In this document: positions 1-64,000 of the stretch, piece after piece
Layout: every line of letters begins with the position of its first letter
How positions within the stretch are numbered: the stretch's first letter is position 1
NCBI RefSeq assembly: GCF_019059575.1
Contig: NW_024881674.1
Span: forward strand, 310,001 to 374,000
Origin: Amphibalanus amphitrite
Taxonomy: Eukaryota > Arthropoda > Thecostraca > Balanomorpha > Balanidae
Length of the DNA stretch: 64,000 bases
Reading direction: 5' to 3'
Translations under genes and position numbers: made by a program
The notes under the pieces: model-generated
What the model was told of the DNA's origin: nothing
What the model saw: the letters and a program-made list of their open reading frames with translations, nothing else
Database searches by the model: none

Positions 1-1361
1 GGCCGACCGACCGACCGGCCGCGCTGCGCAGCGCCGTGCTGGTAGGGATGGGCCAGACTCCGCGGCGCCCAGCGGGGCCCGGTCGGGCGCGGGACCGGGG
101 GTCGACTTCCGATGTGCTTTCCTCGTGTCCAGGTGCGCTGTAGCGGTGTCGATGTTCACTCCGCATCGTGTCAGTTTCGACACCTCTGTCGCAGTCTGTC
201 GCCGCTCGCCTTGGCGGTAGAGAAGCCACGTCACATGTGTTTACCGTGTGACGGGCGCCGTGACGATCGTAACGGTGCCAGTCACGGCGCGTGTGACGCG
301 CGCCACGCGCCGGCGGCCGACGCGCCACGCCGCCGGGCGATACAGGCCATCACGAGACTCGTCTCGCCCCGTCTCGCTGCTTCTGGACTCGTCTCGCTTC
401 ATCTCACAGGATGCCAGCTTATCCCGGCTGGACGTGCTCTAACTTTGGCCAGTTCTGCCGCCCTTTGGCACGCGTGTGATCTTCAACGTGGTTTCATCGT
501 TTAAAATCTGCCTCGCTGTTTCAATGGCATGATTCATGAGGCGATTAATTTTGCTGGAGGAAATTAGTCAATGGAATGAATAATAACAAATAGGTTGATG
601 CAAGACGTCGGAGATAGATTGAGCTAGCAAGCCTCCCGATCGGGAGTAATTGATCCAATACGAGATGTTATCGTTTTGACCTCCTGGGAGACAGCTCGCT
701 TCACTATTGACAGATGGAAATAACAAATCACCTTCCCAAAATGCCTACCCAATGGAAATATTAATTGTAAGGTATATACGGTTTGGAATAAATTTAATTG
801 CTGTGCTCAAAAATGTTTTGTATATACTGCTTTCCGTATTTGGGATGCTTGGCATTGAATTTGGATTGCTTGGTGAAGCGATGCCGGCAAGGTTAAATTT
901 TATGGGCCGAATTCGATACGAGGGTCATATGTAGGCAAATGCACTAAAATACACAAATGCGCACTAAAGAAAACATCCCGTAAACGCTTCAATATCTTGA
1001 ACAATTCGTGGCACTTCCTGTGAGTAGCTGTACAGGAGGCAGGGATAACCGTGAGTCCAGGATTTGCTGCTGCATGGTATAATGTGATGCGAATTTTATG
1101 TGTTCCCGCACGATATAGCGAGCACGTGGGTCGCATATCGTAAACCGCATCTCGTCTCGCTATCAAGGGACAATGTAGCTGTTTAGTGTTGTTTTCCTTG
1201 TGATTCTTACCCCGTTACCTCCATTGCATTGTGTCGGAAGGAATGAAACCGGAACTTTGAATTCCTTCTCAGAATGTCTGTGACATTTCCGGTGCTTGTT
1301 AGCACAGGATGGCAGAGACCCGGTTAAACTGAAATGGCACATACTGTATGACATAGGTAAC
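1..1361. other. no gene recognised; GC-rich first 500 bases
   Basis: The first 500 bases are GC- and CpG-rich with short inverted motifs (GTGTGACG/CGTCACAC type). A GTAGGG donor-like site lies at 43. This may be the edge of a promoter or untranslated exon lying to the left. The rest is AT-rich with nothing recognisable. Confidence 0.4.
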
Positions 1362-1365
1362 TTAA

Positions 1366-4142
1366 AGGGACCATCCCACCTTAACATTAGTTTTGAGTTG
1401 AGATAGCCAAGTTTGCGGCCAGGCTCAGAAACCACCATTTATCCTGGTCGCAACCCCCGCAGCTTTATGGTGTTCAAGAAATTTCTTCCCTTTACTTGCA
1501 GGGTGGGACCAGCTTAGTCCCTATCTCTTAACCATTAGCGGTTTTTTGATGACGTCAGCAGTCATTTCAACGCCCGCCATTCCTTGAACCCGAGTTTTGC
1601 CGACCTTGAGCTCCCTTTTTTATCAACGTGAAATCCGTCGTCGGCGCTGAGAAAGCCTATTGCTTTTCATTTTAATTTGAATATTAGAAGATACCCACCA
1701 CTGGAACTTGGACTGATATTATACCAAGGCCGAAGATGATCAAGCTGCCTGCTATATCTGGAGCTTGGTGTTCAACTTCAACATGGAATAAAAAACAAAA
1801 TATCAAAGCAAACTGGATATGGTACTGCAAGTTAAAGTCCAAAGAAATTTGAAGAGCTGACAATTGACATTAATTCTTTTCCTGCAAGGTTTCCATATGG
1901 AGATCACAGTCACACCATGAAGAAATATTTTTGATGTTTACAGTTGAAAGGGGATTTATATTCCAGTTTTGACGAAAGACGCTGCTGACTGTCTTTGGAA
2001 AAGGATGTCGGCATGAGGTGCAATTGTGCTTGTGAAGTGGTTATAACTGGTCTTTTCACAGTATTAAATTAAATGTGCCATTGCAGCCAAGTGTGTTATC
2101 ATGTAAGGTAAAATCAAAACTACAATGTTGGTTTTACGAGCATTGAGAAGGCTGGTAGGTAACACCTGCCTGTGCTCGTAAATCATGCTGCCAGCCAGAG
2201 TATTCTAAATTAATTTTATCATACACTTTTGTTGTCCAGAATGGTTGCACTATTGTTTGGTATCATATTATTCCATGTAAATATGGTAGTGTAAAGTCCG
2301 ACCAACATGTTACCAGATTTGAAGCTGTTACGTTACCTAAGTACCTGTTTTTTACTGGCGTGGTGAATGTCACCTGGATTTTGTTTTGAGGTGCAGACCT
2401 AGTAACTCTGACTACATGGGTTTGAAGCTATTATCTATTCTGTTTTTACTGGCCTGGTGAATGGCGACTGATGTTGTCCGTGGATGGCACTGAAACAAAT
2501 TTTGAGTGTTTTGTACAGTGTTTTAATACAATGCCGAGGGCTGAAAGTTCTCTTGTTTAGAGTGGTGAAAGTTCAGGATATGCCAGCCACCATGGTGGGT
2601 CAGAGTTAAATGTGTTGCAGTCAGTTCGGCTTCGGCAAGCACACGGATGGGCATACGCATCAAGACCTGCTCTGCCATACTTTCAGCCAATTTTACCTAA
2701 GTAAGTCTTTTCTTTTTTCTGCCAAAAGCTATGACATTGTGAATTTCAGCACTGTGGCCTGTGTGTAGCTTTCAGGAAAGCAATTCTAAATAAAGCTCTG
2801 ATAAAGTGCAAAATCAGCAATGCAGCCCTCTATTACATTTTCTACAACATCTTACTTGTTCCTTGCATGGAGAGAAAAATGCAATGTTATGAATTCGTTT
2901 ATTCACATAATTTGACAAGCATGCAGTTACCTGCTACTATCACTGCACAAAACAGAGCAGAAAACATCAGTTGATCAAACACAAGACATAACAGAAGTTT
3001 ACAACATAGGGCTGCCGAACCTGCTTCCTCCCACCACAGTTGATGCCATTTCCTAGCCTGGCTTGATGTGAGCACTGAATAGCTGCTTTGTCTAATTACA
3101 GCTCACTACCATTCAACTTAAACTACTCTCTTTAAAGTAAGAGTGAGAGCGTTCAGTGTTCATAGCAGCTCGACAGACGACAGACAACAAACATCTTGAC
3201 AAACCAACCAGTATTTGATTTGGCTAATGATTTATGTGCTTGTTGTATCATGGCCAAACTACTTTAACAGCAATAATCCCTGTTTCATCTTGATCTTGCT
3301 TTTATTTCCATTTGAACTCAGATCTTGAAACAATCATCTGAAGTGATATCAGATACTGGCTTCTGTTTCTCTTGAAAGCAAGTTAAAACAACAATGATAA
3401 ACTAAGGCAGGAGATGTGAGTTGTGGCAGTAAATTTTTGATTCAACATATGTCAACCTTATATTGCTTGAGACCTCTGTGACAGACAAACAAATATTTAT
3501 AGTTTTTTGATAGTTTGGATTCTTGGCTTGATTTAGCAGATCAGCTGTGAATCTTGACTTTGAAATCACATAAATGTCATGGTACCCGAACGAATCCTCG
3601 CATGACATTTCTTCGTAGCACAATTTTTCGTCCGCATTTCTTCGTCTACAAATCTTCGTCGGTGCATTTATTTGTCCCTCAATGCTTACTCTTGCATATA
3701 TTTGCGTTGAAGAAGAAATGCGAGCCGATTTTCATATACTCTGGTGCGAGACAAAGTAATGCGATAGGTACGAATAAATGCCCTGACGAAGATTTGCAGA
3801 CGAAGAATTGCGATACGAAGAAATGCCATAAGAATTGTCCTGGAATCCTTTATTGGCCATCATATATTGACCTTGATAAGATAAACGCATCATTCGCGCA
3901 ATATTTGTCGCACTTTGATACCAAATTATTGCTTCCAAATACCGACGTAAAGAAAACCTTTATGTGACGTCATAGAAACAGCGGATTTCCCAAAAAGTAA
4001 ACAAAAATAAAAGTCTTATATCTCGAAAACGGGTGAATATTTTCCGGTAAAATTTGGTAGATGTTCATTTTCGCTCTTTGTGATTCACGCTACATCACTT
4101 TTATGCCAATTCATTAACTTTTTTGAAGGTGGGAGGGTCCCT
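1366..4142. mobile_element. TTAA-flanked (Kolobok-like) DNA transposon, non-autonomous
   Basis: Both ends read AGGGACC..TCCCACCTT inside flanking TTAA (1362-1365 and 4143-4146). The last 140 bases (about 4000-4142) are the reverse complement of the start of the 479-base copy at 32232, and the first 45 bases match the end of that copy inverted, so the two share a family and the 32-kb copy is an internally shortened form. No transposase frame can be recognised in the 2.8 kb. A nested hairpin sits at 3590-3838. TTAA target sites suit Kolobok or piggyBac; the AGG start favours Kolobok-like. Confidence 0.7.
3590..3838. repeat. inverted repeat built from a TTCTTCGT-type unit
   Basis: The left arm (about 3600-3672) repeats ATTTCTTCGT roughly every 12 bases. 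The right arm (about 3766-3828) is its inverted counterpart (ACGAAGAAATGC). The left arm has one extra unit. This is a hairpin-forming element lying inside the 1366-4142 transposon. Confidence 0.6.
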
Positions 4143-7100
4143 TTAAGGATAAATATAATCGGCCATTTTTTCTCTTCCACTATGTTGGCGTTATTTAAAT
4201 CACAATTGTTATATGAGCCAGCTATATCAGGTACATCTAGCTACACCATATGTGAATGAGAAACAGTTGAAAAAGTTGCTTTTTTCCTCGTTTTGAAAAT
4301 GGTTGGCACAAATTGATCGAATTCTTTCGGCCCAAATGCTCATGATAACAGCCGATGCTGCAAGGCATCCCAAAACAGTATCATCTCACGATATCCGTTC
4401 GGCTTCCTATAACGCTACCCTGAAAAGTGTTCCGTCTGCTAACCAATAACGAACACAATTAGGTATTATATCGGACGGGGAGCGGCGCACAGTGACTCAT
4501 GTGAGGGCGCGACTGGGCCAAATTCAACGCACTCGTCAAATATGCATCGGACATTGGCCGGAGGCCTGGCTAGCGCTGCTGGCTAATGGATGGGTGCTAT
4601 ATTCCGTGAGATTGGGCCGGGCACACCTATGGAACTGGCCCATCGCCTACAAAACTACCTGACCCACCCAGCCCAACCCAACCCGCCCATCCCAACCAAC
4701 AGTTGGGAGTTCCGGCGAAGACAGGCGTGGGGATAGTCTTTTTATCTTCTCTGTCTGATTGAGAGGACCACTGTGTATGTTAAATTATAGAGATATCTTT
4801 AATTGATCACTTCCGCTTCAACTAAAATGGTGACAAAGGTTCGCAGTTGGCGTGGGAAATCAGAAGCATAACCGGCGGTCAAGAGGTGATGGGGTGGTCG
4901 ACCGCAGTGCGCACAGATTCTCACCAATTTATATAATGCGTAAAACCTTCAAACACCTCTTGACCCCACACTGCGAACAGGTGTGGCTGTAAGGTCCTGT
5001 TCAGGGAACCTGCACAAAGACATCGCACGACCTCTGGACTGACGCGAATGATCCTTTAACACGTACGAGTGCCATAATTTTAAGGACGAGCGAAATTCTC
5101 ACACAAGGCTGACGTTCTCTGACCCTTTGTTGCTCGCTGTTGTGACAATTGACTCCGACCTAAACGGGTTCGAAAGCTTTGGTCATTTCTCAAAAGGCTT
5201 ATCATCAGTGCCTGTGGTCGTCACCTGACGAGAAATTTCAGGCCATGTAGCGTGATTCATCAACAGCTGAATGCTTCTTCGGATCTGTTTTTATATCTAT
5301 GCGACTCTACATTGTAGGTATGTAGGCATTCTTGTTTCCTGTTTGTCTAATCTTTGTTGAGCTGCAACAAATAATATCAGCTCCCCTGATTTTCCGTCCC
5401 CCTTATTCATAAAATCCAGCTACATCCATCATGTAATCATAACCAGAGCCATTGTCATCAGTCATCACGCACCACCACTTCCCGTTCACCCCTCACCCTC
5501 GACCCTCCCCGTTTGATCCAGCCACCCAGCCCACCTTCCATCAATGGCGACCGCCCGACGCGAGGCCGGCAGCTGCCATGGCCTCCGCCGGCCGCCGGCG
5601 CACCGCCGTTTCCGGGGCGGTCGTTGGTCCAGTTTTTAGACCGGCTCGTGCACGCGTTCTACCCAGCGTGGTGACCGTGGACGGTGCCCGGGGCGGCTGG
5701 GTGGCTGCCGTGGCGCCGCTCACAAAGCCAGTAGCCGGCGGCGGCGGCAGCGGCAGCCCGGTGGGCACATGGGCGTCACAGAATCACGGTGGTTGCCGTG
5801 ACGGATGGAGAGAAAACATGACCAGGATCTGCCGGCGGTCGCAGTGAGCGGGCCGAGGAGAGCCGAGCAGGGGCGACACCCAAGGCGTCACTTTCACGGA
5901 CGATTGGCACTTTGACGGCAGTTCGCGGCCTGTTAACATCTGTGATCGTACACGGCGGAGTTTCCGCAGGCACGGCCGCCGACACGCTCTGCTTTCGTTC
6001 GAGTGATATTCGTGGAAAACTGAATAACGACTGTTTTCACTGGAAGTTGCCTTTTACACATCCAACACAAACGCTTCCTTCCCGACATTCCTGTGTCAGA
6101 ACATCGGCCATTTAAAGCTGTTATCGGATTGCATCGGGCACAAGAACTCGAGTGCCGTCCGCACGAACGGTTCTCCTTATCAGTCGATCGTAATGTCGAC
6201 GGGCTTCTGTTTCCCCATACTGTCTATGCTGGTTCTCTAGACACCTGACGAGAAGTTTCACCACAACCGGCATCAGACTCCCACCATGCTGTTTCCATGC
6301 CCTCACCACCGCGTCCGCCACCCTGTTCCGCGTCCGCTGCCGGTCTTTGTGATTGTTCACCGGTCGTCATCACCAGCCCCCATGGCTCGGTCGGGTCTGT
6401 CCACACCGCCCGGTGTTGGGCGGGCACCCCGCCGCTCCGGGCGGCTCGGACGGCGGTTTGGGCGGCTCGGGCGGCGGCTCCCACAGCGGCCGCCCTAATC
6501 ACCGGAAATGCGCCGATCGCCGGGCGGCGGCAGTGGCAGCGGCACCTGGCGGCGGCGGCGGCGGCGGCGGCGGCGGGACGACGCGCCGAGCGGGCGGCGG
6601 GGCGGCAGTTTGCGCGCCGTCAGCCGCGCGGTGTGGGTGGAAGAAGTCGTGTTGGTGTGTCGGCACGCGTGCGCTGGGAGGCGTATCGCTGGTTGACGGT
6701 TGCGAACAGAGAAAAGTGGTGAGTGTTGAGAGAGGCAGTTAGTGGACAGTGGTGTCAGCGGCGGTGGTGGTGGTGGCGGAACAACAACAACGAGAGGACA
6801 CACACACACACAGGTGAATAGAACGGATCAAGTTCCCACCCGATCCCACCATCACAAATCAACACTCAACAGTCCACAGTCGCCAACATTTAACGACTAT
6901 CCTCTATGGCACAAACACGTTGGTACTTACAATCCCTCCACCGAACCTCTCTACACCCCACCACCAGCCCGCGCGGGGCAGCTGTCACCGTCAGCTGTAC
7001 CCCCGGCGCTGACTCCCCTCCCCGGCAGGTGAGCGGACGCCAGGTGTGACGGCCGTGACGGTCGTCACACTGTGACTCAGACGCTCCACGCTCAGTACAG

Positions 7101-7339
7101 TGACACACGCCGGTATACACGCGGGCTCTACCCTCACGGGAAGCGTCCAAAGTTTGAACGTAATATGCCCGCAGGCCTCTATCCCATTACGCACCTCGCG
7201 TGATGCGGCGAGCTTCTGAGTCTGAGAGTGCATCGAGCACGCAACGCGATTGGAAACGATGCCCTTGGGAGGACAGGCCGTCCGCCCCCAGAGGTGCAGA
7301 GCTCCCTTCGCGGAAACAATGCCCACGGGCATGTGGGTG

Positions 7340-7450
7340 GTGCTCCGAGAGCTCACAACACGATGGGATACCGAGAGCTCCTAGCACGTGTTTGGTGCTC
7401 TAAAACATCGTGTGGCACGTGGATGGTTTACCGAGAGCTCGCGGCACATT
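7340..7450. repeat. degenerate repeats of CCGAGAGCTC
   Basis: CCGAGAGCTC followed by a variable triplet and (G/A)CACnT occurs three times (about 7347, 7370 and 7428). Confidence 0.5.
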
Positions 7451-7726
7451 CCTTGAACACTGGCGCTAATGGGCCGGTCGTCCTGCAATGGATCGCGTCG
7501 GTCATCTCTTCGTGGTATGCATTCATTCGCCCATACAAAGAGCCGGCGGCTTTTGTATTGCTTCAGGTCATTGGCAGCTTGTGCTGAACTTATACGGTGT
7601 TGCAATAGGCATACCTGCGTATCAGTTTATGGCTTCTCAGAGGCTAGAAAACAGCCTACCGTTCTGAAGCCGCTTGAAGGTCCTGTTTATGCAAATATAT
7701 CATCCCATCTGCGACCTTCGGGTTCC

Positions 7727-7812
7727 TTGACGGCCATCTACACCCGAGTTGGCCATCTACATCTACACCCGAGTTGGCCATCTACATCTACAGACGAGTT
7801 GGCCATCTACAC
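7727..7812. repeat. tandem repeat of GAGTTGGCCATCTACATCTA
   Basis: Three to four copies of a unit of about 24 bases contain GAGTTGGCCATCTACA. The overlapping frames (repeating MAIYIYTRVGHLH) are produced by the repeat. Confidence 0.85.
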
Positions 7813-8917
7813 CCTGCGACTGCCTCATCAGAACAGTCGGCGAAGAGGTGGCAGCATCGCTTCGCACGCTTCAGCGCCGGGTGGCTGGGGCTCATCTCGG
7901 TGGTCCGCGTGCCTCGAACGCGCCGTGCGGCACGGCACCGGTGGTTCACACGCTGGTCCATTCTGGTCCACACATTGCCCACTTTGATCTTGTCTGGACC
8001 ACACGTTGTCCACTGTAATCCGGTCTATACCGAGCTGATTGGTATTGTATTTTGTATTGAACAATCATGAGCGATCCACATTCTGAAAGTGCGTGGCGAT
8101 TACGATTGGTCCGCTGGTCCGTCATCCGCCTGCCCTTTCTTCTCCGCGAGGACCATCTTAGCCAACTTCTTGGACTCCGATATGGCTAGTGGACGGTAAG
8201 GGTCCCCACAACACGTGGAAGATTAACATACCATCCGTATATGTATCATGAGGGATCTGTTCAAACGTCCGTCCCGCTCACGTCAAAGGAGCGGGACGCA
8301 CGGGTTGGCTGGGTCACAGTCCGCAGTGGAACGTGTTTCCTGCAGAGCTGGTCGGTCGGAGCCCCCGCGCGGATCACGCGCCTCGGTCGGACAGGCTCCG
8401 ATCCATCCTCCACCGGATCTGTGGCTTACCGAGGCGGCAGCGGAAACGGGGTAGGGTCGCCAGCTCTTGTAAACAGCGTGCTCGGGCAGCGCGTAAACCA
8501 GTCGGGCCAGACGGATACATATCCTGAACCTGTTGGTCCTTGTCAAAGGGTTGCGGAATTTTTATGCACGTGTGGCGCACACAAAATCTGAGGCAACATA
8601 CGGCAACTGGCCAGCTTCCATATCGCCCGGTTAGCAAAAAATGGGCAAGACAGTCATACCTGTGTGCAATAGGAGCTGCTATTTACTGCGTTATCATCCC
8701 TTTACAGGCCAGAAATTGGTGTTCTCTGCGTTTCCCATTATCAGCCTCCAACATATGGTAGCCGCACCAATAACTGCCACCAATCAGCCTACGCGCGTAT
8801 CTATCGATCCCATAACTACCCTGAGCTCAGATTACCGAAAAATCGATCGGCCCGTCTGTTCCTCGTTGTCTGGTCGACAGCCGAGGTCGCTGGGCGGGTC
8901 GTCAGCTGTCGTTCCCG

Positions 8918-8967
8918 TGACGTCACGATTGTCATAAGGTGACGTCATGGTTACGTCACTGGCGTCA
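8918..8967. promoter_or_regulatory. cluster of CRE-like sites
   Basis: Two perfect TGACGTCA palindromes (8918-8925 and 8940-8947), plus TTACGTCA (8951-8958) and GGCGTCA (8961), fall in 50 bases, outside any recognised transposon. TGACGTCA is the CREB/ATF site. No nearby gene was found, so its target is unknown. Confidence 0.4.
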
Positions 8968-10847
8968 CAGCCGTGTGGTGGTGGTCGGTAATTGAAATGT
9001 GACGCGCCAGTGCGTTTGGTGGATGAAGGCAGGACACGGACGAACCATCCGACCATGAGGACGGACGTCGATAACAGAAGTTCGTTAACCCATTAGCATT
9101 ATGTAACTGAATGAGTAAGCATTGCATTGATTGCAAATTACAATTCATGTCATTTATTTTCTTTATTATGCTTTTTTTGGCATAACAATAAAGCAAACTT
9201 AACAAAAATGATACCAACATTTGTTACTTTTTCAGGAGCACACATTTTGTCGCACCTAGGCATATCTCTCGCTCACTGCCTGTCCCAATGCCGCTTTCAT
9301 TCGCTCTCATCTCACTCCAGCAGTTCCCTGCGGAGTTCCGGCTCTGAAACGGAAAGCTCCGAAACGGAAACCGAATAATAATCCAGTTGTAATCCACCCG
9401 TTTTTGTTCGTCGCTCGGCACTATAGTTTCCGGACTGGTGCTCTGGCACACAACAGTGCCTCACAATGACCAAGGTCAAACCTGTTAGTTCGCAGGTTTT
9501 GCGGTCAGTGAAACACGCACTGGTACGTCACCAATTTCAATGTGCGTCGACCGCCGGATACTTTCGATTGTCTGTTGTTTGTTGGCTTGTTGCGCCACGC
9601 ACGGTGACGCATCATCGTTTCGTGCATTGACGTGTCGCGCCAGGTCAGACGGGTTGCCGCTCTGTCTAACCATATGCTGCAGTAAGGTAGCTTTCACGCC
9701 TTTCTGTGTGGTCTATGATCTTCCTCCCACCCTTGATGACCTCCGGGTCAGCCATCGGTATTCAGCCACCGGAGACCCCACCTGGCGTGACTGTAGCGCC
9801 GCGTGGCGTCCTCAAAGCACGCATCGGATAATGAGATGGATGCCGGGACGGTGGCCCAGCGCGTGTGCCGCTGGTCCGTCAGTGCGTCAGTCCTGCTGCG
9901 GGGGCGATTTGATGACGATAGTCCTTCGCGTGGCGTGCGGCGCGTGGCACGCGGCTCTGACTTCTGAGGCATTGTACTTGTAAGTATGCGTCTCCAGACA
10001 TGAACTCCGAAGCCCCGCGTGGCTAGAAGACGCGCAATCCAGATGATCTGTCAGTCCAGATATCCTCGAGATCTCAGTGGGCGGCATGTCACACGGCGGA
10101 CGAACAGGTCATATATGGCCCTGTCCATCCGGGCGGAACCGGGTCCGACCGTGTAGTATGACACCGGCTCATTAACTCAGATGGAAATGGCGCTAATTCA
10201 GGCCAGGTCGAATGGCAGCCCGCCAGGAGAAGATCAGAAACGGGTCATCTCACCGCCGCAGTGGGTCAAGAGAGACCAGTGTGGAGCCTCCCGTCTCGCC
10301 GACCTGTCGATTGTGTCGATTGTATCGACAGGTAATTGGGCGAGTCGACAGACCTGTCGAGCTGTGGAACGGGGTGGCGCGCCAAGCAGGGAAGCGGAGC
10401 CAGGAAATGACCCGAGCTGATGGGTTGATGGCTGGTGCTGGACGGAAGAAAGCCAGCCATTTCATGGTGAGCGAGCAGTCGAGATGGATGGACCAGATAG
10501 GCGGAGCGTCGTTCGGGGCTCACACCTGCCTTTCTCGCTGTCCCCTCGGCACACGTGCGCACTGGGCAGGACGAAAACAAGGGGTTGGAGTCGCTGCAGC
10601 TGCCGCTTATCTGACAGCACACTCGCTAATCTATGGAAACGCATGGTAACAAACAACGGAGCAGGCAAACGACGGGAACACACCGGCGTCTGTGTACCTT
10701 AGATGCCGTAAAATACCGGAAATCACAAGCCACATTCATCGTCCAGAAACCGCACGCGGGCGGGACCATTAGTCATTCGTCTGCCGCGCTGTATGCGAAA
10801 TGCGATTCTCCCTCACCGGGCCGCTGCCATCGTGGGTGTCTTGTTAC

Positions 10848-10910
10848 CACCACCATCATCACCATCATCACTACCGCTGTCACCACCATCACCACCACCA
10901 CCACCATCGG
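10848..10910. repeat. CAC/CAT trinucleotide microsatellite
   Basis: Interrupted (CAC)n/(CAT)n run of about 60 bases. Confidence 0.85.
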
Positions 10911-12934
10911 TATAGTTAGTCACCACCAACGGCGTATTAATTTGCGACATGCTGTTGGTGATGACTAACTTACAAATATTATCCCGTCCCTTAGTTATAA
11001 ACTGATAGAAGACATAGCTTGATGACATTGTGAAGACACCTCACTAGTGACAATACGAAGACTGTGAGCCGGCATCGTTCGGCGAGGCGATTGCACCGTG
11101 CACGACCGCGTGAGAAGCGCGTGCACCACCGTGCAGTCGAGCGCAGCCGTGCACAGTGCATAGTGAATAGTGCACGACGCCAGTATTGGCTCCACGGAGC
11201 CGCGGCGAAGTGGAACCAGTTGCTCATAGGATGGCCACCTCCATTCTGGTAAGTGTTGCCTGCAAAAGGCTCGACGAACAGATAGACAGGGTTGGAGGGG
11301 GGGGGGGGGGCGGATACCTTGGAGGGTGAGAGTGCCGACCAAGTGATCAACTGCATGGTAAAAGACCGTAGCCACGTGGAAAACGATAGGTTTAAATAAT
11401 GACACTATCAGGAATCAGGATGCATGCAATAGAAATCATATGCCCATAAAAATAGCATACCTATATAAGCTATATTACATTTTTTTTTGTGTATATGGAA
11501 TTTCTTATTGGCTGTCATGTGTTTGATAGCATGCTACAAGAAAATGTTGTCCAGACAGCATATCTCGTTGTTACTTCTTTTAGGATGCAAATCAAGGGAT
11601 TCTTATGATTACTGTATTGCACTGAGATGCTAATCGAGCTCGCAGCTTTGTTTTGCTTAGCCGTATGCCCATGATTCATGAATGTTGTTTATGCATAGTG
11701 GGTACGGATTTTACGAAGATCATGAATAACGAGTGGGTGTCTTGCCAATCGTTAGGTATTCAGCCTCAGATAATTTGATATCACCCATCATCAATTATTA
11801 AACATCGTGTCTTGTTCATACCAGGATATGTCCAAGGTTTACAGAGGTCTATGGTCCAAGAATCTTCCAAATCATAGGTATCATCTACTTACAGTACTCG
11901 GTGTTCGTTAGGTTCACTTGGTGCTTAAACCGTCTGTCGTCAGCAGCTCACATTCGCCTCTGCTGTGGTCTGTTGAACAGGAGCCAGAACTGCTTCGTTC
12001 AGCTATCAGATGAACTCATACTCGTCCTGGGACTTTGTCAACCGGGCAGGCCTCTGAGCTTACACACTGAATGCAGTCATGACTTTTAAGTTGTCCAGAG
12101 GTCATGTCTGCTGCAGACCAGAGCCTTATATTTCGAGAGAAGGTGCAGTGGCGTAACAAGGTCATAAATACACCCTCCAAAGTCAACCTACTTTAGCCCA
12201 GACCTGAAACCTTGATCATATATGAATCGTGCATTCTTTCTATTTTGCCTTCTTTACAGTGAAGCTCTTCTGCATACTTATCTGAGGCCTGAGCAGTATC
12301 CATGGACAATGGACAGCCGAGTGGTGCTGAGGTCACCGGCAGTGGGAAGGCCCTGGGCCGGCGTCAGGGTCGCTCTGTGGCCGCTGCGCCGACTGTTTGC
12401 CCTCCTTGTTTGCGGAGTGGGCTGGACACACTAGCGCGACCCGGGGCCAGGCCGCTCCCACTTCCTAGTCCGGCGCGCCGCCGCAGTACTGCCGAAGCTG
12501 GCCAAAGTGACCTGACTGAGGAGTTGACCTGGTCTGGTTGGCTTCTTCAGAGTCGTGGAGACATGCCAGTGGAAAGCGTCACACCGCAAGGAATTCTGAC
12601 GCGTATCTGTCTCATCCAATGAGACCAATTTGCTTATCTTTACGGTTGTAGTTCAATGGCCTGCCCTGATCTGCGCCGCGGCTCGGCGGGAGGTGTGTGT
12701 TTCTGTACACCTGTCAGACGCATCTCATCTCTTGCCCCGACCCAGCCTCGCGCCGCGCGACGGGCGGTGCCTGATGTATGCGCAGTGACCCGTATAAAGT
12801 CGACTGACCCGGCGCCGCCCGCCGCGCCACGAGCTCTCCTGCGCCACAATAGCGCCAGCTGAGGTGGTGCGCCACCAAACGCCGCCGCCTGGCAGTGGCT
12901 GAGACACTCGCGGCGCGGCAGGGAATACGAAGTT

Positions 12935-13283
12935 CATTTGTGTGCGGTCAGTCACTCATGACCAGGTATGTCGTGGCTCGTCCCCCGATCGGTGTATTAT
13001 TTGGGAGTCATCCGTCACATCTCCTCTCGACCATTGTTTGACAGGCGGAACTCCATGTATTCGGACATTGGTCCAACTACAATCGGAAAGACAAGAACGC
13101 TGAACAATGTGTAGGATCGGTGCTCGCGGCACGGCGTGGGCGCACAGACTGAGCCAATAGTGTTGGAGCCACACGGCAGGTGTCGCTGCAGTGGCGCCCG
13201 CAGACAGAGAAAGTTTTTGCCGCACGACCCCGTAGGTGTCGCTCGTCAAATGCATTTGTGTGCGGTCAGTCACTCATGACCAG
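12935..13283. repeat. 318-bp tandem duplication, later split by a transposon
   Basis: A 31-base segment ending ATGACCAG at 12965 recurs ending at 13283. The unit 12966-13283 is followed, after the inserted hAT element, by a second partial copy at 17794-17898 (GTATGTCGTGGCTCG... to ...CGGACATTG). The host DNA therefore carried about 1.4 copies of a 318-base tandem repeat, and the hAT element landed at the junction between copies. Confidence 0.8.
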
Positions 13284-13758
13284 TAGGGTTGTTAAAAAAA
13301 ACCGAATTTTGGAAAAGTATATGGGCTCATGGCTCATGTGGTGCGGTATTCTTTTCTGAGTCCAATGATGCCCTTTTTTCTGAAAAGTATTAACTATTAG
13401 GGGCTCCTCAAACGGCTTAAAGAGGACCATGTTACGCCCGCCGACCGGCCGGTATCAATAAGGGCGAGAATTCGACGCCGCGCACGGGCGGCAGCGCCTT
13501 ATCGGCACCGCGCGGCACGACATCTGCCGGGCGGCCGGCCGGGCGCACAGTGGGGATTTTTCCGATCTAGCGCCTATTAATTCAAAAAATATTTTTTGGA
13601 TTTTTGTTTATTTTTTGTGTCAGTAGGGCTAAGAAATGTCTGAATTTTTCATATATGGCATTGTTTTATCTGTATGTCCACAGCAAAACTAGGAAAAATG
13701 CGCCCAAAGTTCACACTCATGCGTGATTACTCAATGGGCTCAGCAAGGCCCGAAAGTA

Positions 13759-14735
13759 GGGTAAGGTGCCTAATTAGCGACCCTTTCCGATTTGCGACCT
13801 ACCTCCCTACAGAAAAACTGGCAGGAGAAAACGGGGTAAAAACATCGTCAAAAGGTCGGCCATAATTTGGTTATCAAATTAAATTATTTTCCGGTCGTCG
13901 ATGTTTCTGGTGGGACGTTTCAGGTGAGTTCCAATAAAAATGACGAGTTTCTTATCCAAAACGTGTGTGTTTGGGCCCTCTCTGATGAAAAGCGATGCAC
14001 ATTAGGATGATGCATCTTTTTTATTCTGAATCGACATTCCTTTTTTAATTGATTGCCGTTTTCCCATAGTGAATCGCTCAACTGTGCACAGCATGCCGGT
14101 TAAAAATGTGTCGCAACTCATATTTCCTATTTGCGCCTGACATGGTCGCAAATAGCTCAAGAGGGGAAAGAAAGGGGAAAAGAGAGAAACGAAAATGAGG
14201 TTTTGCTGAAGCTTGCAATGTGTGGCAGGGGATGCCAAATGTCGTCACCGACTGCAGGGGTGCCGAATTCAGCGCGGACCTCGAATATCATACAAGATAG
14301 CCCGCAAAATTTGGGTTTCTGCCTTCTTTTCGCCTTCGGTGCATCACGTGATCAGTTTTTACTTACGTAAATGTGTTGGATAAACGTTCCTGTTCGAGTG
14401 ATTGAGTGCTTTGCGTATAGGTTACCTTTTTGAGATCATATTTCATCTTTTCAGGCGTCGCATTTTTTGCCATTTTTAATATGGGGAAACCCATAGACTT
14501 ATTAGCGACCCTCCCCGGTCGCTAATCGGGAAGAGTTCCCTATTAGCGTTTTTTGCAATGGCTTGCCAAAATGCTCACTACAAATAAGTTAGTGAATATT
14601 GAGGCAGAAAATGACTATATTTTAATAGAAAAATGAACGATCTCTCCGAAAATCAAGCCAGTAACACAGTGGCACCCACAGAGCGTGAGCAATGACGGTT
14701 CAAATTAAGGGGGTCGCTAATTAGGCACCTTACCC
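13759..14735. mobile_element. TA-flanked MITE (Tc1/mariner-type), nested in the Transib-like element
   Basis: The inverted ends read GGGTAAGGTGCCTAATTAGC and its inverse (about 26 bases) between TA dinucleotides at 13757-13758 and 14736-14737. The motif TTAGCGACCC recurs inside (about 14500-14540). It is 977 bases with no transposase, and is the youngest layer of a three-level nest. Confidence 0.82.
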
Positions 14736-15233
14736 TATAGCTCAATTTCATTGTCCTGTCCTGTTGGTTTTAATCTTTCGAAGTCTTAAAGTTGCATACC
14801 GTCTGAAAGGCACCTTTATTAGGAATGGAATGGCAAACAGAAAGTATGCCACAACCTTACTAAGGTCACAAAAATGCCCTTTACAAAAAACCCTTACAGA
14901 CACCATATTGAAGGAATGGTATTCTAAATAAATGTAGGAAATCAACAATGTTCTCCACACTTTTCCACTCCGAAATATATCCTATCGAATTCGCCACTTT
15001 CTTCTGCACAAGACAACGCCTAGTTTGGCTGCCGAAACTTGCCTGAACACGGAATATTCACATTAGAGTATCTTAACACCCCACTCGAGGAGCGCTAGGG
15101 CAAACAGCACGATATAGGTATGTTCCGGACATAGGCGAATAATTTTACTTCGTGATTTATATGATGCATATTTTCTGAGACACATTCATTAGGAATAGGA
15201 TGACAAGCGTAAATTATACATACCGTAACCTTA

Positions 15234-16100
15234 TTAACCATCGCACTTGTGGGGAGGGGGAGGGGGAAGGGGTCGGATAAAACCCCATGGTTTTCCGCAA
15301 ATTACTCGCGCAAAAAGCGGCCGATCGCGCCGAAACTTTCGGTACCCTCGAGATCATCAATTTTACATCTAACCTAAAAATTTCATGACTCTGACCCAAC
15401 TGACCTTTGACCTGTGGCATATTTCTCGAGACTATGTTTGGCCGGAATCGCGATTCGGCGTATGCCAGCTCACATTATCCGCGGTTTCCAGTCTTTTTGT
15501 GGTTTAAAACGTTCAAATATGTGAAATGATGTTGGTGCCATGCATAATGGTGGGAGTCAAGGTCACGTGAAGGTCAAGTCAAGGTCATTGACCTTTTGAT
15601 GACCTTGGTTCACTTTTTCGAGTTTTACTTGTTTCTAGGGTAGTTTTTGGTGCTGATTTCGATTTTAGCAGCCATTTGAATATTTACGAAGTAGTTCTAG
15701 TGCCTTCGTTCCATGTTACGAAGCTTTCAGTAGTAGGTGACACTTCTATGGATGGCCGGCAGGACGCCTACTAATTGATCTAACCTGACCTGACCCGACC
15801 TGGCCTAAATGCATAAAGACATCGTCTGTGATCAAAACTAACATGAAATTCGTGATCAGCACCCCAAAATACCCCTTAACACCCTAACTTTGCGAAGTTT
15901 CAAGAGGTTTCGATTTCCCAACTTTCGTTGGGTCATTAAACTGACTTGGAAAGTCAGCTTATGACCTTGGACTTTGAAATTGGATATATTCGGCCTAATT
16001 TCGTCATAGGCAGCACGCTTGACTTTTCCGCGAAGCTCTAGCTTGATCAGGGGCCAAACGGCTGAGCGGGGGGTCCAATTGAACCCCCTATACTATGTTG
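15234..16100. mobile_element. degenerate segment resembling a piggyBac-like GC-run MITE
   Basis: It begins TTAACCATCGCACTTGTGGG, followed by a G-rich run and GGGGTCGGATAAAACCCC. It contains AGGTCA clusters (15550-15610) and ends near GGGGGGTCCAATTGAACCCC at about 16068. This is the layout of the TTAA/CCC elements elsewhere in the window, but the right TTAA is not visible. It is probably an old, worn copy. Confidence 0.4.
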
Positions 16101-17793
16101 ATTATGCACATTTACAGGTAAAATTCTCACCAGGACACACCAGCCAACATCTGTGCACAATCTGGCTACAATTCTACCTATGGTTTGCCCTCTACGAATA
16201 AATACGTGCTAGATCGGAAAAATCCCCACTGTGGGGCGGTGGGAAGTTATAAGTGGGTGGTCTTTATCACGCGATCGGGGTGCGCTATCCCATGTTTTCG
16301 GGGCGGAAAGCTTCAGTGCAGCATCGGTGCGTCTGCCACGGTGGTCTGTGTCGATGGTACAGAAAATAACTCAAACAGAGCTCAGAAAAGACTGAATGAT
16401 TCTGGGTAGTTGCCTCGAAACAATCCGTTTCAATAATACAGCTGCCTTCTTAACGTACTGTATCACTTGTTAATTCTTCAAAAAGCAAGCTCAGAGCAAT
16501 AACAGACTTCTTTGCATTGCTGTTGACAATTCAAGCTGCTTTTGGACGGTGGCTCGCAGCCCCAATATGCTGCCGCGTAACTCTATTCCAACGACGAAAC
16601 GGCAACTTAGCGAGAATTGAAAATTTAACGAAGTAGGTACAACAGGAGCTGGCAAGGCTCCTGCATTGGTCTATCCGTCATGAGTGACACACCGGGGTAA
16701 TGTGTCACGTCAGGGCAGAGCTGTGTTCTGTGCCGGGTCTGGATTCGGGTCTTGATCAGCATCGGTGGGCACGGCCGCCCTGGCCGGACTGCCGGCGTCG
16801 CTTATGCTCGAAGGATTGGATAAACGGCGCTTGATTTATATGAGTAGGTACTCCGGCTAATGTCTCTACTCATGTCTCACTTCGTCACACTGTCAGGGTG
16901 GCCACCCTGTCATTCCCAGACATGTTATGTTTTCTTTCGACCTGCTAATCTAAGTTAAACCCTGGCGTCGATTCTGTTGCCCCAGCATCTGATATCAACG
17001 TATCTGAATAATGACATTGGTGACGCCTATGCTCGTCAAAGCCACCTCCAAACTTGGGCCGATGACTGTCGGGTCTCCTCTAAATTATGTCCTTGTGCAT
17101 ACTGCATTGCCAGCCCCTGCTGTAGGTATATCGTGAATTTTCGATTCTCGCGAAGTTGCCGTTTCGCCGTTGGAATAAAGTTGCACGGCAGCATATTGGG
17201 GGTGCGAACTACCGTCCAAAACTAACGTAAATTGTCAACAGCAATGCAAAGAGGTGTGTTATTGCTCAGAGTTCGCTTTTTGAAGAATTAACAAGTGATA
17301 CGGTACGTTAAGAAGGCAGCTGTATTCTTAAAAAGGATTGCTTCGAGGCAACTACCCAGAATCACTCACTCTTTTCTAGCTCTGTTTGACTTATTTTCTG
17401 TACCATCGACACAGACCACCCGGTGGCAGACGCACCGATGCTGCACTGAAACTTTCCGCCCCGAAAACATGGGATAGCGCACCCCGATCGCGTGATAAAG
17501 ACCACGCACTTAAAACTTCCCACCGCCCGGCCGGCCGCCCGGCAGATGTCGTGGCGCGCGGTGCCGATAAGGTGCTGCCGCCCGTGCGCGGCGTCGAATT
17601 CTCGCCCTTATTGACACCGGCCGGTCGGCGGGCGTAACATGGTCCTCTTTAAGCCGTTTGAGGAGCCCCTAACAGTTAATACTTTTCAGAAAAAAGGGCA
17701 TCAATGGACTCAGAAAAGAATACCGCACCACATGAGCCATGAGCCCGTATACTTTTCCAAAATTCGGTTTTTTTTAACAACCCTAATGACCAG

Positions 17794-17898
17794 GTATGTC
17801 GTGGCTCGTCCCCCGATCGGTGTATTATTTGGGAGTCATCCGTCACATCTCCTCTCGACCATTGTTTGACAGGCGGAACTCCATGTATTCGGACATTG
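17794..17898. repeat. second, partial copy of the 318-bp tandem unit
   Basis: This is nearly identical to 12966-13072 and diverges at ...GGACATTG (GTCCAACT in the first copy, TTGACACA here). It is the right-hand flank of the hAT insertion. Confidence 0.85.
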
Positions 17899-18551
17899 TT
17901 GACACATCAGTGGGCTGAAACAAACACAGTAAATAGTTTTACCAGGAAGCAGCTAACGGGAACATTTGCTGTCTGACAGAAACACGATCTACACCTGGAT
18001 TTGGAGCGTAAGCCGCGAACACATTTCGGAATTGTTGTACAGCCTGATCCCACCTTGAACCTGGACTTTTACTTTGCTGCATGCAACACCGCTCACGTGG
18101 CATTTCCCGCGCCGCCGTGACGTCATCAGTACACTTTGCTTCTGTGTTTGAACGCTATTATCGGACGTTTGAAGATGACACACGGAGGTCAGCCTTGTTG
18201 TGAGTGCGATCGAAACGGGAGCATACACATTGCGTATCTACAAAGCAAAAAGGAGCCGCAACTTGTTTCAACTGCTTCGCACTTTGACCTCAAGCTAGTA
18301 GGTATGCGCATTTCGACTGATAACTGTCCACTATGTTGACTAAGCTTAGGGTTTTATACCTATATTTGTGTGATATTTTAGATACATTAGATAGTGGGCA
18401 ATGTGTAGCTTCAGATGCATGGTTGCCCACAACATTTCACCATATTGTTGCCCCAATGTCGCCGTGGCCCATCCACTGTCGCTCTACTGTCTCTATAGTT
18501 ATACTGTCACCCACTGTCGCCCGGTCACGGTCACGTTACCAGCAGATGGTC

Positions 18552-18635
18552 GGCAGACGCTGGTCACTGCTGGTCAGACCAGCCCCGCCGGACGGCAGAC
18601 GCCGGTCATTGCTGGTCATACCAGCCGCGCCGGAC
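18552..18635. repeat. 42-bp tandem repeat, two copies
   Basis: Two 42-base units (18552-18593 and 18594-18635), starting GGCAGACGCTGGTCACTGCT and GGCAGACGCCGGTCATTGCT, differ at only a few positions. Confidence 0.8.
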
Positions 18636-18780
18636 GGCACGGCACAGCTAATGGACGTCGGACGGCCGGGATGTCGGTCTCTGTGTCACGGCCAGCAGCT
18701 GACGGGCTAATGATGACGACTTTTTAGCGGCAAGGCCTCTATCTAGAGCAGGAGAGCTTACAGAGAAGAGAGGCGATTAA

Positions 18781-20898
18781 CCCGCGCGGGGCTGGGGTCT
18801 CCAGCCGAACGCGCGGGGCTGGGGGGGGGGGGGATAAATTTTACCCCCCTCCCTTTTATCTCCCGAACTAATGGTCCGATTTGGAAAATTCAAACGCCAA
18901 TCGAAAGCTCTCATCACGAACTACTAAAAACATGTACTTAATTTAAAGTTTAAGGTCAAGGTCAAGGTCAGGTCAAGGGTACAAATTGCAAGTTTCTACA
19001 GTATCGGCCTTGCACCGTAGTTGCCGAAAAATGGAGTCATGGACTGAGACTGATCGCCCAAAACGTGTTCTTAGGCTACCAAGACAATATTCGTTGCATA
19101 CAATATCATTCAGAGGTCAAGGTCAAGGTCAGGTCAGGTCAGGTCAGGTCACCAAAAAACAAAATATAGAAAAGGGCATGTGCGACACATGTTTTATGGG
19201 TCATTTTACTCATAGAATTCAATAGGCACACTCAATAAGTGGTATGGACCACCTCTGGATGAATTTCAGGTCGAGATCAGGTCAAGGTCAAGTCAAGTGA
19301 GGTCAAATTTTGAAGTTGGTTGTTAAGGCCTAAAAAGGTGTCTATCTGATGCAGTTTTTCACGGCGAATCGAATGGTGCTATTTTTGTTTCCGTACGAGG
19401 TCTAGAACTTCCAAAAAAGTCATTTTTCAAAAATTTTGGGTGTCGTGACGTCATAAAATTTTGAATAACTCCCACATTTTTGAACCGATTCTTCTAAAAT
19501 TTGGTATGTAGGTGCACATAGACCACTTCTCTGACATATATTCCGGTTTTTTCGATAGACTCAAAATTTTGGATTTTATAATGATTTTCCCAAAAAAGTC
19601 AGTTTTTTGAAAAAATTTAGGCCAAAATCCAAAATTTTCAAAAAACCGAGATAGCCATTTGATAGACAAAGTAAAATAACGTATAACCTTTTTTGTTACG
19701 TCTTGATTCCTTTAACCCTCGCCCATGTTGGTGCAACCCCCCCCCCCCTGAGGTTTTTCGGAAATAGTGCAAAAACGGCGGCGCGCAGCGCCGCCAAATT
19801 TTGGGTACCTTATGGGGCAAACCTTGCGCATCTTTTGATAAAAAAAATTGACCGGGTCATGTCAGGTCACGGAGTTATGACGTCACAAAGGGAACAGCCT
19901 CCGGCTGGATTTTCACAAACTGAGTGCCAACGCCCGAGGTTTCCTGCCGGTGGTACGGACATCGGTTGATGGATCGTGATGAAACTTCCCATGCATGTTG
20001 GGGCAAGTATTGGCTATCATATGGTATAAGAAACTTGACCGGGTCAGGTCAGGTCACGGAGCTATGACGTCACAAGAGGAACAGCGTCCGGTACTATTTT
20101 TGAAAAGCGCCCGAACCACTATTTTGCTAATTCTTGTCACCTCAATGGGAATATGCAGCAATATTAGCTTCTATAGGGAGCAAATGGACATCCCAAATCC
20201 AAAAATACAATCAGATTTCAAAAATTTAAATTTTGATTTTTCGAATTTCTGCCGCCGACTGTGACCTTGCCGACTTCCGGCGCTCCCAACGCGCCATTTT
20301 TAGAGCTAGGGAAACGAAATACATACCAAACGATAGAGAATTGATCAAGGATCACGATAGTGAAGGTTTCAAGTCGATATCTCCCACCATTTTGCCGCAA
20401 TCGCCGCGGAAAATTTGAAAAAGTATATTTTTCCGAAAATTTGACCTTTGACCGGTCAAAAGTAGGTCAAATGTTGACCTAGGACCAAAAAATATACCAC
20501 CAATCGCGAGATCTCGGCGAGAGCAATCCGTTGGTCTTTTCCGCTAAGCTCTACGACGCTCCGTTTTCAAACGCCAAGGGGGGGGTCGCACCAACCCCCC
20601 CCCCCCCCCCTGCATGGGCGAAGGTGGCAGATCGCCGTTTACGGGCGAGGGTTAAAAATGAAGATGTTAGCGGCGTTTGAACTTTTGCCGTTTTTGAGGC
20701 GAAAATGGCGAACATGACGTCACTAAAACGTCAATTTCTCAAAAATTTCCGACGGATTTCGCTCAAATTTTCAGGGAACGTGTCAAATTGATGTAAGAAA
20801 AGGTACTGAAAGTTTGGCGGCGCTGCGCGCCGCCGTTTTTGGGATATCGCAAAAATTCGCGAGGGGGGTAAAATTTACCCCCCCCAGACCCGCGCAGG
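18781..20898. mobile_element. piggyBac-like TTAA element (outer copy)
   Basis: TTAA at 18777-18780 and 20899-20902 flank ends CCCGCGCGGGGCTGGGG and, inverted, CCTGCGCGGGTCTGGGG. TTAA plus a CCC start is the piggyBac signature. There are G and C runs just inside each end and AGGTCA arrays at 18952-18979, 19117-19150 and 19270-19308. No transposase. A second TTAA element (19716-20651) is nested within. Confidence 0.8.
19716..20651. mobile_element. piggyBac-like TTAA element nested in 18781-20898
   Basis: TTAA at 19712-19715 and 20652-20655 flank ends CCCTCGCCC...GGGCGAGGG. Close to the right end is a G-run / GTCGCACCAAC / C-run block (20578-20610). Two internal segments, each with GACCGGGTCA(T/G)GTCAGGTCACGGAG (split here as two blocks around 19850 and 20037), form an imperfect direct repeat about 190 bases apart. 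No coding capacity. Confidence 0.8.
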
Positions 20899-23800
20899 TT
20901 AATACGAGAATGGATACTCGTTGTTGTGTTCATAAAGTTACGCCATTGAATGATATAGCTTCAGTTTGTTATGCACGTCAAGAGCATCATTTTCCGCTGT
21001 CTAGCAGTTAGACAACCTGCATCTCTACCAACTTTCATCATTCGAGGGCCCTTTCTCCTAAAAATGCTTGTAATGTCATACCAAGCGCCTACCGAGCGTA
21101 GGAATTAAAGACCGAGATAAGACAGCCATGTGCATTGTAACACGCTACATCTTGAACATTTAACGTAGTATCTTTTCGGCACGGCTCGGTCCGGCAGTCC
21201 CTCTCCCTCGCAGTCATGCCACACGCCTAGCCTCGCTTTCTCACACCCAATTCCCCCCCCCCCCCCCAGTTCCCTTAATCTATCACTGTCCGCACAGAAT
21301 GGGCAGCCGTTAAACTCCCATTAAGACGCGCGCTTTTGGAGACAGCTACCGCAGGATGAACGATTCGAATCCCAACAAGTAACAGCTGGATCAGTAACAC
21401 TGTCAACAGCTCGTGGACCCACGCCGAGGACAGATAACGGCTGGGAGCGCTGGATCAGCAAGATACGTCATCAGATCATGGAGCAGTGTAAAGGATGGAT
21501 GCCGGCTGGAGCACACAGCCTCCTTTGTCGGGGTACAACAACCCAGGGTGAGTGACCCGGCAGAACGCCTTGAAGGTGACCTGCACAGCAGCTGCAAGCA
21601 ATGACCTGTAGTTCCAGATTTCGCCACTGAATAGAAGAGGCAGCACGCTACGGCCACACCCCGCAACCACAAGGCCTGGCGGGAAAGGTCAGCAGCGAAG
21701 CGGGGGGTGCTAGCCAGCTGACGATGGGGACACGCCCAAGGTACTAGTTGCCAGAGCTACCGCCAACCGAAGGGGGCAGCACTATCCAGACGCGAGAAAG
21801 GTTGACAACAAAGGATGTATGATTCTGGGAGATAAAACCATTTTGACGGAAGATCGGACGGAGGGGTGGCTCCTAAAGTAATCAGCCAATACAGTAGTCG
21901 CGGGAGAAATGACTGACAAATATGGGGCTTGTGGCAAATGCAGGCTTGAATTCCAAGGGCTAGAGTCACCGTCAGGTTAATAGCAAAATACAACCAAGAA
22001 AATGGAGCAGCCGGCCATGAACAATGTCTGCAAATCCCAAGCCTGGAGACTAAGCAAGAGGACGTCGGGAAAACAGTTATACCAGCTCAGCGCAACGGTC
22101 GTATCGGAAACAGCAATACGGAATACACCGATTCGCCAAAATCTAAGATGAAGGCTAAGATACGAAGTGTCGTCTCCTGAGTACATTGTAAGTGGCTGGA
22201 ACAAAGAAACGCTGTTGAGGCTAACTAAAGCTGTTATGGGATTCAACCCAATTCAAGCAAACAACGACGAGCTATATGGAATGTGATAAGATGTTTAGCT
22301 ACCGAGGTATTTGGATAACCAGAGGAAAAGAAGGCTGCTGCGGGCAGATACGCAGTCGATATAAGAATGAAAGTGGTTGAGGATAAAGAAACGGCACGAC
22401 AGAGCCAATTCACACTTTTATCAATGTTCTTATATCCTACACATCGATGAACCGACTGGTAAAACTCCCAATATGAAGATGGTGAGCGGCCAAGTGAAAA
22501 CGCACGGGAGTAACAAAGACACCCTGGGTGCAATGACTCCGAGGTCGGCTCAGGGCGTGGCAGCCCCTCGAGCTATAAAAGGTGCACGATTCACCCCGGA
22601 GACACAGTCTGCAGCCGGAGCCGGAGACGCCATCTGGAGGCCGCCGTCGGTCCGGGGTCACCCGCGAGAAGCCTCTTCAGTTCGACCGACCAGAGCCGGA
22701 GGACAACCGCCGACGCTTGAGACCACACTGAGAAGCGGAAGCGCAGAGAACTCCAGAATGTGAGTGTTGTTGAAAAGTCTGCTCAATCCCAGTCCTTGAA
22801 ACCCCCCCCCCCCTCTGCCCGGTTGCCGTGCCGTGACGACTGCCAAACATTTTCGGTTGCCATAAAATGCACTCTCAATTGGAATTGGAAAACTTAAATT
22901 ACTTTGAACTTATTGGTCCAGACACCCTAGTAGCATATTAGGATCTGAATTTTGAGGTCATGTCAGAGCCGCCAGCAAATACGTTATTGTCAGTTGGAGC
23001 CGGTATGTTTCGCGATTAGACCGAGAACGAGATGCTAAAATTTGAATAAGCAGGTCAGTGTCACGAACGCTGAAATTATTGACATGTTGCGCGTCAGCAT
23101 TGGATATGCCCTTGTGTTTGGCCAAACTGGTTCGTTCGATTTATTATAATCGGCGGTGGTCAAGTGCGATTTGAGGTTGGAATTCGTTTGTGAAATTAAT
23201 GGTGTAGATTCGTGCTTAATTCACTAAAAGTTGCATTGCGAAATTATTGGAATATTGCTGAAGGAATTAATTGCGAAGTCGAAATCAATTATTAGGTAAA
23301 TACGGTTGAAAGCGAATGTAATGTTTTAAGGTGGCGACTGATTCATGCGATCGATCTATGAATATGGCTATGAGTTATGATTTTCGACAGATACGAATGC
23401 TTGAGCTTACGGCGGAATTTCTTCTGTTACTTAGGTGCAGAGTTGTGAGCAGTGGTTTAAGGTTGACGGTTTGATACTTTGCGACTTTAGATGGTCACTT
23501 TGCGTCATTGAAATTGCGAAATGTCGAGTAACAGGTAGATGTAGAATTGTTTGTGGTTAGAACTAATATGCGACTAATATAGGTACCGATCGTTGTGCTT
23601 TTGTAGAATAAATACTAGAAACGACCATCTTTGTTGGGGAACGATTAAATGGGACAGGAATTTAATTTAAAAAAAAACTTACGTCGAATGGAGCTGATGA
23701 GATGTCGAACAGGGAGATATTGCAGCAATATTTTACCAGATTCACACTCACTGACACATCCGGTGAATCTACCCGGCCAGAAGAGACAACATGCGCACGA

Positions 23801-25811
23801 GCACTGTACCGCGAGTGTTGACGCGCCCATAACGGCGTGACTGTGACTGACGGTGTCGACGCGGCGCCGGCCGGCAGCCGTGGTAATCGTCGTTCGCGAC
23901 GCGGGACCGTGCGCCGTTAGATGGCACATGAGAGCAGCGTCGGGAGTGGAGCAGCGGCCACAGGGGCAGTGGGTTAGCCGTAATTGGGGCGCGTGCGGTA
24001 GGTGAAGGTCATCGTATAGAAACATGGTTAGTTGTGGAAAGTTGCAACGGGATAAGAACGTAAACAGTTAATGCATAATTTTAAATATGACATGCTATAT
24101 GATATCTAGGACTGCAGTTCGTTTGATGTGCATTGGTTACTGCTAATAGGATGATTTAAATTAGATTTTCTATGAAGGGCTAGGGACCCCTATGACAATG
24201 TTCTGGCACTCTATAAAGATAATTTGTATAGGTAACTAGTAGCCCATCAGAAGCTATCGAACGAGTTTCAAGGAGTCATTTCCGTTTGAGCATTCAGTAA
24301 TTCACTATGATACGGTGGATCACAACCAGACGGCAGATCGGTGCGTACTAATTGGTTCTAGATCATCTGATTAAATCAAGAGCGATTCAAGGTCTACTAG
24401 GATTGTATACGAGAACTGATGATTGGATTCGTGTGTGCAGCAGAATTTATGACTTGAGATTACGATTTGGTTTGGATAAATAATGCGTTTCTGTTATCCG
24501 TGTTCTTGCGAGTTAGCGCCAATAATTATTCCACCAATATTGGCACAGGGCATTGTGAGGCACAGACGGCTTGTTTGCCCGTCTCCTATGGCGTAACGTT
24601 TACCAGCATGACTGTATGAGACACAGATGCACTTCTCTAAACCCACGTCCAGACCGGAATGTTGAGGGACACACCGTCACGTACGCAGGGCATATGCACG
24701 TTTTCCGCCAGTGGTACCGGCCACTGTTAATTTTCCCGCTTAGGTAACACTGGGTGAGAAGGCAGTGAGAGGTTTCTACGGCAGGGGGGAAGGGGGAAGA
24801 TTGGCACAGTGCAGTGGAGAGTAAGTTATGCCAAAGGCAAGAAGCCGAGGGTCAGGGGTGAGTCACCCAAAGGGCGGATAAGACGAGCCGTAGTGTCCCG
24901 GGTAAGTCCTCATACTTATTTCGTAAAGGTACTCTAATCGGTACTGGACAGCCTCAGGGGAGGGAAGCATGTACTCCAGGACACGTAAGGCCTTGAAGAG
25001 AAAATCCCATGGTAAAGGATAGTTCCAGGATATGAACTAGGGTCCCTGGGTCGTGAACGGGAATGTTACACGCGGACCGGAAGAGGGCATAGGTAATCTC
25101 TCCCGGTAGAGAGATAAGTCGGATATAAATCGTGTATGTGTGTACCATAAGTCTATCGGACGTGTAGTGAATCCCATAAAATAGCAGGGTGGATATTTGT
25201 GCATAATTATTCTGGACGGCCCTGCGATAAGTATCTTTGTCGCCGGTTAGCGGAGCATGCATATGGATTTCGGAAAGAGACATTTATCTCGCCGGGGAGA
25301 TCGCTATTAGTCAGGCACCTAACGCCATCGGAGGGAATTCGAGGGGCGCTAAATAAATTTGGGGTGAATATATGACGAACGAACGTAGAGAGAGGATGAG
25401 AGTGAGAATGGTAAAGGATGAATCTTAGGATAAGGCCGATGGGAGTTTAGCGAAGCTCAGTTAGGACAGTCAAACTAATGAATCTCGAGGGCAACTTAAA
25501 CTAGCAACGCTAATACGAATTAAGTGGGCAATTTTCGTAATGGGGAGGCCAGTGATATAGGAATGGGTGACTGGACGAATGATCACATTCAATTAATCAA
25601 TGTAATTACCACCCATAAGTTTGGCAGTGGTCATCGGGACTTCGAATGCCCTGTCCTTCACCTGCCCAACTGTGCCGCAAACCCCGCTGATCGGATCCCT
25701 CTATCCCTAATCCGAGCAGTGAAGAAGCATCTCGTACATCATGGTCTATACAATGAACAGAATCATCAAGCCTCTAAATTAAAAAGCATCTTCCATCAGA
25801 TGTATTTGTAT

Positions 25812-25925
25812 GCAAGGTGGATCTGGACTTACATCTTCCTCAGCTGGATCTACATCTCTCCCAGGTGGATCTATATCTACATCTATCTCAGGATCTCATC
25901 ACTATCTGGATCTCTCTCTGAAGAT
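25812..25925. repeat. GGATCTACATCT-type degenerate tandem repeat
   Basis: Repeated (G)GATCTACATCTnnC units lie here. They generate part of a 211-codon open frame (25524-26159) that I do not accept as a gene. Confidence 0.6.
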
Positions 25926-27249
25926 CCCTCGCGGGATCTCTTCAACGACTCTCAAGCTCCCCTGTATCACAAGCTCTACTATCGAGTTCATTACAGCAGC
26001 AAATTGTTCTTTCTCTCTGCTACAACAGCCGAACAACAGTGGACCGCAGTATTTGATGAACCGCAAAGAAGAAGCAGCTTTTTTTTATTCCTTCTTTCTT
26101 CTTTTCTTAATTACCCCTCGCTACAGCATATTCACGAGTTGACCGGGGTGGGCGGATAAGTAGGAGCGTCGTCCTGGACAGGTGAGACGACAGAAGGCTG
26201 CTGCACCTTCAGACACGATGTTAAGATAGTTAAATAGGTCTGAATACCCGGAGGTATTTTAAATATGCATGGGTCAGAATTATTTAGATGTCGTTCTCTA
26301 AAATGTATTAAATTATAAACTTTAAAACCTTGTTGCTAGGTCGAAATTCAATTTTGAAGATCATCCATCGACCATCCATAGAATGTACCTAATGCAATCC
26401 TTTGCATGTGAAACCCTGTCGTAATAATTCATCACGTTTCGAACGTAGACTATGTAATTATCACCGAATAATTCGATATCAATAGGCTCCTGAAAGGCAT
26501 TCCATTCCAGGAGAATGTTGACTATACAAAAGCACCAAGGCAACGCCGCATCCTTGCCCTTTAACGACTTTGCATTATTCTGATCTAACGTGGCGGCATT
26601 TTCCAATGAGACATGCAGCACCTTCTCAAACCATTCATGGTCTCCCATCCTTTTGTGATTCCCTTTGTATGCATAAATGTATAGATTACCGACTAACAAT
26701 TGAAAGCATTCGACTGTTATGGACCTTTGTCGGCCCCTCTGGCTTGCACTGTGGAATCCCTCTCCCGGATCTCTCCCACCAACGTGTGGCTATTTTTCGC
26801 CAAGTCATCGCCTTTCAGAGTGTAACCCACCCAGCTGATATCGCAAACAGCTGTCGTCGATTTCGCGGAGGCGAAAAAAAATAAAGTATTTATTTACATT
26901 CCAAGTGGTTATTGATAGATGATAGGCCCCAAGGCGTGATAATACTTACATATGTGCATACTATGTATTCGGATTCACGTATTACATTTTTACGTCCCAT
27001 GCTGATGTTTTTCCTGACAGCGTTAGAAGTCTGAGGCAAAACTCGTTCCGCGAATTCGAATACTTGACCTCTGCTGGATGCTAATTGGTGAATTAATCGC
27101 TGCACTTACATAAGACGACGACATTGAGAAACGAGGTCTACGGTCCTGGCTGGCATTACCCTAGTCCGGACCGAACTTAGAGACAAAGTGAGGCCTTTAG
27201 CTCTCCCATCTACCCAATTCAAAGCACCATTCACTTTGGAGTGCATGCT

Positions 27250-27291
27250 GCTTCAACATGCCTGCAGTCACAAGTACAGGCATGTTGAAGC
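27250..27291. repeat. perfect 15-bp hairpin
   Basis: GCTTCAACATGCCTG (27250-27264) and its exact reverse complement (27277-27291) are separated by 12 bases. The stem does not extend further, so it is too short for a microRNA precursor. Confidence 0.7.
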
Positions 27292-27670
27292 GACTGTATC
27301 TCATAAGCGACCTCACAACTCACAAGCTACCTACCAAGTATCGTTGTTCCATATCCCGTCTCTGCAGTATGCAGTGTGCACCCAGCGCTGCTGGTTGGTG
27401 ACCCGACCGGCCAATCGGACCCATCTGACCTCAGCCGGCGACTCTGGCTCGGAGGCGGCAGCGCCAGTGACCCGTGACGCACCCGACCGGTCCGTTACCC
27501 GCCCACTGATATGGCCCGCTCCAACCGTTCGCCGGCGGCCACACTCCCGCCGACCTCTGACGGTACTGAGATCGGCCATCGCCCGGCCCTGCAGCGTGCT
27601 GCATCGCCTCCGACTCAACTGCGCAACAGACTGACGGCCGCCCGTCGACAGTCGACCACCGATAGCCGTT

Positions 27671-27963
27671 CTGAAAACAATTTAACCCAAGGCCCGCGAG
27701 TAAACCGGTGTTTTGCGGGTACCGCTATCCGCAACCATTTTTAACCACCCTCCCAGGAGTACAGTAAGGTCCCATTGCAGTGTAGTCGTCCCTGCTCTCA
27801 GCGGACTTGTTCGCTGACAGCGGTTATATCCGCTCAGAGCAAGTACGACTACACCGCAATGGGACCTAGCACTACTCTTGGGAGGGTGGTTAAAAATGGT
27901 TGCGGATAGGGGTACCCGTAAAACACCGGTTTACTCGCCAGCCTTGGGTTAAATTGTTTTCAG
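27671..27963. mobile_element. 293-bp fold-back element
   Basis: Nearly the whole element is one inverted repeat. It runs from CTGAAAACAATTTAACCC to the exact inverse at 27963, with TTAACCCAAGG inside both ends and a centre near 27810 (CAGCGGACTTGTTCGC). Transcribed, it would form a stem of more than 120 bp. If the inner TTAA (27682-27685) is the target site, it would be a further TTAA/CCC element. Confidence 0.8.
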
Positions 27964-27974
27964 TGCGCGATAAT

Positions 27975-28172
27975 CGTCCACCGCCTGCCGTCCGCAGTCC
28001 GCCGTTTACCCCACCGTCCACCGTCCGCCGTTTACCCCACCGTCCACCGTCCGCCCGTCCGCCCGTCCACCGTCCACCGTCCACCGTCCACCGTCCACCG
28101 TCCACCGTCCATCGCCCGCCGTCCACCGTCCACCGTCCGCCGTCCACCGTCCACAGTCCACCGTCCACCGCC
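27975..28172. repeat. minisatellite of CCACCGT units
   Basis: This is a 7-base unit, CCACCGT, repeated with variants (CCGCCGT, TTTACCCCACCGT) for about 200 bases directly beside the fold-back element. Open frames across it (PPSTVHRPPSTVHR type) are a by-product of the repeat. Confidence 0.85.
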
Positions 28173-29399
28173 CTTCGTCTCGAAGGACCGGCGGATTCGG
28201 CGACGGTAATGAATTCTGGCGGCGGCCGCGCCGTCACAGCACACACATACCTACCTACCGCGGCCCTCAGCCTCCTCCCGGATCTACGCTCCGGCTGCGG
28301 TCGGCACAGGACCGCGGCTCGTAGAGCCCACGCTGCGGCCGCACCCAGTGGTGAGGTGCAGGATGGTGCATCCAGCGGGTGCGCTCGGCACGCCCGGGCC
28401 CGTCAGAGGCCGGTCGGAGCTCGGACGCGGGCTGCGGCAGCTCCCACTGACCCGCATTCCGATCCGGCCGTGACCGAGGTGACCGCAACCGCCCTCCGAG
28501 CGGGCCAGGAACAACGCGGATGTTGCCGAGTCTGCACGGGCCGGCTGCAGCGCGGGGAGGACGCTGACCGACCTCGCCGACGCCGCATCAATTAGTGGGT
28601 AGAGTGGACAATGGTCGGGAGAGTGGAACGGTCAGATGAAGTGGCTCTGAGAGGCCGCGCTCTGTCGTCTGGTGAACGGGGGCTGCAGCAAAAAGGGCCT
28701 GATGGGCACTGGAGGCGATACTGGGGTAATACGGGGTCCTTATTGGAGCAATGCGAGCTCCTTATTGGAACGATTTGAGGCTTCGTTGTGCTGGCAAGAG
28801 GTTTTTATTCCTATTTGAAGCCTCTTGTACAAACACATGCCTGTTGGGATTTTTAACATCGTTGAGCGCATTAGACCTTCTCAACGCCTCAAACTCTTCA
28901 AAACGGCGAAGACAGCCATGTCATGGCAGAAAATAGATTGCTGTTTAGCTTGTTATCGATGGCTTTTCAGCAATTTTCAGCCACGTCACATCACAACTTC
29001 CCATAACGGAGCTTCACAATTGCTACCTTCAATGCGCACCCTGCGCGGAGCTCACACGGGCATCGCATATGATTATAGTCTCACCAGTCTCACGTACTCT
29101 GCTGCACCGCCCCATCACAAACACCTGTCTCACCAGCTGTGACGATGCGTGTGCGCCGGGTCACGACCCCGAACCATGCGCCGCGCTCGCCTCCGCTACG
29201 CCACGCTCGTCTCACGCGCAGCGCGTTCGTCTCATGCGCGCGGGCAGCTGATGCAGAACGGCTCGGAGCCTCGCCGCGAGGGGCGGTGTGACCGCTAGTC
29301 GGCGTGGTGCGGCCATCATAAACCGGCCGAAGCGCCGGCGGCCGGCGGTGGCTCCCGCTGGCCTCAATCCCAGCTGGAGGAGGCGGGGCGGCGGAGGTG

Positions 29400-29856
29400 G
29401 ACGCGCGGCAGGGAAGTCAGTCAGCGTGCGCCGCTGCTGGTGATCCGTCGACTTCGGTCAGAGGTGCGGTGTGGCGGGAAAGCGGTTGTAAAGGACGAGC
29501 GGTGGTGAGGATTGGTGTCACTAGAGACGAGGATTTTCTGTGGTCACTGAGGTTGGGCTGAGATGGACGGTGGACAGTGATCGCCGATCAGAACGTTGGA
29601 CAGTGGTTCCAAATATTGGACATCGATCACTGGTTTTGGACAGTGGTCTGAGTAGTGGTCTGACCGTGGCCAAACATTGGACAGCGTCCAGAGAGAGTGC
29701 ACGCCGATCTTGGTGACCGAGACACGTGGACCGTGAACGGCGTGACGACAGAGACAGAGAGTGATCCGTGAAGAGAGGACGGTGGGAAGTGTCGTGACAG
29801 GTCCATAGACCGAAGAGTGTGTGCTGTCACCGGCCACCGATCAGCGGCTATAGAAG
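29400..29856 (+). promoter_or_regulatory. candidate promoter and 5' UTR
   Basis: This is the downstream part of a GC-rich island (about 29140-29500). It contains an arthropod-type initiator, TCAGTC, at 29417-29422. About 28 bases on is CGTCG, which matches four of five positions of the downstream promoter element RGWYV. There is no clear TATA box at the usual spacing. Downstream lies a stretch with several degenerate copies of TTGGACAGTGGTC (about 29570-29700) and then the ATG at 29857. Such short elements occur by chance, so the call rests mainly on the island plus the ATG and splice donor below it. Confidence 0.28.
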
Positions 29857-29871
29857 ATGGGAGCTCAGAAG
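29857..29871 (+). CDS. candidate first coding exon (M-G-A-Q-K) of the docking-protein gene
   Basis: Five codons, ATG GGA GCT CAG AAG, are followed directly by a consensus donor GTGAGA at 29872. The start context is good, with A at -3 and G at +4. The exon ends on a codon boundary (phase 0), and the large exon at 52186 opens in phase 0, so the two can be joined without a frame change to read MGAQK-QAMRARQR. A Met-Gly start followed by basic residues resembles membrane-targeting N termini of docking proteins such as FRS2, although position 6 would be Q rather than the Ser/Thr favoured by N-myristoyltransferase. The join spans 22.3 kb and is inference: other exons may lie between, or this may be the start of another transcript. 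A five-codon upstream ORF lies at 29563-29580. Confidence 0.35.
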
Positions 29872-30737
29872 GTGAGAGAGATCACGGAAGTCTACTGTAG
29901 CACATTGACAATTGTAGTGGTGAACTACGGGACTCGCATCCAGACCTTGCTGGTTGGACTGTTTTTAGGAGTTCACACATCAGCAATCAGCATGTATCTC
30001 TCTTACTGGGTTTGAATTAATATTTCACCAGCATTACCACCAAGCTGCACGCCTTGTTAGCCCGGTTGAGAATGTTGAATCGATATGAGCCGAGTGGTAG
30101 TGAAAGGTTGGTTGGAGCTTCTTCAGTGGTCGCTGTTTGCAAATGCTCCCATGAATTCCTTGATCAATTGCTGGACGTCAGGTCATGATAAGTTATTCAT
30201 TTAAACGCTCAAAATTAATTATGAACTTAACTGTCAAACTGTAAGGAAAAGTATGCATCGCATCAGTTTTTGTATAATGCACAATTGCCCGGCTTCTTGA
30301 AAATGTAACCGTAAACTAACCTCACTATGTTGTTATCAGTTGTTCACACCAACGTTTATAGACATCTCCTTTACAAAGACCCGTTTATTATAGACCTATT
30401 CCACGCTTATCAACTCGAGGAGGGCGATTCTCTCGCCTTCGGTTTCCTAATGACGGACGGTAACAAATACCGCAGAGTCAGTGAACCATTTCATCTCCGG
30501 CCCGCCCTATTTACGGCTTCTGGAGGCGGAGGAACCACGGCGGATCGTGTGCCGTGCCGCCACGGACGAGCCACCTCCGTCCCGCCCCATCCGGCCCGCG
30601 CACGTGCTACCATTAGTCTCCATCGACAGACGGCGGCTGGCCGGGCCGAAACTGGGTCTAGGGCTGAACACATGGCGAGCGGACATGGAATGGACAATCG
30701 GGCACCCAGATGTCATCCGGTGGGCGCCCAGGCAGCG

Positions 30738-30836
30738 CCCTGAGTGACGCCAAACGACACTGAAACGGCGCCCGAATGACATCCTAATTCCTAACGGCTA
30801 CCGAATGACATTCAAACTGCACCTGAATGACCTCCG
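30738..30836. repeat. degenerate repeat of about 35 bp (CCGAATGACAT)
   Basis: Four loosely conserved units contain C(G/T)GAnTGAC, regularly spaced. Confidence 0.45.
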
Positions 30837-32231
30837 GTCAGCACCGGGCCGACCTGGATCGGGATCGACCGGTTTCATGGCCGCAGGGTCCGTTCCCGGT
30901 CACCGTTACCTCCGGTGGACTAGTTCGAATGCATATGATTAGTGGCCCGTATTCAGACCGGCGGGCAGCGTTATCTGGGTGCTAACCAGGGCTGAGTGCT
31001 CGGCCCACACCTTTTCGTCATGGCTCGTTTGGTATTGAAGTGGCGCAGTAAAGCATCGCCGGGCTCATCCACGAAATTAATCATCACAGAGGCTTGTTTG
31101 ATGCCCAATCGGCACCGTTAGCGAGATTTTCGAAGATGAGGCACAACACGAGCTGCAGGCTACCCCATCAGCACTAAGTCAATTCGTGCTAGCGGTTGCA
31201 CAAGACTCGCAGTGCGGATGAATCCCCAGTGCCCAAGCAGACGTCTTTGCCTCGACTGGTTGCGTCACGGGCTCAGAAATGTTTGCTTGATGCACCGCCA
31301 CGAGCGTCTTTGGTCGAAGACGTGCGCGGGATTACGACCTCACGTCGTAATAAGCCGGGTCAATAGCGGTAATAGATTCAAGGAGAAATGGATAAGAAAG
31401 GAGCGATTGTGTAGCGTCGGTCGACGAGCATTAACTCAGGCCGTGACGTGGCCGTCCGAGGCTATCGAACCACCGAACGTTCATTTACTAAACCGCTGGT
31501 TCACAGGATGTTTGGCTTCGACGACCACAATGTTGTGACCAGTTTAATGACGACGAACATAATGGTTACAAAAAAATAAAAATTGATAGTAAGTGAAGTA
31601 CGTAATTTTTCATGTAAAATGAAACAATGCATTCAGTCACTTAAGGTAAGTACTGGCACACAAAGCTCCGACTTTGTATCGTGTTTTACGAAAGTTATGT
31701 AATATCGTGTAAAAACACAATGCATTGAGGCACCGCACTTTATACGAAATGACCTACAGCCAGCACTGTCAGTTTCTAACCATGAGTGGCTTAGCACGAC
31801 TGGCTACCCAGGCGCAGTGTCGACCTCACGAGCTCTTTTGTCCGTGGTGTATCAGCCTCGCGAGGTCAGCTGACCGTGGCTAGCCTGGGAACGGCGCAGG
31901 GTCACCGGCTCGTGATCACCGAGCAGGCAGCGCAGCCGTGAGACCGCTGACCCCACGGTGTCACAAGCGCGGGAGGCGCTGTGCTCACCCCACCTCCCAA
32001 TCGTGGTGCTGCAGTTAGCGTGGTGCGACGATGCTGGTTGGCTTGATGGCTGAACACTGTGTTTGTGGGTTACTTGTCCATAATGTGGTCGGTGATATTG
32101 GGTAGCGGTGCTGGTTATTTCGATAGCTGTCTGTCTATAGCTGAGCTGGCTGGTAGCTGAGCTGTCTTTTGTGAGCTGGTAGGTGATGATAGCTCCAGAC
32201 AATGATCTCTGTCGCTAGCCTGTGACGTTAA

Positions 32232-32710
32232 AGGGACCCTCCCACCTTCAAAAAAGTTCATGAATTGGCATGAAAGTGATGTCGCTCGGTTCAGAAAGAG
32301 CAAAAACGAATATCTACCAAATTTCACCGAAAATATTCACCGGTTTTCAAGATATTAGACATTTACTTTTGTTTACTTTTTTTGGGATCTCCGCTGTTTC
32401 TAGCGACTTCATTTTGGAAGTGCGGCGTTTGCGGCAGATGTTGCGCGCAAAGCAGCATATACCACCGCGTGCTACAAAACGTTTTAGTCAAACATTTAAA
32501 AATCGTTAGATATCTGCGCTGACGTCACACATTCAGAGGGGTATTCCTATGCATTAGCCCCTCTGAATCAAAATGCTGCAATTTTGAAATTCAATATTTC
32601 CGATTTAAGGCATTTCTCGATGTTGTGAGTGCCGAAACCGGTAATTGTGAGCCAGGGACCCCATTTTGGCTATCTCAACTCAAATCTAATGTTAAGGTGG
32701 GAGGGTCCCT
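32232..32710. mobile_element. short TTAA-flanked MITE, same family as 1366-4142
   Basis: It is flanked by TTAA at 32228-32231 and 32711-32714. The termini are AGGGACCCTCCCACCTT and its inverse. Its start matches the inverted end of the 1366-4142 element over about 140 bases, and its end matches the other terminus, so the two copies lie in opposite orientation. No coding capacity. Confidence 0.85.
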
Positions 32711-33377
32711 TTAAGTTGTGATGTTGCAGCCGGCCGCCGGATGCCCTGTCCTAAGGTGCTTCATGCAGACCTTTTCCTCCGACGCTTTCCAATACGCTGG
32801 CCTGTATCAATGGGTTGTCTCCGTTTCTCGTCTGATGAGGCCATTCGGAAACGCCCGCCGTGTCTCACGGGGTCACCACTAAACGTTACGGTCCAAGGCG
32901 GACATGAGGACAGGTGGCGCCGCCGCCACTCGCATAGCGGCGGGAATGTGAACTAACCTGTTTACCATAAGGCCGCTGTGCTAACGGCCGCTGCGGGCGC
33001 CGTTTCGGGCTAGTTTTGACTTTGTACCGCAATTAATGGTTTATTTATAATAAAAAATGGACTAGCGAGAGTCGTGCCGGAATCAGAATTCAATGTTCTA
33101 CAAAACTAAGCCATTTTCATTGTGATCACGTCATCGACTTCACCGCCCAACCCAATAAAGCAGAAATATGTCGTGTCACCGGTGATTACACGCAAAAATT
33201 CTTTGGCATATAGCATAAAACCAGAACACCTTTGACTGCAGCGACTATGCGGTACTACAGAAAATTGTATGGCCTACCTAATGGTGCCCATTACTTAATA
33301 ATTAAGCTGAGTATTTCGTCGCCTAACTCTTGTAAAACCGTATGTCCGCTTGTCTATGGAGTTTGGACCGTAACGAG

Positions 33378-33486
33378 GCAAGAACGCTAAGCCCCGGGGT
33401 CACGTCTGAAGGCGTGAACGCTATAGCCCCGGGGCCACGTCTGAAGGTGCATGAACGCTATAGCCCCGGGGTCACGTCTGAAGACG
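33378..33486. repeat. three-copy tandem repeat of about 35-38 bp
   Basis: Three units contain AACGCTA(TA)GCCCCGGGG(T/C)CACGTCTGAAG, separated by short variable joints. Confidence 0.8.
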
Positions 33487-34541
33487 TCGGCAGCGGAGGG
33501 GAACGGCGTCGACGTCCGGTATCGGATAAATCTCCGCGGATAGTGTCGGTGGTGTCCGTCAGCCGTGTCGAGATACCGGCCGTGTCAGGTGTGACACGCG
33601 TGTCATTTGTGTCAGTTGTGTGTCAAAAGCGGTGGTGATCCTGTCATCACACGGCGCAGCGTCGCCTGTGCAAGCAGCTGGTGTCTTATATATTTGGTTT
33701 GCTCTTACCTTCGTGATTGCTTGGGAGAACCACGCGGTAATTTCTTCTCTCGGTTTCGCTCGAGAGATTTCAGCACCCGCGACGAGGAAGGAATCACGCC
33801 CGGTGCACAGGGCTGAGGAGGTAGATGCAATTGCAGACACGGTGTCAACTTCATGTATTTGTCAGATATGCTTGGAAGAGCACGAGGAAAGTGAAAGAAG
33901 TGTTCATGTAGTAGTGGGATGGTATACAACACGTTCTCTTTTGCCGGATGACTGGTTTCATGCATAGAAAACCTGAATGTTGGTGCTACATACATGCAGA
34001 GAAACTGCATTGCAATGCTTCCGCCAAATAATCCTTTCACTTGCCAGTAAATACAAATGCACACTCGAAACCTATTCGTTCAAGGATGAGCAGTCGCACG
34101 TTCAAAACTGAAGAACCTCGTGAGATATGACCTTTAGGCTGGCATGCTATGCCAAGTTCAGACAGTTTGATGAGCGCCAGTGGTCGCCTTTTTCACACGC
34201 GCGTAAAAACAATCCACTAACGGCGAACAAGCAGCCTCCGTGTCTGCCTACGGAACCCCGTGCCATCCCTTACTGGATAAAAACACCTCGGGGGACGGGA
34301 CACAGCCATAATAAGCAGCTGTTCATATGCGACGGCACCAGGACGCTGCACACTGGTCGGAAACGCTCCAGCGAGAGGCCAGCGGCCTTTCCGCAAAAGT
34401 TTTTTGCTTGTTATTCCACAACTAGTGAAGCAAACTTCATAAAACTTTGCATACCTTCTCTGTCATATGTAAGCTATCATTCGGATGTCAAGCACTAAAT
34501 ATATGACGTGAATCTGTTCAGTTATGACGTCATAATTGAGT

Positions 34542-35191
34542 ATAATACAGGATCTAGCACTACTTTAAGTCAACAAGGGAAATTGGGAGCTGCTATTCGG
34601 GCACCGGGAATGGTTTCATGCACTGCTTGCAAGGTCCAGTGCTTCACTTTAGCATTGTTGACTTTGCATGACGTCATTTATGACGTCACTAAGGCCATAT
34701 AAGTTTTTCGTCAATAACTCCTGATCAGATGGAGCTAGAGAGTCGGGAAAGCCACCATTGGACTCAGGAAGACCTGCCGAATCGAATGATATGCGGTATG
34801 ACCTCCTTCAACCATTTTCGTGACCTGAGGGGCTCCGACCTGACCTTGACCCGAGGTTAACACCTTAAGTTGACTTCACCCGAACACCAAGTATAACATT
34901 CAACGCGCCTGAGCTAGACAAACACGATGATGCCAAAATCGCGGCAGTGCGACCATTTTTGGCAAAGTAATTAACCTAAAACCGAGCCCGTGCCTTGTGG
35001 CACTTACCTGACCTAAGAGGCCACTGGCTGACCTAAGACCTTAAAATCGGGTAGTACCTAATTGTTGCGTCTTATAACGGCACACAAGCTCGTTTTTTCC
35101 GCGAGACTCTAGCTCAATTAGAGGCGAAACGGCGAGGGAGTTGTACCAACCCTCCCCGGTCAATATAGAAAACCAATCGGTCCGGCCAGGG
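34542..35191. mobile_element. truncated piggyBac-like TTAA element, inverted relative to its neighbour
   Basis: Over about 650 bases it is an inverted copy of 35196 to about 35950. The match begins near CAGGATCTAG (34551) and ends CCGGCCAGGG directly before TTAA 35192-35195. It has a deletion relative to its partner near 34560. Its outer end is missing. Confidence 0.7.
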
Positions 35192-35195
35192 TTAA

Positions 35196-36231
35196 CCCTC
35201 GCCGGACCTATTGGTTTTCTACATACGCGCCGGCCGAGGGGGGGGGGGGGCGGGTACGACCCCCCCCTCGCCGTTTCGCCCCTGGTGGAGCTAGCGCGTC
35301 GCGGAAAAAAACGAGCGTGTGCGCCGTTACGAGACGCAGAGATTGGTACCCGATTTTAAGGTCCTAGGTCAACCGGTGACCTCTGAGGTCAGGTCAAGTG
35401 CCCCAAGGTACGGTTCAGTTTTTGGTGAATAACTTCGCAAAAAACGGCCTCAGAGCGCCGATTTTGGCAGCATCGTGTTCGTCTCGCTCCGGCGCGTCGA
35501 GTGATATACTTTTTGTCCGGGTCAGGTCAACTTGGGGTGTTGACCTCAGGTCAAGGTCAGGTCAGCACCCCCAGGTCACGAAGTTGGTCGAAAGAGGTCA
35601 TGTCGCATATCATTCGATTCGGCAGGTCTTCCTGAGTCCATTGGTGGCTTTCCCGACTCGCTAGCTCAATTTGATCAAGAGTTATTGACGAAAAACTAAT
35701 ATGACCTTGATGACGTCATAAATGCCGTCACGCAAGGTCAACATTGCAAAAGTGACGCATCTAACTTTGCAAGGAGTGCATCAAATCACGATTCTGTGTG
35801 CTTGAGATAGTTGGAGATCGTTCCCGGCGCCAGAATAGCAGTTTTCATTTTTCCCCATTGACTTATAATGGTGAGGTCACGAAAATGACCTGACCTCATA
35901 TGACCTTTAGGAAAAATCCGAGATATATAAGTTGTGGGACTCATAATGGATACTAGATCCTGCAAGTTTCATTTCCCTGTGACATCTCCTCTGGCAGTGA
36001 GGGCGTTGCGAAGTTGCGACATCTGAAGACCGTGCAGAGGTTCACTTATGACGTCATAGGTCAGTGACCTGACCTGACCCAAAAATGCGGTTGGTGTCAA
36101 AAGATGCGGCTTGGATCAAAGGTCAGGTATGCCAAGTTTCAGCTCTCTATCGCCAGCGTGTTCGGAGCTATCGCGAAAAAAACCCTATGGGGGGAGGGCG
36201 GCACCCGCCCCCCCCCCTCGGCCGGCGAGGG
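35196..36231. mobile_element. piggyBac-like TTAA element
   Basis: TTAA at 35192-35195 and 36232-36235 flank CCCTCGCCGG...CCGGCGAGGG. There are subterminal G-run/C-run blocks at 35230-35268 and 36198-36218, and AGGTCA arrays at 35386-35396 and 35520-35576. It has no transposase. It shares its left TTAA with the inverted partial copy. Confidence 0.82.
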
Positions 36232-36235
36232 TTAA

Positions 36236-39200
36236 ATACCGGAATTGTGATCTAATGTAAAAAGACGGCCCAAGGTAACCCGACGTCAGTGACAGGTGTC
36301 CTATATTTGCAGCGTCTTATATTCACGAAGGTTTCAATTTCCACTTTCTTCAGCCGAGTGATGGTTGTCAATAGCAAGGCTCTCTAAATGCAAGCCGTAA
36401 TCGCCACGCAATATGTGGAAGGCTTTTGATGTCAATGCATGCATAAATGCATACATAAAACGCGCTTTTCACAAAATTCATTAACTCAAGCGCATCTATT
36501 TTTAATGACCAGTCAACTACGCATGGATGCGTGCAGGCCACACAGGTCAACGTAAGCCGGGCGCGGCGGCCGAGCCGAAACTGGGGCGGGGCGGGCGGTA
36601 GTTGGGTAGGAAGAGGGGCTCCTGCAAATTTTGCGCAAATATGCGCAGTTAGCTTTTATGTTGCCCTGGTGTAAATTTAAATCCTGCTTCATCTCACAAA
36701 AAATCAGAGTGGAACTAGATGGGACTACCTGTTGTTTCCTTACCTAAACTTTGCAGTTATATTCCAGAATTACTGTAGGAGAGCCTTCATAAAAAAGCTA
36801 CAGTAAATCTTAGTTAGGGAAAAAGTATACCAAAAATTTTGCACTGACCAGTCGGCAACTTCATAACGAACATTTTGATGCATAATATGTGGGATTTCAA
36901 TTTGTTGTCTATCAGCAATAAGACTCTGAATATCCGGCTCAAGAAACCTCTTGCTCCGCGTCAGTTTCCGAGTTCTGGGATACCCCATCTTCGGGGGCTG
37001 ATTACAGTTATTTTGGTCACCCGAATTAGTTTTTTTGGCCTAAGTATAATAATTTGATCAATTTCAAATCGATCTATATAAAGAATAATCCGAAACTCCG
37101 GAATCGCCCGTGGCCTCTCGTGAGGGCGTTTCCGACCAGTGTGCGCTGCACGTTTTATGAAGTTTTTACCCGTGCCGCACCTGTAGGAGAGCTGACCCGG
37201 GTTTGACCTGACTATGACCTGGCGTTGACCTGACTCTGACCTGGCTCTGGACTTACTGCTTCACTGGCCTGATTATTGCCTTGCATGACATAGTTATTTG
37301 CTGACATACCAGCAGCAGCTCTGACCTGACACCAAATTACCACGGGTTAACTGCAGGCGTTTTGATGCTTCTTTAGAACTTTGGCGGCTGCAACCATCCT
37401 TCGTTCTCAACACAAAGCTGAGACACCTCCTTCCTGTCTTACAAGTTACAACCACCTCAACCCTGCTCGGATGCTGCAGCGGTGGTGAATCTGTCCTGCT
37501 AACCTCACTCTACACCCAGAATCCAGACTCTCGTATCCGGTCGAATAGACAGCGGAGTATTTGCAAAGCCTCTGACATTTTGCCAATGCGCCTTGCGGCC
37601 GGCGGTAGGCCACGAGGCAGCGATGGAACGGCTCCGGATTAGGGTCACCGCATCTCATCAGACCGGTGAACGATGTCATAGGTCGTGCAGACTAATCTGA
37701 TCACATATTCTGCTAGCCCGAACCCTATGGCTTCTTCGACGAATGCATGCGATTGCACAATGCTTTTGAAATGCTTTTAGCCATTATAGCTGCATTCGTG
37801 GTGAGGTTGCGGAAAGCCCAATGCCTCACGTGTCTAATTTGAATAATTTCCTCCTTCTATAATTGGATTGAAATCAATTGTTGGCAAGTATTCTGCTACG
37901 ACGAATCGATAATTTTAACAAATATTGACATGCATGTCCATCAGCACATTCCGATGGTGCCGATACGCAGGTTGGTGGAGGATACCGGTGGTCGCTCAGG
38001 CTGGTCTCTACTGAGCTGGTTTTTATCGGCAGCGACCACCACGCACGGAGCGGTCAAATGCGCCGCGCTCGCCGCCGCACGCCCATTCCACATGCGCCAC
38101 GTTCGCCGCCGCGCGCTGATTTCGCATGCGCAGGCCGGCGCGGAGTTAACGGTTCACTGAACGGCGCTGCCAGCACGGCCCAGTACGGTCTCAGTACGGC
38201 TGGAGAACGGTTTCAGCACGGCCGACGGCTGCCGACCCCTGCACTCATGCGGAATGGCCCGATCGAATCGCTGTGAAGTGCACATCTGAGCTAGTGTGGG
38301 TGTTGTGCTGAAGCCTGCAGTGTTTCTTTATTGCCAATGCTGCAAGGGGCTAGCGGTGCTGGCAATGTATTGCCAACAGAAACGGTTCGGACGTTCTTGC
38401 TACTGTAGCTGTCGGTTTGTCTAACGAGATCAAACACTGAAGGGGATATTGTTATGCATGATTGCAGTGGTTAATGAGCAATGCTACCGCTATTCCGTGC
38501 GCCTGATGGCTCGTTTATCCACTTAGACACTATTCACTTGTGTTTTGCTATGCATGATTGGACTTCCAATGGTGATAATATGTAGAATTTCCACCACATT
38601 GTTAATATTACGGATCATCTTGTGTATGAGAATGTCATAGATTTTCTAGCTATTTGAGGAAGTGGCATGTCAAAAGAGTTACAGATATAGGCAATAGCTA
38701 TGATTGCTGATATGTTGAACCCTAAAACCTAATGCATTATATATCTCCTGGTAAACGTATGAAAAATATCGCAAAACAGTGACACATTGGACCGTCAAAA
38801 CTAATAGCTACGGAGTAAATATGAATCGAAGATTTAAAATTGCTGCGTCGAAATACTTACGAACATATCTGCTGACGCTAAGGCAGCCAACTTAGATGCA
38901 TGACTATGAATAACATATCACTTCTGATATGTATGCGATGACGTTATAGGACAACCAGACACCGGAACTGGTGGCTTGTCATCAGACTCATATTTGAACA
39001 CAAACCGATGACGTGGCAGCTTTTTCTCCGAATCTTTCTACGTCGCATAAGTGACCTCTTCGGCCATGCCCATCAGTTAAAACACTGCGTTACATAAAAG
39101 TACCCGATGACCGCGGGCCTAACCAAACGGCTTACCGGTCTACCGAATAGGGGGTTGGGAGGATGACTCGCTGTTTGGCCGTCAGTCTCAAGTCGTGATT

Positions 39201-40800
39201 GACCGTCGACAAGAGAGGGGGGGGGGGGAGCCGGTTACCTGTCAGTTGGATCTCTGAAGGACCGCCAGGAAGTTGACTCACTGTCTGGCTGTCAGTTTGG
39301 ATTTCCGATGGACCGCCAAAATTGGGAAGGAGGGGGAGGGACCGTTGGGACGTCAAGCCCCGACTTCCTTCCGATCGGATCCCACCATTATACATGCAGC
39401 GGTGCCGCTAGGGCGCGTGGGACCACGTGGGACCGATTTGGGCACCTTACCAGTGACGGTCGAGCGAATACAGTCGCTACTAGCGCCACGCAACCGTCAT
39501 GTCATCATCCGAGGGTGATCTTCACAGATCAGCTCGCAGACAGCCCGGTCGGGACACCCCAGTTCGTGACCGGTTGTAACGTGACGTCTCAATGTCGTGA
39601 CGTCACGGTCGAGGTGACCCGTGTGACCCAGTCACCGGAGCCGCGAAGATCGTCCCAGACTCCCAGGCGGCGCCGGCTGGATGGAGAATGAGTCGCTATG
39701 CAGGGTCATTGTCATCGCCTGTGGTTGGGGAACTTCAGAGGCCGCCGGCCGCCGCCGGTCGCTGCGCCCAGCCGTCACCTGAATGGTGTCGTTAACGGTA
39801 TTCGGATGCCAGCAGCGGCGGAATTGTATTCACAGAGGAGATTCGCGTGTCATTCCTGCCGCTTCTCCTACGCACACTTGTGCAGCTTCGAAAGTCGAGA
39901 TGTCGGATGGACATGTGAGAACGCGGGGCTTCTCACGACATCGATGTGATGAGGATGGTAGCGAATGCGTTGCATTTTTCATACCAATCAAGGCCCTATA
40001 ATATATACCATACCAATTTGCGCAGCGTATGGGCGGGTGTCATGTTGATGATGTTGATTATATAACATCACAATAACGCAATTTATGTGTTTCCATGCAA
40101 ACGCAAATATGAATGGGTATGTCTTTTGTCCCCGTCATCACATGTAATGGTACCTAGGTATGAGACACGGGTGGGTCCGTGGGAGCGAAATTTGCACTTG
40201 CCATATCTAGCTTTTCCCACCTATGTGGTCAAGTCACTGAGTTGCAAACCTCACACACATGATGTTGATGTATTGCACAATCAATGTTCCAATTAGGTTT
40301 TGTTCATGAATGTCTTGAACCTGCCAGGATTATTGATTGCGCACGTGAGTCTCAAGTTTAGTATGACTATTGATGACAAGTTCCAGCTTCTGATCATGTG
40401 CACGATGCTGCTGTCGCTGAATCTGACAGTGTCCAGACCATGCTGAAATATGTTGATTTTTAGATACGCATTGCTTTTGTCCCGTCCATTTGACTCAGTG
40501 CCCACGCTTTTCCTTGGACGCGGAAAAGAAGCTACGAATAGCTTCTGACAGTTAGATTATGCGTGATAACCAAAACTCAATATCTTTTAATTTGCAGCAG
40601 CACCAGTGTAAACGAAATAGTCAACGATGTAATGTAGCGTTCAGCATTCCATATCAAGGGCGGTGTTTCACGGGACGCTGCTACCACGCTGCTATCAAAT
40701 TGCGCGAGCTGACGTCACACTTGTGGTAGTGTTGGAGCAATGGGCCTGTTGATGTTTCCATGGAAACCCAATTTGACACGTGTAAAAGCAGCGTGCTGCT
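36236..40800. other. no gene recognised
   Basis: Apart from the TGACCT array and a near-duplicated segment at 39170-39330 (two versions of CTGTCAGTTkGGATyTCnGA and GGACCGCC), nothing is recognisable. A GC-rich patch lies at 38040-38260. Confidence 0.4.
37195..37255. repeat. TGACCT tandem array (about 16-bp period)
   Basis: TGACCTGACTATGACCTGGCG-type units give five TGACC(T/C) hexamers in 55 bases. This is outside any recognised transposon boundary. Confidence 0.65.
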
Positions 40801-41222
40801 ATCACCGGCAGGGGCGTCGTTTTGTATAGGCCTGGGAGTGCCCGAGCACTACCAATGTTCAGCTGAGCACTACCAATGTGTTGTTGAGCACTACCAACAT
40901 TTTTCTTCACTTATTGAGAAAATTGCATTCAAACATGTCATACAAATAAAATGAATGAGGTTCTTATGTATAAAATCAACATGATAGCAAGTAACTTCAA
41001 TGGTAAGTGGTAACTATTGATGAAAATCTATAGACTTACTCCACAAGTAGATTGAATTTGAATTGGTTGACCAATTCAATCTTCTTGTAGCGTACCTAAG
41101 TCCATAAATTTCCATCAATACCTAGGTATCATTTTCACTTTCCACATCATGTCATTACGTCAAGTAATTTCAAGTTATGTGGTACCTATCTACCTACCTA
41201 CCTACCAAGTTTCACAATAGTC

Positions 41223-41315
41223 AGGGGCGTCGTTTTGTATAGGCCTGGTAGGGCCCGAGCCTTACCAATGTTTATTTGGGCGCTACCAATGTTCGCTGAG
41301 CCCTACCAATCTTTT
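41223..41315. repeat. second copy of the hAT left end (CAGGGGCGTCG)
   Basis: This repeats the first about 90 bases of the element at 40809 in the same orientation, including the triple CTACCAAT run. It is either the end of a second nested element whose other end is lost or an internal duplication of the terminus. Confidence 0.65.
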
Positions 41316-41331
41316 GTCACTTATCAGTTGA

Positions 41332-41579
41332 CAGGGGCGGAGAATTGTCATAATCTCAGGGGGTGCTTTTCTAGCATCTGGCGAATGGAAGCTTCGAAAG
41401 CTTGCGTAGAAAAGCATGTGTAGGTACGTTTTCCAAGCAGCATCACACTCCTCGCGGCTTACGCAAAGCAGTATGTGTCTCAGACGTAAATTAAGCACCC
41501 CTAAAGCACTATTGCACGGTGACTTTTGAATTTCAGGGGGTGCTCGAGCACCCCCAAAACCCCTAATTCTCCACCCTTG
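41332..41579. mobile_element. 248-bp hAT MITE
   Basis: Ends CAGGGGCGGAGAATT and AATTCTCCACCCTTG are near-inverse and lie between perfect 8-bp duplications TCAGTTGA (41324-41331 and 41580-41587). It contains a subterminal CAGGGGGTGCT inverted motif. It is nested in the 40809-43268 element. Confidence 0.85.
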
Positions 41580-42170
41580 TCAGTTGATAAAAAATCAAAA
41601 TAAACAGATAAGCAAATATTAAATAAGCACATATGCAAGTACATAAATAAGGTTCTAGCCACAGTAGGTGCATGTAGCTGACAATGAGGTTTCACGTGTC
41701 TAGGACTCCGGTCCTTAATGGATTTTAAGAGGCTCGAAAACGCAATTGGTTATAGAGGTCCATAACTGCCTCTGAGTCCCGCATACCACGCGACCGCCCC
41801 TAATAGACCCCGATCCGTCTCCACACCAGCCGCTGGAGGCCCTACACCGACTTCGGAAGGTGCCGCGGTGCTCCAGAATAGGCCATAGGTATATTGATTT
41901 GAGTGGGTGATGCAGCCTGATTCCCCAGGGTTCAACGCCAGGTCATTACCGCATCAGACCCCGAAAACTGAAGCTCGTAACTACGAGGGGCGTTCAAAAA
42001 GTCTCGGGCCGAACAATGAAGGAGTTGGAATTTTGGCCTGCAAGGCGTGTGTTAAATGATGTGTTATTGGGATGTCCACTTACGCAAATTAAGTAAGTGG
42101 CCATTAATTAAGTCTCTTCTGTGATTGATTCGGGCTTCTATTCGTAGCATAGTTCGCCATTTCGGATAGG

Positions 42171-42712
42171 ATGGGCGACGCCCAGAAGAGAGCAGTGATT
42201 CGTTTCATAGTAGTTAGTGCAGAAAAGGCACCAAGCGTTAACCCTCGCCCTGGGCATTTTTCATAACACGGCCTGGCAGGGGGGAGGGGTCGATGCGACC
42301 CCCCTCCGCTCGTCAACTTTCCAAAACAGGGGCACACAATTGATGATGTGCGTCCATTCGATAAACATCGAGGAGAGGCTATAGGGAAGCTGACGTAAAG
42401 TGTGCACCTGATCCGCGACCACGCACCTGCGTACATGGGCGGGATGACGAACAGTGAAGCGATGAGCTTCGAGTTGTTGTCGCATCCACTTTTTTCTCTC
42501 CGAACCTTGCACACTCTGGTTAGTGGTTGCCACCTCTTCCCCAACATAAGAAAATTAGCAGCGGCAACCTCGCTAACAGCAGGGAGACGAAATCAGCCGT
42601 CTTGGACGTGCAGGATGGGTCCAAAACCCACTTGGTTATGGAGGTCTTGAGGGCTCTCGCGAAGCGCTGCGCGAAATGTGTTTGTCTTAACGGTGTTTAT
42701 TTTAATAAATGA
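42171..42712 (+). pseudogene. mariner transposase remnant
   Basis: The N terminus reads MGDAQKRAVIRF, the usual mariner opening. After an insertion and a large deletion, the C-terminal half continues VHLIRDHAPAYM (counterpart of the LLHDNARPH segment, catalytic Asp kept), HLFPNI (counterpart of YHLFP) and, in another frame, ALAKRCAKCVCLNGVYF (the family's C-terminal RWxKCVxxNGxY). The third Asp of the DD34D triad, normally just before YHLF, is replaced (SGCHLF). The region with the first Asp is missing. Several frames and stops interrupt it, so it cannot be active. Confidence 0.82.
42242..42310. mobile_element. fragment of a piggyBac-like GC-run element
   Basis: TTAA (42238-42241) followed by CCCTCGCCCTGGGC, and then a G-run / GTCGATGCGAC / C-run block (42279-42309), match the left end of the TTAA/CCC family. 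No right end is visible before mariner sequence resumes by about 42330. Confidence 0.6.
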
Positions 42713-44037
42713 ACTTTTTGGTCTAATGAGTCGATGCTGTATCTCTCTGCTCCTTCATGGTCGGGCCCGTAGCTTTCTGAACGCCCCTCGTACTGTCATC
42801 CTTTTATTTTGGCAAGCAGGTCTTTCTAACTATCGTTGTGTTTCCAGTCCTTGTTAGTTGTCGAACCCTTCAATTGGCGTGGGTCTTCAAAACCGTTCCT
42901 GGCCCCGCAGCCGTCTTTTTTAGTCGGCTTGGGCCCTCAAAGCTGTTCCTGTCCCCTTTCAGCACAGCCGTCCTTTTAAGTCGATGTGGGCCTCTTTCAG
43001 AATGGCGTGCATTCCTCCGACACTATTGCCTATATAACTGCACGTTTTGTGCATGGCGTCCGGTGTGTACCCAGATTTCCAAAGTTTTTTTTGTGTGTTT
43101 TTTTTTAGATTTCGGTTATAGTCTTGTCAATGACCAGGGCGAAAAATAAGTGGCCGAAATCCGATGAGAAAGGCAGATTTGGGGGTACCCTACCTTGTAA
43201 GCCCCGTCATATATGGCCAGCCGCCGCCTTTGGGCACTACCAATCATTTTCGGAAAACGACACCCCTGATCACCGGTGAAACAGGGCCCAGCCGGCAACC
43301 ACTCCACAGTTTCCCGTTCACTCACTCGCCTGCGCTTAGACTGTGCTGACATCTGCGAACAGTATACCGGCGATGTACAGCGCCACCTGTGTCCACTTCG
43401 GTTACTAGTACTGAGAGCGACTGGTGGCGCCGCCACCGGCCAGTTACTGTTATGTTCGGAGTTGTAGTCACCGCCCGTACCAGCCCGTGGTCGCGGCTTT
43501 GCACCGGGAATAATGATGAAGGCAAGCTTTCGAATCAGACTGCTTTGTGTGGCAGTGATGTGACAGGATTTTTGTGTGTATTTTGACCGGTGCAAAGTTT
43601 CTTTCGCGCTTGGGTTACTGTTTGCGTCAGCTATTTGCCAGTTCATAGTTTGAAGCTATGCGGTACAGCATAGATTCAGGCGCTTACTACTGGCGCCATC
43701 TATGGAGGAATATCTGAACTATATCGATATTATGTCCTCTACTGCAATACGTCCACAATACTTAGTGCAAATAAGTTGGTTTACGAAGATTATTTGCTAT
43801 TGAAAATAAGCAAGTCTTTATTTTCCAACTATCCTTTTGATCTTCAGCTCAACATCTATATTGAGTTGAAATTTAACGACCATTTCCATTCGCTCAAGTG
43901 GCCAACCTGGAGGGTAATGCTCCCTTTGAAAGCAATTCTCCACCTGTTGTCTCATGTCTGGCGAGGTGACTCTCAGCCCTGAACAAGAAATGGTTCTCAC
44001 TTCTCAGTGATGGGGATCGCTCTAGGTATCTAGAAAT

Positions 44038-45777
44038 TAGAGTTCTGCACGGCTGCAATTTTCCACAGCCTAGCCGCCCCGCAGCCGTGGCTCCACAGCC
44101 ACGGCCGCCCACAGCCGTGGCAAACTGTGGGCAGCCAGCCGTCAGCCGGCCGTGGATACTTTCAATGAAATGCAACCAAATAGTATATAATAAGTTGTTT
44201 TTAGTTGAAACATATAGCCAAAGGCACATTGCAATGGGCTATAGATTCTCAAGCTCATGAAGCATCATAGGTTAAGTGGTTGTGTATCTGGCTTTATGCC
44301 GAAGGCCTGAAGCCTGATGCGCAATGCATGCCTACACAAGCCCTTGCAAGTTGTTAAGAAAGATGGGTAGGTAGGTACCTACATCAACAGAAAACATAAA
44401 CAACAAACCAGAATAGAAGCACTAGCAGTGTAGACATCTAAGCCAAATCCTGAAGCATGGTTGTGGGACAGAACAACAGACCCTGATGCTTTTCATTATC
44501 AATGTTGGGTATGGAAAATGAAACTGAAGTTGATGGACTGTCAAACAGTGATTGTCTAGTCAAAACTCTTGCTTCTTTCTTACCTTGCATATTTTCTAGG
44601 GTGTGAAATGCCAGGCTTGAAGCAGCCTTCTGAGCAAGTCTCAAACTAATTTGATATGCAAGGCATCAAAACACAAGTGAGCATCCAAGAAAGAAAAACA
44701 TTCATGTATTTTAATTTTTCCAAATAATGATCTTCGCGTGATCTTCGCTCAAATCCCCAAGGACGTGCGAGCCAGAATTGCCTGTTTCAATCAAAAATTT
44801 TACTTGAGTTTTTAATGACGTCAATAGTAAGGAAGTGGCAATAAATTGTTTTGTTTCACTATAAACAGCCATAAAAATTATAATTTTTAATATAAACGCT
44901 ACGCAGTTAAAAACCTGCTCTAAAACAAAGATCAAGTATCAAATTTTTACATTTTAGAAGAAGACGTCATTTTGTTAGTAAAGTCAACAGCTCGCGTAAG
45001 AAATATTGTGTTCAGGGGTTTCACCGTCATGTGAATTACGTGTTCAGGGTTTTCACCATCATGTGAATTAACCGTAAGTAAGGTTCATCACTTATAATCT
45101 AATTCCATTGGCTTCGTTGATCGGCATTTTCTGTTAGCGGTCACTCACACACCAGTGAGTGACCTTTATGAACCGTAAGTAAGGTTCATAAAGCGCCAGT
45201 TTTATATTATGTAATTGGACTTGCCGAAAATCCAGAAATTCATCTAAGAGGTATTTTAGATAATATTTTATTAAGCCTTTACCTGCCTTTACCTTGGCAT
45301 GATTTCTTTTTCTATTACCTGAAAGAATTATTGAACGCTCGTCTTCAATAGCTGTAAGGTGCTCTCCTAATGACCAGGTGAGATTGATTTGAGAGGGATG
45401 TGACAATGCAACATGTTGCATTTTCTGAAACTGTCAAGCTCTTGATGATGAAGGAACAATTGGTACCTATTATTAGTATTCTGTACCAGAGTGCAAACTC
45501 CCCTACAGCAAATGGTAAAACCATTACAGGTTCTCAAAGGCTTCACCACTTTCAATGTTGCTGGGCATCCTTTGCATGATTTTTACAGGCTAGACTGCTT
45601 ATCAGAATGTAAGATTAAGGATTTAAATTTTATATTTGAGTACTTAAGATTGAGCTTGAAATCTCACACCCGTGGCCACAGCCGTAGCCGTGTTCTTGGA
45701 GATATTTGCAGCCGCCCCGGCCCACAGCCGTGGGGCTGCAGCCAGCCGCGGCTGCAGCCGGCCGGTGCAGACCTCTA
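44038..45777. mobile_element. hAT-type element with GCCGTGG-rich subterminal regions
   Basis: Ends TAGAGTTCTGCACGG and CCGGTGCAGACCTCTA are near-inverse and lie between perfect 8-bp duplications CTAGAAAT (44030-44037 and 45778-45785). Both subterminal regions (44050-44155 and 45668-45770) are packed with CAGCCGTGG / GGCTGCAG motifs. Inside, AACCGTAAGTAAGGTTCAT occurs twice about 100 bases apart (45069 and 45170), and a GTTCAGGGTTTTCACC-type unit is tandem at 45012-45068. No transposase frame is recognised. Confidence 0.83.
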
Positions 45778-45785
45778 CTAGAAAT

Positions 45786-48700
45786 GCTACTGGCGCTAGT
45801 CCATTGAGCACATGCTGCAACCGTCCCTCTAGTGGCCACCGTCCTACGTGCTATGAGTGCCTGGTGGCTGACTGTGGCGGTCCCTAGCGGCCGATTTCAG
45901 TTGACCTGGCGCCCAGTTGTGGCAGTCCCTAGCGACTGATCTCCTTCTACCTGCTATTGGCGTGCTCTGGAGGCGGAGCTCAGCCTCTGGTGGCCGTTAG
46001 TTGCTGGTGGCGGTCTCTGGCGACCGATGTCTCCCAATCTGCACTGACTGGTGGTGGGCTCTGGCGGCCGATCGCGGTACTCGGTTCCTCTACATGGTGG
46101 CGTTCATTGCTGCTGTCTGGTGGTCAAGACTTCATCATGACATAATTTTATCAAGGCGTCTTCAACTCTTCATGGCTCCCTGGTCTCAGTACATTTGTCA
46201 TCAAAAAACTTTTACTGGAGTGACATGCACTCAGCAGTTCGCATTCATAAGCTCAGCACTTGGTGCCTCGATAATTTTCTACCTGAATATCACTACATAC
46301 CCAGTAGCATGTGGACGTGGAGGTTTAGGAGTGCCGGAGCACAACAAGTAGACATAATCATGAACATTTTATGACCCTACCATTGATTCACATGCCCAAA
46401 AGTCATTCTTGTGACAGGATTTAATTTAAGTTGCAGTGAAATAGAAACTGCAAATTTAATAGGAAGAAAACAACACTGGAGTTCATGAGTCACTCAGAAC
46501 ATCAACCGTGAAATTCTACCCGGCCTTGGGCGTGTCTCATACGATAAGCCCTCATTTATGCCAGCGTTTTTCCTCATCCGTGTGAATGCTGCACCCCAAA
46601 TAGTCTGGCCACACCTGACTTCGCTGCAGCCCAGGTACGGGGCTGTGGTTTCATGATACCCCGGTGTTTCACCCATAAATTGCACTAAGCTCTTTAGACG
46701 GAAGTTGGAGCCCATCGAAGTCTCACGGATGTGGCATGATGGCCAGCATTTTCCAGTCGTTACCTCATTCATGACGCCCATTTGGTATGTCGGAATGAAG
46801 CATTCACACCTGCGTGAGAACGGCAACGCTTAAATGCCACTCGAGGTGAATCATATTAAAAGCGTGGAAAACCTTCATTTTGCAAAACAAACGAGGAGGT
46901 CAAGAATAGTTGAAATATGACACTGTTCTATGATGCACGGGACACATTGTTATGAGAAGTATACAATAATGTGCTTACCGTTTGTCCTGGCAGTCAAAAT
47001 ATTAGGAAGCATCTTTCGTTAACCGGTAAGCAGCATTTTTGATTGAAGCTGCTCAGACGATGGGATTATTTAACATCTCACACTGGAGAACATAGCGGTT
47101 CTGTCACTGTGAATCCCGTTAGCGCAGCCCGTGCCCACAGTTCTGAGTTCACAGTTTGGCACCGCTGTGAACGATCGCGTCCAGCTATGTTTCCCAGCGA
47201 CACCAATCAATCAGCTCGTCCGTTTCCGCGGCCATGCCGCGGTTACCAGGCGGACTACTCCCTGGACAGTCGCAGTGGGCAATCCTGGGTACGGCGTTGG
47301 GCCAATTAACTCTTCCATATGTCCGTTTTCAATAATCATCCCTCCTCAGCAACAGCTGTTCGATCACATTCCACGTACACATTCTTCGCATCAATTCTTG
47401 CAGATTCACCCACCTCCCCACCACTCGCAGCTCGTTCTATCATGTGTCTCCCTCCTCGACTGTCCGATGACCCGTTCCGCGTCGCTGACCACGACCGGCG
47501 GGCCGGCCGGTCGGTCCGGCACCGCTATCCGCCACCGCCGCCGCCGCCGGCACCAGCGCAGCATCCTGTTGTTCTCACCATAAAGCGCCGAGCCTGAGAG
47601 AGCCGAGATCCGAGCCGGCGATATGTTGAGCTGTGTTAGGTGCGATGCTCCACGCCTGTGGCGGCGCAGCGCTTCGCTGGTTTCTGACGCGCTGTGCCAC
47701 CTTTCGCACCTGTTCAACGTCAGGAACATCGCTCAGAGATAAAACTTGAAACTAAACTCATATATAGGTGATAAGATACATAGCTAGAGAAAGTCCCCAG
47801 GGCCTCAGTTATGTGAATTGGATGATGGTGAGCGGTACTGTTACTATTTGGAGGCGGTCTGGTGTTAGCAATATCTGTGTAAGATCAATGCTCGCCCGCC
47901 TCTGCTCACAATACAGCTGGGCGGTGTTCCAAGTTTCACTTTGCCTTATCAGACCCGGAGAGAGCTCAGTCTGCCTCCCCGCTGGTCTGCCTTGCCTAAC
48001 GTCAGTGAGTTGTTTCAATGACCTGCTTGCTGGCCTTTCCGTCTGTGTTCGTCCATGCAGTGTTTTGCTATGAAAATCCCAACTCTGTCTATCGTAAGAT
48101 TCAGTGTCGACGAAGAGGTACAGAGATGACAACTGCAGGACGGTTCCGAATGAAAAGCTTGACCAAGGGCTTGTTACGTGTAGATGAAGATAGATTTTAA
48201 GCATTTCTTGTACTGAATCTCACCAGCAGCAGACCCACGATGACGTGAGTTACGGGATCTCCGAGCAGATGGTCCGTGACGATTCTTTTGGAGTTCGGGA
48301 GCCAGCCGCAGCTGACGCCCGATTTTCGGCAGGAGATGTCGAGGTGTTTGAATGAGTAACGGCCCCGGAGCCATCGGCTCGTGCCTGACTGCGTGCCAGA
48401 GGAGTCCCTTTATAGCGGAACGCCCAGGCAAAGAAAATGATTACAGTTGTTAATGGGAGCTCCGTTAAATGTTTTTGTCACGAAACAACGATGTATGATT
48501 ATCACGAATAATAATTGACGACGCATGATGCTGAGAAAACATAGATAAGGTATAAAGTAGCAGATTTGTTTTGTCTTCCGTCAGCTGAAAGACATGAAAT
48601 CACTTCCTGCTGCACAGCCTCACACTCTCGATATTCGATAGCATCCCCGTAATTATCCGTTATTTCCAGCACCACCCAGTCCCACACCTATCAGATAGCA

Positions 48701-51057
48701 ACCATTGGTGATCGAGATTATCCACGACTAATAGCAAACATTAATGAGAAGCACTGCCCAGCTCTCTCAGCTCCAAGCATCACTGACCGCCGACGACCAA
48801 TGGTGTCCGCCGCGCACTTCCATTGTCCACCGTCCGCCTGTGCCGGACCGACGCTCTAATCTGCCGCACCTGTTACGTGAACTGAAAGTGGTGGTAGCCA
48901 GGCCAACCATCTGTCGTGGCCAGCGCCGGTCGACAATGGCCACCCTGTCCACGTGTCGTCGTGGACATGGAGCGAGACAGGTCTAGATGGTATCTGCAGT
49001 TCGTAAACTGTCAGATGGACGTATCTTGACGGGACTCCTGAGTGGTCTGGTCGACGGCACTTAATTTCCAATCAGACGATTGATGATTCTTCGCGAGAAT
49101 TCAAGCAATGTCATAATTAAACCGTTTTATCTTCTTACATTGTAAAACAGCATGCCAGTTTTATTAACATCTAAGCCACTTGACCGGCAATGCCCTATCG
49201 TTTGAAGCCATGTGGCGTGATGGCTGGAGACAGCCGAGGGACGAGAATGGTCGCTGACAGCGTGGTACCGTCAGTCCTTTGTGCGCGCACCGTCATCGCA
49301 TCGTTCATCACCCTCAGTCTGCGGTCCGGCCGTTGGCACCGGGGTTCGGTGGACCCGGTCCGACCAAAACAGAGACGGAGGGAAGGCTGGACAAGCTTCT
49401 GGGCTGGTGGGAGCTGGTAGGAGAGGGCATAATCGTTGTTGGTTTGAGGTTTGTTACAAATAGCCGTTGTAGGAAATCAAGAAAGACGGGTATGTCCTTA
49501 TATTCAGCAAGGTTGTATGCAACTTATGCAATGGGTCATGAGTTGTGGATGCCTTGCCTTCTCTATATTTTAAGCCAAAGAAACACGTTGAATTCTGCAC
49601 TTTTATTGTTGTCTATGTTTAAAATGGCATTCCCAGAAAATGTACTTGCCTAAAGTCGTTAATTATTTCATTCCATTGTCCAGCATGATAATAAGGCACG
49701 CCTTTATCAGCTAAAGACACACAAGCGTCTTGGCTGTGTGTCACTGAACCGGCTCAGTCACTTTTCGCCATGTCTGTTACGGTGTGCCTTCTCAGCCATG
49801 CGATCATCGTCACGGTTCGCTCAGCTCATCTGAGCAAACTGCACTTTCTACAGCCACTTATATCACATCCGTGCTATGACCAATGGTCGTAACCTAAACG
49901 AAATCGGGCAGTAATGCAACTCTCACTTACCCAATTAGCTTGATAGTTCATGGGGGTCATGTGCACCTGTCATCTTTGAAATACCTCAGCATGATCGGAG
50001 GAATGGAAGTTTCACTTTCAGTCTAATGCAGAATGTTGCAAAAAGGCCTTGCTGCATGTTCACAGTCTGTCGAGTTCGCATTGCTAACGGTATTTGACAT
50101 CACGACCACATGCATGTTGTAATCTGTCGCAAGAATGCCTTAGATCTGAATGTGCCATGCATCATGACGCTAGCCTCACCGTTTTAACACCCTTTCTGTG
50201 GTTCTCGTGCGTCAGAGTGGCTCTGTATTTTTGTGCGTCAAAGTGGCTTTGGTTCCGTCTACTAGATAGCATTGGGAGTTGGGACGATAGCATTAGGGAC
50301 CCCGGGACTCTTAGCTCGCTTTAGTTGATCTCAGCTAGTCCAGTTCTCCTCACTTATGACATCCTCGTCTCGTCATCTAACCTTCTATATTCATTTTTTC
50401 GTCTACTTTCTGTCTTTCAGCCTTCCCCGCCCTGTTTTCCTCCCCCGTCCGTCATGCCTCTCTTTGGCCCGTCTCGGTTCAGTGGCCGATCCGGAACGGC
50501 GCACACAGTAACTGAGAGAGCGAGAGATGAATCCAGGTCCGAGCTAAATGGCCCATGGCCCGGCTCGGCCGAGCGAGGAGCCCTAGAATACCCAGATGGT
50601 GGCCAGACGCACCGGTACGGCACGCGCAACGGCGGCGAGCAGGGCAGGCTGGCAGGCATCGCCAGGCAAAAGATCTGACTGGGGAGGAAATACACTGCAG
50701 TGACGATGGCTATGATAGGAGAGGTGAAAGAGTACGTTTTGTAGACAATGGTCTCCAGTTCTGCCGTTTTCTATGGTTCTGGTGGCCCACGGTTAACGGT
50801 TTGCAGAGCCTACCGGAACAGTTAATAGACGGAGAGTCAGCGAGTCAGCTGTCATTGAGTCAGCGAGTCGGGACCAAACCGGAAGACCGAAAATGCCACT
50901 GATGAAAGTGGAATTAGAAATAAATGAATGCGAGAATATGCCGGCAGTTCGTGACACTGGTGCATGCAAATAAGGCATTGTGTAACTTGCCAAACTATTG
51001 GAAAGACGCACTGGATCACCATGCAGAAGTGTGACGCATTTTATTTATCGGGGGCAG
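45786..51057. other. no gene recognised; probable large intron
   Basis: If the exon at 29857 is correct this is intron. GC-rich patches at 47100-47720 and 50400-50680 are the only compositional features. No frame shows protein-like sequence. Confidence 0.35.
45835..46115. repeat. degenerate tandem block of GGTGGCGGTCCCTAGCGGCCGAT type
   Basis: Four or five loosely spaced copies of a GCGGTCyCTrGCGrCCGAT motif lie at intervals of about 50-110 bases. Confidence 0.5.
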
Positions 51058-51061
51058 TTAA

Positions 51062-51920
51062 AGGTAGTGTGCCAGCTTTCTTGGACCGTATGGAGTTAAT
51101 GGCCCAGATAAGGAGAACCGGATTTTTAGAACTTATCCATGCCTTCAAAACTCATGGAAACGTCTTAAATTCTTCAAATTTTGAGTACCCCAGTGCGAAA
51201 TTCGCCCCGACGGGTTGTCGGTCGTACCCCAACCACATTTCACACCACTATGAACAATAAATGCACACACTGAAATCGCTATTACCGATATGCTCATCCA
51301 ATCAAGTTTCGATAAACCCGTTCATCATCATCTCCTGCGGTTTCGAACACGCCTGTTAGGTGGCTTCTGATGCTCGTCGAGGTCGGAATTTCCAAATACG
51401 CGTGGTGCGTCGGGCCGCGCGCTCTGACTTCGGCCAAGAAAAATGCGTCAGCTGATCATTGTCATTTCTGCCACTTGCGTGTGGTGAAATGGGGTCATAA
51501 CTTATAAGACGGCTTTTTCATATCAATTATTTTACATAAAATCATATTTCAAACCATAAATAATGTTCGACAGCCAAATAAAAGAAACAATACCAATACG
51601 GGCTTACAGTTTAAGGCTCGACATTGTGTTGTCTACGATTAGACAGCTGATAACTCATTCCCGTACGTCGTATGGTCGTAACACTATAATGACCTTTGCT
51701 TATTGTCACAAGTGCGCCGCATTCGCGATTGTTGCCCGACGCCTGTTTGCAGGTGAGCCCACTACAGTTGTTATACATATCTAAAAACCGAAAAACTTTT
51801 AGGCGAAAAAGGCACTATTCCAGGCCCATTTTTGATTTTTTTGCGATATTATGTAAAAACAGAAGCTTCTTATCCTAGGAAAAATAAAATGGGAAATCTT
51901 TCAAAGGTGGCACACTACCT
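51062..51920. mobile_element. TTAA-flanked MITE with AGGTAGTGTGCCA ends
   Basis: TTAA at 51058-51061 and 51921-51924 flank inverted ends AGGTAGTGTGCCA / TGGCACACTACCT, with a gap or bulge further in. It is 859 bases long and has no long frame. The AGG start and TTAA target are shared with the 1366 and 32232 elements, but the rest of the sequence is a different family. It lies 265 bases upstream of the large coding exon's acceptor. Confidence 0.75.
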
Positions 51921-52185
51921 TTAAATGCATACACATTCGTACATTATAACTGCGCTGTGTAGTGATGTGACCTCGGTCCTCATACCAACAGTTGAAGGTA
52001 CACAAAATAATAACTTTTGCATTACCATGCATAAAATGTAACCCATCGTTTTTTTCTGTCTTTCTCCGTCTGATTCATAAGCTGTCTTTTCTGTAGCCAA
52101 GCTTAGCTGTAAACTCCATTACTTTTCAGCCACTCAAAATTGCTATACAATTCGTCTGACCGATTCCGTTCTCTCTCGTTCACAG

Positions 52186-54031
52186 CAAGCGATGCGGGCG
52201 CGGCAGCGGGTGACGGACCGCGCGGACGAGCCCGAGTCTGGCTCTCCGCCGGTTGACACCGCCGCCATCTCCTCCAACTTCAAGCAGAACCTCACATTCT
52301 TCCAGAAGGCGGCCCACAACCTGACCCGCTCTACGCCCCCGGCCCGCAGCCGTCCGACGCCGCGCCGCAGCTCCGTCGGCTCCGACGGCAGCTCCGGCAG
52401 CTCGGTGGCTTCCGCGGCCTCCGTCGGAGATGACGACTTCGAGCCGGTGCTGTTCGTCAACGGACGACCCCGGTACGTGACGTCAGAGGCGGCGAGCGCG
52501 CCCATTGGCGGAGCGCCCGTGTCGGCGGCCGGCGCCGCGGACGGCCCGGCAGTCGACGACGGCGCGCGGACAGCGGCGGAGCGGACCGACCGCGCTGCGC
52601 AGAAGGTGCGGATCGGGGGCACGGCGGCAGAGCGGATACGGGCCGGTGGAAAGAGCGCTGCGGAGAGAGCGGCCAGCAGCAGCCCGGCGCGCTCTGGACG
52701 GACGCAGCAGCCCACAGCTGCCCAGAGCTCGGTGAGTGATACGTCAAGGGAGAGGAGCTACGACTCGCGCGAGAGATCGTCCAGTGCGCCGGCGAAACGA
52801 GAGAAACCCTCAGCGAGCTCGCACTCCAGTGAGAGACTTTCTTCGACCACTCCCTCAAAGCGGGAACGTGCCGGCTCGAACGACTCCTCCTCCATTGCGG
52901 AGAAGCCATCAAGTCGCAGTTCGTCTAGACGAGACTCTGAACGGCAACTGAGCACAGACTCTGACCAACCCGCAAATAACTCAGAGGTTCAGCCGCCGAG
53001 ACGGAAGCCTTACATCCGATTCGGCTCAGTTGAAAACCATCTAAGTCATGACGACTTGACGTACTTCAAGCAGACGATCGGCATCCTCCCTGGCGGCGGT
53101 GGTATCACACGCACTCAGAGCTGTCAGGAGGGTCTGGACTCTCCCGCTCGGCCCGCGCCCGTCTCGCGCACGCTCAGCTTCAGCTGTCTGGCGGATGTGG
53201 GCGGCGAGCCGCGGTCACTGAGCGGCAGCAGGACCAGTCTTCGGCGAGCTCCTTCCGTTGAGGAGATCCTCGAGTCGGTAAAAGCCCTTCGCGTGAAACG
53301 CCAGCAGGACGAGATGGTGCGAAACTCAGAGCCGGAGGCTGAGTACCAGAACGTGGGTATCAAGTCGTCGTCGCGTTCTGGCAAGGGCCGACCTGCGCCC
53401 TGGAGCGGAGTGCAGTTCAGCGGACCCGTTCGTAATGTCGAGTCCGACGACCCAGCGCTGACACCCGACGATGCCTGTTATGAGAACGTGTCGGCTGGCG
53501 GACAGGCTGTCTATCAGAATTCTCCGCTGAAGTCAGAGGTCATTTACGACCAGCCGGTGAAGCAGAGACGGAGACGCCGTAAGACGCCCGAGGAACCCCA
53601 GCAGCTTTACGAGAACGTGCAGTTCAGCGACCAGACCGGCGGCGAGTACCAGAACACGACTCTGCTCTCCAAGTCGCAGCAGAACCTCTCTGAGCCGGAC
53701 GCTGTCTACGAGAACGTCGAGAAGGGTGTCGTCTCCGTATCCGGAAACGGTCTCCTCTCATCGGGTCAGTATGACGTTCCACGTACGGCGTCGCACATCT
53801 ACGACGCGCCTCAGCGCACGCGCATCAAGAACGTGCAGCCGGCTGAGTCTGGCGAATACGACTCACCTCGGCCGACGTACGGACCGGGCCGCTCGGAGCC
53901 GCTGCCCACCCGGTCTACACAGATCGTCCTGAAGGGCGGCATGGCGGTGCCGGCGGTGGAGCAGGCACAGGATTGTGATCGCGACTCACTGGACGGTGAC
54001 GGAGGCCGGCGGCCCGACATACCGTCACCAG
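52186..54031 (+). CDS. large internal exon: multi-tyrosine SH2-docking protein
   Basis: An open frame of 615 codons, by far the longest in the window, follows a strong acceptor (pyrimidine tract, TTCACAG at 52179-52185). It ends at a donor, CAG|GTGGGT, in phase 1. Numbering from the Met at 52192: residues 26-44 (SSNFKQNLTFFQKAA) look like an ordered or amphipathic block; 45-265 are mostly Ser/Arg/Ala-rich and probably disordered; 271-297 (YIRFGSVENH...) and 354-371 (SVEEILESVKALRVKRQ, a helix-like segment) look constrained; RTQSC and RTLSFS near 310 and 329 resemble 14-3-3/basophilic-kinase sites. The C-terminal third has Y-x-N motifs at Y385, Y430, Y441, Y473, Y486 and Y506, and YDxP motifs at Y452, Y527, Y537 and Y556. 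RRRRRK lies at 459-464. No SH3, PH, PTB or kinase domain is visible. By known SH2 preferences these would recruit Grb2/Drk and Crk. I do not recognise the family. The exon probably continues upstream into the exon(s) before Q-A-M. Confidence 0.85.
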
Positions 54032-57000
54032 GTGGGTGCTGTTCCGGGGGGAGAGTGGGTGGTGTGGGGACACAACCTGTTTATAAATGTTGGAGGAATA
54101 GGCACTTTGAAAGATATAGGCACCTTGTCTATCAGCTAGTGAGATAAATCGTTCAACTACCTATTAAGGATGAGCGTTGAAGAGCTCTTATAAATTTTGC
54201 GCTGACAGTGCTTTTCATTTCAAACGTGTCCCGTCCTTTGAGCATAAATTCAAACTAGCCAATTAGGGAAACTAGCCAAGCCAGTAACTATATTCAGAGC
54301 GCTGGTTTTCTCGTCAACTCACGGCCCACCTGACTGCAGGCGCGGTGGCACTGTTTGTCCCACATTCCAGGCCGTCAGGCCGCTCTAAAGAGCCCGTTAG
54401 TCGATCGCCGCCCGTTCCGGCTCGCTGTCCTGTGAGCTGAGTCATATCGCGAGGCGTAATAGCTAGTCAGCTGCAGACGACGTTATCAATCACACATCAG
54501 CGATGCCCGATTTAGTTCGAAAGCCACCGCGTGCTAAATAGATAGAACCATGGACGAGATGTGTTATCTGTAAATGTAGATGTAAAACTAGCTTCACGTC
54601 CCGAGATCTCGCTGAACCGAACCGGACACGCTATCTCGGGCGCATTGCTCCTGTAACCACTTCCGCCACCTTCTGGGTGATGACTCACCCTGGGTTTTAT
54701 CCGGCAACATTTTTTCCTTTATCCGTTCGATCAACTTCCAAGTGATCTACTCGACCTGACATGAAATCCAACTAGTCCTCTCTAGTCCTTACATCTAGTC
54801 AGTTGTCTAGGACGACACTCTCGCGCTGCTTTATCTTACCTTGCTCTTTTATATCGAGTCTTTTACTTTTTAGTCTTCGTATCTAGAAGGTTCTCTCTTT
54901 TGACACACTTGTTTTATTAAAACCACGTTATGGGCGCAAAATGACCTAAGTAGTCGGCGCGCCCTAAAGCCCCAATTAACAAACAAACAAACACGTCCCG
55001 AAATATAAACTCACGTAAATTGTGATTAGGTAACGAGTCAAATAATCGTAACAACTTCTTACGGATAGTGGATAAAAAACGGATGAAAAACTATCGGTTA
55101 GATTTTTGCTCAAACATCTAGCATCCCTATAGCCCCCCCCCCTTCCCCCCACGGCGGAGAAGATACCAGGAAATATCGGCATACCGAGTGGAACGGTTCC
55201 ATATCAGTAACTTGTCACCTTTTCCATGCATAATTCGCGTCACGGAAGGGTAGAAAATCGTGCTGTGTTTTTCCGTTAATGTTTGTGTTGGTGTTCCGTT
55301 AACTGTCGACTTCCAAGAGTTCACCCTTAGCGCTTCTGCAAACGTCAGAGTTATTGACCACGAAGAAATGCGCTGAGTCACTTGACATATTGACTCGTCA
55401 GTTAGCTCCTGCATTGGCATGACAGTCTGATGAGCGGAGCAACTTCACGATGCACATCTTGATTAACTGAACACCTTAATTTAGTTGGTTGATCCCCTAC
55501 TCGATTCAGTCATTGAGGGACGCTTCTGCATAATTGTTAATTGTTCATTACCCAGTGCTCATAGTGTCTTATGTTGGGCTGTTGGAAAACGGTCTTTAGT
55601 CTGACGCCCTCTCACGTATCCAGGAACACAAAAAGGAAATGCTTTCACTTTGTACGATTGTTATACGTGCAGCGATGAAAATCAAGCACAATAGTAAAGA
55701 CAAACGAAACCGACGCGACAATATGATCCCATGTCGAGATATAGTAAACAGAAAGCCCTTACAAAAGCAGGCTATATCAAAGACAATTGCGAAAGTCATG
55801 GCCCGATTCCCTCCGGGCTACATGTGGTCACAGCTCATTTTGAAGCGATCGTTTTTAGTGATGGAGCCGAGTCCGAAGATGGTATGTGAGTTTGCCGTGG
55901 ACACAGTCATGACGCTGTTCGTAATATCTGAAAGTGGTTCGCTCGACAGACCAGCAAGACTCGAAAACAATCTTCATAATTAAAGCCTGGGACATTTATA
56001 GCGCTGCGACAGTCAGATGTCGGTGATCTATCAGTAAACGGCCTTGAAACATACTTGTGATCTTCACGGATGCTGCACTTCCGTGACATTATTGCGTGAT
56101 GCTGAGCTAAACGCGAGACACGTCATGTTTAGTGGTAACTGCTTATGTTGAAGTCGAGGAATATGAGCGTGGTCAACATAGATTTCGCGGATTCTCTCTG
56201 AGTGAAATCCCGATCGCGTTTTCCTGTCACGTGCGCCTCACCATAAATGATAAACGAACGAACTAACATCGAATAGAACCAATAGACCAACAGAGTACGG
56301 GACAGCGGACACAACTGTCTCAGTCAGCTGTTGTCGCCTTTTCTGCCCAACAGACGTCCGCAGTCCACCGCCTCTGGCACCCTGTCCCAATCAGCGCTGA
56401 TGACCGCGCGTGCGACGCACCCCGCGGCAACGCCGCGAGACATTCCATGATCATCACCCAGTCCGTTAGTTCGCCGCGTGTGTGTCCGCGAGTCTGGCGC
56501 GCAGTCTGCGCCCGTTATAAGTTACAAGACGACTCCGCCCCGACCGCCACAGCGCCTGCTCGAGCCTCGTGATCAGCGGCTGGTCGCGGGTTTCCGTTAT
56601 CGGCAGGAGCGAGCGCCCGTCTGACATCTGTTGCTACTGACACGCGCGGGACTCGCGGGCTGGGACTTCAGACGCTTCGGGACGGTGCGGGACCTGCGGG
56701 CTGGAACGTGGGACGTGCAGTGGGACGTCGTGAGACGCTCTGGAACGACGCGGTGCGTGTTGAGCCACGCGAACAGCTCTGTCTTTGCGTTGCAGGTGGA
56801 TCGCTCATTCCCAATTGCGACTGCTGCGGTATGTGTGTGTGTCTAACTGGCGTCTGCTCTTGTAACTCATGCATAATTTCATGAAGAAAAGAGCGAAAGT
56901 GCGAGAAATTATGACCACTAAAATGATCTTGTTACCCGTTTAGGCACTCAGCTGCTTGCGAAGCACCGATGCAATGTTCTGGCGCCGAAGGGCTCTGGTC

Positions 57001-58050
57001 AAGATGTGGGAACTGCTTCCGACTAAAATGACCAGGAGTGCGACCGACACTGCGCGGACCGTTGTGCGGCGGAGCTCCAGCGTCGCACACGGTGTCGCAG
57101 ATGGTCAGGTTTCTCACGAGTGCCAGTCCTTGGCTGGCTTTCGCTCGAGAGATATCAGGTTTTAATTACCGTGAAATTCCACAGCTTCTGTCGCCAGTCT
57201 TGCGCAATAGGTTTATGGCAGACATTTTCGTCGTCCAGAGGAAGTAAGTGGTGCCTAGAGTAAACCTGGACGCATAAAACATAAAGATGAACGAGCAACA
57301 TCTGAGTTTTGACCATAGGATGAATAGAAAAGTGCTTAACTAAAATAATTTGAGTACTGGCAAGGCAAGCGAAATTTTCCTCCTAACGAATGCATTTGAA
57401 ATGCGAACAAACAGCACGGTACGTACCACATCAGCAAGCGTAACCGGGCTACCTAATTAACCAATATTAAGCAATCCAGTCCTATTCCTATTACACAAGA
57501 CTCGAGAGAAACATAAAAGTAAATTCCTGGCACGTAACGGACACCGCCCTTTTCCCTCTTCAGCAATACGCTTCACACGCGTTAAGGGTGCGTTAACTTC
57601 GGAGGTGGCTCCGCTCAGCGTTGGTGTCCGAGCACTACTACTCCGATTCTCAGCCAGTAGATGTCACCAGGGTAGAGCGCTTTTTTCCCACGTTAATGGC
57701 CTTCTCCCCCTCCTCATTTCACGGCCCTTACGATAACGACGTTTGGTTACTGCGCCGGCGCGACGGGCGGCGCCGACTGAGGGAGATCATGGTGTGTAAA
57801 CACCGCGCGGACGGAACACGTCTCTGAGGTCTCTCGACGAGCCTTCCCGGCGCCGTCCTTAGCCTGGTGTAGGTACTTACTTACCCAGTTAGAACGAAAC
57901 TGATTAATTGATATAGATACATGTTATCGAATATTGAGTCTGCCGCAGCTCTAGTCACAAGAGTGCGTCTGATATTCTCACATGATTGACCTGACGGCAG
58001 TTATAGTGAAATGCAGTGCTAGATTCGCAATCGCATTGCTACACAGTAGG
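54032..58050 (+). other. intron following the large exon, with a CpG-rich patch
   Basis: Most is featureless AT-rich intron. 56340-56830 is CpG-rich with GGGACTTCnnACG/GGGACGTGC-like repeats and could be an alternative internal promoter; no exon can be supported there. Confidence 0.4.
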
Positions 58051-58628
58051 CCAGTAAAACGCCTTATAGGGCGATAAACGGAGCGAACGAGAGGATCGGC
58101 CGTGCAAGTGGGAAATTGTGAGGGGTACCTCCAACTGACTAGTGCACGGCACCCTACTAACCGCTCTCTAGCAATGTGCCATATTTGAGCACAATCGTTC
58201 CCCAACTATGGACCCCAACTGACTTTTGCACGGCACGCTACTAACGGATCCCTAACCGTTAACCAAATTTGCATATCCATGTGCCAAAGTTGGGGTGCTG
58301 CTGCACATGCGCACGTGCAGGAGTCGTTTCCAGATCTCGAGAACGGCTGGACCGATGGCGCTCAAATTTGATACACGGTTAGGGACCAGTTCGTAGGGTG
58401 CCGTGTACAAGTCAGTTGGGACCCATTCTGCACGTGCGCACGTGCAGGGTGCCGCTTCCAGATTTGGAGAACGGCTGGGCAGATTGTGCTCAAATTTGGC
58501 ACATCACTAGAGACGGGTTAGTAGGGTGCCGTGCACAAGTCAGCTGGAGGTACCCCCTCGAAATTTCGCACGTGCAAGGCTCACCCTCTCGCTCGCTCCG
58601 TTAGTCGCCCCAAAAGGCGTCATACTGG
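58051..58628. mobile_element. fold-back element with internal direct repeats
   Basis: The left arm (CCAGTAAAACGCCTTATAGG... to GCACGGCACCCTACTAAC) pairs with the right arm ending ...AAAAGGCGTCATACTGG. The right half also contains two direct copies of about 130 bases (about 58298-58420 and 58430-58550), each with GCACGTGC, TTCCAGAT and GAGAACGGCTGG. No clear target duplication. Confidence 0.7.
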
Positions 58629-58704
58629 TTCGTTATATTGAAAAGACTTAGCTTGCTTCGCTCGCTCCGTAACAACAACGGGAAGTTCAGCATCTATTTT
58701 CTCA

Positions 58705-58832
58705 TTTGAAGCTAAGCCCCATGCGCACAATCTTATTTTATTGGAGCAGACTATGAGCTGGAAGATTCGTATTCCATTTCTCATCCATTTCTCATTTGAA
58801 AGCATGTCGTTTGAAGCTAAGCCCCATGCGCA
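58705..58832. repeat. 105-bp-spaced direct repeat
   Basis: TTTGAAGCTAAGCCCCATGC at 58705 recurs at 58810, with further similarity around it. Confidence 0.7.
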
Positions 58833-59793
58833 TAATTTTTGTTATATCGGGGTAGACTCTTGACTGCAGAAGTAGGTACAAACTACAAATATTACAAAAA
58901 ATCAAGTTAACCTAGGGGAAGATGGGGGAACACCGCCCTTTGGGAAACACCGCCCACCCCGATATCAGAAATATAAAAAGGTCTAGGGCGACAGCTGACT
59001 GTCTTTTGGCAGCGTGACGACAACAGAAGTGCAGGTGTGGGCAGTGCACCGCATTGGTTTAGGTGATTTGCGAGGAATTCCAAATTTTACTTTTCGTGAA
59101 TACGTTTTATACTTTTTGTAGCATAATAAGCAGAAGAGAACTGATCTTATTTGACAAACATTAGCCCTGAAGTAGTATTTTTCGCCATAATTAGGACTCC
59201 TCCATGCATTACGTACTCCTGCTCGAGCGAAATTTTTGTCGTGCAGCCATATCGAAGGATTATTTAGAAAAATGTAGACACTTGGGTAACACCAGCCCCC
59301 GTTCACGAGCTCCAGAATCCCTTTACCGTGACGTCACCACGGGGGTAGAATCTCCCTTCACCCATAGGCATGTATGCAAATTTAATCATCTTTCGAGCGA
59401 GCTGGATAAAAAACCAAGGACTATGTGTCATCAAAAGTTGTACCAATATAACAATGAGTTCGCCTCTTTACGAAAAATGGGGCTGAAACTGAAAAATAGA
59501 CTATATCGAGCCAAAATCAGCAATTCAAATGACCCCTTCATTTGAACGTGAAGGATTTTCTCTGATGACGTCACCACGGCGCCTTTGATTTCCCTAGTGA
59601 ACCAACCTGAGTAGTAAAGGAATCTTGGGTAACACCGCCCACTTGGGAAATTTGGTATTTAATATATTTAATAGCACATTGTGACACCTAACCCTGGAGT
59701 GGTGCATTTCAAATAAAGAAAGAACGTTGTCGCTATGTTTTCTTTTTAGAGGATAATGAAAATTTTCGAGAAAAATAATTTTTGTGACTTTAA

Positions 59794-61320
59794 CCCGGCA
59801 CCGCCTGGGCTATTTCCGTACCCACGACAGCCTGGGGGGGGGGGGGTCGGATCCGACCCCCCCCCCCACTGTTATCTCGAGAACCAATGGTCGTATCGAA
59901 CCCCGCGAGGCGGTGTTCGAAAGGTCTCTACGAGACCTTCCCAAAGCACTCTTAAGATTTTAAGATTGAGGTCAACTTTCGGGTCAAGGTCAGGTCAAAG
60001 GTCAACTTCTGGGGTTTTGCATGTTTAGGCTTACGGACAGCGGAATCGATAGCTGCTGCTCAAAACTCACCAAAAATGACCTCAAAGGCCTAGTGAAGGT
60101 ACCATGTGCGTATAGGGGTCATACTAAGCACGGGTCAAGGTCAGGTCAGGTCACGAAAGGTCACGGTTTTCACTTTTTACTAAATGGGCGTGCGACACAT
60201 GTTTTACGGCTTATTTTTTTACGCCGAATCCGATGGTAATGGTTATATGTGACCCCAAGTTACTGTGCTGGTGATAAGTGTGCATTGAAAGCATAAAAAT
60301 TCGTTTATACCATACATAACTAAACGAGGGCTAAGAAAAAAGGTCAATTTTTCAACTTTTTATTTTTGACATAAAAATGCACTTTTCTATTACGAGCTTT
60401 GTCCCAGGAATCTAGTGGCAGGGCTGCGGAGTCGGAGTCGGAATCGGAGTCGGTCGGAGTCGACAGTTGTGACCGGAGTCGGAGTCGGAGTCGGAGTCGA
60501 TTTTAGAAACCCGAGCCGGAGTCGGAGTCGGAGTTACCGAAAATCTGTCGACTCCGCAGCCCTGCTAGGTCTGCGGAGTCGGAGTCGGGAGTTGGAGTCG
60601 GTCGGAGTCGACAATTCTGCCCGGAGTCGGAGTCGGAGTCGGAGCTGGTTTTTGAAAGCCGGAGTCGGAGTCGGAGTCGCCGAAAATCCATCGACTCCGC
60701 AGCCCTGTCTAGTGGTGCCATTTGTTTTCACCTGCGATGTTCAGAAGTGCCTCTAATTCACGAAAATGCTTATGAAGTCACCATGCCCTATGCAATATGC
60801 ATGTTGGAGCTATTTTTTACAATTTGGTGGTCAAAAATCAAGATAGTTGAAATTTGGGACATCGAATGTTCTAATAGAGCTCTATAACATATATTCCGGT
60901 TTTTTGTTAATTCTCAAAATTTTGGATTTTATTAGCTGTTTTCCAAAAAATATAGTTTTTTGAATTTTTAGGGGTGAAAAACGCATTTTATGGAAAATCC
61001 GAGATAGCCATTTAAAAGAACTCGTTGAGCTGCGTCTGTTCATGTCCTTAATTTGAAATTTGCTTTAAACCTTGATTTTAAGCGATTTTTTAAATATTTA
61101 TCATTTTTGACTGAAAACGCCATGTAGTTACATCACTAAAATCGATATATCTCAAATCAAAAAAAAATCTTAAAAATTACACAGGAGACGTCAAATTGAT
61201 GGGGGAGAAGGTATGCCAAGTTTCAAGTTGATAGCGTAAGCGGTTCATGAGTTATTCAAGAAAAACGGAGGGGGGGGGGGGTCGAATCCGACCCCCCCCC
61301 CTCCCCCAGGCGGTCGCGGG
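59794..61320. mobile_element. piggyBac-like TTAA element carrying a hAT dimer
   Basis: TTAA at 59790-59793 and 61321-61324 flank CCCGGCACCGCCTGGG and its near inverse. Almost perfect hairpins lie just inside each end: G-run GTCGGATCCGAC C-run (about 59834-59868) and G-run GTCGAATCCGAC C-run (about 61268-61302). AGGTCA arrays lie at 59985-60000 and 60135-60162. Part of its AT-rich interior resembles that of the 18781 element (for example GATAGCCATTT and CCGGTTTTTT). It contains the hAT dimer 60419-60707. Confidence 0.83.
60419..60707. mobile_element. dimeric hAT MITE made of GGAGTC repeats
   Basis: It begins CAGGGCTGCGGAGTCGGAGT and ends CGACTCCGCAGCCCTG, between perfect 8-bp duplications TCTAGTGG (60411-60418 and 60708-60715). 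Two head-to-tail monomers (60419-60564 and 60571-60707) consist mainly of GGAGTC hexamers. The second lacks the CAGGG start. As only one target duplication surrounds both, they moved or were amplified as a unit. Confidence 0.88.
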
Positions 61321-62647
61321 TTAAGTCATCTAGTTATATAAATGAGTAGGTACTACATTGTACCAGAGATATAATAAGATCGTTTCCACTGTATTTTATA
61401 AATAAAGGTACTAAAAAGTCTCGAAATTTACGATAAGAAGAACAACTTAATAGTCCAGCAATCTGCAAATTTCGTTGCCTGCTGAGCTCGGGCGGTGTTA
61501 CCCAACAGTCGGTGTTACCCCGAAAAATGTAGACATTTACTAAATGATCGCTATACTAAATCGCTATACAAATGCAGCTTCAGAGTACTATGCGATTGTG
61601 AAATTACTAACGTATAGACAGACTGGCCACAATCAAATTCAAGCATGCCATCACAGTTCACATTTAATACCCATGTTTATTTAAGGGGGAAGGTAAATTA
61701 TAGGCGCCAAGGTTGTTAGTTGATAACCTGTGTATCGATGTGCTATTCATATAAAATCTACTAATCTCATTCGATCCATCCACCATCCGTATTTTCCTCC
61801 GACAACCCCGTGTTCGCTTCTGTTCCGGCAGAGTTTCATGGCCACCAGCGCACGCGGGAACCCCAGACCGTAAATCACCGTGTGTTGACAGTCCCTCCCC
61901 GCCGGTCGGCGCGACTCGCGGGTTTTATTACATGGGGGAACGGCAGGGACCGAGGCGGAGACCCATACGACATCTAGCGGCACTCCCTTGAACCAACAAA
62001 ACAGTCAAAAAGTGGATATGATTCGGGCTTAATTCCAGTCACAGCTCCAACATTTCTGAAAAGTAAAATTCATTTTCGTGTGAAGAAATGTTCTGTGCAC
62101 ATTTCTATGTAGCCACTTTTTTATTTTATGCCTCACACAAAAAATAAAAGATGAGCAAAGTTTTACTTTCATTTTTTGCAACATTGCAAAAAGAAAATGG
62201 AAAATCGGAGTACATAGAATTGTTGTCCACTTTGAGGATATGCGGTTGCCATTCATTTTTTGCGCCTAGTTTGAATGACGTTTAATGAATTTCGGCCCAA
62301 ACTTTTCAGTTTTTCCACCTTTATCGTGCAATATCAACGTGAATATTGCACGGAATCAAACAACTTGTCCAGAGTAGGCTTCGTATACTGTTGGAGCAGG
62401 TACATGCCAAATTTGAGGCTAATATCTCTATCGGTTTTCAAGATATTGCGGTTTTTCACCTCCCATTGACTTAACATTAACATCGCACCCTTAAAACGTC
62501 CATGAGAAAACAATCGAGAAACTCTCAGCCAACCTCTCAATCTAACGGGCTGTCACGTAACTATGTAATCTTTTCAAGCTCATTGCCAGTGATCGACCTC
62601 GCCCTCGACTCTCTCCATTCACTCGTGTTATTTTATGTCGATTTCAG

Positions 62648-62764
62648 ATTACGGAAGCGACGGGGACGATGTCGATGGAATCCCCAATGACTACATTGGT
62701 GATGATCAACTGGACGAGGGACTCGGCGAATCGGACGCCAGGAGCTACTACAACGAAGATCCAG
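62648..62764 (+). CDS. next exon of the docking-protein gene (acidic, 39 codons)
   Basis: The acceptor TTTCAG ends at 62647 and a consensus donor, CAG|GTGAGT, follows 62764. The exon is 117 bases and phase 1 at both ends, so it could be skipped or included without breaking the frame. Joined to 54031 it continues ...DIPSP-DYGSDGDDVDGIPND..., ending ...SYYNEDP. It is strongly acidic (about one third Asp/Glu) and holds four tyrosines, two in acidic contexts. The intron is 8.6 kb and holds several transposons. The reading continues into an exon beyond the right edge or in the unassigned 1.2 kb that follows. Confidence 0.6.
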
Positions 62765-64000
62765 GTGAGTCGACAGGCTTCCGACATCGCTACTTTGGTT
62801 TATTTATGTTAAGTGACGCCTAATGTGACACATATGACACACACTTCGCATTATTATACTGGAAAATGTGTGACGATATGAAAGCAGTCTGTATGGGTAC
62901 GAGTATAATCTACATAGCTGTGTAAGAACGCATGCATGAGTAGGCCCGTAGACGTCTTATTAGGCCGACGGCGTGCGTAAGTATGACAGTAACGAGTAGC
63001 AGACGCCGTTATCGAGCCGGGCGGGACCCGCCTAACTAGGCGCTGTCCCACCGATCTCCCACGATAGTTCCACGCCGGGACGCGGTCCATAGCTGGTGGC
63101 AGAGGGATCCACCCACCGTGAAAGAGGAGCGGCTATAGGTACCGTTCCGACCGCCGCCCGAGCGTGGCTTGGCTTTGCCTCCGGGGAACAATGTGTCTCC
63201 TAGTCACCGACTGTGTCTGGGCCGAGGAGAGTGGTACTCCGTCCGTACCGTTCATCGGCCTGAGGAGTTATGTATTTATCGCCAGCAAGCTGGCTAGCCG
63301 CTGGGTGGAGCATTTTGCCGCAAAACAGGCAGAGAAAAGACAACATAAAGACTGCGTTTCTCTGAACGAACGCCCACATCCGCCAGTTACCTGCACGGCA
63401 CAGAGTATAATCGGTGTGTAAACATGCATGGGAACGACGCGTTGTGCTGTCGCCACAGCGGGTGTGGTTTGAACTCAATGGGCCTGTTTGTCGGTGACCT
63501 GGCCTACAGAGGTGGGACATGGCGCGGACTGGATTCGGTGTCCACCACCGTCGACACGCATACGTTCACCGCAAACAAAACATCGGCTTTCGAACTGTCG
63601 GGACACCCACGATGCTGGCCACATACAAAAACCTATCTGCCTTTTTAAGCGAGCCAATGAGGAGAACTATAACGACTTTTAGTCACCGGTACCTATACGA
63701 GGCTGAGAGCAAATGAGACATCGAGACTCGAGAGCATTTCACCCCAGTGGTAGAAACTAAAGCAGAAGCGCTTGTGTAAAACGGGAGTCTTTCTACACCT
63801 TTAAATCGTTCGACACCTTCACAAACGCTGTGGTAGGTGAGAAAGCGCCAGACTTCTGGCCACAGAGATGGCCGACCGACCTCTCTCACCTCTCACCGAC
63901 TCACTCTCACCTTCTACCGCTAGTCGTGACTCAAATACCTCGTCTGGCATGTCCAGACCAAGCCATAGGTACCACGTGACTGACCCACGTGGCCGAAAGG
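62765..64000 (+). other. intron sequence to the right edge
   Basis: After the GTGAGT donor at 62765 no further exon with both splice sites and a compatible frame was found. A GC-rich patch lies at 62980-63240. Confidence 0.35.

Follow-up and report, generated by a model that had tools for sequence, protein, structure and literature searches.

Transib DNA transposons usually have ends of the form CACNNTG. Papers on Transib ends, in the portions available, give CAC together with a similarity to the RSS heptamer; Drosophila transib1-4 are entered there with 2167-2883 and 40-45, in columns that we read as length and repeat length (PMC10299278), and Hztransib is described as 3518 bp long with a GC-rich 5-bp duplication, GCTCG (PMC1852546). 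The targets of RAG are reported as 5-bp and GC-rich (PMC11844651). Symmetric ends are ascribed to most Transib families, those of Hztransib showing little or no nonamer resemblance in the account of PMC8289069; two reviews say of some Transib ends that their heptamers and nonamers are identical to those of RSS (PMC6941560, PMC8355894), and in other Transib ends a block resembling the nonamer is said to follow symmetric spacers of 20-22 bases (PMC8355894).

In the 64-kb window, i.e. the whole stretch of DNA analysed here, we describe a non-coding Transib-like transposon (element 1; 13546-16233, 2688 bp with a nested insertion included; whole elements, nested stretch and target duplications are given unstranded). 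As far as the cited sources go, element 1 shares with Transib (Drosophila transib1-4 and Hztransib) the CAC-type symmetric ends, repeats of ~40 bp and a GC-rich 5-bp duplication, and with transib1-4 a total length of 2-3 kb. It differs from members of the superfamily in that no transposase gene was found and ~1 kb of its length is a nested insertion, and it is shorter than Hztransib. With a probability of roughly 0.87, we take element 1 to be a Transib-type DNA transposon that is non-autonomous and would depend on a Transib transposase acting in trans. As no transposase is present, membership rests on the structure of the ends, and the label "Transib-like" used in the preliminary description appears well supported by these ends together with the proven 5-bp GC-rich duplication.

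Termini, empty site and interior of element 1

Both termini of element 1 read CACAGTGGGGATTTTTCCGATCTAGC (26/26 identical), bearing out the earlier report of CACAGTG at each end, and the repeat continues imperfectly to 38 bp with 35/38 identical bases (92%), the left copy lying at 13546-13583 on the plus strand and the right copy at 16196-16233 on the minus strand. The element is bordered by GGGCG at 13541-13545 and 16234-16238, and among flank lengths 2 to 9 that were compared, only 5 bp gave a match. The flanks themselves belong to a hAT-like foldback element (13284-17785) that is split by element 1 and whose opposite arm holds the uninterrupted insertion site: when the flanks were joined and aligned to 17563-17484 of that arm (minus strand), 77/80 bases agreed with no gap and with a single GGGCG, and a longer join across element 1 gave 92.9% identity over 687 columns. 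The GC-rich 5-bp duplication claimed previously is thereby confirmed, and the empty site retained in the opposite arm of its host proves element 1 to be an insertion. Its 22-base end occurs at two places only in the window at up to 3 mismatches (0 in 100 shuffles), i.e. there is a single copy with these ends in the 64 kb. The heptamer CACAGTG alone is not special, with 12 copies in the window vs. a shuffle mean of 8.59, and at least 12 in 19/100 shuffles.

Nested in element 1 is a 981-bp stretch (13757-14737). Its inverted ends match perfectly over 27 bp, and their outer TA is readable as a TA target duplication; without this stretch, element 1 measures about 1.7 kb. Element 1 has no recognisable coding sequence: its longest stop-free stretch is 88 residues, a comparison of its six frames with Pfam revealed no transposase or relic of one (the lone sub-threshold hit was TrwC, E 0.14), and the same frames against PDB sequences gave a lone sub-threshold hit to an ATP synthase chain (E 0.87). 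The lack of a transposase is expected of a non-autonomous element.

The host foldback element begins TAGGGTTGTT and is flanked by the 8-bp duplication ATGACCAG at 13276-13283 and 17786-17793, in keeping with the hAT superfamily; one frame of the whole host element and four frames of 16239-17523 gave no hit in Pfam. It sits within one copy of a local duplication (12935-13070, 13253-13283 and 17783-17898), with 99% identity between 12955-13070 and 17783-17898 over 116 bases. We infer that the host foldback element came first, then element 1, and then the TA element nested in it. In the mechanism that we propose, a Transib transposase encoded elsewhere in the genome would bind the ~38-bp inverted ends of element 1 and would presumably cut adjacent to CAC, after which the excised element would insert at a GC-rich 5-bp staggered target, in this case within one arm of the hAT-like foldback element, leaving GGGCG on both flanks; the TA-duplicating element would have inserted into element 1 later.

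Element 2 and the survey of end pairs

Eighteen kb from element 1 is a second Transib-like element (element 2; 34349-37143, 2795 bp) with the ends CACACTGGTCGGAAACGC, CACACTG at both ends and a target duplication, CGCTG, at 34344-34348 and 37144-37148, so that inverted ends of the CACNNTG type are present in both elements. Element 2 can also be read with ends one base longer, GCACACTG, and a 3-bp duplication, GCT. A scan of its six frames against Pfam gave no match with an E value of 1 or below. The left half of element 2 is mostly a large imperfect palindrome (34611-35788, 80% identity over ~1200 columns).

We surveyed all pairs of CACNNTG-type ends lying 60 to 12000 bases apart in the window (n=1242), with 200 dinucleotide shuffles as the control (892 pairs on average). 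At least 13 of the first 16 bases were identical in 5/1242 pairs and all 16 in two; a 5-bp flank match was seen in 2/1242 pairs, and these are the same two, namely elements 1 and 2. The remaining three pairs with at least 13/16 had no flank match at lengths 3 to 9. No 16/16 pair arose in any of the 200 shuffles, the best shuffled pair having 15/16. A shuffle held a mean of 1.17 pairs with at least 13/16 and at most 5, as many as in the window itself; for 5-bp flank matches the mean was 0.88 and the highest count 4. Neither count is therefore significant by itself; the weight of the survey is in the coincidence of the 5-bp flank matches with the 16/16 pairs.

A general catalogue of the window yielded 53 inverted pairs with at least 14 perfect bases, six of which have a flank duplication of at least 5 bp: the host element (8), elements 1 and 2 (5 each), a 289-bp sequence at 60419-60707 (8), and two pairs (13366 and 34759, trimmed by 2 to 3 bases) that lie inside long imperfect palindromes and were taken as coincidence. 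The sequence at 60419-60707 has the ends CAGGGCTGCGGAGTCG, the 8-bp duplication TCTAGTGG and a hAT-like build, and it is found amid local direct repeats. A degenerate repeat module, often beside C or G runs, occurs at 15928-16078 (in element 1), 34995-35149 and 35258-35406 (in the palindrome of element 2), 19126-20877 and 59835-61324, with about 64-92% identity over short stretches. An open frame of 688 residues with repeated YENV/YQN-like motifs (52081-54147) may be a host-gene exon. The Pfam scan of window ORFs took 6 of the 46 with at least 120 residues; this frame gave nothing above threshold and one sub-threshold hit (E 0.13), and the other five gave no hit.

Copies were also sought in other collections. 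An 18-base end pattern of element 1 matched one viral contig, as a single copy in seemingly unrelated sequence. A 21-base pattern of element 1 had 0 matches in bacterial and archaeal genome contigs, and a 20-base internal pattern had 0 matches in collections that are viral or bacterial/archaeal; negatives from such collections carry little weight. For element 2, the 17-base end was found in 5 viral contigs comprising three distinct contexts (L002 agrees with L005, and L003 with L006), one copy each and with no inverted partner, which we took as chance.

V(D)J signals and rival superfamilies

The preliminary description had drawn attention to AT blocks inward of the heptamer, and these do start exactly 23 bases past it at both ends of element 1 (ATTAATTC on the left, ATTTATTC on the right), within the 38-bp imperfect repeat. 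Its statement that they do not match the classical nonamer was likewise borne out, with ACAAAAACC agreeing at 4/9 positions on the left and 3/9 on the right, which is background. No nonamer score in element 1 exceeded 4/9 at spacers 11-13 or 22-24, and 4/9 is the commonest best score at background positions. Scores of 6/9 do occur at other positions: in forward orientation the left end alone has one, at spacer 29, and in reverse orientation both ends have them at spacers 0-2, the right end at 20 and the left end at 38. Element 2 has CCAGCGGCC and CCACGGGCG at +23, and the AT block is absent there. An AT block near +23 would in itself be ordinary, because symmetric spacers of 20-22 bases are reported for Transib in the available text of PMC8355894. 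What is not supported is the significance previously attached to the exact RSS heptamer and to the 23-spacer layout, since RSS-identical heptamers are reported for some Transib ends and element 2 has CACACTG, and since the block scores as nonamer background and is missing at +23 in element 2. The CACAGTG ends of element 1 are expected for the Transib kind and are not unusual, and little is gained from comparing them with V(D)J signals.

The exact heptamer at both ends, the AT-rich block 23 bases inward and the 6/9 nonamer-like matches might be read as a functional pair of RSS-like signals genuinely related to the vertebrate 23-RSS, and CACAGTG does fit the motif CACNRYR that RAG1/2 is reported to prefer (PMC9723617). 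Element 1 resembles the vertebrate V(D)J RSS in this heptamer but departs from it in having no nonamer at 12 or 23 (best match 4/9, at background) and in the absence of 12/23 asymmetry; one 38-bp layout is found at both ends, so there is no 12/23 pair, whereas V(D)J joins 12 with 23. The lack of the AT block in element 2 also speaks against such kinship. The GG context is also poor: both ends start CACAGTGGG, i.e. CACAGTG followed by GG, and in the RAG1/2 assay on 12-RSS substrates, as far as the source (PMC9723617) is available, there is a marginal overall preference for the consensus heptamer, yet CACAGTGGG ranks last among the canonical heptamer forms (0.020 vs. 1.144 for CACAGTGAT, CACAGTG followed by AT). 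We regard such kinship as barely credible. A related speculation, to which we attach very little weight, is that of an invertebrate Transib family with true RSS-like ends that vertebrate RAG1/2 would cut as readily as its own transposase does, the AT block serving as a primitive second recognition element.

Assignment to another superfamily must be weighed on other grounds, since CA..TG termini are, according to the available text of PMC12730594, mostly common to the CMC lineages (CACTA/EnSpm, Mirage or Chapaev) and Transib, so that the ends alone do not discriminate. With duplications of 2 to 5 bp in these lineages and CAC..GTG termini in fungal EnSpm (PMC12730594), element 1 could be a CMC element with CA..TG ends and an aberrant target duplication, and the alternative reading of element 2 with GCT would agree with such an origin. 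The lengths reported in the parts of the sources at hand are 3 bp for EnSpm (PMC12730594) and 2-4 bp for CACTA MITEs (PMC9033116), whereas the flanks of element 1 match at 5 bp rather than at a shorter length, the empty site agrees, and elements 1 and 2, with differing ends, both permit a 5-bp duplication; we consider a CMC origin unlikely. Descent from a RAG1L-RAG2L (RAG-like) transposon, which would make element 1 a non-autonomous relative of that group instead of plain Transib, would account for the CAC start and the 5-bp duplication, both common to RAG-like transposons such as ProtoRAG and protostome RAGL (PMC7204232). The ends compare poorly by eye: the protostome RAGL consensus CACTWMCAAACKTYKBB, as given in that source, differs from element 1 at all of positions 4 to 7 (AGTG in element 1) and has AAA at 8-10 where element 1 has GGG, and the ProtoRAG heptamer, CACTATG, is unlike CACAGTG. 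This descent seems to us highly improbable.

Meaning of two Transib-like elements in one genome

We thus favor element 1 as a non-autonomous Transib transposon, and it represents a cleanly documented Transib-type insertion, with the empty site kept in the other arm of its host. Given that elements 1 and 2 differ in their heptamers (CACAGTG vs. CACACTG), heptamer position 5 appears to be variable in this genome. If both elements are Transib, the terminal heptamer varies at this position within one genome, and the occurrence of the exact RSS heptamer in one family would therefore be of little evolutionary weight.
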